Shown: positions 1 through 48,035 of the stretch, piece by piece
How positions within the stretch are numbered: the first letter of the stretch is position 1
Layout of the letters: each line of letters begins with the position of its first letter
From: Acidobacteriota bacterium
GTDB lineage: Bacteria; Acidobacteriota; Aminicenantia; Aminicenantales; Saccharicenantaceae
Direction: 5' to 3'
Length of the DNA stretch: 48,035 nucleotides
Assembly (NCBI GenBank): GCA_029553365.1
Contig: JAKPCG010000177.1
Coordinates: 1 to 48,035, forward strand
The notes under the pieces: model-generated
The model's database searches: none
What the model saw: the letters and a program-made list of their open reading frames with translations, nothing else
What the model was told of the DNA's origin: nothing
Translations under genes and position numbers: made by a program

Positions 1-202
1 TCCTAAGTGCCATAGTGTCTATCTTAACGAAGAGACCTGTCTCCTCTGCCAGACTAAAACTGAACCCGCAGCTGATATTGTGGATGAAGCGGTAGAAGTC
101 GCCTTTAGCCGGGGCCTGCCTGTTTACCATATTACTCCTCCGACCAGATTGAAGCGCTACGGGAATATAGGGGCCTTTTTAAAATACAAGATAACCAGCT
201 AG
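1..202 (+). CDS. C-terminal fragment of a bacterial eRF1-like (baeRF family) protein
   Basis: The frame is open from base 2 to a TAG at 200-202, giving 66 residues of a gene that starts outside the window. It is not in the ORF track. It begins with a zinc-ribbon-like pair of cysteine groups (C-H then CLLC), continues with an acidic helix (DIVDEAVEVAF) and ends in GNIGAFLKYKIT. A C-terminal 'GxIGAxLRY'-type ending after a Cys-rich loop is typical of domain 3 of bacterial archaeo-eukaryotic release-factor-like proteins (baeRF), thought to act on ribosomes. This is family recognition from a short tail, so the assignment is tentative. It converges with the next gene, with only 30 bases between the stops. 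Confidence 0.5.
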   Translation, partial: PKCHSVYLNEETCLLCQTKTEPAADIVDEAVEVAFSRGLPVYHITPPTRLKRYGNIGAFLKYKITS

Positions 203-232
203 CCAGAAAATTTAGAAAGGTTAAAAACCTGT

Positions 233-2473
233 CTATTTTTGGGCGATTTTTTTAAGGGGAAAGGTTATTTTATCCACTGATTCCCAGCTGTTAACTTTTC
301 TGGTGGCCACTACGAGCTGACCATTTTTTCGACCGGTAGTAAGCTTTACTGCCAGAAATTCTCCTGAATTAGGATCGTGATTGGTCGTCCCGGCACACCA
401 GGTCTTGATGCCATTCCAGCTAAAACCCTGAGGAACCTCTGAATGTCCCCAGAAAATCGCAACTATATTATAGGGTTGAATAGCCTGAAGGAAAGCATTC
501 CTCTCCTTCTCTGTCCAGAAAGCTTCACTCCACGAATCGAAGCCATAATGCTGAAATAGGATTACCGGTCGTCCGCTGTTGCCGACATTTCGTCTCAGGT
601 CGTCAATCAGAAATTCCAGGCTGTGTTTCGGATAACGGGCATCACCGCTGATTCTTCTTCTCCAGATATTCAGATATTCTTCGCCCACACTGCCTGGATA
701 AAGATTAAGCTGAACGAAGTGGACCTGGCCCCAGTCCCAGGAATAATGGAGACCATCGGCCGAAATGCTTCTGAGATCTGGCCGCAGGCGGTTACGACTT
801 TTCAGGTTGGTTCTGACCAGGGCAGAAGAAGGGCCGTCGCTCTCGCCAAAACCCTCATAGATAGGAAAAGCCAGAAGTTTTTCACCATTTAGACCATAGT
901 CTTCACTGTACTCCTGCCAGATTCTGTCAATGTCGGGGGCAGAGCCGTCATCAACTATGTCGCCAGTAATGACCACCCCCCGGGGAGTTTGAACTTTTCC
1001 TTTCACCCCTTTATCTTCAGGATAAAGCTGGCCGGGAAGAGAGTTCATAGCTTCGACCATCATCCTGTTCAACTTCCTGTAATTAACTGTTCCTCCATAA
1101 TGGAGGTCGGAAACAACAAAAAAGGTCAGGTCTTGATCAGTCGGTTGATCGCGCACCCGGAAAGACCAAAGCTGACCGGGAGATTCAGGCAGACGATCAT
1201 TTTTGGTTGTAACTTTCCAGTAATAGCTGTGCCCATAATCAAGTTCTTTTTCAGGCAGGTAAAAAAAGTCTGAACCGGGTTTAATTCCTTTGGCCGCCGG
1301 TTTGCTCTTTTCCAATTTTTTAAGGTCTGAACTGAAATAAATATCCTGGGAAATTGCCCACGGTCCCGCCTCCCATTGCAGCCTTTTTAAATCAGGGCGA
1401 ACACTGCCATGAAGATTAGAGGGAGACGGATTCCTGGCCGAGCCATTGTCAATCGAAAAACTTCTGGTCAATCCAGCTTGCAGTAAATTTCCCCTGGCAT
1501 CCAGCTGATCGACCCGCCAGAAATAAACCTGGCCAATTTGAAGTCCGTTGAGTTCATAACTTCTTATTTCTCCAGAGACATTTCCTTTAGCTGCTTTTCT
1601 TTCGCCACTTTCCACCTCTGACCTGGAAGAAGAAAAGAAAATCGAAAAACTCGAAGCTCGCTCATCTCCTTTTTCCCACTTTAGACTGACTGAAGTCGAG
1701 GCGAGAACCTCTCCCTCCGCTGGATACAGGGGAATCGCCTGGTGCTGACCGGCCAGATTCCAGATGGTCATCGGGCTCAGAGCCTCATCCAGAACTTCCA
1801 GAGAAGCCAGCCAGCCATTGAGCGGATCAAAAGGCAGAGGAAAGCCAGTGATGACCTGCCCGCCCAGATAAATAGATTTGCCGGGTTTGATCTCCAGAGG
1901 CCCATCAACCTGGCTATTGAGCCAGCCATCAACATAAATGCTTATTTTCTGCCGGTCATAAACCAGGGCCAGTAGATGCCAGGTTCTTTGAAGAGGAAAA
2001 CCTCCCTTATATCCCAGTCTGTTTTTAACTGAATTATAAAAAGCGGCATCCAGCCCTTTACCCAGACCAAAGATAGCTGAGCTCTCCGGCTCCTGGGACC
2101 AGTTAAGGATTATCTGTCGCTGGCCTAATTCATTAAAATAAACCTTGGCTAAAATAGTAAATGGCTTCTGCCCATTAAGGCTCGAGGGTGAAGTAAAAGT
2201 TGAACGAAGTAGAATATCCCGGCCGGTTAGATTAACCGCCCTCTGGCCACTGACCTGCTGAACTGAGGGTAGGCTTCGAAAAACAGGTATAAAATCGCCA
2301 CCGATTGTTCCCAGATTATGCCATCTTTTTAATGGGCCCTCAGGTAAGATAGAGGCATCGAGATAAATAATTTTCCTGGGAGCGGCCAGCCCCTGGAGAT
2401 TGAAGCTACCAAACAAAACAACCAGAAAAATTAAAAAGCTTAAAAACTTTTTTAAAGCATCTTCTCTTCTCAC
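233..2473 (-). CDS. Secreted LamG / FN3-like / metallophosphoesterase-fold protein
   Basis: This is a 746-residue exported protein. It starts at a GTG six bases after a perfect AGGAGG. Residues 1-30 form a signal peptide ending near GLAAP. Residues of about 40-245 look like a LamG/concanavalin-type domain (a WHLLALVYD strand, then YVDGWLNSQ). Two FN3-like segments follow, each with a [YF]W[RK]V strand. From about residue 450 the fold is calcineurin-like phosphoesterase: SDLHYGG (DxH), GDIVDDG, FQHYGF. The motif usually reading GNHD is GESD here, and the closing GHxH reads GHSE, so two catalytic or metal-binding positions are altered. Hydrolysis may be lost or changed. It appears to be a single gene. 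A weak TTGCTT-17-TATGCT promoter may lie just upstream. The substrate is unknown. Confidence 0.8.
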   Translation of the reverse strand: MRREDALKKFLSFLIFLVVLFGSFNLQGLAAPRKIIYLDASILPEGPLKRWHNLGTIGGDFIPVFRSLPSVQQVSGQRAVNLTGRDILLRSTFTSPSSLNGQKPFTILAKVYFNELGQRQIILNWSQEPESSAIFGLGKGLDAAFYNSVKNRLGYKGGFPLQRTWHLLALVYDRQKISIYVDGWLNSQVDGPLEIKPGKSIYLGGQVITGFPLPFDPLNGWLASLEVLDEALSPMTIWNLAGQHQAIPLYPAEGEVLASTSVSLKWEKGDERASSFSIFFSSSRSEVESGERKAAKGNVSGEIRSYELNGLQIGQVYFWRVDQLDARGNLLQAGLTRSFSIDNGSARNPSPSNLHGSVRPDLKRLQWEAGPWAISQDIYFSSDLKKLEKSKPAAKGIKPGSDFFYLPEKELDYGHSYYWKVTTKNDRLPESPGQLWSFRVRDQPTDQDLTFFVVSDLHYGGTVNYRKLNRMMVEAMNSLPGQLYPEDKGVKGKVQTPRGVVITGDIVDDGSAPDIDRIWQEYSEDYGLNGEKLLAFPIYEGFGESDGPSSALVRTNLKSRNRLRPDLRSISADGLHYSWDWGQVHFVQLNLYPGSVGEEYLNIWRRRISGDARYPKHSLEFLIDDLRRNVGNSGRPVILFQHYGFDSWSEAFWTEKERNAFLQAIQPYNIVAIFWGHSEVPQGFSWNGIKTWCAGTTNHDPNSGEFLAVKLTTGRKNGQLVVATRKVNSWESVDKITFPLKKIAQK

Positions 2474-2654
2474 CCCGTCCTCCTCTGAGTCAGGTCAGAA
2501 TAAGCATATTAAATTTCTGGCTTTCAAGCAAACTTTTAATCACGTTCGTCCAGAGTAGCAGGCATCTTATCCCGAGTTAAAATGTGGATCTGAAAAATGA
2601 AAGATTGAGTGAGAAAAAATCAAGCCGCTTGGCCGGGATTTTTGGTGCGAATCA

Positions 2655-2687
2655 AAACAAAAAAGGGGGCAGCCGCCCGGCTGCCCC
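2655..2687 (-). terminator. Rho-independent terminator of the RND efflux operon
   Basis: A perfect 10-base inverted repeat (ggggcagccg / cggctgcccc, two central bases) lies at 2666-2687. On the minus strand it is followed by a T-rich run (CTTTTTTGTTTTGAT). It sits just past the stop of the RND pump gene at 2705 and so closes that operon. Confidence 0.9.
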
Positions 2688-2704
2688 TGCATATCAGCTG
2701 GTAT

Positions 2705-5700
2705 TTATACTAAGCGGTCTTCATCTTTTGGAACATAATCCTTAAAGGAAATTTTATTAAACAGGCTGTACAGAATCGGGATAATAAACAGAGTCAGAAA
2801 CGTACAAACGATCAAGCCTCCCAGCATAACCATGCCCATGGGCGATCTGATTTCTGAACCAGAAGATCTCGATACAGCCATAGGAATAACGCCGAGAATA
2901 GTGGTTAAAGCTGTCAGTAAAACTGGCCGCAACCTGGTCACTGCTCCTTCAATAACTGCTCTCCTCTTTTCCACACCTCTTCTGATTAGTTGATTAATAT
3001 AGTCAATCATAACTATTCCATTATTAACTGCCACACCAGCCAGAATAATCACCCCAACCAGAGAGACCAGGCTGATAGACTGACCAGCAATAAGCAGGCT
3101 AAATACCACGCCAATTAAAGCCAGAGGCAAAGTAAACATGACCACAAAAGGATGGAGAAAGTGCTCAAATTGGGCAGCCATGACCATATAAATTAAAAGA
3201 ACAGCAACAGCTAAGGCAGCAATCAGGATTTTGAAAGTATCAACCATCTCTTCATAGTCTCCGCCATATTCAATAAAATAACCTTCTGGCAGTTGTTGCT
3301 CAAAACCAGCTAATCTCTCCCTGATATCTCCCATAATACTTCCCAGGTCCCGGCCAATAATGTTGGCAGTGACCGAAACCTCACGTAGCTGGTTTTCTCT
3401 GGTAATCTTCAGGGGACCGATACCGCGTTGCCAGTCTGATACCTGGCTGAGATAAATAGTTTTGCCGGTGGCTGATGATAAAGGCAAGGTTTTAATTTCA
3501 TCCAGAGACTCACGATACTCTTCAGATAAAATCAGCCTGATATCAATCTCGTCTTTTCCATCGCGGTATCTATTGACAACTTTTCCCTGAGTACCGGTCA
3601 GAACGAGGTCTGAGATCTGGCCTATGGACAGGCCCAATCTTGAGGCCCTTTCCCGGTCAAGAATAAATTGATGTTCGGGGCTACCTTCAGTCAGAATATG
3701 AGTTACATCGCGCAGCCCTTCTATGTCTTTTATTTTATACACAATACTGTCAGCCAGCTGCTTAAGAAGGTCGAAATCCTGGCCAAAAACTTTGATCTCA
3801 ACCGGAGCAGCTGCTCCAGTGATGGCGCTGGAGGCCATATTGATCTGTTCAAATTTGACATTGGTTAGAGAAGGTAATGACTTTCTGACTCTTTCCAGTA
3901 TCTCCTTATCAGAAAATTTTCGTTCTTCTTTGGGAACAAGTCTGACAATTATCAAACCTTCATGCTGGCCGCTTAAACTCATCCTGCCACCAGCTCCCAT
4001 CCGATTTTGCTCGGCTGAAGAACCGGCCTGTACTGAGGCAACCAGCACCTCCGGCTGTTGCAGGAATAGTTTTTCAGCCTGGGCGATGACTCGGTCGGTT
4101 TCTTCAATAGCGGTACCAACTGGCAGCGTCACTTTGAGCAGAATTGATTGCTGGTCAGATTCAGGCAGAAATTCAGTCTTCATAAAAGGAATAATCGCCA
4201 CGGAAATAATGAAAAGTGCAACTACTGTACCCAGGACATATTTTCTTTTTTTCAGAGCATCGGTCAGTAACTTCCGATATATACGACGTCCTCCTTCGAA
4301 TCTGGCCTCTCTCATGGCATTTCTATTGACCACCTCGCTGCCCTTACCCCGGTAAAAGATAGAGGAAAAAAGAGGGACAATAGTGAGTGCCACAAAAAGA
4401 GAAGACAACAGAGCAATAGTCACTGTAACCGCCATGGTGGTGGTCAGTTTGGCCACAATCCCGGTGGCAAAGACAATCGGCAAAAAGACAATAACGGTGG
4501 TCAAAGTAGAAGCGGTAATAGCCATACCTACTTCTGACGCACCAACCACCGAGGCCTGATCGACTGGCTCTCCCTGTTCCAGATGCCGGAAGGTATTTTC
4601 TATGACCACAATGGAGTTATCCACCAGCATACCGACACCCAGAGCCAGCCCGGCCAGTGTCATGATATTAAAAGTATAACCGGCAAAGTAAAGGCCAATA
4701 AAAGTCGTAATAACCGAAAGTGGTATGGACAAAGAGATAATAAGAGTCGGCCGCCAGTTACGCAGAAATAAAAAGATTAAGAGGGCAGCCAGCAGTCCGC
4801 CCTGCCAGGCTGTATTGGCTGTATTGCTGGTTACCCGTCTAACCATATCATCCTGGTCCATAACCGGGGTAAACCTGATCCCCTGAGGTAAGTTGGTGGC
4901 TAATCTGGCTACCTCTTGCTTGACCTTTTTGCCCACCGCTGCCACATTAGCCCCTGATCTTTTATTAACGATCAGAAAAACTCCTCTTTCCCCCTGGATG
5001 CGGCCCACCGTATGAGTCTCTTTAAAAGTATCTTTCACCTGAGCAATATCTTTTATATAAATTGGCTCGCCGCGCTGAGACAAACCGACGACCACATTTT
5101 TAATATCTTCAAGACTTTTGAATTCCCCGACCGCTCTGACAATTAGCGATTCGTGCCCTTCGGTTAAATCGCCAGCCGGTGTGTTGAGGTTCTCAGCAGC
5201 CAGAGCCATCATCACCTGATTTAAAGACAGGTTGCGGGCAACCATAGCATTTTTATCAACTTCTACCCTGATTTCCCGGTCGTCACTTGAATAGACCAGA
5301 GCCGAAGCAACGCCATCGATCCTTTCCAGCCGTGGTTTGATTTCATCTTCAATCAGCTTCTTCAAACGATAGGTGGACATAGTGCCGTTAGCCGTTATTC
5401 CATAAAATATGATCGGCAGCTGAGACACATCAAATTTAACCACTACCGGACTATCCGCATTTTCTGGAAGAAATTGCTCATACAATCCCAGCTGGTCTCG
5501 AATATCCTGAGCAGCAAAATCAGTATTGGTTCCCCACTCAAATTCGACCCTGATAGCCGAGACACCTTCTGAGCTGGTAGAAGTTATCTTTTTGACATCC
5601 TTGACCGAACTTATCCATTGCTCGATATTTTCCGTTATGGTTGCTTCAATGTCTTCAGAAGAAGCTCCGCGGTAAGTGGTAATGATTGATACAGTTGGAA

Positions 5701-5824
5701 ATTCCAGGTCCGGCATCAAATCCAGGCCGAGCCTGGTCACCGAAATTAGGCCAAAGACCACGATGATCATAACGATCATCGAGGCTGTGACTTTGCGCTT
5801 GACCGAGAATTCAGAAATGTTCAT
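2705..5824 (-). CDS. RND efflux transporter permease (AcrB/MdtB-like)
   Basis: This 1039-residue protein is the inner-membrane proton-driven pump of a tripartite efflux system. It has the standard RND layout: an N-terminal TM helix after MNISEFSVKRKV, a first periplasmic loop, a TM bundle containing GVGMLVDNSIVVIEN (the aspartate in TM4 that relays protons), a second porter/docking loop, and a final TM bundle with GVAVNNGIVMIDYIN. Length is normal for the family (about 1030-1050). Its ATG overlaps the TGA of the upstream adaptor gene as ATGA, so translation is coupled. It is the last gene of the tetR-tolC-adaptor-pump operon and is followed by a strong terminator. The substrate cannot be read from the sequence. 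The subfamily looks more like drug/hydrophobe (HAE) than heavy-metal pumps, and that is inference. Confidence 0.95.
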   Translation of the reverse strand: MNISEFSVKRKVTASMIVMIIVVFGLISVTRLGLDLMPDLEFPTVSIITTYRGASSEDIEATITENIEQWISSVKDVKKITSTSSEGVSAIRVEFEWGTNTDFAAQDIRDQLGLYEQFLPENADSPVVVKFDVSQLPIIFYGITANGTMSTYRLKKLIEDEIKPRLERIDGVASALVYSSDDREIRVEVDKNAMVARNLSLNQVMMALAAENLNTPAGDLTEGHESLIVRAVGEFKSLEDIKNVVVGLSQRGEPIYIKDIAQVKDTFKETHTVGRIQGERGVFLIVNKRSGANVAAVGKKVKQEVARLATNLPQGIRFTPVMDQDDMVRRVTSNTANTAWQGGLLAALLIFLFLRNWRPTLIISLSIPLSVITTFIGLYFAGYTFNIMTLAGLALGVGMLVDNSIVVIENTFRHLEQGEPVDQASVVGASEVGMAITASTLTTVIVFLPIVFATGIVAKLTTTMAVTVTIALLSSLFVALTIVPLFSSIFYRGKGSEVVNRNAMREARFEGGRRIYRKLLTDALKKRKYVLGTVVALFIISVAIIPFMKTEFLPESDQQSILLKVTLPVGTAIEETDRVIAQAEKLFLQQPEVLVASVQAGSSAEQNRMGAGGRMSLSGQHEGLIIVRLVPKEERKFSDKEILERVRKSLPSLTNVKFEQINMASSAITGAAAPVEIKVFGQDFDLLKQLADSIVYKIKDIEGLRDVTHILTEGSPEHQFILDRERASRLGLSIGQISDLVLTGTQGKVVNRYRDGKDEIDIRLILSEEYRESLDEIKTLPLSSATGKTIYLSQVSDWQRGIGPLKITRENQLREVSVTANIIGRDLGSIMGDIRERLAGFEQQLPEGYFIEYGGDYEEMVDTFKILIAALAVAVLLIYMVMAAQFEHFLHPFVVMFTLPLALIGVVFSLLIAGQSISLVSLVGVIILAGVAVNNGIVMIDYINQLIRRGVEKRRAVIEGAVTRLRPVLLTALTTILGVIPMAVSRSSGSEIRSPMGMVMLGGLIVCTFLTLFIIPILYSLFNKISFKDYVPKDEDRLV

Positions 5825-6954
5825 TTTGCCACCTCATTCTGGATCTCCACTGGATTGCCGTCCGGTAACCCAAAATTTCCTTCCACAATGACCAGATCAT
5901 TCTTATTTAAGCCTGATGTTATCTCGATCAAGTCCTTATTTTTTAAACCAGTGGTGACATTTTTTCTCACTGCTTTGTTACCTTCTACGACCATCACATA
6001 AGAATTTTCTAGCAGGGCTTTTAAAGGAACTGCCAGAACATCTTCCTTTGATTTAACTTCGATGATAACCTGACCGAACATACCTGGTTTGAGCTGAAGC
6101 TCGGGATTATTAATCAGGGCCTCGACTCTGAATTTTTTTGTCTGGAGATCAGCAGCCGAGTTAACTACCGAAATCTCTCCTTCAAATCTTTGCCCTGGAA
6201 GATCATACCCTTCCAGATAAACCTTCTGACCGCGAGAAATCTTATGAATGTCTTCAGGGGCTACATCAAATTTAACCTTGATCCGCGAATAATTGGCCAG
6301 ACTCAGAACACCCGAACCGGCAGACATACCAGCCATCATCGGGTTAATGACGTCACCTTCCTCAGCATTTTTGGAAGCAATCACTCCGTCAAAAGGAGCT
6401 TTCATCAGAGATACTTCCAGGTTGTGCTTGGCCAGATTAACCGCAGCTTCGGCTTGGTCTTTTTGAGCCTGAGCTGCTTCCAGCGCCAGTCTGGCTTTTT
6501 CATATTGTTGTTCTGAAACGGCCTTTTCCTGAAAAAGCCTTTCCATCCTTTCCATATTTTTCCTGGCGTCCTCCAGGTTAGCCTTGGCTGCAGCCAGAGC
6601 TGCCTCTGCCTGTTCCAATTGCAACCTGATAGCTCTGGTATCAAGTTCAGCCAGCAATTGCCCGGCTTTGACGCGGTCGCCTTCATTAACATAGATTCTG
6701 GCAATTTTGCCTGAAATATCAGGAGTAATAACCTGTTTTTTCCAGGCTTCCAGAACCGCTGTATAAGTTAATTTTTCTGCGATTTTCTGTCCGGTAACTT
6801 TATAGACTTTGACCTGAACAGGCCTGTATTCTATTTGAGTCTGACTGTTGAGAGTATTTTTATCCTCGGTCTTTGTCTGGCAAGCAGCAAAAGTTAAAAG
6901 AAGCAAACCACACAGAACCAGTATTACGGGAATACCTTTAACCTTCTTTAGCAT
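5821..6954 (-). CDS. RND efflux periplasmic adaptor (membrane fusion) lipoprotein
   Basis: This protein bridges the inner-membrane RND pump and the TolC channel. The ORF track opens at a TTG at 7011, but the better start is the ATG at 6954, preceded by GAGGAGGATAGA. That gives 377 residues beginning MLKKVKGIP and a clean lipoprotein signal with lipobox LTFAAC, so it is probably lipid-anchored. A first lipoyl half (ISGKIARIYVNEGDRVKAGQ) leads into a long alpha-helical hairpin rich in Ala, Glu and Gln, then the second lipoyl half (MKAPFDGVIASKNAEEGD), a beta-barrel and a membrane-proximal domain. With this start, 53 bases separate it from the tolC-like stop. It overlaps the pump gene by four bases. 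Confidence 0.93.
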   Translation of the reverse strand: MLKKVKGIPVILVLCGLLLLTFAACQTKTEDKNTLNSQTQIEYRPVQVKVYKVTGQKIAEKLTYTAVLEAWKKQVITPDISGKIARIYVNEGDRVKAGQLLAELDTRAIRLQLEQAEAALAAAKANLEDARKNMERMERLFQEKAVSEQQYEKARLALEAAQAQKDQAEAAVNLAKHNLEVSLMKAPFDGVIASKNAEEGDVINPMMAGMSAGSGVLSLANYSRIKVKFDVAPEDIHKISRGQKVYLEGYDLPGQRFEGEISVVNSAADLQTKKFRVEALINNPELQLKPGMFGQVIIEVKSKEDVLAVPLKALLENSYVMVVEGNKAVRKNVTTGLKNKDLIEITSGLNKNDLVIVEGNFGLPDGNPVEIQNEVAK

Positions 6955-7007
6955 TCTATCCTCCTCAAAAGCAATCAAGTTTCTTTTTATACATAAAATC
7001 CTAACGA

Positions 7008-8363
7008 TCAATTTGTCTCTTTATTAAAACTGCCTTCGCCGACCGCTTTTTCCAGTTCAGCCAGGGCCATCAGACAATCATACAGAGCCTGAGAATAATT
7101 GGTTCTGGCCTGACTAAGGGCTACCTGAGCGGTGGTCACATCCAGCGTGGTGGCCAATCCTTCTGAGAAATTCAGCTCAGCCAGCCTCACCGCTTCCTGG
7201 GCCTGCTCTATATTTTTCTCCTGGGAGGCAACGGCTTCTTTAGCCTGTTGATAATTAAGCACCGCCTGTTGAACTTCTAACTTGACCGCCTCAACCAGAC
7301 CTTTCATTGAATAATCCAGCTGTCTGGTCAGGGCCTTAGCCTGAGCCGCCTGAGCCTCATTGGCAAATCCCTTAAAGATGGGAACATTCAGAACCAGGCT
7401 AATGGTGTAATAATTCTCCCAGTTATTTTTCTTTAGGGCCAGAGAATTCGACCAGTAATTAAGACTTCCACCAATAGCCAGAGAAGGTAATTCATTAGCT
7501 CTGGCCAGTTTAAACATCTGCTCACTCATCATCCGTTGATAGCTCAGCTGATGGACTTCTGGCCGATTTAGCAGGGCTTTTTGAACAGCTTCCTCCGAAT
7601 TAATCTGAACTTCTTCAAAAGATAGCTGGCCTTTAATCTCAATTGGCTGGTTAAGCTCAACACCGATAAGATTCTTCAGGGCCAGCTCGGACAGATTCAA
7701 AGCATTTTTCGCCTTGATGAGCTGGGGCTGTAAATTTGCTAATTGTACTTCAGCTCGCAGCAGATCAAATTTGGTGGCCATCCCAACTTCATACAGATTT
7801 CTGGCAATGGTCAGGTGCTTTTCAGCCAGGTCAACCGATTCCTGAGCAACAATCTGAAAATCCCGAGCCAGCAGATAAGCGTAAAAAGCACTTTTAACAT
7901 TATAGACAGTTTCCTGCCTGGTCTGGCGAATAGAGGCTTTGGTAGCCTGATAATTGTAGTCGGCTTGCTTGTAGCCTGACATCAACCGGCCACTGGTAAA
8001 GAGAGGAAAGGAAAAACTCAGGGTCATCTGATAGGTTCGGGTAAAATCAAACTTTACTCTCTGGGGCGGCTGTCCGGGCACCATGGGGGGGATTTCTACT
8101 GTAAAGACTTTTTTATCCAGAATATCAGTCCCCTGAGCACTGACATTAGGGAAAAAGTTGGAAACAGCCTGGCGAACCTGGGCCTTAGCCTGTCCCTCTT
8201 TTTCCAGTGCGGAAAGATAGAAGGGATTTTGTTCGAGAGCCAGTCTCAAACAATCATCCAGAGTCAATTGCATTTTCTTTGGCTCGGCCTGCTGGGCTGA
8301 TAAAGATGACCAGCCAGCCACGAGCAAAATGAAAACTGCTAGCCAAAATTTCTTTTCCTTCAT
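7008..8363 (-). CDS. TolC-family outer membrane efflux protein
   Basis: This 451-residue outer-membrane channel of the tripartite pump has a signal peptide at residues 1-23, ending SLSAQQA. It shows the duplicated OEP repeat: each half carries long coiled helices with the LDDCLRLALEQNP and 'A...L.RPEV' signatures (ALLNRPEVHQLSYQ), and the second half ends in the usual LDVTTAQVALSQARTNYSQALYD stretch. Length is normal for the family. The start codon overlaps the tetR stop (ATGA), which places it second in the operon and couples its translation to the regulator. Confidence 0.93.
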   Translation of the reverse strand: MKEKKFWLAVFILLVAGWSSLSAQQAEPKKMQLTLDDCLRLALEQNPFYLSALEKEGQAKAQVRQAVSNFFPNVSAQGTDILDKKVFTVEIPPMVPGQPPQRVKFDFTRTYQMTLSFSFPLFTSGRLMSGYKQADYNYQATKASIRQTRQETVYNVKSAFYAYLLARDFQIVAQESVDLAEKHLTIARNLYEVGMATKFDLLRAEVQLANLQPQLIKAKNALNLSELALKNLIGVELNQPIEIKGQLSFEEVQINSEEAVQKALLNRPEVHQLSYQRMMSEQMFKLARANELPSLAIGGSLNYWSNSLALKKNNWENYYTISLVLNVPIFKGFANEAQAAQAKALTRQLDYSMKGLVEAVKLEVQQAVLNYQQAKEAVASQEKNIEQAQEAVRLAELNFSEGLATTLDVTTAQVALSQARTNYSQALYDCLMALAELEKAVGEGSFNKETN

Positions 8364-9040
8364 CTATCTTCTCCCTTCTGAAGGGGTTTAGTGGCAATTC
8401 CCTCCATCAAAAGTCTGAACATCTGATCTGTTTCCTGCTGGGCTGATAGCCTTTTTTCTTCCCAGAATCGACTGTAAACCAGGCCTTCTATCATGGCCCT
8501 GATATATTTGACAATAACTGCTGGTGAAATCTGAATAAACCTGCCTTTTTCTATGCCTTCACTGATGACCTGACAGGCAGCCCTGAAGACTTCTTCTCTT
8601 TTTGCCCTGAAATACTTCTGGTACTGCAAAAATTCTTGCTTATCTTCTTTGATTGAAATAAAAATGCAATGTAAAAAATCCTGCAAGCTTCTATCCTGAA
8701 GAACAAGTCTGGCGATATTTTCTTTTCTGTTCTGGATATTGATGACAGTATAGATTATCTTTTTTAGTTTCTCTTCCGGCTCGAATTTCGACTGACTGAT
8801 GACAATCAATTCACTCCTGATTTCTTCTATGTACTGAAGGATAATCTCGAGAAATATTTCACCCTTATTTTTAAAATATTTATAAAGAGTGGCTTTAGAA
8901 AACTCGGCTTCGCGGGCAATTTCATCCATGGTAGCCGACTGATAGCCATGACGACAGATTACTCTCTCGGCGGCAGCCAGCATGAGCCTTTTGTATTCAG
9001 CCTGAATTCTTTCTTTTCTTTCCCGGGCAGCTAATTTCAC
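8360..9040 (-). CDS. TetR-family transcriptional regulator, probable repressor of the efflux operon
   Basis: This 226-residue protein starts at GTG. The upstream SD-like sequence is weak (AAAGGT). The N-terminal helix-turn-helix is clear at about residues 15-62, with the family pattern ICRHGYQSATMDEIAREA then SKATLYKYFKNKGEIF. The C-terminal ligand-binding half is all helical and variable, so the inducer is unknown. It is the first gene of the efflux operon, and a near-consensus promoter with an overlapping set of palindromes lies directly upstream. From family practice it is inferred to repress its own operon until a pump substrate binds. Confidence 0.92.
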   Translation of the reverse strand: MKLAARERKERIQAEYKRLMLAAAERVICRHGYQSATMDEIAREAEFSKATLYKYFKNKGEIFLEIILQYIEEIRSELIVISQSKFEPEEKLKKIIYTVINIQNRKENIARLVLQDRSLQDFLHCIFISIKEDKQEFLQYQKYFRAKREEVFRAACQVISEGIEKGRFIQISPAVIVKYIRAMIEGLVYSRFWEEKRLSAQQETDQMFRLLMEGIATKPLQKGEDR

Positions 9041-9070
9041 TTCGTGACCTTTTGATCATCTAAACAGGAG

Positions 9071-9099
9071 AGTTTATTAACTAAACTGCTTAGTTTAGT
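9071..9099. promoter_or_regulatory. Palindromic operator upstream of the tetR-efflux operon
   Basis: actaaact-gctt-agtttagt (9080-9099) is a perfect 8-base inverted repeat with a four-base centre. The left half also pairs with an additional agttta at 9071-9076 (agttta-ttaac-taaact), giving overlapping palindromes. They lie between the -10 box and the tetR start, the expected place for a TetR-type roadblock operator. Confidence 0.75.
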
Positions 9100-9120
9100 A
9101 TCTAATCTATCAAGTTTAAT

Positions 9121-9149
9121 ACTCTACCATCGCCAGGACTGGTTGTCAA
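9121..9149 (-). promoter_or_regulatory. Promoter of the tetR-tolC-adaptor-RND operon
   Basis: On the minus strand TTGACA (9149-9144), a 17-base spacer and TAGAGT (9126-9121) form a good sigma70-type promoter about 80 bases before the tetR GTG. The palindromic operator lies just downstream. Confidence 0.7.
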
Positions 9150-9251
9150 CAGAGTAGCCAAAAAATTTTTAGAGGCAAATAACTGGCTCAAAAGCAAAGA
9201 ATTGACAGCGATTGATCAGCTGGCAGACAGTAAATTCAAAGACAGCCAGCC

Positions 9252-10154
9252 TCAAGCCCGAGGATGATAACGGTCATAAATTTTCCTGAGTCTTTCCCGG
9301 CTGACGTGAGTATAAATCTGAGTGGTTGTAATCTGACTGTGGCCAAGTAGCATTTGGACCGAACGCAAATCTGCCCCATGCTCCAGCAGATGGGTAGCAA
9401 AAGAGTGCCGGAGAATATGGGGATGGATTTTTTCAGACAGGCCCGCCTTCTGGCCATAAGCCTTGAGTAGCTTCCAGACTCCCTGGCGGGTAAAGCCTGA
9501 ACCGCGTCGGCTAAGAAAAACCAGGGGCGAACCTTTCTTATCCCAGCCAGGTCTTATATCCCGGAGGTAGGTACTCAGCCAGTGGCCAGCCTGACGGCCA
9601 ATCGGTACTATTCTTTCCTTGTTTCCCTTACCCTTACAAACCAGGAAACCATCTTTCAGCCTGATATCCTTAAGTTCCAGACCGATGAGCTCCGACACCC
9701 GTAGTCCACCCCCATAGAGGACTTCCAGCATAGCCCGGTCTCGAAGTCCATAGGGCTGACTGGTGTCAGGTTGTTCCAGCAGCCTGGTTACCTCGTCCTC
9801 GGTCAGTACCTGGGGCAGAGTAAACCAGATGGCAGGCGAATTCAAACGGCTGGCTGGATTGGTTTCCATATAATTTTCCAGCTGTAAAAACCGATAAAAA
9901 GACTTTAGGGAAGAGACCAGCCTGGCCAGGGATCGAGCTGATAGACCAGTCTGAGCCTGGAAATGAAGAAAATTAACCAGGTCGGTCTCTTTCAGTCTGG
10001 TCAAATTCTTTTTTTGCTGAGAACAATAGCCAAGCAGTTTTTCAAGATCAAGGGTATAAGAGCCAACGGTATTCGCCGACAAGCCCCTTTCCACGGTTAA
10101 ATAATCGGTATAAATCTTAAGCAGGTTTTCAGCTTTTTCGCTTCTGACTGTCAT
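9252..10154 (-). CDS. xerD: Tyrosine recombinase XerC/XerD
   Basis: This 300-residue site-specific recombinase is likely to resolve chromosome dimers at dif. The N-terminal SAM-like core-binding domain occupies about residues 10-95 (YLTVERGLSANTVGSY). The catalytic domain carries the full set of residues: Arg in GGGLRVSEL, Lys in KGKGNKERIVP, HILRHSFATHLLEHG (His and second Arg), LGHSQITTTQIYTHV (His and nucleophilic Tyr). Length and sequence are those of housekeeping Xer proteins, not integrases. XerC versus XerD cannot be separated with certainty; XerD is preferred from the overall motif style. Its ATG overlaps the stop of the upstream hydrolase gene (ATGA), so the two are co-translated. 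Confidence 0.9.
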   Translation of the reverse strand: MTVRSEKAENLLKIYTDYLTVERGLSANTVGSYTLDLEKLLGYCSQQKKNLTRLKETDLVNFLHFQAQTGLSARSLARLVSSLKSFYRFLQLENYMETNPASRLNSPAIWFTLPQVLTEDEVTRLLEQPDTSQPYGLRDRAMLEVLYGGGLRVSELIGLELKDIRLKDGFLVCKGKGNKERIVPIGRQAGHWLSTYLRDIRPGWDKKGSPLVFLSRRGSGFTRQGVWKLLKAYGQKAGLSEKIHPHILRHSFATHLLEHGADLRSVQMLLGHSQITTTQIYTHVSRERLRKIYDRYHPRA

Positions 10155-10771
10155 TCCAGGTAGGGGTTAGATTCTCTTTCTTCGCCGATCGTCGTTTTGG
10201 GACCGTGACCGGGTAGAACCACCGTTTCATCCGGTAGGGTCATCACTCTGGCCTTTAAGGAATGAGCTAAATCCTTCCATGAGCCTCCGGGCAAATCGGT
10301 CCGGCCTACACCGCCGCAGAAAAGCGTGTCACCGGCAAAAAGGAGATGGTCGGCATAAAAACAGACGCTACCAGGGCTGTGACCGGGAGAATGAATAACC
10401 TGAAGAAAAGTCTCCCCAATGACAATTTTTTCTCCATCAGCCAGAAGACGGTCGGGAGCTGGAGCCGGTCTGGCCCCCAGCATCAGCCCGAATTCCAGCT
10501 GAAGATATTCTTCAAGCAGGGGCAAATCACCAGGGTGAATAGCGATTGGTACCTGGTACCTTTCTTTTAAATCAAGGTTAGCTCCGGTATGGTCAACATG
10601 ACCATGAGTATTCAGGATAATAATCGGCTTTAAATTTAGAGAGGAAATAGCCTCGAAAATTTTTTCTGCCTCTGCTCCAGGGTCAATGACAGCACACTCC
10701 CTGGTTTTAGAGCAGTAAAAGAGATAGCAATTAGTCTCAAGAGGACCGACAATTACCAGTTGATAATCCAT
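10151..10771 (-). CDS. MBL-fold hydrolase, glyoxalase-II-like
   Basis: This is a 206-residue cytosolic metallo-beta-lactamase-fold hydrolase. The metal site is intact: THGHVDHTG (HxHxDH), HSPGHSPGS (second His), FAGDTLFCGGVGRTD (bridging Asp) and LPGHGPKT (final His). The set is typical of the short glyoxalase-II-like YcbL/GloB2 group, which acts on S-D-lactoylglutathione or related thioesters and lacks the long C-terminal domain. The true substrate is unknown, and anaerobes without glutathione also carry this family. It is the first gene of a two-gene unit with xerD and has a TTGACG-17-TAATAT promoter. Confidence 0.85.
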   Translation of the reverse strand: MDYQLVIVGPLETNCYLFYCSKTRECAVIDPGAEAEKIFEAISSLNLKPIIILNTHGHVDHTGANLDLKERYQVPIAIHPGDLPLLEEYLQLEFGLMLGARPAPAPDRLLADGEKIVIGETFLQVIHSPGHSPGSVCFYADHLLFAGDTLFCGGVGRTDLPGGSWKDLAHSLKARVMTLPDETVVLPGHGPKTTIGEERESNPYLE

Positions 10772-10788
10772 ATCTCTATGTTGTTTTG

Positions 10789-10817
10789 ATATTATGTCAA
10801 ATTAACTGCCTCGTCAA
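10789..10817 (-). promoter_or_regulatory. Promoter of the MBL hydrolase-xerD unit
   Basis: Minus strand TTGACG (10817-10812), a 17-base spacer and TAATAT (10794-10789). The predicted transcript start is about ten bases before the ATG at 10771. Confidence 0.55.
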
Positions 10818-10824
10818 GTTGATT

Positions 10825-10854
10825 TTGTCGGCCGAGTTCTGACTGTGTTATAAT
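10825..10854 (+). promoter_or_regulatory. Promoter directly abutting the small ORF at 10862
   Basis: TTGTCG (10825-10830), an 18-base spacer and a perfect TATAAT (10849-10854). The expected transcript start is at or within a base or two of the ATG at 10862. No ribosome-binding sequence can fit, which suggests a leaderless mRNA. Confidence 0.6.
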
Positions 10855-10861
10855 TAAAAAA

Positions 10862-11275
10862 ATGGATGTGGTCATTCTCCATGAGCCGTTGACAGATTTA
10901 CAGCTTCTGGCTAATTCTATTCAGACCAAAAAGCAGGAGGTAGGAGGGTATCTTCTCGGGCAAAAACTCGTCGCTACCTATCTGGTTCAAAAAATCATGG
11001 TAGTTCCCGAGAAGCAGCTTTTTTTACCGGAAACATTCATTTTGACCGAATCGCAGAACAAGCTACAGATTCTTGGTATCTTTAGTTTCGGTCAGGAAAC
11101 CGGGATCAAAAAGAAAATGAAGCAGCCTTTATTCTGTGAAAAAATTGTTCTTTTTATAAGAAGGGAGAAAAAGGCAGGTTTTAAAATAAATAGCAGTCTG
11201 TTGAGGTTTGACCGTCGCTTTTATTTTGCCAGGCCAGACCGACTGCTACTGGAAGTGGAGGAAGGAAATGTCTGA
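10862..11275 (+). CDS. Small protein resembling a degenerate JAB/JAMM (MPN) domain
   Basis: This 137-residue protein has no signal peptide or TM helix. I do not recognise it as a named family. It does show the opening of a JAMM domain, EVGGYLLG at residues 26-33, where active enzymes have 'E.GGLLLG'. It also has VQKIMVVPE and then LGIFSFG at about residues 71-77, where JAMM peptidases have 'VGxYHSHP'. If that alignment is right, both zinc-binding histidines are replaced by Phe/Gly, leaving a non-catalytic scaffold. No SD sequence precedes the ATG, and a TATAAT box ends seven bases upstream. It overlaps the start of the AMMECR1 gene by eight bases, so the two are co-transcribed. The domain call is inference. 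Confidence 0.6.
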   Translation: MDVVILHEPLTDLQLLANSIQTKKQEVGGYLLGQKLVATYLVQKIMVVPEKQLFLPETFILTESQNKLQILGIFSFGQETGIKKKMKQPLFCEKIVLFIRREKKAGFKINSSLLRFDRRFYFARPDRLLLEVEEGNV

Positions 11276-11855
11276 AGAAAATTCAGAATTTTTTAATGAC
11301 CAGGAAAAAATTTTTCTCTTAAAATTGGCCAGGGAAACTCTGAATCTTTATTTAAAGCAGGGCAGATGGCCCGAGGTCATTCCGGACAACCCCAAGCTAA
11401 TCAGAAAACAGGGAGTTTTTGTCACTTTGAAAATTAATGGCGAACTACGGGGTTGTATTGGCTACCCGCTGCCTGTTAAGCCCCTCTACCAGGCAGTCAT
11501 GGAGATGGCGGTAGCAGCCGCGACGGAAGACTATCGTTTCCCTCCTCTATCACCAGAAGAACTGGACCGGCTGTCGATTGAAATTTCAGTTCTGACCAGG
11601 CCTAAAAAGGTCAATCGGCCAGAAGAGGTAATAGTTGGCCGCCACGGAATTATCATCAGCAAGGGCTACAACCAGGGTTTATTGCTACCCCAGGTTCCAC
11701 TTGAATACGGGTGGGATCTGGAGACCTATCTCAGCCATGGCTGCCTGAAGGCCGGGCTCCACCCTGATGAATGGAGACGCGGGGTTAACATCGAGGTTTT
11801 TGAAGCTCAGGTCTTTTCTGAAGATGATTATAATTTAAGAGCTGACCAGGCCTGA
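11268..11855 (+). CDS. AMMECR1-domain protein (AmmeMemoRadiSam protein A)
   Basis: The ORF track starts at 11208, but the ATG at 11268 has GAGGAAGGA just upstream and begins a normal-length 195-residue protein (MSEENSEFFND). The hallmark LRGCIGYPLP is present, followed by AVAAATEDYRFPPLSPEE, IEISVLT, VGRHGIIISKGY and LLLPQVPLEYGWDLE, all typical of AMMECR1. The family is widespread. In many bacteria it is found beside a Memo-like protein and a radical-SAM enzyme and is annotated as part of AmmeMemoRadiSam, whose reaction is not settled. Neither partner is in this window. The gene overlaps the preceding small ORF and probably depends on its promoter. Confidence 0.9.
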   Translation: MSEENSEFFNDQEKIFLLKLARETLNLYLKQGRWPEVIPDNPKLIRKQGVFVTLKINGELRGCIGYPLPVKPLYQAVMEMAVAAATEDYRFPPLSPEELDRLSIEISVLTRPKKVNRPEEVIVGRHGIIISKGYNQGLLLPQVPLEYGWDLETYLSHGCLKAGLHPDEWRRGVNIEVFEAQVFSEDDYNLRADQA

Positions 11856-12030
11856 AAACCAGCTTTAAGGCTAGATCTTTGAGTCAGAAACCGCCTGGAT
11901 AGTAATTTTGTTGCTTTTTAAATCTGCGTCCAGTGCCGGCCAGACACGGGGATGAATTTTAGCACGCTCGTTGACAGAAAGAGTAGAGTCAGCAAAAATA
12001 TATCTATAGTTTAAATAAAGGACCGAATGA

Positions 12031-12753
12031 ATGGCAGCTAACTTAAGGGAAGGCAGCAAGTGGACGGGCTTTCCAGTTTTTTTAAACACTGGCTGGAAAG
12101 CAGGCTGTCTGTTTCTGTTCTTTCTTTTCGGCCCCCTTTTAAGGCTGTCACCGGCTCTGGCTCAAGACTTTAATCCGCAGGAGGTAGCCTTAAAACTCTG
12201 GGAAAAACTCAGTTCAGTAACCAGTCTCGAAGCGAATTTTGTTCAATATTATTATTCAACCCAGGTGGAGGAACCGGTTGCTGGTCGAGGGAAGGTCTTT
12301 ATTCGTCGTCCGGACCGCATGCGCTGGGATTATAGCTCGCCCGAAAAGCAAATTTTTTTAATTAAGGGCGAACTGCTCTGGATTTACTTCCCCGAAGAAA
12401 AACAGCTCATTAAAAAAGAAGCCAACTATGAACTTCAAGCAGGAGAAATTCTCGGCCTCCTGGCTGGCAATGTTAATTTACTGGAGAAGTATGAAGTCAG
12501 CGCCAGTCCTTTTCCAACCAATCAAAAAAATGTCTATCAGATCAGACTGACTCCCCGGGAGCCTGGTCAGTATTCTTATCTTTTACTTGAAATTGACCGG
12601 AAATCCTACCTGCTCTCCACAGCTATCCTTTTTGAAGCGACAGGCGGCAAGCTTGAATATCATTTCAGCCAGTTCAAGCTTAATCATAAAATGAGTGACG
12701 AGCTTTTTGAGGTAAAAATTCCTGCTGATTGTGAAATAATCGAAGGAGATTAG
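12031..12753 (+). CDS. lolA: LolA-like outer-membrane lipoprotein carrier
   Basis: This 240-residue periplasmic chaperone carries lipoproteins from LolCDE to the outer membrane. A long N-terminus leads to a hydrophobic signal core (AGCLFLFFLFG) with cleavage likely after SPALAQ. The mature part has the LolA pattern: LWEKLSSVTSLEANFVQYYYS, then GRGKVFIRRPDRMRWDYSSPEKQIFL, and the repeated beta strands of the half-barrel. The SD is weak (AAAGGACCGA) and the start could lie slightly downstream. No clear promoter was identified in the 175 bases before it. Its TAG overlaps the frr stop by three bases in the convergent orientation. LolA fits the other diderm envelope genes here. Confidence 0.85.
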   Translation: MAANLREGSKWTGFPVFLNTGWKAGCLFLFFLFGPLLRLSPALAQDFNPQEVALKLWEKLSSVTSLEANFVQYYYSTQVEEPVAGRGKVFIRRPDRMRWDYSSPEKQIFLIKGELLWIYFPEEKQLIKKEANYELQAGEILGLLAGNVNLLEKYEVSASPFPTNQKNVYQIRLTPREPGQYSYLLLEIDRKSYLLSTAILFEATGGKLEYHFSQFKLNHKMSDELFEVKIPADCEIIEGD

Positions 12754-13307
12754 CCCTCCATAATTTCTTTTTCTTTGGCTGCAGTTATTTCTTCGGCCTG
12801 CTTGATATATTCATCCAGCAATTCCTGCAATTTTTCCAGGGCCTGGAATTTATCATCTTCGGTAATTTTTTTGTCCTTTTCCAGCTTTTCGATATACTCT
12901 TTACTTTCTCTTCTCATGTTACGAAGAGCGGTTTTTTCCTCTTCCAGCATTTTACTGGCTTTTTTAGCCAGTTCCTTCCGTCTTTCTTCATCCAGCGGCG
13001 GTACCGGCACTTTAATCACCCGGCCGTCATTGATTGGATTAAAACCGAAATCGGAAGACCGAATAGCCTTTTCCACCGCTTCCATCAAACTCGGATCCCA
13101 GGGTTGCACGGTAATTAAGGTTGGGTCAGGGACGCCAATTGTTGCCACCTGATTGATTGGCGTTGGCGTTCCATAATACATAACTTTTATGTCCTCAAAA
13201 ATACTGATATTTGCCCGGCCAGTACGCAACTTACTGATTTCCTTGCGAAAATAATCGAGCGAGGCCTTCATCTTTTTTTCGGTATCTTTTAAGACCTCTC
13301 TGACCAT
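12750..13307 (-). CDS. frr: Ribosome recycling factor
   Basis: This 185-residue protein, with EF-G, splits post-termination ribosomes. The family signature is complete: LRTGRANISIFEDIKVMYYG near residue 30, VPDPTLITVQPWDPS, IRSSDFGFNPINDGRVIKVPVPPL and the C-terminal helix (LARK-like KKASKMLEEEKTALRNMRRE). An AAGGAGGG SD precedes the ATG. It is the last gene of the rplM-rpsI-rpsB-tsf-pyrH-frr operon. The usual followers uppS and cdsA are absent, and the next gene converges from the other strand. Confidence 0.97.
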   Translation of the reverse strand: MVREVLKDTEKKMKASLDYFRKEISKLRTGRANISIFEDIKVMYYGTPTPINQVATIGVPDPTLITVQPWDPSLMEAVEKAIRSSDFGFNPINDGRVIKVPVPPLDEERRKELAKKASKMLEEEKTALRNMRRESKEYIEKLEKDKKITEDDKFQALEKLQELLDEYIKQAEEITAAKEKEIMEG

Positions 13308-13339
13308 GGTAGCCCTCCTTCAGTTGGTCTCAGCCAGGA

Positions 13340-14059
13340 TTATGAAATTTTGGTCCCAACTTTCTGGCCAAGAACGGCCTTCATAATATTGCCTGGCTGA
13401 TTTAGATTAAAAATTATGATAGGAAGATTATTATCTTTGCAAAGGCTGATAGCCGTACTGTCCATAACCTTGAGTTCTTGCTGCATCACTTCCAGAAATT
13501 TGATAGATTCAAATCTGGTCGCCCCAGCATCAACCATCGGATCGGCTGTATAAACACCATCCACTTTCGTCGCCTTCAGAATGACTTCAGCTTTAATTTC
13601 CAGAGCTCGAAGAACAGCCGCAGTATCGGTCGTAAAATAAGGACTGCCCAGGCCGGCCGTAAAAATAACCACCCGCCCTTTTTCCAGATGACGCAGGGCA
13701 CGTCTTCTAATAAAAGGCTCGGCCACAGCTTTGATTTCTATGGCTGAAATAAGTCTCGTGACCAGACCTTCCTTTTCCAGAGCATCCTGCAAAGCCAGGC
13801 CGTTGATAACTGTGGCCAGCAGGCCAATATGGTCAGCCGTTACCCGATCCATACCTTCAGCCACCCCCTGGGAACCGCGGAAGATATTGCCGCCGCCAAT
13901 CATGATCGCAATATCCACCCCCAGGCTATGAATTTCATTCAATTCACGGGCAATTGATCGAGCCCGTTTGAAATCGATCCCATAAGGCAGCTCTCCTCTC
14001 ATCGCTTCTCCTGACAGCTTCAGGAGAACCCGCTTATAAGCCGGCTGCCCCTCATTCAT
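13340..14059 (-). CDS. pyrH: UMP kinase
   Basis: This 239-residue hexameric UMP kinase makes UDP for pyrimidine nucleotide synthesis. It has the bacterial amino-acid-kinase-fold signature: [12 protein letters not shown] at the N-terminus, [11 protein letters not shown] (phosphate loop), [18 protein letters not shown] (UMP site), [18 protein letters not shown]-like [20 protein letters not shown], and [10 protein letters not shown]. There is no clear SD before the ATG (…TTTTTAGACA), in contrast to its neighbours, so the gene may rely on translation from tsf 15 bases upstream. Its position between tsf and frr is the common bacterial arrangement. Confidence 0.97.
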
Positions 14060-14074
14060 TGTCTAAAAACCAAT

Positions 14075-14671
14075 TTAGTATTTGCCTATTTCATAGCGAA
14101 CAAATCGCCTGATTTTGATATTCTCGCCAAATTTAGCAATGTGGCTGTTGACCAGATCCCTGACTTTTATTTTTTCTTCCCTGATATAAGGCTGATCAAG
14201 CAGGCAAACTTCTTCAAAAAACTTCTTCAGTTTACCTTCAACAATCTGCTCTATAATTTGCGGCGGTTTTTTAGCGTCCTGTATTTGAGCTCTGATAATT
14301 TCTTTTTCTCTCTCCATCACTTCAGCCGGAACATCTTCACTCGAAATATAAATCGGATTAGAAGCAGCTACCTGCATAGCCAGATTCTTGACCAGTTCCT
14401 TAAATTCATCATTCCGGGCCACAAAATCCGTCTCGCAGTTGACCTCAATCAGCACACCAAGCCTGTTGTTGGCATGGATATAGGCGCCGACGACCCCGTC
14501 CGCAGCCTGGCGCTCGGCTTTTTCCTGGGCCCGGGCATGACCTTTTTTCCGCAAAATTTCGATAGCTTTTTCGATATCTCCGCCGCTTTCCTGCAGAGCT
14601 TCCTTACATTCCATCATCCCGATGCCTGTTCTATCTCTTAATTCTTTAACCTGTTGAGCAGTTATCTCCAT
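14075..14671 (-). CDS. tsf: Elongation factor Ts (short form)
   Basis: This 198-residue protein is the nucleotide exchange factor for EF-Tu. The N-terminal UBA-like region reads LRDRTGIGMMECKEALQE, and the core contains IEVNCETDFVARNDEFKEL, the family signature. At under 200 residues it is the short form found in thermophiles and several phyla, missing much of the C-terminal subdomain and coiled coil of the E. coli protein (283). The sequence ends naturally at IGKY. The SD AAAGGAG is well placed. It directly follows rpsB. Confidence 0.96.
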   Translation of the reverse strand: MEITAQQVKELRDRTGIGMMECKEALQESGGDIEKAIEILRKKGHARAQEKAERQAADGVVGAYIHANNRLGVLIEVNCETDFVARNDEFKELVKNLAMQVAASNPIYISSEDVPAEVMEREKEIIRAQIQDAKKPPQIIEQIVEGKLKKFFEEVCLLDQPYIREEKIKVRDLVNSHIAKFGENIKIRRFVRYEIGKY

Positions 14672-14691
14672 GGCCTTCTCCTTTAAGAAAG

Positions 14692-15486
14692 TTACTCTGT
14701 TTTTTCTGTTTTAACGGTGAGCTCAGCTTCGGTTTCTTCTGGTGGCACTGTGGCTTCGGCTTGAACTTCTTCCTTTTTCTCCTCCATCATACCCTGAGCC
14801 AGTCTGGCCTTTTTACCTTCAATTATGGCCTCGGCCACCTTGGAAGCAAAAAGTTCTATGGCTCTGACTGCATCATCATTACCGGGAATAGGATAATCTA
14901 TCCCTTCCGGGTCACCATTGGTATCAACCACGGCCACAATTGGAATACCAACCTTTTTCGCCTCGGCAATAGCAATTTGTTCTTTGGAAGAATCAATTAT
15001 AAAGAGCGCACCGGGCAGCTCCGTCAACCGTTTCAATCCACCCAGATTTTTCTGTAGCTTTCTATATATCTTTTCCTGCCGGTACTGGTCTTTTTTAGGC
15101 AGGAGATCCCAGCGGCCGTCTTCTCTCATTTCTTCCATTTCAACCAGTTTTTCAACGCTGGCCCTGATCGTCTTGAAATTGGTCAGCAAACCACCAAGCC
15201 AGCGCTGATTGACATAACTGGACTCACATTTAGTGGCATAATCCCTGATAATGTCCTGAGCTTGCTTCTTGGTGCCCACAAAAAGTATCTCGCGACCGTT
15301 TTCTGCTGTCGTCCGGATAAATTGCAGAGCTTCTTTGAAGTTCTTAATGGTCTTCTGCAGGTCGATAATGTAAATTCCATTTCTCTGTCCAAAGATGTAC
15401 TCTTTCATCTTTGGATTCCAGCGCCGGGTTTGATGCCCGAAATGTACGCCAGCTTCTAACAATTCTTTCATCATAACTGAAACCAA
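14692..15486 (-). CDS. rpsB: 30S ribosomal protein S2
   Basis: This is a 264-residue small-subunit protein. The signature [22 protein letters not shown] is at the N-terminus, with [28 protein letters not shown] and [20 protein letters not shown] further on. Translation most likely starts at TTG (15486), because GGAGGG lies six bases before it. The next ATG is 12 bases further on and would be too far from that SD. The last 30 or so residues are an acidic Glu-rich tail ([19 protein letters not shown]), a common but non-conserved extension. It is third in the ribosomal operon. Confidence 0.96.
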
Positions 15487-15510
15487 AGCTATCCCTCCAC
15501 CGCTAATTCT

Positions 15511-15915
15511 TTATCTCTTATGATACTGTGGTGCCTTTCTGGCCGCCAGCAAGCCGTATTTCTTCCGCTCTTTAATTCTTGAATCTCTGGTCAACAGACC
15601 GGCATTGCGCAGAATTGGTTTAAGATCTCGGTTGAATTCAAGCAGCGCACGGGCTATGCCTAATCTAACCGCCTCGGCCTGACCATGTATTCCACCACCT
15701 TCGATTCTCATAAAAATATCAAATTTTTTGTCGGTCTCGGTCAGCACTAAAGGCTGGTTAATAAGAGTACGCAAAGACTCAACTCTAAAATATTCTTCAT
15801 AAGGATGAATCTTTTTATTAACTACCAGGGTGATATCACCCTTACCGGAGCGAAGAAAGACCCTGGCAATGGCGTTTTTTCGTTTTCCCGTTCCATAGTA
15901 TTGAATTAGACTCAA
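15511..15915 (-). CDS. rpsI: 30S ribosomal protein S9
   Basis: This 134-residue protein shows the S9 pattern: YYGTGKRKNAIARVFLRSGKGD, EGGGIHGQAEAVRLGIARAL, and the conserved basic C-terminus RDSRIKERKKYGLLAARKAPQYHKR reaching the ribosomal P site. The start is TTG, with AGGAGG four bases upstream. It lies 15 bases after rplM. Confidence 0.97.
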   Translation of the reverse strand: MSLIQYYGTGKRKNAIARVFLRSGKGDITLVVNKKIHPYEEYFRVESLRTLINQPLVLTETDKKFDIFMRIEGGGIHGQAEAVRLGIARALLEFNRDLKPILRNAGLLTRDSRIKERKKYGLLAARKAPQYHKR

Positions 15916-15930
15916 GGTTCCTCCTTAATC

Positions 15931-16359
15931 TTATATCCTGTATTCTTCAGGGTTCTGTGCCTGGTGCGGGTGCTCAGCTCCTCGATAAACCTTAAGCTTT
16001 TTCAGAATTGATCGGCCCAGCTTGTTCTTTGGCATCATACCCCAGACTGCCCGCCGGATAACTTCCTCTGGTTTGGTGTCCAGCATTTCTTTAAGTCTGG
16101 TCTCCTTCAAGCCGCCAGGATAAAGACTGTGATGATAATAAATCTTGTCTTCCAGTTTGTTCCCCGTGACTTTTATCTTGTCAGCATTAATGACCACCAC
16201 AAAATCTCCGCTATCCACATTCGGTGCAAACTGAGGTTTGTTCTTGCCCCGGAGAAGAACGGCTACTTCTGTGGCCAGTCTGCCCAGAATCTGACCATCA
16301 GCATTGACCAGCCACCATTTCTGCTGAATTTCATCTTTTTTGGGATGATAAGTCTTCAT
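15931..16359 (-). CDS. rplM: 50S ribosomal protein L13
   Basis: This 142-residue large-subunit protein contains WWLVNADGQILGRLATEVA, DSGDFVVVINADKIKVTGNK, and MLPKN-like MMPKNKLGRSILKKLKVY, all typical of L13. It is the first gene of the translation operon and is preceded by a TTGACA promoter. The SD is modest (AGGTTGGA). Confidence 0.97.
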   Translation of the reverse strand: MKTYHPKKDEIQQKWWLVNADGQILGRLATEVAVLLRGKNKPQFAPNVDSGDFVVVINADKIKVTGNKLEDKIYYHHSLYPGGLKETRLKEMLDTKPEEVIRRAVWGMMPKNKLGRSILKKLKVYRGAEHPHQAQNPEEYRI

Positions 16360-16403
16360 TTTTCCAACCTATCTTTAAAAAAATACAATAATAACGTTTG
16401 CTA

Positions 16404-16432
16404 AAAATACTAAAATATGACTAAATTGTCAA
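16404..16432 (-). promoter_or_regulatory. Promoter of the rplM-rpsI-rpsB-tsf-pyrH-frr operon
   Basis: Minus strand TTGACA (16432-16427), a 17-base spacer and TATTTT (16409-16404), about 45 bases before the rplM ATG. The region is AT-rich, as expected for a strong ribosomal promoter. Confidence 0.65.
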
Positions 16433-16493
16433 CAAGACCGAGCTTTTAGAGAAATTGATTATAGCCTTTCTTCTTTCTAAATTCAAGATAAGG

Positions 16494-17171
16494 TCAGGAA
16501 TAATAATTATGGACATTAAGGCCTTTTCTCAATCTCTGCCATACCCAGGCCATGCCAGTTAAAAAACCACCAACATGAGCAAACCAGGCCACGCCGCCCC
16601 CCAGGCCAGCATTAGATAGCTGCAAAACAAACCACACCCCGAGGAAGATCCAGGCAGGAACGTAAACTATAGTTACATAAATAAAAAGAAACAGCAGCGT
16701 TTTGATCCTGGCCGAGGGGAACAAAACAAGATAGGCTCCGAGTAAACCGGCAATGGCCCCGCTGGCTCCGATCATCGGTATCTTTGAATCAGGAGAAAAA
16801 ATAGTCTGAACCAGGGAGGCAGACAGCCCGGAGACCAGATATAAAGATAAGTAACGAAAATGACCGAGCACATCTTCCACATTATTTCCGAAGATCCAGA
16901 GATAAAGCATATTGCCGCCAAGATGCCAGAGACTGCCATGAAGAAACATTCCCGTTAATAAACTCAGCGGCCAGGCCACCCTGGGCAGGCCAGGCTGGAA
17001 GTTCCAATGGGTAATTTCATAGGGAATAATGCCGAATTTAAGAACATAATATTCGAGACCCTGAGGCGACAGGGCTTGATAAGCAAAAATCAGACAATTG
17101 AGGGCAATTAAACAGACAGTGATAACAGGAAACTTTTCGGTTGGATTTTCATCCTTTAACGGAATAAACAT
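16494..17171 (-). CDS. Rhomboid-family intramembrane serine protease
   Basis: This 225-residue protein has six predicted membrane segments. The catalytic serine lies in IGASGAIAGLLGAYLVLFP and the catalytic histidine in AHVGGFLTGM. The loop-1 WR-type region is represented by LTGMFLHGSLWHLGGNMLYLWIFG with the HxxxN (HLGGN) motif. Both members of the Ser-His dyad are present, so it should be active. The substrate is unknown. It follows a terminator belonging to the TPR lipoprotein gene, so it is probably expressed separately or by read-through, and no strong promoter of its own was found. Confidence 0.93.
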   Translation of the reverse strand: MFIPLKDENPTEKFPVITVCLIALNCLIFAYQALSPQGLEYYVLKFGIIPYEITHWNFQPGLPRVAWPLSLLTGMFLHGSLWHLGGNMLYLWIFGNNVEDVLGHFRYLSLYLVSGLSASLVQTIFSPDSKIPMIGASGAIAGLLGAYLVLFPSARIKTLLFLFIYVTIVYVPAWIFLGVWFVLQLSNAGLGGGVAWFAHVGGFLTGMAWVWQRLRKGLNVHNYYS

Positions 17172-17180
17172 CTAATAAAT

Positions 17181-17215
17181 AAAAAAAGGGCAGGTTGATT
17201 GATCTCAACCCGCCC
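17181..17215 (-). terminator. Rho-independent terminator after the TPR lipoprotein gene
   Basis: gggc-a-ggttga / tcaacc-c-gccc is a stem (one A/C mismatch, six-base loop) at 17188-17215. On the minus strand it is followed by TTTTTTT (17187-17181). It ends the transcript of the gene at 17240-18250. Confidence 0.8.
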
Positions 17216-17239
17216 CCGAATCAACTTTCCAGTTGGTTA

Positions 17240-18250
17240 TTATACTTTCTTTAATTCTTCTTCGAGCTTTTTCTTTTCAGCTGCCTTGGTTCTGAGGCTA
17301 TTGAATTTTTCAATATTTTTATCGGCCTCAGCTGTATAGCGGGCAGCTTTATCAGGTTCAAGGACAGACAGAACGCTTCGATACAGAACACTTAACCAGG
17401 CATATGGCTCGGGATAATTCGGATCAAGATCCCTGGCTTTTTCGATAGCCTGGAGAGCTTCTCTGGCGATGGCTAATCTCTCTGCTGCCGGCAATGATTG
17501 AAAGCGGTAAGCACGTCCCCAGCGATTTACCCCCTTGGCCAGCCAGGACTGAGGATCGTCAGGAGTAAGAGCTATCCTTTTCTCCCAGAACATATTGGCT
17601 TTATCATAATTTTCGAGAGCCTGTTCGAGATTCTGTTCCGTAACAGGCAGATGCTCATAATAATTGGCTGCATAAGCATAGCCAATCGGATTTTCGGGAT
17701 CAGCTTCTATCCGGCGAAGGTACATCGTTTCTGCTTTCTTGGCAGCATCTGGAATCTCGCCGGCATAGCGGCTATAGAACTCGGCCACCACATAGAAGTT
17801 ATCCATGTTCTGAGGATCAAGCTCCAGAATTCTTAAATAGAGCTTTTCGGCCTCCTCAAATTTTCTGAGCTTATCATACATATCACCCAGCGAATAGATG
17901 ATCTCAATGTTATTGGGATCAATCTCCAGAGCTTTAGTCAGAGCTTCCAGGGCTTTAGTTTCGAATTCTTTGTTCAAGGGTGTCTGGACACCTGGTTTGT
18001 AAAGCTGCTTATAACTTTCACCGATATAGCGATAGGCTTGAACCAGATCTGGCTTGTACTTTAAAGCCAGTTCATACTCAGTGACGGCATTACGATATTT
18101 GCCTTCTCTGAACAGGTTATTGGCTTTTTTAAAATGATAATTAGCCTGTAAATTATTGACCTTAAGCTTCTCGCAACTGGTTGCGGTCACAAGAACAGCT
18201 AAAGCTAAAAAGATAACGGCCAAGCTGTTTATCCTCTGACGAGACATCAT
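17240..18250 (-). CDS. TPR-repeat lipoprotein
   Basis: This 336-residue protein starts at an ATG with AAGGAGG upstream. The N-terminus is a lipoprotein signal: a hydrophobic run then TATSC, so Cys at about residue 26 is likely lipidated. The rest is a series of tetratricopeptide repeats (ANNLFREGKYRNAVTEYELALKYKP; EALTKALEIDPNNIEIIYSLGDMY; KLYLRILELDPQNMDNFY), ending in a Lys/Glu-rich helix. TPR arrays bind partner proteins, and the partner is not evident. It has its own TTGACT-TATAAA promoter and a terminator, so it is monocistronic. Confidence 0.88.
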   Translation of the reverse strand: MMSRQRINSLAVIFLALAVLVTATSCEKLKVNNLQANYHFKKANNLFREGKYRNAVTEYELALKYKPDLVQAYRYIGESYKQLYKPGVQTPLNKEFETKALEALTKALEIDPNNIEIIYSLGDMYDKLRKFEEAEKLYLRILELDPQNMDNFYVVAEFYSRYAGEIPDAAKKAETMYLRRIEADPENPIGYAYAANYYEHLPVTEQNLEQALENYDKANMFWEKRIALTPDDPQSWLAKGVNRWGRAYRFQSLPAAERLAIAREALQAIEKARDLDPNYPEPYAWLSVLYRSVLSVLEPDKAARYTAEADKNIEKFNSLRTKAAEKKKLEEELKKV

Positions 18251-18294
18251 GACCTCCTTAAAACATCTGGCTTCTAATAATAATTAAGAATAAA

Positions 18295-18323
18295 TTTATA
18301 TAAGAATATAGCTCTAAAGTCAA
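18295..18323 (-). promoter_or_regulatory. Promoter of the TPR lipoprotein gene
   Basis: Minus strand TTGACT (18323-18318), a 17-base spacer and TATAAA (18300-18295), a near-consensus sigma70-type promoter about 45 bases before the ATG at 18250. Confidence 0.75.
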
Positions 18324-18350
18324 GAAAAAATGAAGTTTGGCCAGGAAAAG

Positions 18351-19685
18351 TCACCCCCGGCGAACCTTAAAAACTACCGGGGTACCGTTTAACTTAAAGT
18401 TTTTCCTGAAGCTATCGGCCAGGAATTTTTCATAGGCCGGGCTCAGCTGGCTTTGACTATGGCCGAACAGAATAAAAACCGGCGGCCTCACTCCCTTCTG
18501 AACCAGATATTTAATTTTAAGGGGTGAACCATCCCGACCACGGGGAGGGTACTGGCGGGAAAATTTCTCCCAGAACTGGTTGAGAAGGCGAGTCTCAATT
18601 GTTCTTGAAGCTGCCTGATAAACCTCTTCTGCCAGATCCAGTATTCTAACGACTCTCTGTCCGGTCAGGGCAGAAATAAAAATGAGCGGAGCATAGTCAA
18701 CAAAGTGTAGCCTGTCCAAAACATATTGTTTTATTTCAGCCGGATTGACTTTTGATTTTTCAACCAGGTCCCATTTATTGAGGGCTATAATCAGCGGTTT
18801 ACCTGACTCAAAGGCCAGGCTGGCGATTCTGGCATCCTGCCTGGTAGGAAATTCCTGAACATCCATGACCAAGCAGATGACATCAGCCTCTTTGATATTC
18901 TTTTCTGCCCTGATAATTCCGGCTTTTTCCCTTGAATCCCTGGTCCCACTGAATTTTCTAATGCCAGCTGTATCGATCAGACAATAGGTCTTCTTGTTTC
19001 TGGTAATCAGAGTATCAATGCTGTCTCTGGTAGTTCCAGGGATTTCGCTGACCAGAAGTCTTTCCTCTCCACAGAGGCGATTGATGAGCGATGATTTCCC
19101 GACATTAATCCGACCGACAATGGCTATCCTTAAAATATTTTCCTCACTCGCTTTGTCTTTTTTAACCTCAGGACGAGCGGGAAGAAGAGCCAGGATTTTT
19201 TCCTGCAGCAAATCAAGATTAATTTTATGTTCAGCCGATATCGTCAGCAATTCCTCCTGGCCCAGCCGATAAAAATCAGACAGATCAGGTTGACGATGAA
19301 GACTGTCTATTTTATTGACCACAGCCAGAACCGGCCGGTTGAGTTTTTTCAGCTGGATAAAAAGCTCCTCTTCTCCCCTCGACAAGGAACGCTGGCCATC
19401 AGCCAGGAAAATTAGCACGTCACCTGTTCTGGCTGCTTCCAGAGCCTTGTCCCGAACCCTGATAGAAATAGGATCCTTCTCATCACCAGCGAAGCCACCC
19501 GTATCCACCAGAAGATATTCCCGACCTCCTTGCTTGACCACCCCGGTTACCAGATCTCTGGTCATACCGGGCAGAGAGTGGACCAGAGCTTTGTGCTGGC
19601 CAAGTAACCTGTTAAAAAGAGTAGACTTGCCCACATTGGGGTAGCCCAGAATAACCACTTGTGGTAGTTTATTGATCCTGGTCAT
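18351..19685 (-). CDS. der: Ribosome biogenesis GTPase Der (EngA)
   Basis: This 444-residue protein with two tandem GTPase domains assists 50S maturation. The first domain has GYPNVGKSTLFNRLLG, a DTGGFAG G3 motif and NKID. The second has GRINVGKSSLINRLCG, DTAGIRK and NKWD. The C-terminal KH-like domain follows (LVQKGVRPPVFILFGHS). Length is normal. It lies 17 bases after the GerMN gene and probably shares its transcript with the amidase-GerMN pair. Confidence 0.97.
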   Translation of the reverse strand: MTRINKLPQVVILGYPNVGKSTLFNRLLGQHKALVHSLPGMTRDLVTGVVKQGGREYLLVDTGGFAGDEKDPISIRVRDKALEAARTGDVLIFLADGQRSLSRGEEELFIQLKKLNRPVLAVVNKIDSLHRQPDLSDFYRLGQEELLTISAEHKINLDLLQEKILALLPARPEVKKDKASEENILRIAIVGRINVGKSSLINRLCGEERLLVSEIPGTTRDSIDTLITRNKKTYCLIDTAGIRKFSGTRDSREKAGIIRAEKNIKEADVICLVMDVQEFPTRQDARIASLAFESGKPLIIALNKWDLVEKSKVNPAEIKQYVLDRLHFVDYAPLIFISALTGQRVVRILDLAEEVYQAASRTIETRLLNQFWEKFSRQYPPRGRDGSPLKIKYLVQKGVRPPVFILFGHSQSQLSPAYEKFLADSFRKNFKLNGTPVVFKVRRG

Positions 19686-19702
19686 AGACTTGCCTGGCCG
19701 GT

Positions 19703-20293
19703 TTAACGGGCAATTAAGGAATAATCCGGCACAAAAGGATTAGAGAGGTCAACATGTCCGCCCAGTGTTTCCCGTTCGTTGCCTTCAATAAGCAGACTGA
19801 CCTTTTTAATCGATTTAAAATTATAAGTCAACGAATCAACAATCGAATAAACAACCGCCATTTCTCCTGACGATCCATAAAAGTTAGCCTCCGTCACCTG
19901 CCTGGAAAGATCGACATAGGCCAGGCCGTCAGCGGTGACAAATAATTGTCTTAACCTGGTGTTCTCCGGGATGACCGCCATCAGTCCGGTTTGCGGGCCT
20001 TTGATCAGTTCTTCTACTACCGCCCGGGCCTCACCATTGAGATCCGATTCCGGTATTTGCCGCTCTTCAGCATGCAGCAGGCCATCACTTTCTGACAGAA
20101 AAAATAGCGTTACCGGTTTCATTTTTATTTCAGCGGTTCTACCGGCCACCTGCTCGGTTCCAGCTGGTCGGCCTTCATGCTTTATCTTTTCTTTCCGATT
20201 GCCAAACAAAAATATCAGAATAAGAACAATCAGAATTACCAGCAAAATCAGCATAATTCTGAGCTTCTTTTTTTTATGCTTATTGTTTCTCAT
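19703..20293 (-). CDS. GerMN-domain protein, membrane-anchored
   Basis: This 196-residue protein has a very basic N-terminus (RNNKHKKKKLR) followed by one strongly hydrophobic helix (about residues 13-30), so it is anchored with the bulk outside the inner membrane. The outer part is a GerMN domain: VTLFFLSESDGLLHAEERQIP, AVVEELIKGPQTGLMAVIPENTRLRQLFV, GLAYVDLSRQVTEANFYGSSGE. GerMN domains occur in spore germination and envelope proteins and often accompany N-acetylmuramoyl-L-alanine amidases, as here. Its ATG overlaps the amidase stop by four bases. A role in cell-wall metabolism is inferred from context. Confidence 0.85.
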   Translation of the reverse strand: MRNNKHKKKKLRIMLILLVILIVLILIFLFGNRKEKIKHEGRPAGTEQVAGRTAEIKMKPVTLFFLSESDGLLHAEERQIPESDLNGEARAVVEELIKGPQTGLMAVIPENTRLRQLFVTADGLAYVDLSRQVTEANFYGSSGEMAVVYSIVDSLTYNFKSIKKVSLLIEGNERETLGGHVDLSNPFVPDYSLIAR

Positions 20294-21528
20294 GGCTTTT
20301 CATACAAATCGAAATACCCACTCAGACCGCGATAAATTGCTTCTGCCACCTGAGTTTGAAAATCTTCCGACTGCAGTTTTTTCTCTTCTTCCGGGTTGGT
20401 TATAAAAGCAATTTCCACCAGGATAGCCGGACAGGCTACCCCGGCCAGGACCTTAAAAGGAGCCTGTTTGATGCCGCGATTCTGGGTACTCAAAAACTGA
20501 TTGAGCTGATTCTGAACAAACTCAGCCAGCTGGCTGCTCTGTTTGATATAGATTGATTGAGCCATATCCCAGAGGATCAACTTAAGATCATCAAAATCCT
20601 GTTCTCCCAGCCGATTTTCCAGCTCACCAGAATTATTTTCAAAGTAAGCCAGGCGCCGTGCTTCCTCATCAGTTGCATTGAGACTTAAAAAATAAGTTTC
20701 TGAGCCACGGGCATTGGTCCGCCTGGAACCATTGGCATGAATACTGATAAAAACATCGGCCTTATTATTGTTGGCGACCGCTGCCCGGCGGTCGAGGGCC
20801 ACCACCACATCAGAATCTCTGGTCATAACTACCCGGTATTTAAGCTCCCCTTCAATTCTCTCCTTGAGCTTTTTAGCCACCGCCAGAGTAACATCTTTTT
20901 CCAGAGTTCCATAATTGCCTTTAGCGCCAGCTTCGATCCCCCCATGTCCGGGATCAATCACAATAGTTTTTACGCCTTTTGGGCGGGGACGGCCGGAAAT
21001 TACTTCCTGGCTGACCCGTTCAGCCGGCGGGCTGCTAGCTCCAGAAGAACTTTCATTATTCCGGGAAGGCGAAGTTTTAGCCACAGTTTCAGCTGGCTGG
21101 CTTTCTCTGGCTGTGCCCATATTTTTCAGCTTGAAATTGAGTGTGAGCTCAAAAGGATTCTTTCGAGCAGATGAGGTAAAAGAAAAGTCAGGTGAACCAG
21201 TCTTGATTATCAGCAAATAAGCCTCAGGCGATTTAGCCAGGTCGATCGATTTAATGATCTGACTGGTAAAAGGAGATTTCTCCAGCTTCAAACCATTCAA
21301 AGCTCTAAAGGTGATAATTAAAGAGTCCGAAGATTTCTTCAGATTATAGGCAAGGTTAGAACTTCCACTTATCCTCACCACACTGGCCTGGGAGGAATCC
21401 TCCACAGTCACTTTGATGACCGGAATAGTTTTAGCAGCAGCCGGGGCTCCTTTGAGAGGAAAGCCCTGAGTGCTAACCAGAATCAAACTAATGGCGATGG
21501 TTGCAAAAATTTTTATGAATCTGGACAT
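20290..21528 (-). CDS. N-acetylmuramoyl-L-alanine amidase with AMIN domain (AmiC-like)
   Basis: The ORF track extends to 21606, but the first 26 codons are the reading-through of the tmRNA 3' end (RFPPPPPFF). The ATG at 21528 gives MSRFIKIFATIA, a signal peptide and a 412-residue protein. An N-terminal AMIN domain lies at roughly residues 40-140, a Ser/Pro/Ala-rich linker follows, and then comes an Amidase_3 catalytic domain: TIVIDPGHGGIEAGAKG (zinc His and Glu), FISIHANGS (His), PAILVEIAFITNPEEE (catalytic Glu). It cleaves peptide stems from peptidoglycan during cell separation. An AAGGTGA sequence lies rather far (about 16 bases) upstream. It is transcribed immediately downstream of ssrA. 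Confidence 0.92.
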   Translation of the reverse strand: MSRFIKIFATIAISLILVSTQGFPLKGAPAAAKTIPVIKVTVEDSSQASVVRISGSSNLAYNLKKSSDSLIITFRALNGLKLEKSPFTSQIIKSIDLAKSPEAYLLIIKTGSPDFSFTSSARKNPFELTLNFKLKNMGTARESQPAETVAKTSPSRNNESSSGASSPPAERVSQEVISGRPRPKGVKTIVIDPGHGGIEAGAKGNYGTLEKDVTLAVAKKLKERIEGELKYRVVMTRDSDVVVALDRRAAVANNNKADVFISIHANGSRRTNARGSETYFLSLNATDEEARRLAYFENNSGELENRLGEQDFDDLKLILWDMAQSIYIKQSSQLAEFVQNQLNQFLSTQNRGIKQAPFKVLAGVACPAILVEIAFITNPEEEKKLQSEDFQTQVAEAIYRGLSGYFDLYEKP

Positions 21529-21561
21529 TATTTTGTCTATCAATTCACCTTTATAAAAAAA

Positions 21562-21913
21562 TGGTGGAGGCGGCGGGAATCGAACCCGCGTCCGGAGGCA
21601 TTCCACAGTCAGCCTCTACAGGCTTATCCTCTTCCTTGTATCTTGTTGAGCGATTCTCGAAGAGGAAGAGCATCACTCAACCAGCTCAAGAGTTAGTTCA
21701 TCCGGCGAGCCCTGAGCACGCCCGCCAGACTATCCTGCTCAACGGCGTCTCGACCAGCCCGCAGGAAGAGCTGGCGGAGACGGCTGCACTTTCTATCAGG
21801 CAGCGACTGCAACAGGTTCTGCAGTTAATTTTTTCCCACCTGTTTAACGAGGTTGATGGGACCTCGGCCTGCAGCTTCTGCTTCACTACCTCCGTCGAGT
21901 CCATTTCGCCCCC
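21562..21913 (-). ncRNA. ssrA: tmRNA (one-piece)
   Basis: The 5' end reads GGGGGCGAAATGGACTCGACGGAGG, the conserved tmRNA start. The 3' end reads GGGTTCGATTCCCGCCGCCTCCACCA. GGGGGCG pairs with CGCCTCC to make the acceptor stem, and CCA is encoded. The total is 352 nt. After the TTAACT context a resume codon GCA (21822) opens GCAGAACCTGTTGCAGTCGCTGCC then TGA TAG, encoding AEPVAVAA, so the peptide tag is A-AEPVAVAA. The ending VAA suits ClpXP recognition. The tag is short compared with the usual ten or so encoded residues. A T7 run follows the CCA. The RNA rescues stalled ribosomes. Confidence 0.96.
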
Positions 21914-21922
21914 GACAATTAG

Positions 21923-21952
21923 ATTATAGGAGAGAGCCTCCACTATTGTCAA
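21923..21952 (-). promoter_or_regulatory. Consensus promoter of ssrA
   Basis: Minus strand TTGACA (21952-21947), an 18-base spacer and TATAAT (21928-21923), both perfect. It places the transcript start close to the mature 5' end at 21913. Confidence 0.85.
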
Positions 21953-21953
21953 T

Positions 21954-21985
21954 TAAAAGCAGGCTGCCGAACCGGCTCAGCCCTG
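21954..21985 (-). terminator. Possible terminator at the end of the hydrogenase/signalling operon
   Basis: On the minus strand CAGGGCTG-ag-CCGgttCGG-CAGCCTG forms a bulged hairpin (21985-21960) followed by CTTTTAATT. It lies 14 bases after the stop of the receiver-kinase gene and just before the ssrA promoter. The T-tract is short, so efficiency is uncertain. Confidence 0.45.
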
Positions 21986-21998
21986 AGGAATTAATATC

Positions 21999-23063
21999 TT
22001 AACTGGTCAGCGGCAAGGCGACATAGAAGGTCACCCATTTCCCCTGTTCTGATTCAAACCAGATCCGTCCTTTGTGGCTGTCAACTATCTTTTTGCAGAT
22101 ATAAAGTCCGAGACCGGAACCCTTGACTCCTTCTGTTCCGGGCTGTTTTAACCTTTCAAATTTCCTGAAAAGGCGCTGTCCATCCTCGGGTCTTATCCCC
22201 ACCCCCTCATTGTAGACAGAAAAAATCATTTCATTATCTTTCTTTTCCAGGCCAAGTTTGACTTCTGTACCTTCATATCCATACTTGATAGCATTGTTGA
22301 TAAGATTCCTGACCAGAATCTTCAACAGTCGTGGATCGCCGGTAATCTTGATGTCCTCCTGAAAATTTTTGGTAACCTTCATTTTCTTGCCATTGTCAGC
22401 TACTTCAGGCAGGTTGAGTACATCATCAACCACATCTTTGGCGAAATAGATTTCTTCTTTGAAGGCTGCCAGCTGATCCAGTTCCATTTTCGACAGATCT
22501 AAATAGCTGCGGATAATATCTTCAAGATATTCGCAGTTGCGGATAATTGTCTCCAGAATTTTCATCTGCTCTGGAGATAGCTGGCCAAAATAACCCTTGT
22601 AAAGCGTGGAGGCAGTGGTGTGAAGAGCAGAAAGCGGGCTTTTCAATTCGTGAGAGACAATAGCCATCAGGTCAAGCATATTGCGCTCTTTACCAGCCCG
22701 CGCCTCGAGCGCATTTTTGATGACCTCTCTCATTTCCTCCGGGGTAAAAGGCTTCGGAATATAATCGAAAGCTCCATTTTTCAAGGCTTCACGAGCTGTA
22801 TCAACGCTGGCATAACCGGTAAAAATGATCACCGTGGTATCCGGCCTGACCTTTCTCAACCTGGCCAGCACTTCCATGCCGCCAATTCCAGGCATTTTTA
22901 AATCAGTAACCACAATGTCATAATCTCCATTAATAGCTTTGCTCAGACCTTCTTCCCCAGATTGGGCGGTATCTATCTCATAATCTGAGCTGGCAAAAAT
23001 CCGCCGGCAACTGCGCAGGACGATTTCCTCGTCATCAATAAAGAGAATCCTTGGTTTGCTCAT
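21999..23063 (-). CDS. Hybrid receiver-histidine kinase (REC-HisKA-HATPase)
   Basis: This 354-residue soluble protein has an N-terminal receiver domain at about residues 1-120 with the acidic pocket (FIDDEE), phospho-acceptor Asp in DIVVTDLKMPG, and Lys in YIPKPFTPEE. A HisKA dimerisation helix follows with the phospho-accepting His in IVSHELKSPLSALH, then an HATPase domain with LINNAIKYG (N box), NEGVGI (G1) and GSGLGLYICKK (G2). There is no TM segment or DNA-binding domain. Receiver-then-kinase proteins act inside phosphorelays. It is the last gene of the hydrogenase operon, 19 bases after the membrane kinase. The downstream target is not in the window. Confidence 0.92.
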   Translation of the reverse strand: MSKPRILFIDDEEIVLRSCRRIFASSDYEIDTAQSGEEGLSKAINGDYDIVVTDLKMPGIGGMEVLARLRKVRPDTTVIIFTGYASVDTAREALKNGAFDYIPKPFTPEEMREVIKNALEARAGKERNMLDLMAIVSHELKSPLSALHTTASTLYKGYFGQLSPEQMKILETIIRNCEYLEDIIRSYLDLSKMELDQLAAFKEEIYFAKDVVDDVLNLPEVADNGKKMKVTKNFQEDIKITGDPRLLKILVRNLINNAIKYGYEGTEVKLGLEKKDNEMIFSVYNEGVGIRPEDGQRLFRKFERLKQPGTEGVKGSGLGLYICKKIVDSHKGRIWFESEQGKWVTFYVALPLTS

Positions 23064-23082
23064 GTCTTTTCTCCTTCCGGTT

Positions 23083-25026
23083 CTAATCCACCGGCAATCT
23101 TATAATGAACTCTGTTCCCTCGCCGACTTTGCTCTTCACATCAATCGTACCATTATGTCGCTTGATGGCTCCATAAGCCATGGCCAGCCCCAGACCTGTA
23201 CCTTTACCTTTTTCCTTGGTGGTGAAAAACGGTTCAAAAATCCGCTGCAGATTTTCCTCGCTTATCCCCACACCGGTATCAGCCACTCTTATTATAACCT
23301 CCCCCGCCTCGGAATCATACGAGGTTGAAATGGTCAGCTGACCGCCCTGGGGCATAGCATCAGCGGCGTTAACGGCCAGATTATTGATAACTGACCGGAA
23401 TTCGTCAGCATCAATTCTAACCTCAGGCAAATTCTGATCAAGGTTTTTGACAATCTTAATATTCTGGAAACTGACGTGATTTTCTAAAATCTGCAGGGTC
23501 TCTTCAATGAGAGTATTAAGATCAACACTGACCTTTTCTGGTTTGTAGTCGCGGGCAAAATCCAGCAGACCCCTGACTATCTTACGACAGCGCAGAGTTT
23601 CTTCCGTAATGACTTTTAAATCTTCCTCGTAGGGAGTGCCCTTCAGCTCTTCCAGCAGCAGGCTGCTATAGGTCAGGATTCCAGTCAGCGGATTGTTGAT
23701 TTCATGGGCGATGCCTGCCGCCAGCCGTCCGATTGAGGCTAATTTTTCTGACCGCAAAATTGTCTTCTCGGCCAGTTCTTTTAAACGGTTATCTCTTTCT
23801 TCTATAGCTTTAACCATGGCATTAAAAGATTCTTCTACTTCTCTTATCTCCTCGCTTTCTTTAGGTGAGATATCTATCAGGTGATAATTTCCCCTGGCCA
23901 CTTCGGCGGTCAACTTTATCATTCTATTTATAGGTCGGGTATAGACATTGACCAGATAGGTGGAAATATAAATGGCGATCCCGGTCATCAGGAAAATCAG
24001 GACAAAATACAAGATAGTGGTCTGTCGCAGGATCTGATCAAATTTAGACTGAAGAATACCGACATATAGCATGCCGACTGGCTGACCTTCGATATCGCGC
24101 AGCAGAGTATAACCGGAAAGATAATAATCATTGACCACAAACGCCCGGCCGAGCCAATCCTTTCCCTGCTCAAAAACCTGGTGATAGACTTCCTCTGAGA
24201 CAATCGTCCCGACTGCTCTTTTCCCATCTTTGTCCAGGACATTGGTCGCCACCCGGACATCTTCCAGAAAAATGGTGGTGGTTCCAACGTCTTTGCCTTT
24301 TATTTTCTCTTCTTTAAAGATGAACCTTCTAAAACGGTCAACAAAACGTTCGTTATTGTTAAGCAACACAGCTGCATAGAGAACCCCGACCAGTCTATTT
24401 CTCTGAAATATCGGCACCACTGTTTTAAGGACCAGAGCTCTTTCCTCGACCTCCCGACGCATGGTCCTGGCCCGTGGGGTCGGAATAATATTTATCAGCG
24501 TTCTCTCGGCCAGATCAGGCCCTTCATTTTTTATATTTTCATAGCCAAGGATACCTGTGCCAGCAGCGGGTTTTTTGTTTTTTAGAACCCATTGAATAAA
24601 TTTATAATGAATAACACTGTCCCCATAAGCCTCAAAGTTGTTAGCTCGAACCAGAATAGTACCGTCGGGCTTAACCACATTGACAATATCGAAGCCGAAT
24701 TCTTCTTTGATCTGGACAAGTTTCTCATAGAGATATTCTCTATTGCCGGCGGCTGTGGCATTGACTATCTCTGAAGTCCTGGACAGATACTCCACTATTT
24801 TTGCCCTGGTATTGATTTCTTCCTGATAAAGATCGTTAATAGCCTTCAAGCTGTTGCGCAGATTATCATAGGCTTCTCTGATGACGTTGCGGTTAATTGA
24901 GTTGATACCAATATAAATAGAAAGAGCACCCATCAGGAAAACAATAGTCAGAAGGCCGGTGATCAGCTTGAAACGCAAACTGGATCTTAAGGCAGAAGTC
25001 TTGCTCAGGAATTCCTTAAGATCCAT
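23083..25026 (-). CDS. Membrane sensor histidine kinase with Cache-like extracytoplasmic domain
   Basis: This 647-residue protein has TM1 at about residues 20-40, then a roughly 290-residue periplasmic region resembling a Cache-type sensor. That region includes [18 protein letters not shown] and a second copy-like segment, [15 protein letters not shown]…[25 protein letters not shown]2 follows near residue 325, then HAMP, HisKA with [19 protein letters not shown], and HATPase with [20 protein letters not shown] and [13 protein letters not shown]. Cache domains bind small organic ligands, and the ligand here is unknown. It starts one base after the stop of the receiver gene. It is likely the input of the phosphorelay controlling or controlled by this operon. 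Confidence 0.92.
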
Positions 25027-25027
25027 G

Positions 25028-25438
25028 TTATTTTTTGAGGTTTTTCTCTATCTTTTCCAATAGCTCGTCAGGGTCAACCGGTTTATTCAGAAACTCATTG
25101 CGGCCAGGTAAAAAGCTCTCTTCCTGATCAAGAGAAAATCTGGAGTTAGTCACCTGGTCAATAGCGGTCAGGATAATGATGGGAATATCCCTAAAATCTT
25201 TAAATCTGGAATCTGGGCGATCACTTCTGATTTTATAAATAGCTTCAAAGCCAGCTGTGTCTGTTTCCATCATAACATCCATAATGACCAGGTCCGGTTT
25301 CGTTTCCAGCAATTTTTTCAAACCTTCTGCCCCGCTATAAGCAACCACCACCTCATAGCCTTTAAGACTTAAGATCTGACTTAAGGTGCCGGTCAGGTCA
25401 CGGTCGTCATCAACCAGTAGTATTCTGGCCATGGTCAT
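25028..25438 (-). CDS. Single-domain response regulator (CheY-like)
   Basis: This 136-residue receiver domain has no output domain: LLVDDDRDL (acidic pair), DLVIMDVMMETD (phospho-acceptor), IIILTAI (Thr) and NKPVDPDELLEKI (Lys). Its ATG overlaps the stop of the NiFe small-subunit gene (ATGA), tying it to the hydrogenase operon at the translational level, and the sensor kinase follows one base later. It probably shuttles phosphate between kinases or acts by protein contact. Confidence 0.93.
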   Translation of the reverse strand: MTMARILLVDDDRDLTGTLSQILSLKGYEVVVAYSGAEGLKKLLETKPDLVIMDVMMETDTAGFEAIYKIRSDRPDSRFKDFRDIPIIILTAIDQVTNSRFSLDQEESFLPGRNEFLNKPVDPDELLEKIEKNLKK

Positions 25439-25995
25439 TTCCTCCCGGGAAGAAGGCGGTCATCTTCCTCGCCCAGAAGTTTATATATAACCCGGTTGCT
25501 TTCCAGAATTTTTGACTGTCGGTACATATCAACCGGAAACTCCATTTGTTTGAGCTCGACCGGTGCCACTTTCTTGTCAACCAGGCCCAGGGCCAGCGCC
25601 ACCCCGAAAATAATGGCTTCCGGTCGAGGCGGACAGCCCGGGATAAAATAATTGACAGGAATGGCTTTATCCCCGCCACCGGTCACGTTGTAAGTATCAT
25701 ACCAGCATCCCCCGCCGATAGCACAGGAGCCGACAGCAAAGACCAGCTTCGGGGCCGGCACCGCCTGATAGGCTTTCTTGACCAGAGGCAACGTCGGTCT
25801 GGTCACCGCCCCCGAGAGTAGAATAGCATCAGCATGACGGGGAGAAGCAACCAGCCTGATACCGAATCTCTCCACATCATAATAGGGCGTTAAAACATTG
25901 AGGATTTCTATGTCGCAGCCATTGCAGGCTCCGCTGTTGCAATGATAAACCCAGACCGAGCGGCGAAAAGCTTTTTCCGTTAGTCTTTTCCACAT
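25435..25995 (-). CDS. Group 4 [NiFe]-hydrogenase small subunit (HycG/HyfI/EchC-like, NuoB family)
   Basis: This 186-residue subunit should carry the proximal [4Fe-4S] cluster next to the NiFe site. The cluster ligands are visible: HCNSGACNGCDIEIL (CxxC), AVGSCAIGGGCWYD, and FIPGCPPRPEAI. It is short, as in complex-I-related hydrogenases, with no Tat signal and no distal cluster domain. It overlaps the upstream Fe-S protein gene by 16 bases and the downstream receiver gene by four. Together with the large subunit it forms the catalytic core on the cytoplasmic face of the membrane arm. Confidence 0.94.
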   Translation of the reverse strand: MWKRLTEKAFRRSVWVYHCNSGACNGCDIEILNVLTPYYDVERFGIRLVASPRHADAILLSGAVTRPTLPLVKKAYQAVPAPKLVFAVGSCAIGGGCWYDTYNVTGGGDKAIPVNYFIPGCPPRPEAIIFGVALALGLVDKKVAPVELKQMEFPVDMYRQSKILESNRVIYKLLGEEDDRLLPGRK

Positions 25996-26543
25996 GGCGA
26001 TTTCTCCAGTTTTTCAGGACGTCGATAAGTAGCCGTTTTTTCCAGAAGCTCGGGTTCCAATTCAGGCGTTGATTGCCTTATGACTTTTCTGGCTTCCAGG
26101 CTATCATAACGGTAGCCAAGCATTTGCAGCTTATCGAGGGCATTCTTTATTTCCAGGTCGAAGCAGCGACCGCAGCGCTGACAGGTCATCATAAACAGCT
26201 CCATAGTCTCTGTTATATCCTGGCGATGATCGGTGGCCAGCTCAAAATTTTCGCTCATGGTAATGGCTTTTTCCGGGCAGAGGTCAGCACATCGACCGCA
26301 ATACGTGCAGCGAGACGAATCATAAAGAAGAATCCTTATTTCCTGACAGATATCACGGAGGAAAATGGTTCTGGCCGGGCAGTTGCTGGCACAGCCGGCA
26401 CAGCCAATACATTTGGTATGATCCCAGACAGGCTGGCCGCGAAAACCGGCAGGAGCCGGCCTGGGCTTATATGGATAACGCAGGGTAACTACCCCTGTCC
26501 TGGAAGGAATGGCCAGTTGTTTGATTTTATTCCAGAGCCACAT
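25980..26543 (-). CDS. Hydrogenase [4Fe-4S] electron-transfer subunit (HycF/HyfH/NuoI-like)
   Basis: This 187-residue subunit has two classic ferredoxin motifs: CIGCAGCASNCP at about residues 41-52 and CTYCGRCADLCP at about 77-88. These wire electrons to the small subunit. The C-terminal half carries an additional CQRCGRCFD (about residues 119-127), which could bind a further cofactor or zinc. The ATG lies 21 bases after the NuoH-like gene. No TM segments are present; an amphipathic start (MWLWNKIKQLAI) could touch the membrane. Confidence 0.92.
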   Translation of the reverse strand: MWLWNKIKQLAIPSRTGVVTLRYPYKPRPAPAGFRGQPVWDHTKCIGCAGCASNCPARTIFLRDICQEIRILLYDSSRCTYCGRCADLCPEKAITMSENFELATDHRQDITETMELFMMTCQRCGRCFDLEIKNALDKLQMLGYRYDSLEARKVIRQSTPELEPELLEKTATYRRPEKLEKSPCGKD

Positions 26544-26564
26544 TTTAACCCCTGCCTTTCATTA

Positions 26565-27464
26565 TCACCAGCCCTTGACCGCACAACCAACCGCTATCAG
26601 GGCTAAAATTAAAAGCAAAGCGTAATATTTTAAAGCCTGGTCTATTCTAAAACGTGGATGAGTCGCTCCGATAAGAGAAATTAAGACGAAGACCACGATA
26701 ATCAGCACTGTTTGCAGGAGCAGACTGAGAAAAAAATTGGCCGGCAAAATAAAACTTAAAAAGGAAGAGATAAGAAGCCAGGCATAAAACATTCTCTTAA
26801 GATTTAAAGTATAACGGAGCAAAGCATAATTGGGTCCGCTATATTCCATATAGGGACCTTCCAGAATTTCAACTTCAGCTTCAGCAATATCAAAAGGCTG
26901 TCTGGCGACAAAAGCCTGAAGAGCCAGAAGATAAACAACCAGCATCAGAAAATAGGAGACACCTCTGCTGACCGCCACGCCTGACACAGCAGCGGTCAAA
27001 GAAAAGCTACTGATTCTTACTGTGCCCAGAATTAAGAGCATGGCCAGAACCGGTTCGAGCATAACCGTGGTCATCATTTCGCGGCTGGCTCCGACCGCAG
27101 CAAAGGGATTCCCACTGGCTAAAGCACCAACCAGCAGACAGAAACCGCTCAGGGTCAAAAAATAAATCAGGGTCATTAAGTCTGACGAATGAGCTAAAAT
27201 ATTGGCCTGACCGGTTAGAGGGATAAGGGCAATAGCCGCCAGCATTGAGCTGAAGGACAGAACAGGTGCCAGAGAGTAGGCCCAGTTCCCGCCGGAATTT
27301 AAATTTTCCTTGCCCAGAAGTTTCAGAAGATCAAGATATGGCTGATATAGCGGTGGACCTTTCCTCGATTGAATCCAGGCGGTTAGCTTTCTCATCACCC
27401 CTTCCAGAAAAGGGGCCAGCAGCAGAAAATAGATTAAATTAATGAAGACAGCCACAACCTTCAT
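26565..27464 (-). CDS. Hydrogenase membrane subunit (HycD/HyfC/EchB-like, NuoH family)
   Basis: This 299-residue protein of about eight TM helices forms the heel of the membrane arm, where the peripheral hydrogenase core docks. Diagnostic segments are WIQSRKGPPLYQPYLDLLKLLGKE near the N-terminus, the conserved VGASREMMT loop, and FDIAEAEVEILEGPYMEYSGP with the acidic residues implicated in coupling. Its ATG overlaps the stop of the large-subunit gene by four bases. It is expected to couple redox chemistry to proton or sodium movement. Confidence 0.93.
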   Translation of the reverse strand: MKVVAVFINLIYFLLLAPFLEGVMRKLTAWIQSRKGPPLYQPYLDLLKLLGKENLNSGGNWAYSLAPVLSFSSMLAAIALIPLTGQANILAHSSDLMTLIYFLTLSGFCLLVGALASGNPFAAVGASREMMTTVMLEPVLAMLLILGTVRISSFSLTAAVSGVAVSRGVSYFLMLVVYLLALQAFVARQPFDIAEAEVEILEGPYMEYSGPNYALLRYTLNLKRMFYAWLLISSFLSFILPANFFLSLLLQTVLIIVVFVLISLIGATHPRFRIDQALKYYALLLILALIAVGCAVKGW

Positions 27465-29152
27465 GTCTTAGACCTCATCTCTCTGGACAGTTTTTCCAGC
27501 TCCTGTCGGCTTAAAATTCTGCCGGAAGCTGATCTTCTGTCTATAACCGCCACTCGGTCTGTACAGGAAATGCAGGGATCAATTGAGCCAACTATAATGG
27601 GAAAATCAGCCAGCTTGTTGTTTAACAACATGTCAGGTACAGCCTGAAGGTTGGGATAAGTTGGTGCTCGTACCCGCCAGCGTTCTGGACGGTTATCATC
27701 ACCGGTAAGAACATAATGGACTGCTTCTCCCCGCGGTGCCTCTACTACCGACAATCCCTGTTGACCGGCTGGAATAGGATCTTCTATCTCAATAGCGAGA
27801 GGAGAACCCTGAAGCCTAGAAGCCAGTTTTTCCAGGCACTGATGGATTATCCTTATGGCCTCATAAATCTCTTTAATCCTGACCACCAGTGTTCCCCAGA
27901 CATCACCAGAATCAGCCACCACGACCTCAAATTTCACCTCGTCATAGGCAGCATAAGGATGGTCTCTCCTGGCATCTATATCCAGCCCGCGGGCTCTGGC
28001 CACCGGCCCTACCAGATTCCACTCCTTCGCCTTTTCTCTGGAGAGATAACCCACACCTTTAGTTCTCCTGTGGATAGACTTATCCTTTATAATAGCTTTT
28101 TCCAGAGCCTGCACATCTTTTTCAACTTCAGCCAGGGTTTTCTTAATCAGCTCAGCTTTGGTCAGATCAATATCACGCCTTACGCCCCCGATGATGACCA
28201 TGCCGTAAGTCTTCCTGTTGCCGGTCAGGCTTTCGGCCAGCCACATTATTTTCTCTCTTATTCTCCAGGCCTGCATAAAAACCGTATCAAAGCCGATCAG
28301 ATGGCCGGCCACTCCCAGCCACATCAGGTGGGAATGAAGCCTTTCTATTTCCAGCATAATTGTTCTGATAAACTCAGCCCGCCGGGGAATTTTAAGGCCC
28401 GAAGCCGCCTCCACTGCCTGGGCATAATTGACCGAATGCACCGAACCGCAGATCCCGCAGATCCGTTCAGCTACAAAAGGTATTTCATTATAAGTCAGCT
28501 CCGTTGCCGCTAATTTTTCAATGCCCCGATGAACCATAAAACCTCTGTACTCACAGCCCTTAATTTCTTCTCCATCTACATAAACAGCAAAATGAGCAGG
28601 CTCATGCAGACAGGCATGAAAAGGTCCAAAGGGAATTATAGAACTGCCAGGTGGAGCCTCGTCGAGCCGAAAAGCTACCTCTTCGGCCGCAGGCGGCATC
28701 AGATCATAAGGGACCTCCTGGCGTAGAGGATAAATTCCCTCCGGCCAGTCATCAGACAGTACCAGGCGTTTGGGATGGGGATGATTTTTAAAATGAAGTC
28801 CGAGAAGGTCAATATATTCACGCTCTGACCAGCCAGCACCGGGAATGAAAGGAGTAAGCGAATCAAATTCTGGCTCATCTTCTGTCGTCAAAGCCCTGAT
28901 CGCCACCAGTAGTGAATCAGCATCGAAGGCAAAGGTGTGAACCATGGCCAGACCCCGGCCATTCTTTCTGGCCTCATAGCCAACACCCATCTGATAACGG
29001 GCACCCGCTCTCATCAGCTGGTTGGCCGTCTCGACCAATGCTTCTTTTTTTATATCAATAAACAGACGGTTTTCTTCCAGACTGCTTGCCGCCAGAAAAT
29101 TTCCTTTTAATTCATCCTTAAGCAGGTTCAGCAATTCATCTTTTCTGCTCAT
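27461..29152 (-). CDS. Group 4 [NiFe]-hydrogenase large subunit with fused NuoC domain (HycE/HyfG-like)
   Basis: This 563-residue fusion has a NuoC-like domain in about residues 1-165 (ending near HPHPKRLVLSDDWPEGIYPLR) and a NuoD/HycE-like catalytic domain after it. Both NiFe-binding cysteine pairs are intact: ERICGICGSVHSVNYAQ and IDPCISCTDR. This is therefore a real hydrogenase and not a complex-I NuoD. Thirty residues follow the second motif (starting VAVID), the expected C-terminal extension removed by a maturation protease, which is encoded in the same operon. It overlaps both neighbours by four bases. The reaction is reversible H2 formation with low-potential electrons. Confidence 0.95.
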   Translation of the reverse strand: MSRKDELLNLLKDELKGNFLAASSLEENRLFIDIKKEALVETANQLMRAGARYQMGVGYEARKNGRGLAMVHTFAFDADSLLVAIRALTTEDEPEFDSLTPFIPGAGWSEREYIDLLGLHFKNHPHPKRLVLSDDWPEGIYPLRQEVPYDLMPPAAEEVAFRLDEAPPGSSIIPFGPFHACLHEPAHFAVYVDGEEIKGCEYRGFMVHRGIEKLAATELTYNEIPFVAERICGICGSVHSVNYAQAVEAASGLKIPRRAEFIRTIMLEIERLHSHLMWLGVAGHLIGFDTVFMQAWRIREKIMWLAESLTGNRKTYGMVIIGGVRRDIDLTKAELIKKTLAEVEKDVQALEKAIIKDKSIHRRTKGVGYLSREKAKEWNLVGPVARARGLDIDARRDHPYAAYDEVKFEVVVADSGDVWGTLVVRIKEIYEAIRIIHQCLEKLASRLQGSPLAIEIEDPIPAGQQGLSVVEAPRGEAVHYVLTGDDNRPERWRVRAPTYPNLQAVPDMLLNNKLADFPIIVGSIDPCISCTDRVAVIDRRSASGRILSRQELEKLSREMRSKT

Positions 29153-31047
29153 TCTATTTCACCTTTTTGCTGACTATCAGGCAAAACAGCCAGCTCATTA
29201 TCGTCAATAACCTTTTTAGGCGATCCGCCCGTCCACCAGAAAAATTTCTTTAAATCAGAGAAGACATGACGGTCAGCATAAACATTGTTCGAATTTAAGT
29301 CCTGATATCCAGAAAGCCAGGCAGGAACTTTGATTTCGGCTGGATGCGCCGATCGGCTAAACCAGTAGGCCAGGAAAGCTAATAAAACAATAAGAAACAG
29401 CATTAAAAGCGGGGAAGTGGCAGCCAGGAGGCTCTGGCCGTCATAAATTTTCAAATTGAGCATATTTCCACTCAGTACATCCCCACCAGCTTCAGGCAAA
29501 AGAAAGCCAGAAGAAAGCCCAAGACTCCGGTTAATCAGTTTAACATAGCCCATAGGAAGAAAAGCCTGGCTCAAGCAAATGATGGTCAGGAAGATTTCAG
29601 AAGCCAGCAACTTCCAGGGAACTTCCTTGATGCTCTTTTTTAATTTCCAGCTGGCCCCGGCCGAAGTAAAAGCCAGACCGAAGAACTTGACATAGCAGGC
29701 TAAGGTAAAAGCAGCGGTGAATAGAGCAATAATACCGGATAGTGTCAGCAGCAAGCTGTTCCGGCCGGCCAGAAAATTAGAAGAAATCATTAACCATTTG
29801 CTGACAAAACCACTGGAAGCTGGCATACCAGAGATAGAATAAGAGGCAATGGCTGCCAGAAAGCCACTAACTGGCATGACAGCCAGCAGCCCCCCCAGGC
29901 GGTTCAAATCACGTGTGCCGGTGGCATAAAGGAGGTTTCCTCCCAGTAGAAAAAGAAGACCCTTAAAAATGCCGTGGTTAAGGCTATGATAAACAGCAGC
30001 GATAAAAATAACTGAGGCCAGGGATTTGGCCAGCAGAGAAGAACTATTCCAGGCGAGCAAACTACTCCCCAGAGCAAAAATTATGTAGCCGACCTGCCCG
30101 ATCGAGCTATAAGCCAGAAGACGGAGATAGTCGCTCTGCTTGATAGCCTGAACAGTACCAATGAAAAGCGTTAGTACTCCAGCCACCACCAGTACTTTTC
30201 CCCAGAGTTCAGGATTAAAAGCTGCGCCTGCATTTTTGGCCACAAAGAAAAAAATCCGGATTAACCCGAAAACGCCGGTCTTTTCCAGAATACCGGCCAG
30301 AAGAGAAGAGACCTGAGGCCAGGCAGTCGAATAGGCTTCGGGGATCCACCACTGTCCAAAAGGGAAAACTCCCGTTTTTATTCCGAAGCCCAGGAAGAGG
30401 AGGCTGAAAAATAAGATAGCCTGCCAGGGACCACTCTGTGCGAGCTTCAAGCCAACAGTACCCAGCGAATCACCAAATACATAGCCTTTGGCCAGGAAAG
30501 CAGAACCCGTAATCAGAAGCCAGGCGGCTTCCATAAAAAGAAGATAAACTAAAGCCGGCCGGGCAGAAATTTTAACCGGCCTTCCCCATCTAACCAGGAG
30601 ATAAGAAGAGATAACCATTAACTGCCAGGCCAGGGTAAAACCTGGTCCAAGATCATCAACGGTAAGCAGTCCGGCCAGACCACCAATAAACAGGGGCAAG
30701 ACCAGATAAAACTTCCACAGTTCGTCGGCTTTATATTTTTTGACAAAATCCAGCGAAAAAAAGACCGAGGCCAGGGTTAATATGGCCAGAAGAAGGAGAA
30801 AAAGAGCTGATAAGCCATCAATTAAAAATGGCAGATGAAAAGCTGCGACTTTAACCTCGAACTCAAAGGGCAATCCTCCTTTCCCGAGGATGGATAGGGA
30901 GATTAAGATCAGTATCAAGCAACTCAGACCGAGCAGGAAAGTCCCTGCCGGGCGAAGGTAATTAGCTTTCTTCTTCAGGATCAGAGCCAGGAAGGAAGCC
31001 AGAAGCAAACTCAGCCAGAACAGCCAGAAACCTGACAGGGTAGTCAT
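29149..31047 (-). CDS. Hydrogenase antiporter-like membrane subunit (HycC/HyfB, NuoL family)
   Basis: This 632-residue polytopic membrane protein has the Mrp/NuoL core: WQLMVISSYLLVRWG, a lysine-bearing helix (FGIKTGVFPFGQWWIPEAYSTAW), LAYSSIGQVGYIIFALG, SLNHGIFKGLLFLLGGNLLYATGTRDLNRLGGL, and ISGMPASSGFVSKWL. It is the only antiporter-like subunit in the operon, which suggests one ion channel as in formate hydrogenlyase and Ech-type enzymes, not the several of complex I. The C-terminal portion holds extra TM helices and a hydrophilic tail. It overlaps the large-subunit gene by four bases and abuts the protease gene. Confidence 0.93.
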   Translation of the reverse strand: MTTLSGFWLFWLSLLLASFLALILKKKANYLRPAGTFLLGLSCLILILISLSILGKGGLPFEFEVKVAAFHLPFLIDGLSALFLLLLAILTLASVFFSLDFVKKYKADELWKFYLVLPLFIGGLAGLLTVDDLGPGFTLAWQLMVISSYLLVRWGRPVKISARPALVYLLFMEAAWLLITGSAFLAKGYVFGDSLGTVGLKLAQSGPWQAILFFSLLFLGFGIKTGVFPFGQWWIPEAYSTAWPQVSSLLAGILEKTGVFGLIRIFFFVAKNAGAAFNPELWGKVLVVAGVLTLFIGTVQAIKQSDYLRLLAYSSIGQVGYIIFALGSSLLAWNSSSLLAKSLASVIFIAAVYHSLNHGIFKGLLFLLGGNLLYATGTRDLNRLGGLLAVMPVSGFLAAIASYSISGMPASSGFVSKWLMISSNFLAGRNSLLLTLSGIIALFTAAFTLACYVKFFGLAFTSAGASWKLKKSIKEVPWKLLASEIFLTIICLSQAFLPMGYVKLINRSLGLSSGFLLPEAGGDVLSGNMLNLKIYDGQSLLAATSPLLMLFLIVLLAFLAYWFSRSAHPAEIKVPAWLSGYQDLNSNNVYADRHVFSDLKKFFWWTGGSPKKVIDDNELAVLPDSQQKGEIE

Positions 31048-31586
31048 CAGCCTTTCTCCCTTTCAACCTGAATTGTTGTCTGTTCGCCCACCTTTTCAAG
31101 AGGTGCAGCTTTATCCAGGATCTTTTCAAAAATGGTTATCAGTTCGTCGGTGATCTTTTTGATATGAGGAGTCAATTCCTGGCCAAAACTGGTGGTTTCA
31201 GGAACAACACCCAGGAGAAAAACCTTCTTACCAGTCTTCTCCAGCAGCTGAGCGGTTAACCTCAGGGATAATTTATGAGTCGAAACAATCTGGCTGACCT
31301 CTTCCAGCTCAGCCAGCGGACCAAATATAACTGTGCCGGCTGGCGCATCGAAAAGAACAGCATCTATGAAAATTACATTCTCAACATCTTTTTGAGCCAG
31401 GGGGAAGGCATAATTTTCAGGCACATCTTCAACAACTAGCAGGTTATCGGAAGGAAAGAGTATTTTTGTCTTAATCGACTCTATAAAATACAGGCCAAAA
31501 CCGTCATCACCGCGCAATTTATTGCCGATGCCGACCAGACAGGTTCGACCGGCCAGGACTTGCTGCAAATTCTCGAGGGCTTCCAT
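31047..31586 (-). CDS. Hydrogenase maturation protease (HycI/HydD family)
   Basis: This 179-residue endopeptidase trims the large-subunit C-terminus after nickel insertion. The family motif is VGIGNKLRGDDGFGLYFIE, with metal-sensing Asp in the GDD, followed by VENVIFIDAVLFDAPAGTV (second acidic ligand) and STHKLSLRLTAQLLE (His ligand). It starts directly at the stop of the HydG-like gene. Its presence agrees with the 30-residue extension on the large subunit. The hypABCDEF factors are not in the window. Confidence 0.92.
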   Translation of the reverse strand: MEALENLQQVLAGRTCLVGIGNKLRGDDGFGLYFIESIKTKILFPSDNLLVVEDVPENYAFPLAQKDVENVIFIDAVLFDAPAGTVIFGPLAELEEVSQIVSTHKLSLRLTAQLLEKTGKKVFLLGVVPETTSFGQELTPHIKKITDELITIFEKILDKAAPLEKVGEQTTIQVEREKG

Positions 31587-32426
31587 TTAGATCTGCTCTC
31601 CCAGAGTTCTAATTTGCTTATAAGTGTAAACAGGTCCATCCACACAGACCAGTGTCCGGCCTATAGCGCAATGTTGGCATTTGCCAATCCCGCATTTCAT
31701 ATGCCTTTCCAGGGTTGAATAAATATTCTGCTCTTTTATCCCTTTTAGTTTGAGTTCTTTAATCACAGCGTTAAACATGACGGGTGGCCCGCAAACAAAG
31801 GCCACTGTGTTGGACACCGGCAGATCAAGTTTAGCCGTCAGATGATTGACAAAACCAACTTCTCCAGACCAGCCCGGTTCTGGCCTATCAATTGTAAAGT
31901 GAGTCTCAAAGTTTTCTGTCGCCTGCCATTCTTTTATGCTCTCCTTGTACATCAATTCCTTTGAGCTTTTGGCCCCGTAAACCAGGATGACCCGACCAAA
32001 ATCCTGTCGGTGCTGGAGGACATGAACAATCGACGAGCGAAGTGGAATCAGACCGATCCCTCCCGCCACATAGATGATATTGCTTCCCTTTATTTCTTCG
32101 AAAGGAAAACCATTGCCAAAGGGGCCCCTGACCCCGATTTTGTCGCCCGGTTCGAGCCGATGCAGAGCAGCAGTTACTTTCCCCACCCTCCTCACCGAAA
32201 TATGCTTGCGGTCATTCTCGGGACTGAAAGGCAAAGAAACAGCGAATTCGCCTGCTTTAAAAACAGTGCACATAATAAATTGACCGGAGCGGATTTTAAA
32301 AGCCTCCTCGATTTCTGGCCGGTCGAGAGTGAAATAAAAGCTTTTGACCTCTTCAATTTCATCCCTGATATCAACGATAGTGGCAATTTCTGGAATAGAG
32401 ACTATGGGCACTAAACTTTTATTCAT
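31587..32426 (-). CDS. FAD/NAD(P)-binding oxidoreductase, sulfhydrogenase gamma (HydG)/AsrB-like
   Basis: This 279-residue flavoprotein of the ferredoxin-NADP reductase fold has an FAD-binding barrel (LPFSPENDRKHISVRRVG), a nucleotide-binding half (IIYVAGGIGLIPLRSSI, VILVYGAKSSKE, AFVCGPPVMFNAVI) and a C-terminal [2Fe-2S] site (MKCGIGKCQHCAIGR…VCVDGP). It is predicted to exchange electrons between NAD(P)H and the HydB-like iron-sulfur subunit encoded just upstream (five bases apart). In sulfhydrogenases and sulfite reductases this pair is the pyridine-nucleotide entry module. Here it is linked to a membrane group 4 hydrogenase. Confidence 0.92.
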   Translation of the reverse strand: MNKSLVPIVSIPEIATIVDIRDEIEEVKSFYFTLDRPEIEEAFKIRSGQFIMCTVFKAGEFAVSLPFSPENDRKHISVRRVGKVTAALHRLEPGDKIGVRGPFGNGFPFEEIKGSNIIYVAGGIGLIPLRSSIVHVLQHRQDFGRVILVYGAKSSKELMYKESIKEWQATENFETHFTIDRPEPGWSGEVGFVNHLTAKLDLPVSNTVAFVCGPPVMFNAVIKELKLKGIKEQNIYSTLERHMKCGIGKCQHCAIGRTLVCVDGPVYTYKQIRTLGEQI

Positions 32427-32431
32427 AGCTT

Positions 32432-33499
32432 TTATTCTCCAGATTCTCCAGTTATTTCACGTCTGATGTAGGTTACGACATTAGGCAAACCTATATCACC
32501 GGGACAGACTCTGGCACATCGACCGCAACCAACACAGCCAGGGCGAAGATATTTTTTTGACTGCGAATAAGAAAGCTTGCAGAAGAATCTCTTATTGCGG
32601 CGGTCTTCGACCGGTTTCCTTGGATTGTTATCACCGGCCATTTTCGTATAACCTTCAAACGAACAGGAATCCCAGGTCCTCAGGCGGTTGGTCTCCCCGC
32701 TGGCCAGATTAGCATCCTCAATATTAAAACAGGAGCAGGTGGGACAAACAAAAGAGCAGGCTCCGCACTCAAAACACTGATTACCGATATATTCCCAGAC
32801 CTCAGGTTTGATAAAGCCGGTGGTCAACCGATTGGTCGCCCGAGAAATCCAGGCCTTGTTTTCCAGGGCAAAGCGATCAAACGAAGAGACAGAATCATCT
32901 ACAATTTTTTTCTTCAGGGTTAAAGCTTCCGGGCCTGCTTCAGGCAGGTGAAGATCGGCAATTAAAGCCAGGCCTTTTTTTGAACCAGCTTCAACCAGGT
33001 AACCGCGTCCGGTAAAAGTCAAATCCAGATCAAAACCATCTTTAGCCGCCGGCCCGCTATCCGTACAGACACAGAAACACTGAGGAAACGGACGCAGACA
33101 GGTATTGGAGATAATGAACAGCTTTTTTCGGTGAGCCAGATAAAATTCATCAACATATTCCTGGTCGAGGAAAAAGCGATCGAGACAGAGTAAACCAGTC
33201 AGATCGCAAGATCTCAAACCAATTAAAGCCTTCGGTTCGAGAAGATTGATCTGTTCAATTCTGACTTCTTTTGTCTCTGGCTGGTAGCGATATTTAAGAA
33301 TTTCTTCATAGTGAGGGAAAAGAATAAATTTGGGTGGGTTATAAGGAATGGCCGCCTGCAAATCCAGCTCGGACCAGTCAGACAGATGATCAAAGATCAC
33401 CTCACCAGATACACGGTCATGGCGCGGACCAAAAATTTTATACTCTTCGGCCAGTTTTTTAACCAGCAACAGTAACTGTTCCTTTGTCAGCCAGTACAT
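32432..33499 (-). CDS. Iron-sulfur subunit, sulfhydrogenase beta (HydB)/AsrA-like
   Basis: This 355-residue protein has a family-specific N-terminal half (EYKIFGPRHDRVSGEVIFDHL; FILFPHYEEILKYRY; LIGLRSCDLTGLLCLDRFFLD) and two ferredoxin-type clusters: CFECGACSFVCPTCSC at about 240-255 and CVGCGRCARVCPGDIG at about 322-337. HydB/AsrA proteins pass electrons between the HydG-like flavoprotein and the catalytic unit. It sits between the molybdopterin-type gene (three bases upstream) and the HydG-like gene, so the three probably form one soluble module. Confidence 0.92.
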   Translation of the reverse strand: MYWLTKEQLLLLVKKLAEEYKIFGPRHDRVSGEVIFDHLSDWSELDLQAAIPYNPPKFILFPHYEEILKYRYQPETKEVRIEQINLLEPKALIGLRSCDLTGLLCLDRFFLDQEYVDEFYLAHRKKLFIISNTCLRPFPQCFCVCTDSGPAAKDGFDLDLTFTGRGYLVEAGSKKGLALIADLHLPEAGPEALTLKKKIVDDSVSSFDRFALENKAWISRATNRLTTGFIKPEVWEYIGNQCFECGACSFVCPTCSCFNIEDANLASGETNRLRTWDSCSFEGYTKMAGDNNPRKPVEDRRNKRFFCKLSYSQSKKYLRPGCVGCGRCARVCPGDIGLPNVVTYIRREITGESGE

Positions 33500-33502
33500 A
33501 GC

Positions 33503-35521
33503 TTAAACCACCTTTTCCAATCTGACCGGCAGAAAGAACTCCTCGTTCTTTTCTAAGTCAGCCACCTGCCGGTGAAGAAATTCTGGAATCATTTCATCAA
33601 TAAAGTAAGGTATATAAAGCATACCGGGCAGAATATCGCCTGAAATTCTGGCGGCCAGCCTGACCTCAGCCGATTCAGCCACCACCCTCACCATTTGTTT
33701 TTCTCTCAAGCCAAGACGGCTGGCATCTTCTGTCGAAATTTCAACAAAACCTCTGGGATAAAGAAGGAGAAGGGCATTATATTCGCGTTTGGGGATAAAA
33801 GTTCTTTTCATGACGGAATTCTGGTGCCAGAAATAATTGCTCCGCCCCACTACTAATTTAAAGGGAAACTCTTTTTGAATCTCCGGCTCACCGGTCAGTT
33901 TTTCCTCCTGGCCGTTTACCTGAACAAATTGAAAGCGCCGGCCTGCTTCTTCTACCAGCAAGCAATCTGTACCTTCAGGATGAAGATCATCCGCTGGCCA
34001 TTTCAAGCCAAGTCTGGTCTTGAGTTTTTCGTAACTCAGACCTTGATAATAAGGAATCAGCTGACTTATCTCACCCATGATGCTTTCAACCGAATGATAA
34101 TTCCAGTCATGCCCGAGAGCCAGGGCCAGGTTAGTCAGAGTTTTCCATAAGGGACGTACCCCGGCTGGGGGCTCGATTCTTTTCTGAACCAGCTGAACTC
34201 GACGTTCAGAGTTGGTATAAGTTCCATCCTCTTCAATGTAGCTCGTTCTGGGAAAAATAACATGAGCCAGAGAGGCAAACGGATTCTCATAAGCACCAAA
34301 ATAAACTATTAAATCAAGCTGTCTTATTCGGTTGACATGTCTGATAATTTCCTCATCATGATCAACAACAAAAAGAGCCTTTATATCTTTCTCTTCCGAC
34401 AGGCAGGTGTCGACATTCTTACCTGGCCAGCGCTCCAGCCTGGTCTGCCAGAAATTTTCGAGTCTCTCCCAGGCCAACTCATCCTCAACCGAAGCGTAAC
34501 CAGGCAGGAAAACAGGCGAAAGGCCCATATCATAGCTGCCCAGAAGATTACTGATGCCAGTAACGGGATTTATCCCGCTGCCACGTCGTCCAATTTTCCC
34601 GGCTAAAAGGAAAAGGTTAAAGAGAGCAGCCATTGTTCGGCGATCAAGACTCTGCACTCCGGTTGGGTAAAAGGCATAAGCTGAATTAGATTCTATTAAC
34701 TTTTCAGTCAATTCAGTCATCTCTTCTCTGCTTATACCGGTCAGCTCTACTATCTTTTCAATTTCGATCTGCTTTAACTCGTCGAGAAAAGCCTGACTGT
34801 TGACTGTAAACCTTGACAGGTAATCATCATCAATAGCCTTCTCCTCAACCAGAACTCTGGCTAAACCCTGGAGCAGGTAAAAAATTGTTCCCGGCCTGGG
34901 TCTAAGATGTAGCTGGCTGAGTCTGGCCATTTGCGTCTTCCGGGGAGAAATGGTTGCTAAAAAAGTCCCGCCTCGATGGGCATGATGGATTTCGCTGGCG
35001 ATAATCGGATTCTGCTTGGTCAGGTCGCCGCCGACAACCAGGATAAAATCAGCCTGTCTCAATTCAGCCAGCGTCCCGGTCATGGCTGGCCAGCCACAGC
35101 CCTCAAGAAGCACCCTGGCACTTTCTTCCTGACCGGCATCAGACGATAGGCTTAGATTATTTGTTTTCAGGATCGTCCTGGCAAACTTACCCAGCAGATA
35201 ATTCTCTTCGTTAGAGGCCCGAGGAGAACCAAGAACAGCTAGCTGGCGGCCAGACAGTTTTTTTACCTTTTCCACCACATAATCAAGAGCTTCTTCATAA
35301 GAGACAGGCTTGAAACTGCCACCGTCTTTAATGAGGGGCTGGGTAATTCTATCTTCCGTCTGCAAGAGCTCGTGAATATGCCAGCCGCGGACACATAGCC
35401 GGCCACGACTCAATGGATGACCGGACACGGGATAAACACCTCTTACCCGGTTGCCTTCCACCCGCAGCAGGTGGCCACAACCAGTACCGCAGAAGTTGCA
35501 TATACCTCGATAATAAGGCAA
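33503..35521 (-). CDS. Molybdopterin oxidoreductase-family subunit (FdhF/NuoG-like) lacking formate dehydrogenase active-site residues
   Basis: This 672-residue protein has an N-terminal [4Fe-4S] domain (ICNFCGTGCGH then GRLCVRGWHIHELLQ), the MGD-binding body (DFILVVGGDLTKQNPI, RPRPGTIFYLLQGLA), and a C-terminal molydopterin dinucleotide-binding barrel (GRSNYFWHQNSVMKR, YPRGFVEISTEDASRLGL). Formate dehydrogenases have a Sec/Cys-His pair in 'ARVC/UHAPS'. The aligned stretch here is SSDAGQEESARVLLEG with no Cys, Sec codon or His. The 'NPLRGQNN' Arg is also replaced (INPVTGISN). It is therefore more likely an electron-transfer or structural subunit, like complex I NuoG, than a formate dehydrogenase. 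No linked ferredoxin-like HycB was found. Confidence 0.85.
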   Translation of the reverse strand: MPYYRGICNFCGTGCGHLLRVEGNRVRGVYPVSGHPLSRGRLCVRGWHIHELLQTEDRITQPLIKDGGSFKPVSYEEALDYVVEKVKKLSGRQLAVLGSPRASNEENYLLGKFARTILKTNNLSLSSDAGQEESARVLLEGCGWPAMTGTLAELRQADFILVVGGDLTKQNPIIASEIHHAHRGGTFLATISPRKTQMARLSQLHLRPRPGTIFYLLQGLARVLVEEKAIDDDYLSRFTVNSQAFLDELKQIEIEKIVELTGISREEMTELTEKLIESNSAYAFYPTGVQSLDRRTMAALFNLFLLAGKIGRRGSGINPVTGISNLLGSYDMGLSPVFLPGYASVEDELAWERLENFWQTRLERWPGKNVDTCLSEEKDIKALFVVDHDEEIIRHVNRIRQLDLIVYFGAYENPFASLAHVIFPRTSYIEEDGTYTNSERRVQLVQKRIEPPAGVRPLWKTLTNLALALGHDWNYHSVESIMGEISQLIPYYQGLSYEKLKTRLGLKWPADDLHPEGTDCLLVEEAGRRFQFVQVNGQEEKLTGEPEIQKEFPFKLVVGRSNYFWHQNSVMKRTFIPKREYNALLLLYPRGFVEISTEDASRLGLREKQMVRVVAESAEVRLAARISGDILPGMLYIPYFIDEMIPEFLHRQVADLEKNEEFFLPVRLEKVV

Positions 35522-35599
35522 TCTTTTTCTCCTCGGCAGTCAGGTTTTGAGACTTATATTTTTTCTCTTGCGTTTTAAAATCAAAAATACCAGAAAACG

Positions 35600-36112
35600 C
35601 TAATCTTGTAAACTGTTTAAGTTCAGACGCGAAATAAAAATGCTCAGAAGATACCTGGTGTTGTAAAGAGTTGAGATCCCTCCCAGGAACCTTTCTTTAA
35701 TCATACCCTTGGGCAATTCGTCGATGGCCGCTTTCAGTTCGTCCAGTGAAGCCTGCAGGCGACTGAAAGAAGAAACGAGAAGCGGCAGGTCTCCCGAACG
35801 TTGGTAATCGTCCAGGAGTCCGGCTATTGATTCGGGCTGATCAAAAGCCCGTCTGAAAAAATCCTTAACTGCAGCCGGCAGCCCGGCCAGGGCCTTTTCC
35901 AGCAGACAGCATCTGGCCAGTTGATAACCAAGCCTGACTTCATCCAGGTCTCTTTTAACAAATTTCTCTGGATGAAGTTCAAAATAAGCCTGCCCCAGGG
36001 CTTCCATTTGCCGGCTGTCCAGATCAAAATCACCGCCCAGCTTTCTGACCTCCTGGCAAAAGACTTCCAGATCTGAATTTTGCCGAAAAAGGTCAGCCAG
36101 AGAAATACTCAT
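35600..36112 (-). CDS. Unknown all-helical protein at the head of the hydrogenase operon
   Basis: This 170-residue protein is not recognised. It has no signal peptide, TM helix or cysteine cluster. The sequence is a succession of amphipathic helices (LADLFRQNSDLEVFCQEVRKLGG; RQMEALGQAYFELHPEKF; FSRLQASLDELKAAIDELPKGM). It lies 29 bases after a single-domain receiver and 78 bases before the molybdopterin-type gene, all on one strand. Its size and position suggest a partner of the receiver or a dedicated assembly chaperone for the Mo-type subunit, comparable in role to the TorD family of helical chaperones. No TorD motif is clear, so this is a guess. Confidence 0.7.
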   Translation of the reverse strand: MSISLADLFRQNSDLEVFCQEVRKLGGDFDLDSRQMEALGQAYFELHPEKFVKRDLDEVRLGYQLARCCLLEKALAGLPAAVKDFFRRAFDQPESIAGLLDDYQRSGDLPLLVSSFSRLQASLDELKAAIDELPKGMIKERFLGGISTLYNTRYLLSIFISRLNLNSLQD

Positions 36113-36141
36113 TTTCTAATTGGTAAATGGGCCAGGAGGCC

Positions 36142-36519
36142 TCAGGACTTTTTTCTGTGTTTTTCAATTACACCGAGCAGCAAATCGAAATTGACCGGCT
36201 TCTGAAAAACTCCATTAAAACCTAACTCGTCAAGACCAATAGTTCGGGCGGTGGCATCACCGATAGTACTTAACAGAAAAACTGGCAGCTCAGGTTGTTC
36301 TTTCTTGATCACCCCGGCCACTTTTGCCCCGGCATCTATGTCTTCCATCATCATATCGCATAGAACAATATCTGGATGAACCTGATGGAAAAGCTCAAGC
36401 CCTTCCTTCCCACTTAAGGCTGTGAACACCTCATAGCCACTGGCTTCCAGAATAGCTTTAACTGAAACACAAATAGCCGGATCGTCATCTATCACCAGAA
36501 TTTTGGTTTTATCAGGCAT
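36142..36519 (-). CDS. Single-domain response regulator (CheY-like), first gene of the hydrogenase operon
   Basis: This 125-residue receiver has ILVIDDDPAI (acidic pair), DIVLCDMMMEDID (phospho-acceptor Asp), FLLSTIGDATA (Ser/Thr) and FQKPVNFDLLLGVIE (Lys). AGGAGG lies four bases before the ATG. It resembles the second receiver in the operon (DxMME-D motif after the acceptor), hinting at duplication. It has no DNA-binding output. It lies downstream of tRNA-Asp on the same strand, with no convincing separate promoter in the 180-base gap. Confidence 0.92.
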   Translation of the reverse strand: MPDKTKILVIDDDPAICVSVKAILEASGYEVFTALSGKEGLELFHQVHPDIVLCDMMMEDIDAGAKVAGVIKKEQPELPVFLLSTIGDATARTIGLDELGFNGVFQKPVNFDLLLGVIEKHRKKS

Positions 36520-36701
36520 TGGTTCCTCCTGAATTTATTAGACTTATATATAACACACAAAAAGGATTAAAGAAAGAGGAAGCTGGCAGCTATCTCTGGC
36601 TGAGCGGGAAGCCAGATGAGCAAGTCAAACAGATAGCCAGTTTTGCCTTTACCCGGGAAAGCTTAAAATATCAGAAAGAAAAGATTGATGAAATAAAAAA
36701 A

Positions 36702-36778
36702 TGGCGGGGCCGACGAGGCTCGAACTCGCGACCTCCGGCGTGACAGGCCGGCGTTCTAACCAGCTGAACTACGACCCC
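36702..36778 (-). tRNA. tRNA-Asp (GTC)
   Basis: The cloverleaf folds fully. The acceptor stem is GGGGTCG/CGGCCCC with discriminator G and encoded CCA, the D arm is GTTC-AGCTGGTTA-GAAC, the anticodon arm is CCGGC-CTGTCAC-GCCGG with anticodon GTC, and the T arm is GCGAG-TTCGAGC-CTCGT. A T-rich run (TTTTTTTATTT) follows the CCA on the minus strand. Confidence 0.97.
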
Positions 36779-36793
36779 GCCCAGGGCGACTAA

Positions 36794-36822
36794 ATTATAA
36801 ACAAAGACAACTTAAGTTGCAA
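36794..36822 (-). promoter_or_regulatory. Promoter of tRNA-Asp
   Basis: Minus strand TTGCAA (36822-36817), a 17-base spacer and a perfect TATAAT (36799-36794), placing the start about nine bases before the tRNA 5' end. It may also feed the hydrogenase operon downstream. Confidence 0.75.
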
Positions 36823-36920
36823 GCCGTGGCCCGGCCTGGAACCTAACCTTTAAGCCCGATCCTCAGGTCAGAAAAATACCTGACTTTGTTCTAGCCATTG
36901 CCTTGAAATCAAAATTAACC

Positions 36921-37829
36921 TCAAACTTTTTCAAAAGACATTTTTTCCAGCGCAGCAATCCGCTCTTCAATTGGGGGATGAGTGCTGAATAATTTGTTGA
37001 CCCGGCCTTTTACATTTTTCAGAGGGTTAACAATGTAAAGATGCGCCGTCGCCTTGTTGGCCACTTCCAGTGGTTCAGGATCAGCAGCCAGCTTTCTGAG
37101 GGCAGAAGCCAGACCAGCAGGATATCTGGTCAGCATAGCCCCGTTAGCGTCAGCCAGGAATTCTCGCCGCCTGGAAATAGCCAGCTGAATCAGCTGAGCA
37201 ACAAGCGGAGAAAGTATGGCCAGAACCAGGCCGATGCCGAATATAATCAGACCGACACTTCCCCCACCTTTTTCCCGGTCTCTTTTCCGGCCACCTCCCC
37301 ACCAGAAGCTCTTCATCATCCAGTCCGAAAGCAACGCTACGATGCCAACCATCACGACGGCTACGGTCTGAAGAAGGACGTCATAATTTTTTATATGGGA
37401 CATCTCATGGGCAATAACGCCTTCCAGTTCGAGACGATTTAACTTCTGCAGCAGGCCGGTGGTAACACAAATAACCGAATGCTCGGGATTACGGCCGGTA
37501 GCAAAAGCGTTAGGTGCTGAGTCATCAATAAGATAACAACGCGGAGCAGGGATACCGGCGGCCAGAGCCAGCCCTTCGACGGTATGATAAAGATAAGGAT
37601 ATTCCTCTTTGCTTACCGGGCGAGCCCCGCTGATGGCCAGAACAATTTTATCGCTGGAATAATATCCGCCTATGGCTGTAGCCAGGGAAATGATAAGAGC
37701 CAGCACCAACCCGCCTTCACCCCAGCCTGTAACCTGTTCAAAGGCCCAGACTACCAGGAAAACAAAAGCTATAAAAAACAGGACCAGAAAAATAGATTTG
37801 ACTTTGTTAGCAGTTATCTGTTCATACAT
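36921..37829 (-). CDS. htpX: HtpX-like M48 zinc metalloprotease
   Basis: This 302-residue inner-membrane protease has two N-terminal TM helices (about residues 14-55) and two more in the middle. The zinc site is LEGVIAHEMSHIKNYD (HExxH), and the downstream Glu ligand is in SRRREFLADANGA. APNAFATGRNPEHSVICVTTGLL is typical of HtpX. It degrades damaged membrane proteins. The gene lies 62 bases after lemA, a frequent pairing. The SD is weak. Confidence 0.94.
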   Translation of the reverse strand: MYEQITANKVKSIFLVLFFIAFVFLVVWAFEQVTGWGEGGLVLALIISLATAIGGYYSSDKIVLAISGARPVSKEEYPYLYHTVEGLALAAGIPAPRCYLIDDSAPNAFATGRNPEHSVICVTTGLLQKLNRLELEGVIAHEMSHIKNYDVLLQTVAVVMVGIVALLSDWMMKSFWWGGGRKRDREKGGGSVGLIIFGIGLVLAILSPLVAQLIQLAISRRREFLADANGAMLTRYPAGLASALRKLAADPEPLEVANKATAHLYIVNPLKNVKGRVNKLFSTHPPIEERIAALEKMSFEKV

Positions 37830-37891
37830 GCGATAAGGCTACTTTATAATCAGGTGAAAAGAACCAGGCTTCAGCCACTTCCATCAGGATT

Positions 37892-38446
37892 TCAGAATGA
37901 AACTTTTACCGGCCCACGAGCTTCCGGTTCTTCTATTTCAAAATATTCTTTAGGCTTAAAACCGAACAGGCTGGCAATGATATTAGAAGGAAACACCTGT
38001 TGTTTCATATTGAATTTCATAACAGTATCATTGTAAAACTGTCGGGCATAGGCAATCTTGCTTTCAGTGCCAGCCAGTTCTTCCTGCAGCAGAAGAAAAT
38101 TCTGATTGGCCTTGAGCTCGGGATAATTCTCCACGACAGCAAAAAGCGACTTCAAAGCACCGGTCAGCATATTCTCAGCTTCCCCCTGCTCTTTAACCGT
38201 CTGAGCATGGATAGCCTTAGCCCTGGCCTCTGTTACTTTTTCAAAAACTTCTCTTTCATGTTTGGCATATCCCTTAACCGTCTCCACCAGATTCGGGATA
38301 AGGTCATAGCGCCGTCTGAGCTGAACATCAACCTGAGCCCAGGCATTATCGCAGCGATTCCTCAGAACGACCAGGCTATTGTAAATAGCAATGCCCATAA
38401 TGACCAGCAGCCCTAGAATTATCAAAAGAATAACCACCGCACTCAT
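37892..38446 (-). CDS. lemA: LemA-family protein
   Basis: This 184-residue protein has an N-terminal TM helix (residues 4-24, [19 protein letters not shown]) and the LemA domain: [78 protein letters not shown], and a [19 protein letters not shown] end. The biochemical role of LemA is not established. Pairing with htpX suggests a membrane quality-control function. AAAGGAG lies before the ATG. Confidence 0.93.
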
Positions 38447-38498
38447 TGATTTCTCCTTTCTGACATCAACCTAATATTTAAAAGATTGGCTGAAAGGA

Positions 38499-38527
38499 AG
38501 GATATAAGCCTTAGGCAAAAAAATCAA
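38499..38527 (-). promoter_or_regulatory. Candidate promoter of lemA-htpX
   Basis: Minus strand TTGATT (38527-38522), a 17-base spacer and TATCCT (38504-38499), about 55 bases before the lemA ATG. Both boxes match at four of six positions, so this is only a candidate. Confidence 0.4.
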
Positions 38528-38556
38528 GCTTTTAAAAGCTGATAAAAAAATTCTGA

Positions 38557-38586
38557 TTGACTTAAATTTATTTTAAATGTTATATT
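38557..38586 (+). promoter_or_regulatory. Promoter of the citrate synthase gene
   Basis: TTGACT (38557-38562), an 18-base spacer and TATATT (38581-38586), each one mismatch or two from consensus. A leader of about 60 bases precedes the GAAGGAGG ribosome-binding site. Confidence 0.7.
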
Positions 38587-38655
38587 CTGGCTCGAATATA
38601 TGGCTGAGATTATTGCAATAATAATAGCAATTTATAGCCCGAAGGAGGTTTCTGA

Positions 38656-39978
38656 ATGGCTAACTTAAAGGAAAAATTTGTTTCCAAACTGATGCCCATG
38701 CGTGACCGGATTCAAAAGATCCAGAAAGAGCATGGGGAGCTCAAAATTTCAGACGTCACCATCAGTCAAACATATGGTGGCATGCGCGGAGTGAAATGCA
38801 TGATCTGGGAATGCTCATCGCTCGATCCCAATGAGGGAATTCGCTTCCGTGGTTTTACCATTCCTGAGGTCCGGGAAAAGCTGCCCAAGGCCCCCGGTAG
38901 TGAAGAACCCCTGCCAGAAGGAATGTTTTATCTTCTGCTGACGGGTGATATCCCGACTTATGAAGACTGCCAGGAAATAACCGAAGACTGGCGAAAGAGA
39001 AGTGAACTACCTAAATATCTAATTGATGTTCTCCGGAGCTTACCTGTTGAGACTCATCCCATGACTCAATTTGCTATAGCTATCATGCAGCTTCAAAAAG
39101 ATTCCGTTTTTGCTGAAAGATATCGGCAGGGGATTCACAAGCTTGATTACTGGGACCCAATGTATGAAGACACGATGAACATTCTGGCTAAATTGCCAGC
39201 TATCGCCTCCTACATTTACCGCCGCACCTATAAAGGCGACAAGCATATCCCGGCTGATCCAAAATTAGACTGGGGCGCCAATTTTGCTCACATGCTGGGC
39301 GTAACCGATGATCCCGCTTTTAAGGATTTAATGAGGCTCTATCTTGTTCTTCACTGCGACCATGAAGGCGGCAATGTTTCCGCTCATACCTGCCGTCTCG
39401 TTGGTTCAGCTCTTTCCGATGCCTATTATTCTTTATCCGCTTCCATGGCCGGTCTGGCCGGACCGCTGCACGGCCTGGCCAACCAGGAAGTCCTGCGCTG
39501 GATCATGGAACTGATGGAAAAACTCGGCAACACCCCGACCAAGGAACAGATCAGCCAGTACATCTGGGATACACTGAATGCTGGTAAGGTCGTTCCTGGC
39601 TATGGTCACGCTGTTCTCCGCAAAACCGACCCGAGATTTATAGCTCAGAGGGAATTTGCTCTCAAACACCTGCCTGATGATGAAATCTTTAAGGTTGTCA
39701 GCCTGGTTTTTGAAGTTGCCCCTGACATCCTGACGAAACATGGCAAAGCTAAAAATCCCTGGCCTAACGTTGATGCTCATTCTGGTTGTCTGCTCTGGCA
39801 TTATGGGGTAAGAGAATACGATTTTTACACTGTTTTCTTCGGTGTATCGAGGGCTATGGGAGTTCTGGCTCAGCTGGTCTGGGACAGAGGCCTTGGCCTG
39901 CCAATTGAAAGACCAAAGAGTGTCACCACCGAGTGGGTAGAAGAATTTATTGCTTCTCAGCAAGCACCTAAAGCCTGA
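38656..39978 (+). CDS. gltA: Citrate synthase, eukaryotic (mitochondrial) type
   Basis: This 440-residue enzyme condenses oxaloacetate and acetyl-CoA to citrate. The sequence follows the mitochondrial-type enzyme closely: GMRGVKCMIWECSSLDPNEGIRFRGFTIPE near residue 40, GPLHGLANQEVL (catalytic His), PGYGHAVLRKTDPRF (second His) and WPNVDAHSGCLLWHYG (catalytic Asp). It is unlike the shorter GltA of most bacteria. A strong GAAGGAGG lies seven bases before the ATG. It has its own promoter and terminator. In an anaerobe it would feed glutamate synthesis through a partial TCA branch; this role is inferred. Confidence 0.95.
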   Translation: MANLKEKFVSKLMPMRDRIQKIQKEHGELKISDVTISQTYGGMRGVKCMIWECSSLDPNEGIRFRGFTIPEVREKLPKAPGSEEPLPEGMFYLLLTGDIPTYEDCQEITEDWRKRSELPKYLIDVLRSLPVETHPMTQFAIAIMQLQKDSVFAERYRQGIHKLDYWDPMYEDTMNILAKLPAIASYIYRRTYKGDKHIPADPKLDWGANFAHMLGVTDDPAFKDLMRLYLVLHCDHEGGNVSAHTCRLVGSALSDAYYSLSASMAGLAGPLHGLANQEVLRWIMELMEKLGNTPTKEQISQYIWDTLNAGKVVPGYGHAVLRKTDPRFIAQREFALKHLPDDEIFKVVSLVFEVAPDILTKHGKAKNPWPNVDAHSGCLLWHYGVREYDFYTVFFGVSRAMGVLAQLVWDRGLGLPIERPKSVTTEWVEEFIASQQAPKA

Positions 39979-40002
39979 GTTCATATTACCAACTGACGAT
40001 CA

Positions 40003-40034
40003 AGGGCTGCCCCGGCGGGCAGCCCTTTTTATTT
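40003..40034 (+). terminator. Rho-independent terminator of citrate synthase
   Basis: agggctgcc-ccggcg-ggcagccct is a perfect nine-base stem with a six-base loop, followed by TTTTTATTT, 25 bases after the stop codon. Confidence 0.92.
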
Positions 40035-40083
40035 CTCTATTGGGATAGAATTATCCATTGGAGCAGTTCCACCTTTTTATTTC

Positions 40084-40100
40084 CTGTTTAATTTAAACAG
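40084..40100. promoter_or_regulatory. 17-base palindrome upstream of murA
   Basis: ctgtttaa-t-ttaaacag is a perfect eight-base inverted repeat around one base, 60 bases before the murA ATG. It is not followed by a T-tract, so it looks more like a protein-binding site than a terminator. Confidence 0.4.
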
Positions 40101-40160
40101 CTCCCCCTCTCATCCCAATCACAGTTTGAATTTTCCTCCCAGCTAAACTAAAATCGGGGC

Positions 40161-41465
40161 ATGGAAGCTTTGAGAATCTATACGGAAAAGCCATACTGCT
40201 TACAGGGCGAGGTGACTGTCAGCGGAGCTAAAAACGCTGTTTTGCCGGCCATAGCCGCCTGCCTGCTGACCGAAGACGCTCTAGAACTGAACAATGTGCC
40301 TCTGGTTAAAGATGTTCAGACCATGCTAACCCTTATCAGCGAGCTGGGGGCCAGCTGTGCCCTCGACGAAAAGCACAGGACTCTAACTCTTCAGGCCAAA
40401 AAAATTAAATCGACTGAGGCTCCTTATAAGCTGGTCAGAGCCATGAGAGCTTCTATTCTTGTCCTCGGTCCGCTGCTGGCCAGAAGCGGCCAGGCCACTG
40501 TTGCCTTGCCAGGAGGCTGCGCCATTGGTACCAGGCCGGTTGATCTCCACATTAGTGGCCTGCAGAAACTCGGGGCCAATCTGAAGATTGAACACGGTTA
40601 TATCATCGCTGAGGCCAGAAGACTCAAGGGCACAGAAATTGAATTCGAAAAAAAGACAGTGACTGGTACAGAAAATCTGGTCATGGCTGCCTGTCTGGCC
40701 AGGGGTGAAACCGTGCTTAAGAATTGCGCTCTCGAGCCCGAAGTGGTTAACCTGTGCGAACTGCTGGTTAAGATGGGAGCTAAGATAGATGGCATTGGGG
40801 AAGAGACATTAAGAATTACCGGCAGCAGGGATCTAGGTGGGGCGAAACATCGCGTTATTCCTGACCGGATAGAAACCGGCACCTTCATGGTGGCTTCAGC
40901 GCTGACCAGGGGTGATTTAATTCTAAAAGAGGTTGAACCACGACACATCGAAGCTATCACTGATAAGCTGATTATCGCTGGCAGCCAGGTCGAACAGGTC
41001 AGTCCTAATATCATACGGGTCAGAGGCTCCGAAGAAATAAAACCACAGGATATAACGACTGCTCCCTATCCTGGCTTTCCGACTGATATGCAAGCTCAGT
41101 TTATGGTATTAATGACTCAGGCCAATGGCCGCTCTATAATTACCGAAACCATCTTTGACCGGCGCTTCGCTCATGCTAATGAGCTGCTGCGATTAGGGGC
41201 TTCGATCGAAATTGAAGGAGACAAAGCCATTATAAAGGGGAAGACTTCTCTTTCCGGGGCAGAAGTCATGGCGACTGATTTACGGGCTTCAGCTTGTCTG
41301 GTTCTGGCCGGTCTGATCGCTACCGGTCAGACAACCATTAATGATATTGAGCATCTTGACCGTGGATATGAGAGAATTGAAGAAAAACTTCGTCAGCTCG
41401 GGGTCAGAATAGAGCGTTTTATAAGCAATAATAACAACCATAGAAAGGTGGAGGTAAAATCATGA
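40161..41465 (+). CDS. murA: UDP-N-acetylglucosamine 1-carboxyvinyltransferase
   Basis: This 434-residue enzyme catalyses the first committed step of peptidoglycan synthesis, transferring enolpyruvate from PEP to UDP-GlcNAc. It has GEVTVSGAKNAVLPAIAACLL (catalytic Lys region), ALPGGCAIGTRPVDLHI with the active-site loop Cys (fosfomycin target) intact, and PGFPTDMQAQFMVLMTQANG. The C-terminal 20 residues (NNNNHRKVEVKS) are a short extension. The SD before the ATG is weak (CGGGGC). It heads a four-gene run murA-HIT-NYN-DUF2520. Confidence 0.96.
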   Translation: MEALRIYTEKPYCLQGEVTVSGAKNAVLPAIAACLLTEDALELNNVPLVKDVQTMLTLISELGASCALDEKHRTLTLQAKKIKSTEAPYKLVRAMRASILVLGPLLARSGQATVALPGGCAIGTRPVDLHISGLQKLGANLKIEHGYIIAEARRLKGTEIEFEKKTVTGTENLVMAACLARGETVLKNCALEPEVVNLCELLVKMGAKIDGIGEETLRITGSRDLGGAKHRVIPDRIETGTFMVASALTRGDLILKEVEPRHIEAITDKLIIAGSQVEQVSPNIIRVRGSEEIKPQDITTAPYPGFPTDMQAQFMVLMTQANGRSIITETIFDRRFAHANELLRLGASIEIEGDKAIIKGKTSLSGAEVMATDLRASACLVLAGLIATGQTTINDIEHLDRGYERIEEKLRQLGVRIERFISNNNNHRKVEVKS

Positions 41466-41806
41466 CTGATTGTCTTTTCTGCCGCATTGTCAATAAAGAA
41501 ATCCCTTCCAGATTGGTCTACGAAGATGAAAAGGTGCTGGCTTTTGAGGACATTAAACCACAGGCCCCGGCTCATATTTTAATAATACCCAAAAAACATC
41601 TGGCTTCGCTCAAAGAAGCGGATGAAAATGACCAGAACCTTCTTGGCTACCTTCTTCTGACGGCCAGGAAGATTGCCCAGGACAAAGGACTGGCGGAGAG
41701 CGGCTTTAGACTGGTCATCAACAGCGGTCCAGATTCAGGGCAGGAAGTATATCATCTTCATGTCCATCTGTTAGGAGGTCGCCGTTTTGGCTGGCCGCCG
41801 GGTTAA
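41462..41806 (+). CDS. HIT-family nucleotide-binding protein
   Basis: This 114-residue histidine-triad protein of the Hint/PKCI type has CLFCRIVNKEIPSRLVYEDEKVLAFEDIKPQAPAHILIIPKKH at the N-terminus, and the triad YHLHVHLLGGRRFGWPPG at the C-terminus. Hint proteins hydrolyse AMP-lysine or aminoacyl-AMP adducts. GGTGGAGG precedes the ATG, which overlaps the murA stop by four bases. Confidence 0.95.
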   Translation: MTDCLFCRIVNKEIPSRLVYEDEKVLAFEDIKPQAPAHILIIPKKHLASLKEADENDQNLLGYLLLTARKIAQDKGLAESGFRLVINSGPDSGQEVYHLHVHLLGGRRFGWPPG

Positions 41807-41866
41807 GCCGTTTGGTGTTGACCAAAAACGACTGACAGATAAGTCCGGTTAAAGGCGACTGATATT

Positions 41867-42340
41867 ATGGCTTATTTGATTGATGGCAACAATTTGATGG
41901 GTCAGGCTGATCCTTATTTTAAATTCAATAGTTCGAGCCGCAGTCAGCTTATCGGTCGGCTCCTTCTCTTCCAGAAAGCAACCAGAGCAAGACTGTTCCT
42001 GGTTTTCGACGGGCGTCCTCCGGAAGATGACCGGGCGATTAAACTTAATCCTAAGTTTACTGTTTTGTTTCCTGAGCCAGGACAGTCTGCTGATGAACTC
42101 ATTGAAGAATTGCTCAACTGTAAAAAAGATAGACGTTATTATCAAGTAGTCAGCTCCGACCGAGGAGTAAGAGAAATCGCCCGGCAGCATGGGGTAAAAT
42201 CAATGACCTGTCAGGAATTCTGGAAAGAGCTAAAAAAGATTTTAAAGGACAGCCGTGCTAGCCGGGAACTCGAAAAACAGACCGAGGCTTCGACTCCCCT
42301 TGAGATTTCGCTCTGGGATGAGCTTTTTGGCCGAAAATGA
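41867..42340 (+). CDS. NYN-domain (PIN-like) RNA-binding protein, YacP-like
   Basis: This 157-residue protein has the PIN-like nuclease fold: YLIDGNNLMG (first Asp) at the N-terminus, FLVFDGRPPEDD (second acidic cluster), SADELIEELL and VVSSDRGVREIARQHG (third cluster). Acidic ligands appear complete, so it may be a ribonuclease like Rae1/YacP, which cleaves mRNA on ribosomes. The C-terminal tail is Lys/Glu-rich. It overlaps the DUF2520 gene by four bases. Confidence 0.88.
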   Translation: MAYLIDGNNLMGQADPYFKFNSSSRSQLIGRLLLFQKATRARLFLVFDGRPPEDDRAIKLNPKFTVLFPEPGQSADELIEELLNCKKDRRYYQVVSSDRGVREIARQHGVKSMTCQEFWKELKKILKDSRASRELEKQTEASTPLEISLWDELFGRK

Positions 42341-43197
42341 AAAGTTTTTCTATTATCGGAGCAGGAAAAGTAGGGGTCGCGCTGGGGCTGGCCCTGGTCA
42401 ATAAAGGTTTAAGACTAAAATACATATCAGATTGTAATCCAGATGCCGCCCGCCGGGCAGAAAAATTAATAAAAATGGGGAAGACGACACAGAATAATCG
42501 GCTGGCAACACAGGCGGCAGAGATAAGTTTTATCTGCGTCCCGGATGGGTTGATAAGGAAAGTAGTCAGGGAACTGTCGGAGCTGGCCCTCGACGGACAC
42601 TATATTTTCCATACGAGCGGGGCAGTTACTTCCAGGGTTCTCCGCCCGTTGTCCAGACAGGGGGCCGTCGTTGCTTCCTTCCATCCGATACAGACTTTCG
42701 CCACAACCTGCCCTGACCCGGATATTTTCCGCGGTATTTTTTTTAGCCTGGAGGGAGATGAGAAGGCTATCGAGCTCGGCCAGTCTCTGGCTGGAAAACT
42801 TCAGTCCGGGGTTATTTTGATTTCGCCTGCCAATAAACCTTTATATCATCTGGCTTGCTCTATGGCTTCCAATTTTATGGTCGTTCTGCTGGCCGAAGTT
42901 AAAAACCTGTTTGAACTCCTTGGGCTGGACGAAAAAGCCTGTCTGGAAGTCATTTATCCTTTGCTGAGCAGAACCCTTCTTAATGTTAAAGAACTTGGCT
43001 GTGAACAGAGCTTGACCGGACCCATTTTAAGAGGTGATCTGAAGACGGTCAAGGGACATCTAAAGGCCCTGTCATCACAACCTGATCTGGAAAAACTCTA
43101 CCGCTTGATGTCTCTGGAAGCCCTAAAAATGGCTGAGAAAAGAGGGCTCAGCGCCTCAAAGGTTAAAGCATTGAAGCGTCTGCTGGTACAAAAATAA
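42337..43197 (+). CDS. Rossmann-fold / DUF2520 protein
   Basis: This 286-residue protein has an N-terminal NAD(P)-binding motif (SIIGAGKVGVALGLALVNKG), then ISFICVPDGLIRKVV, the family-typical FHTSGAVTSRVL and ASFHPIQTFA, and a helical C-terminal DUF2520 dimerisation domain (YHLACSMASNFMVVLLAEV). It resembles 3-hydroxyacid or pyrroline-5-carboxylate dehydrogenase-like folds. No substrate is established for the family. It ends the murA run and overlaps the end of murB, encoded on the other strand, by 35 bases. Confidence 0.88.
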   Translation: MKSFSIIGAGKVGVALGLALVNKGLRLKYISDCNPDAARRAEKLIKMGKTTQNNRLATQAAEISFICVPDGLIRKVVRELSELALDGHYIFHTSGAVTSRVLRPLSRQGAVVASFHPIQTFATTCPDPDIFRGIFFSLEGDEKAIELGQSLAGKLQSGVILISPANKPLYHLACSMASNFMVVLLAEVKNLFELLGLDEKACLEVIYPLLSRTLLNVKELGCEQSLTGPILRGDLKTVKGHLKALSSQPDLEKLYRLMSLEALKMAEKRGLSASKVKALKRLLVQK

Positions 43198-44104
43198 CTT
43201 CTTCTTCCAGCCAGAGGCCAAAATTTTGATGCACCATCTCCTGCAGGCGATGGGCTAATTCCTTAACGTCCCGGGCGGTTGCTCCGCCTAGATTGATGAT
43301 AAAATTGCAGTGGCCGTGAAAGACTGCCGCGCCGCCCACCTGCATTCCTCTGGCTCCGGATTTTTCAAGCAACAAGCCGGCCGCCACTTTTTGACCGTCA
43401 GGCAGTACAGGATTTTTAAAATAGCTACCAGCGCAGGCCACCGAACGTGGGGGGTGCTTGCGCTCACGCTGCTCAAGATAGTCTTTAACTTGGCGCTCAA
43501 TCTCACTTTTATCACCGGGTTCAACGGCTAAAAAAACTTTAAGAACGACCTGATGATCCTTTTTTAAATTAGAAAACCGGTAGCCAAATCCCAGCTCCGA
43601 TTGTTTTAGAGTAATAAGGCGTCTGTCCCGGCTGAAAATTAGAACCTCAGATACTTTCTCTCCAATAGACTGTCCGAAGGCCCCGGCGTTGCCATAAATG
43701 GCTCCTCCTACTGTTCCCGGAATACCAGCCAGAAATTCCAGCCCCTTTAATCCCTTAGAAATTGCAAATCTGACCACCTGTTGAAGATCGCTACCCGAAT
43801 CGATTTCCAGCAGACCTTGCTCGGGGTGAAAATTAATAGCTAAAGCTTTGTTTCTGATAATCAGTCCATTAAAGCCTATATCATCAAATAGAAGATTATA
43901 ACCACCACCAATAAGGTAAAAAGGAAACCGGCGAGAGCTGACTGCTGAGACAGCTTTAATCAGCTGATCAGTACTGGTAACTTCAATAAAATAACGGGCC
44001 AGTCCACCTATTTTAAAACTTGAATAATCAGATAGGGCTACATCCTTTTTGAGCTTCAATCCAGTCTCAGCCTGAAAAAACTGTTCAAAATCAAAATCTT
44101 GCAT
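43163..44104 (-). CDS. murB: UDP-N-acetylenolpyruvoylglucosamine reductase
   Basis: This 313-residue flavoenzyme reduces the MurA product to UDP-MurNAc. It has an FAD domain with YLIGGGYNLLFDD and FLAGIPGTVGGAIYGNAGAFGQSI, GYRFSNLKK, and the catalytic Ser in ACAGSYFKNP. The C-terminus contains the catalytic Glu region (GLWLEEEVIFVP). There is no clear SD before the ATG, only an A-rich leader (AAAAAGAAAAAAAG). It converges on the murA run, and the last 35 bases overlap DUF2520. Confidence 0.95.
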   Translation of the reverse strand: MQDFDFEQFFQAETGLKLKKDVALSDYSSFKIGGLARYFIEVTSTDQLIKAVSAVSSRRFPFYLIGGGYNLLFDDIGFNGLIIRNKALAINFHPEQGLLEIDSGSDLQQVVRFAISKGLKGLEFLAGIPGTVGGAIYGNAGAFGQSIGEKVSEVLIFSRDRRLITLKQSELGFGYRFSNLKKDHQVVLKVFLAVEPGDKSEIERQVKDYLEQRERKHPPRSVACAGSYFKNPVLPDGQKVAAGLLLEKSGARGMQVGGAAVFHGHCNFIINLGGATARDVKELAHRLQEMVHQNFGLWLEEEVIFVPADASML

Positions 44105-44282
44105 CTTTTTTTCTTTTTTTTAGTTTTTTATTATATATAAGTGAGATGGTTAAGTCTAACCCTGCCTGTCTGGAAAGCGGTACCAGGCAAGCTCGATTTC
44201 AAGGCAGGTTAATTAATAATTGACTTTTTAGTTGATTAAGGGCAAGATAATTAGCAAATTAATTTAAATGAGAGGTTTAGAG

Positions 44283-45461
44283 ATGAAAAGAATCCAGCTG
44301 ATGTTTTTACTTTTAGTTTTGGCCAGCAGCCTGGCTCTGGCTCAAAACCCAGCTGACGAAGCTTATATTAAAGCCATGCAAACGAGTGACCCCTGCCAGC
44401 GAGTTCAATTATTAAAAAATTATATCAATACTTACGCTGGAAAAGGCACAACCTATGAGAACTACGCCTATGCCAACCTTTGCCTGACACCCTGTAAGAC
44501 CAAGACGGTGGAAGAAACGATTACTTATGGCGAAAAAGCCCTGAGCCTAGGCGGCCTCGATGATACCACTAAATGCCAGGTCTTATTAACCCTGAGCGGT
44601 ATCTATGCCTATCAGGGTCAGAATCTGGATAAAGCTAAAAATTATGCTAACCAGGTGATTGAGATAGCTAAAACAAACAAAAATAAAGAGGGTGCTAATC
44701 CTGACCAGTGGAATAAAATGATCGGTGCTGGCTATCTGACCCTGGCCAGTGCAGCCGAAAAGGCTAAGGACACCAATGGAGCCATTGAGGCCTATCTGAC
44801 AGCCTATTCATTCCTCAAGGACCCCAAGGTTCTGGCTCCCTTGAAGAAAATGGGCAAAGAACTTTACGACGCTAAAAACTATACTGAAGCGGAAAAAGTC
44901 TTCCGGGCAATTTATAATCAGAGCAAAGACCCCAACGATGCTCTGCTCCTCGGTCAGTTATTGGTCAAAGCGAACAAAAATGATGAAGCCTTAACCTTCC
45001 TGAAGGAAGCCTACAGCAAGAAAAGGAGCGGAGAAGTGGCCTTTTCTATTGCCGTTATACTGGCCAAAAAAGCCCAGAGTGATCCGTCTGTCGTGAATGA
45101 GGCTATCCGCTACTCACTGGAAGCGGCTCTTCTTCCCAATCCTAATTCCCAGCAGGCCATGAAGATGGCTGAAAGCCTTTTTTACACGATGAACAAAGAT
45201 CTTAAATATAACGAGACCGTCCTGGCTATACAGAATAAGGCTAAAGAGCTGGAAGAGCTAACTCAGATTTTCAATGAACGATTCGGCGGTAAAAGCGAAG
45301 AAGAATTATCAGATAGAGATAAACAAAAGATGAAAGAGTTTCTGGGAGATATTGAAGCCAAGAAAGCCGAAATTGAAGGCCTCAAGAAGCAGCAACAGGT
45401 AGCTATTGACAAATTCAATCAGCTCATCGAGGAAACAAAAAGAAGACTCGGTGTGAAATAA
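44283..45461 (+). CDS. Secreted TPR-repeat protein with C-terminal coiled coil
   Basis: The ORF track begins at 44268, but the second ATG (44283) has AGAGG seven bases upstream and gives MKRIQLMFLLLVLASSLALAQ, a clean signal peptide. The protein is 392 residues. The mature part has tetratricopeptide-like helices (AKNYANQVIEIAKTNKNKEG; AYLTLASAAEKAKDTNGAIEAYLTAY; DALLLGQLLVKANKNDEALTFLKEAY). The last 100 residues are a charged coiled coil rich in Lys and Glu (MKEFLGDIEAKKAEIEGLKKQQ). It has four Cys, two of them in CDP-like DPCQRV and CLTPCKT. No specific function is recognised. A TTGACT box lies at 44220 but with poor -10 spacing. Confidence 0.85.
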   Translation: MKRIQLMFLLLVLASSLALAQNPADEAYIKAMQTSDPCQRVQLLKNYINTYAGKGTTYENYAYANLCLTPCKTKTVEETITYGEKALSLGGLDDTTKCQVLLTLSGIYAYQGQNLDKAKNYANQVIEIAKTNKNKEGANPDQWNKMIGAGYLTLASAAEKAKDTNGAIEAYLTAYSFLKDPKVLAPLKKMGKELYDAKNYTEAEKVFRAIYNQSKDPNDALLLGQLLVKANKNDEALTFLKEAYSKKRSGEVAFSIAVILAKKAQSDPSVVNEAIRYSLEAALLPNPNSQQAMKMAESLFYTMNKDLKYNETVLAIQNKAKELEELTQIFNERFGGKSEEELSDRDKQKMKEFLGDIEAKKAEIEGLKKQQQVAIDKFNQLIEETKRRLGVK

Positions 45462-45536
45462 TCAGTGAACAAGAAATAAAAGGAACTCTGCCATTTTTTG
45501 ATTACCAGCAAAAAGTAAAATGCTATCGTCGCTGGC

Positions 45537-45565
45537 TTAACTCCCGCTCTTTTTTTTTGTAAAAT
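45537..45565 (+). promoter_or_regulatory. Candidate promoter of ligA
   Basis: TTAACT (45537-45542), a 17-base spacer containing a run of nine T, and TAAAAT (45560-45565), about 28 bases before the ligA ATG. Confidence 0.5.
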
Positions 45566-45580
45566 ATCCTTAAATTGTGA

Positions 45581-47599
<2,019 letters not shown>

Positions 47600-47600
47600 A

Positions 47601-48035
47601 TTATTTTTTCTTTTTGAATAGATCAGAAAAATCGAGATTTAAAAATGACTTAAGCCCGGTCTTCTTTTCCTGCTTATCAAGTTCAGCCAGTAGGTCTCTG
47701 GTCTGCTGGCGTTCGGGATCTATCTCCAGTGCCTTCTCCAGTTGCTTTCTGGCTTTTATTTTCAATCCTTCATTCATATAAAGCATACCCAGCCCGAGGT
47801 AAGCCTCGGCATTCCAGGGCTGCAATTCAATAGCATGGAGAAAATCCTGCTCGGCTTTTTTCTTATAAGCGGGAAGCTTCGATTCCACCATTGCCAGCAA
47901 TAAGAAATAATCAGCCTTATCCCGACGAAGGCGAATAGCCTCTTCCAGAAAAATAATAGCTTCTTCATACATTCCCTGATTAAACAAAGTCCTGGCCTGA
48001 CGGAACTTAGTGTCTGCTTTTTTCCCCTGATCCTC
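47601..48035 (-). CDS. TPR-repeat protein, C-terminal part (5' end outside the window)
   Basis: The ORF track begins at a TTG at 47987, but the frame stays open to the window edge (EDQGKKADTKFRQART…), so the gene continues beyond it. The 144 visible residues hold about three TPR units (ARTLFNQGMYEEAIIFLEEAIRL; AEQDFLHAIELQPWNAEAYLGLGMLY; ARKQLEKALEIDP) and a short basic tail (LNLDFSDLFKKKK). Tails of this kind occur on TPR proteins fused to DnaJ or PilZ-like domains, but the N-terminus is missing, so no function is proposed. The stop is one base from the ligA stop. Confidence 0.8.
   Translation of the reverse strand, partial: EDQGKKADTKFRQARTLFNQGMYEEAIIFLEEAIRLRRDKADYFLLLAMVESKLPAYKKKAEQDFLHAIELQPWNAEAYLGLGMLYMNEGLKIKARKQLEKALEIDPERQQTRDLLAELDKQEKKTGLKSFLNLDFSDLFKKKK

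Follow-up and report, generated by a model that had tools for sequence, protein, structure and literature searches.

A conserved hydrogenase operon of Aminicenantes and Spirochaetota joins a formate-hydrogenlyase-type core, HydB- and HydG-like subunits and a formate dehydrogenase homologue lacking its catalytic residues

We found an operon in Candidatus Saccharicenans (Aminicenantes, Acidobacteriota) that is likely to encode a membrane-bound group 4 [NiFe] hydrogenase of the formate hydrogenlyase clade that exchanges electrons with NAD(P)H as its soluble partner rather than with formate. In this complex, a formate dehydrogenase (FdhF) homologue with a dead active site would act as a wire or scaffold, resembling NuoG. 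The observations behind this reading are the gene content, the cofactor motifs, the lost catalytic residues of formate dehydrogenase, and the conservation and co-evolution of the genes as a unit. The operon lies in a stretch of 48,035 nucleotides (the window), on a contig of a metagenome-assembled genome that is 74.5% complete.

The operon is encoded on the minus strand. Its first gene encodes the FdhF-like protein (33503..35521; 672 amino acids, TTG start), and is followed by genes for a HydB/AsrA-like iron-sulfur subunit (32432..33499), a HydG/AsrB-like FAD/NAD(P)/[2Fe-2S] subunit (31587..32426), a HycI-type hydrogenase maturation protease (31047..31586), a HycC/HyfB-like antiporter-type membrane subunit (29149..31047), a HycE-like [NiFe] large subunit with a fused NuoC-like domain (27461..29152), a HycD/NuoH-like membrane subunit (26565..27464), a HycF-like subunit with two [4Fe-4S] clusters (25980..26543) and a HycG/NuoB-like small subunit (25435..25995). 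From 35521 to 25028, neighbouring genes overlap or are separated by at most about 25 bases. The original prediction described a hybrid of a Hyc core and a HydBG module at 29149-35521. The combination holds, but the FdhF homologue at 33503-35521 was left out of the description, and HycE, HycD, HycF and HycG lie directly downstream of the range, at 25435-29152. Given that 33503-35521 encodes an FdhF-like protein, the module comprises this protein, HydB and HydG. Since HydB and HydG are joined by an FdhF homologue that has lost its active site, the system is more like complex I than a plain hybrid would be.

The formate-hydrogenlyase-type core (HycC, D, E, F and G) is intact as predicted, according to Pfam and NCBIfam models and structure-sequence matches; HycI is also recognized by these models. 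HycE scores 421 bits against 7z0s_E and lies within the clade that holds HycE and HyfG. A small tree of large subunits places it apart from MBH and nested near the E. coli Hyc and Hyf proteins. Both CxxC ligand pairs of the large subunit, a NuoB-like small subunit with its four proximal-cluster cysteines, and membrane subunits are all present, which is characteristic of group 4 [NiFe] hydrogenases. The NiFe ligands, the clusters of HycF and HycG and the E-channel of HycD are conserved. Of 34 genomes, 31 have the maturation gene hypD, and the copy in the genome under study is a fragment at a contig end.

No HycB-like gene is present between the FdhF-like gene and hycG, in agreement with the earlier claim that this tightly packed operon has no ferredoxin linker of that type. 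The operon also contains no AsrC siroheme subunit and no HydD or HydA catalytic subunits, and its hydrogenase genes are of the Hyc type. Two hallmarks of complex I, the NuoE/NuoF NADH module and the loss of the NiFe ligands, are likewise not found in the operon.

The HydB- and HydG-like subunits are, as proposed, homologous to those of the P. furiosus sulfhydrogenase (9nez_B, E=9e-37, and 9nez_C, E=1e-54, respectively) over nearly their full length, with scores that miss all equivalog cut-offs. HydB matches Fer4_22 as well as the sulfhyd_ShyB (152 bits) and AsrA (149 bits) models, and nearly all of its 18 cysteines are present in all 26 aligned family members. The anticipated FAD, NAD(P) and [2Fe-2S] sites of HydG correspond to FAD_binding_6, NAD_binding_1 and DHODB_Fe-S_bind domains. 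The HydG sequences GGIGLIPLR and CGPP and the four cluster cysteines are conserved. Along with the HydB cysteines, these motifs point to NAD(P)H as the likely soluble partner, which was the original suggestion; the HydG motif does not distinguish between NADH and NADPH. Confurcation with ferredoxin, which had also been suggested, is unsupported. The operon has one FAD protein, and it belongs to the sulfhydrogenase/AsrB type, for which we know of no bifurcation.

Across 37 complete operons, taken from Aminicenantes and Spirochaetota, the nine core genes are collinear; most Saccharicenans share this order with other Aminicenantes and with Spirochaetota. Among the complete operons, pairwise distances correlate with those of HycE (0.84 for HydB, 0.79 for HydG and 0.92 for the FdhF-like protein), although shared ancestry alone explains part of this correlation. 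Moreover, a PF17179-type HydB above the family cut-off occurs exactly once, inside the operon, in each of the 16 operon-bearing Saccharicenans, and in none of the 3 that lack the operon. The arrangement is thus far beyond chance. We therefore reject the idea that the HydBG genes adjoin an unrelated hydrogenase by accident, and the collinearity and co-evolution instead favor the proposal that they belong to the membrane hydrogenase. Two more distant operons with HydBG, FdhF and Hyc genes, one in G090 and one (L136) in a genome of Terriglobia, encode large subunits that are near the family in the tree.

A related alternative is that HydB, HydG and the FdhF-like protein make up a soluble enzyme of their own, encoded next to the hydrogenase but not part of it. 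HydBG pairs do accompany HydD and HydA in soluble hydrogenases, apparently including a HydB-HydG-HydD-HydA operon in a genome of the same family (G020, L171). In addition, a deletion form of the operon in G017 (L063) keeps the FdhF-like, HydB and HydG genes in the absence of HycE, HycD, HycF and HycG. However, identity between the operon's HydB and that of the soluble G020 enzyme is only about 31%, and a hydrogenase without HycB would then have no linker at all. In view of the conserved order and correlated divergence in two phyla, we regard a separate soluble enzyme as highly improbable.

The FdhF-like protein scores best, among NCBIfam models, with the formate dehydrogenase alpha subunit (TIGR01591), but its 422 bits are below the cut-off of 666 bits. 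It was aligned with E. coli FdhF, F420-dependent FdhA, the FdhF of HDCR and two true FdhA proteins of relatives. In each of the 18 family members in this alignment, key positions have changed: U/C140, the Mo ligand, is G or W, the catalytic R333 is T, A, P or V, K44, the cluster-pterin Lys, is R, and Q335 is I, V or L. The protein in the window has Gly at the position of the Mo ligand, Thr at that of Arg333 and Arg at that of Lys44. An Arg also occupies the Lys44 position in NuoG. The catalytic motifs are similarly lost in every other family sequence that we examined, which amounts to about 45 genomes in all, and the catalytic His of formate dehydrogenase is not conserved across the family. 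A misread selenocysteine or a single broken copy is rejected as the cause, since all aligned members have Gly or Trp at position 140 and the reading frames are open.

Other parts of the protein are well conserved. The ligands of its one N-terminal [4Fe-4S] cluster (C8, C11, C15 and C43) are invariant in 26 diverse members, S108, N114 and E115 are among the residues kept in the nucleotide-loop region, and a new motif, WHxNxxMxxxxxPxREYN, occurs family-wide at residues ~565-582. An AlphaFold2 model (pLDDT 85, pTM 0.89) finds its best matches in true formate dehydrogenases, with Z scores of 40-42 (40.7 for 1aa6). In a phmmer search, FdhA ranks first at 336 bits and NuoG is far lower. Of the columns that are invariant in true formate dehydrogenases, the FdhF-like protein keeps 52%, compared to 29% for NuoG, so the FdhF-like protein may still bind a pterin. 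In a tree with NuoG, the deep forks are open, and the very long NuoG branches mean that the tree does not settle whether the FdhF-like protein arose separately. It looks like an FdhA that lost catalysis independently, a view based less on the tree than on similarity scores.

Biosynthesis of the bis-MGD cofactor requires MobA. The FdhF-like, HydB and HydG genes occur in 16 of 19 Saccharicenans genomes, but only four genomes of this group (G000, G007, G016 and G017) have a MobA-like gene (at least 103 bits; searching with the protein of the G000 gene gives the same result). MobA is accordingly absent from 12 of the 16 genomes with these genes, 10 of which are at least 90% complete. Each of the four exceptions has an additional molybdopterin-oxidoreductase gene or fragment with a good score. 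In G000 and G017, whose gene surroundings we read, the MobA-like gene adjoins a DmsC-like gene. In G002, genes for MoaA, MoaC, MogA and MobB are near an aldehyde:ferredoxin oxidoreductase-like gene; the gene roles in such clusters were partly assigned from sequence by eye. The tungsten cofactor of aldehyde:ferredoxin oxidoreductase is not known to need MobA. In Spirochaetota, by contrast, only one of 21 genomes is without a MobA-like gene; those of the other 20 score below the curated cut-off. A pterin in the FdhF-like protein of Spirochaetota is therefore possible. FdhD was found in none of the 62 genomes; its absence carries little weight because G034 has a true FdhA and no FdhD.

The lost catalytic residues, together with the absence of MobA from 10 near-complete genomes, indicate that the operon probably does not encode a formate hydrogenlyase. 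An ordinary enzyme of this kind is rejected on the lost residues. A variant in which a working formate hydrogenlyase has gained an NAD(P) module, with formate feeding both H2 and NAD(P)H, would agree with the modeled fold, which is that of a true formate dehydrogenase, with the NCBIfam match, and with the distant G090 operon, whose FdhF homologue keeps the Cys-His pair. However, the Cys/Sec Mo ligand, Arg333 and Lys44 are lost in the family, even the G090 protein has no catalytic Arg, MobA is missing in most Saccharicenans and FdhD is missing throughout, although the case of G034 applies to this last point. We consider this variant very unlikely.

Alternatively, the FdhF-like protein could be a molybdo- or tungsto-enzyme for another substrate, with a metal ligand other than Cys, that HydBG couples to NAD(P)H and the hydrogenase. 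The kept nucleotide-loop residues and the MobA-like genes of Spirochaetota fit this idea, and the new motif suggests selection for a function. On the other hand, Gly and Trp at position 140 are unfit as ligands, and the 10 near-complete, operon-bearing Saccharicenans would have to operate such an enzyme without MobA. On balance, this alternative appears unlikely.

We return to an NAD(P)H-linked hydrogenase with a noncatalytic FdhF-like subunit. Here we infer assembly of the complex, the path of the electrons and NAD(P) as the partner. The FAD of the HydG-like subunit would accept electrons from NAD(P)H and pass them over the HydG [2Fe-2S] cluster to the HydB clusters, with HydB in the linker role of HycB, and then through HycF and HycG to the [NiFe] site of HycE. 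The reverse path, from H2 to NAD(P)+, could also be used. The FdhF-like protein, its formate chemistry gone, would be structural and/or provide a [4Fe-4S] wire, either as a side wire or as a scaffold, as NuoG does in complex I. HycC and HycD would tie turnover to the membrane. The net flow might dispose of fermentation NADH as H2, possibly assisted by the proton motive force (pmf), or might take up H2. H2 formation from NADH is uphill at standard state but comes close to equilibrium in syntrophic habitats, where H2 is low, so both pmf-assisted NADH disposal and H2 uptake are possible. Counting against the reading as a whole are the 52% column retention of the FdhF-like protein, the MobA-like genes of Spirochaetota, the uphill reaction, the deletion form in G017 and the loss of a Glu in HycC.

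This last change affects the predicted ion movement. At the TM5 position where HycC and HyfB of E. coli, and the homologues in G090 and L136, carry Glu, the HycC of this family has Gln in 26 of 26 members. The loss puts ion coupling in question. Nonetheless, the lysines in TM7, TM8 and TM12 are kept in the family, as are the E-channel residues of HycD (Glu130, 138, 199, 201, 206 and Tyr102 in E. coli numbering). Ion coupling is possible, but the original claim of ion movement is weakened. The membrane arm might only anchor the complex or supply protons, a variant that is compatible with our preferred reading. The TM5 change speaks for it and the conserved lysines and E-channel against it, and we regard it as conceivable but doubtful. 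E. coli HycC exhibits the opposite change, with Leu in TM7 and Glu in TM5 (PMC9474812).

The architecture has a precedent. For the Saganbacteria genome RX5A, Matheus Carnevali et al. (2019, PMC6349859) described a region in which a group 4 [NiFe] hydrogenase is accompanied by asrA, asrB, cooF, Mrp-like genes and the gene for a molybdopterin protein. That protein was a formate dehydrogenase by HMMs but was not placed as such by phylogeny, and an Mbh-like role was proposed for the region, with no active-site analysis in the main text. Going by the published description, RX5A shares the hydrogenase, asrA, asrB and the formate dehydrogenase-like protein with our operon, but also has cooF and Mrp-like subunits.

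Other known systems share parts of the arrangement. E. coli formate hydrogenlyase-1 (FdhF-HycBCDEFG, PMC9474812) has the same HycCDEFG core with one HycC and one HycD, an FdhF homologue and HycI. Our operon lacks HycB, adds HydB and HydG, has lost the FdhF site, and encodes a HycC in which TM5 carries Gln, not Glu, and TM7 carries Lys, not Leu. In the Fdh-Ech of Moorella thermoacetica, a group 4 hydrogenase is also clustered with a formate dehydrogenase homologue, but the described cluster consists of a catalytic FdhA, FdhB, HycB and five membrane genes, and HydBG is not part of it (PMC13040438). Sulfhydrogenase I of Pyrococcus furiosus (9nez) has HydB and HydG as its NAD(P)H-FAD-FeS input, but is soluble, has no FdhF and contains a group 3 hydrogenase made up of HydD and HydA. 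Respiratory complex I has a flavin input for NADH, a degenerate subunit of the formate dehydrogenase fold (NuoG), NuoI/B/CD/H and antiporter subunits. It differs in that our operon keeps the NiFe ligands, uses HydBG instead of NuoEF as input, and has an FdhF-like protein that scores higher with FdhA than with NuoG.

In the open-access literature, we found no paper linking Saccharicenans with hydrogenase, and no report of the FdhF active-site loss or of how far it is conserved, of the MobA pattern or of the changed HycC. What is new here is the conserved active-site loss, the MobA pattern, the altered HycC and a family that spans two phyla, in uncultured bacteria. In this family, a machine resembling complex I might have originated a second time and independently: an FHL-type hydrogenase would have gained HydBG as a flavin module for NAD(P)H, and its formate dehydrogenase would have decayed to a NuoG-like wire. 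The outcome would be a membrane NAD(P)H:H+ oxidoreductase that has the module order of complex I but an active [NiFe] site. We put the chance of this somewhat below even. The family would be a living case of a formate-hydrogenlyase-type complex that has an NAD(P)H module and whose FdhF is no longer catalytic, which makes this step testable in an expressible operon. If NAD(P)H is the donor, these fermenters would have a way to make H2 from NAD(P)H at the membrane. There is also a correction to annotation, as such operons would count as formate hydrogenlyases, and formate metabolism would be misassigned in Aminicenantes and Spirochaetota.

Additional genes flank the operon on the same strand, such that the series extends from 36519 to 21999. 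Upstream of the FdhF-like gene are a stand-alone response-regulator receiver (36142..36519) and a conserved all-helical protein of 170 amino acids (35600..36112) that has no Pfam match and no Foldseek match at E<=0.001. A second stand-alone receiver (25028..25438) is conserved 3′ of hycG in both phyla. It is followed by a sensor histidine kinase with an sCache_3 domain (23083..25026), which adjoins the operon and is conserved, and by a receiver-histidine kinase hybrid (21999..23063) that is conserved beside the operon in Aminicenantes.

The hybrid operon is flanked by two further features. Upstream, the window encodes an all-helical protein of 170 amino acids (35600-36112) that is conserved and belongs to no known family; it is present with or near the hybrid operon in both phyla. 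A tmRNA gene (21562-21913) lies directly downstream of the operon, and has a perfect match to a sigma-70-like promoter at 21952-21923.

A deletion form of the operon occurs in the Saccharicenans genome G017 (contig C5, about 344100-350500; loci L063 and L095). Here FdhF-HydB-HydG-HycI is retained, part of hycC is fused to part of the kinase gene, and hycE, hycD, hycF and hycG are gone. The deletion could be either genuine or an assembly error.

The window's own genome has a second group 4 [NiFe] hydrogenase (L170, G000:C143:248-4310), with separate NuoB-, NuoC-, NuoD-, NuoH- and ferredoxin-like genes and a protease. In the tree, it clusters with the P. furiosus MBH, not with the FHL clade. G020, a genome of the same bacterial family that does not have the hybrid operon, carries a soluble HydB-HydG-HydD-HydA hydrogenase (contig C461, L171, 2045-9460), whose sCache-type kinase is 37% identical to that of the window. 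A further FdhF-like protein lacking the Cys-His pair, from Dehalococcoidia (L139, 10001-11905), falls outside the noncatalytic FdhF-like family; a HydG-like gene (28% identity) is nearby.

The MobA-like gene adjoins DmsC-like and HD-domain-like genes in G000 (contig C48, L158, 1118-4918) and G017 (contig C7, L159). MobA seems to follow this reductase cluster. The sole MobA-like trace in G018 is a 60-amino-acid remnant with a stop.

Finally, G014 has a cluster of NuoF-like, NuoG-like (839 amino acids), NfnA-like and NfnB/GltD-like genes (L167, C8:18014-24293), possibly encoding a bifurcating NADH/NADPH/ferredoxin enzyme, to be compared with NfnABC (9bov).
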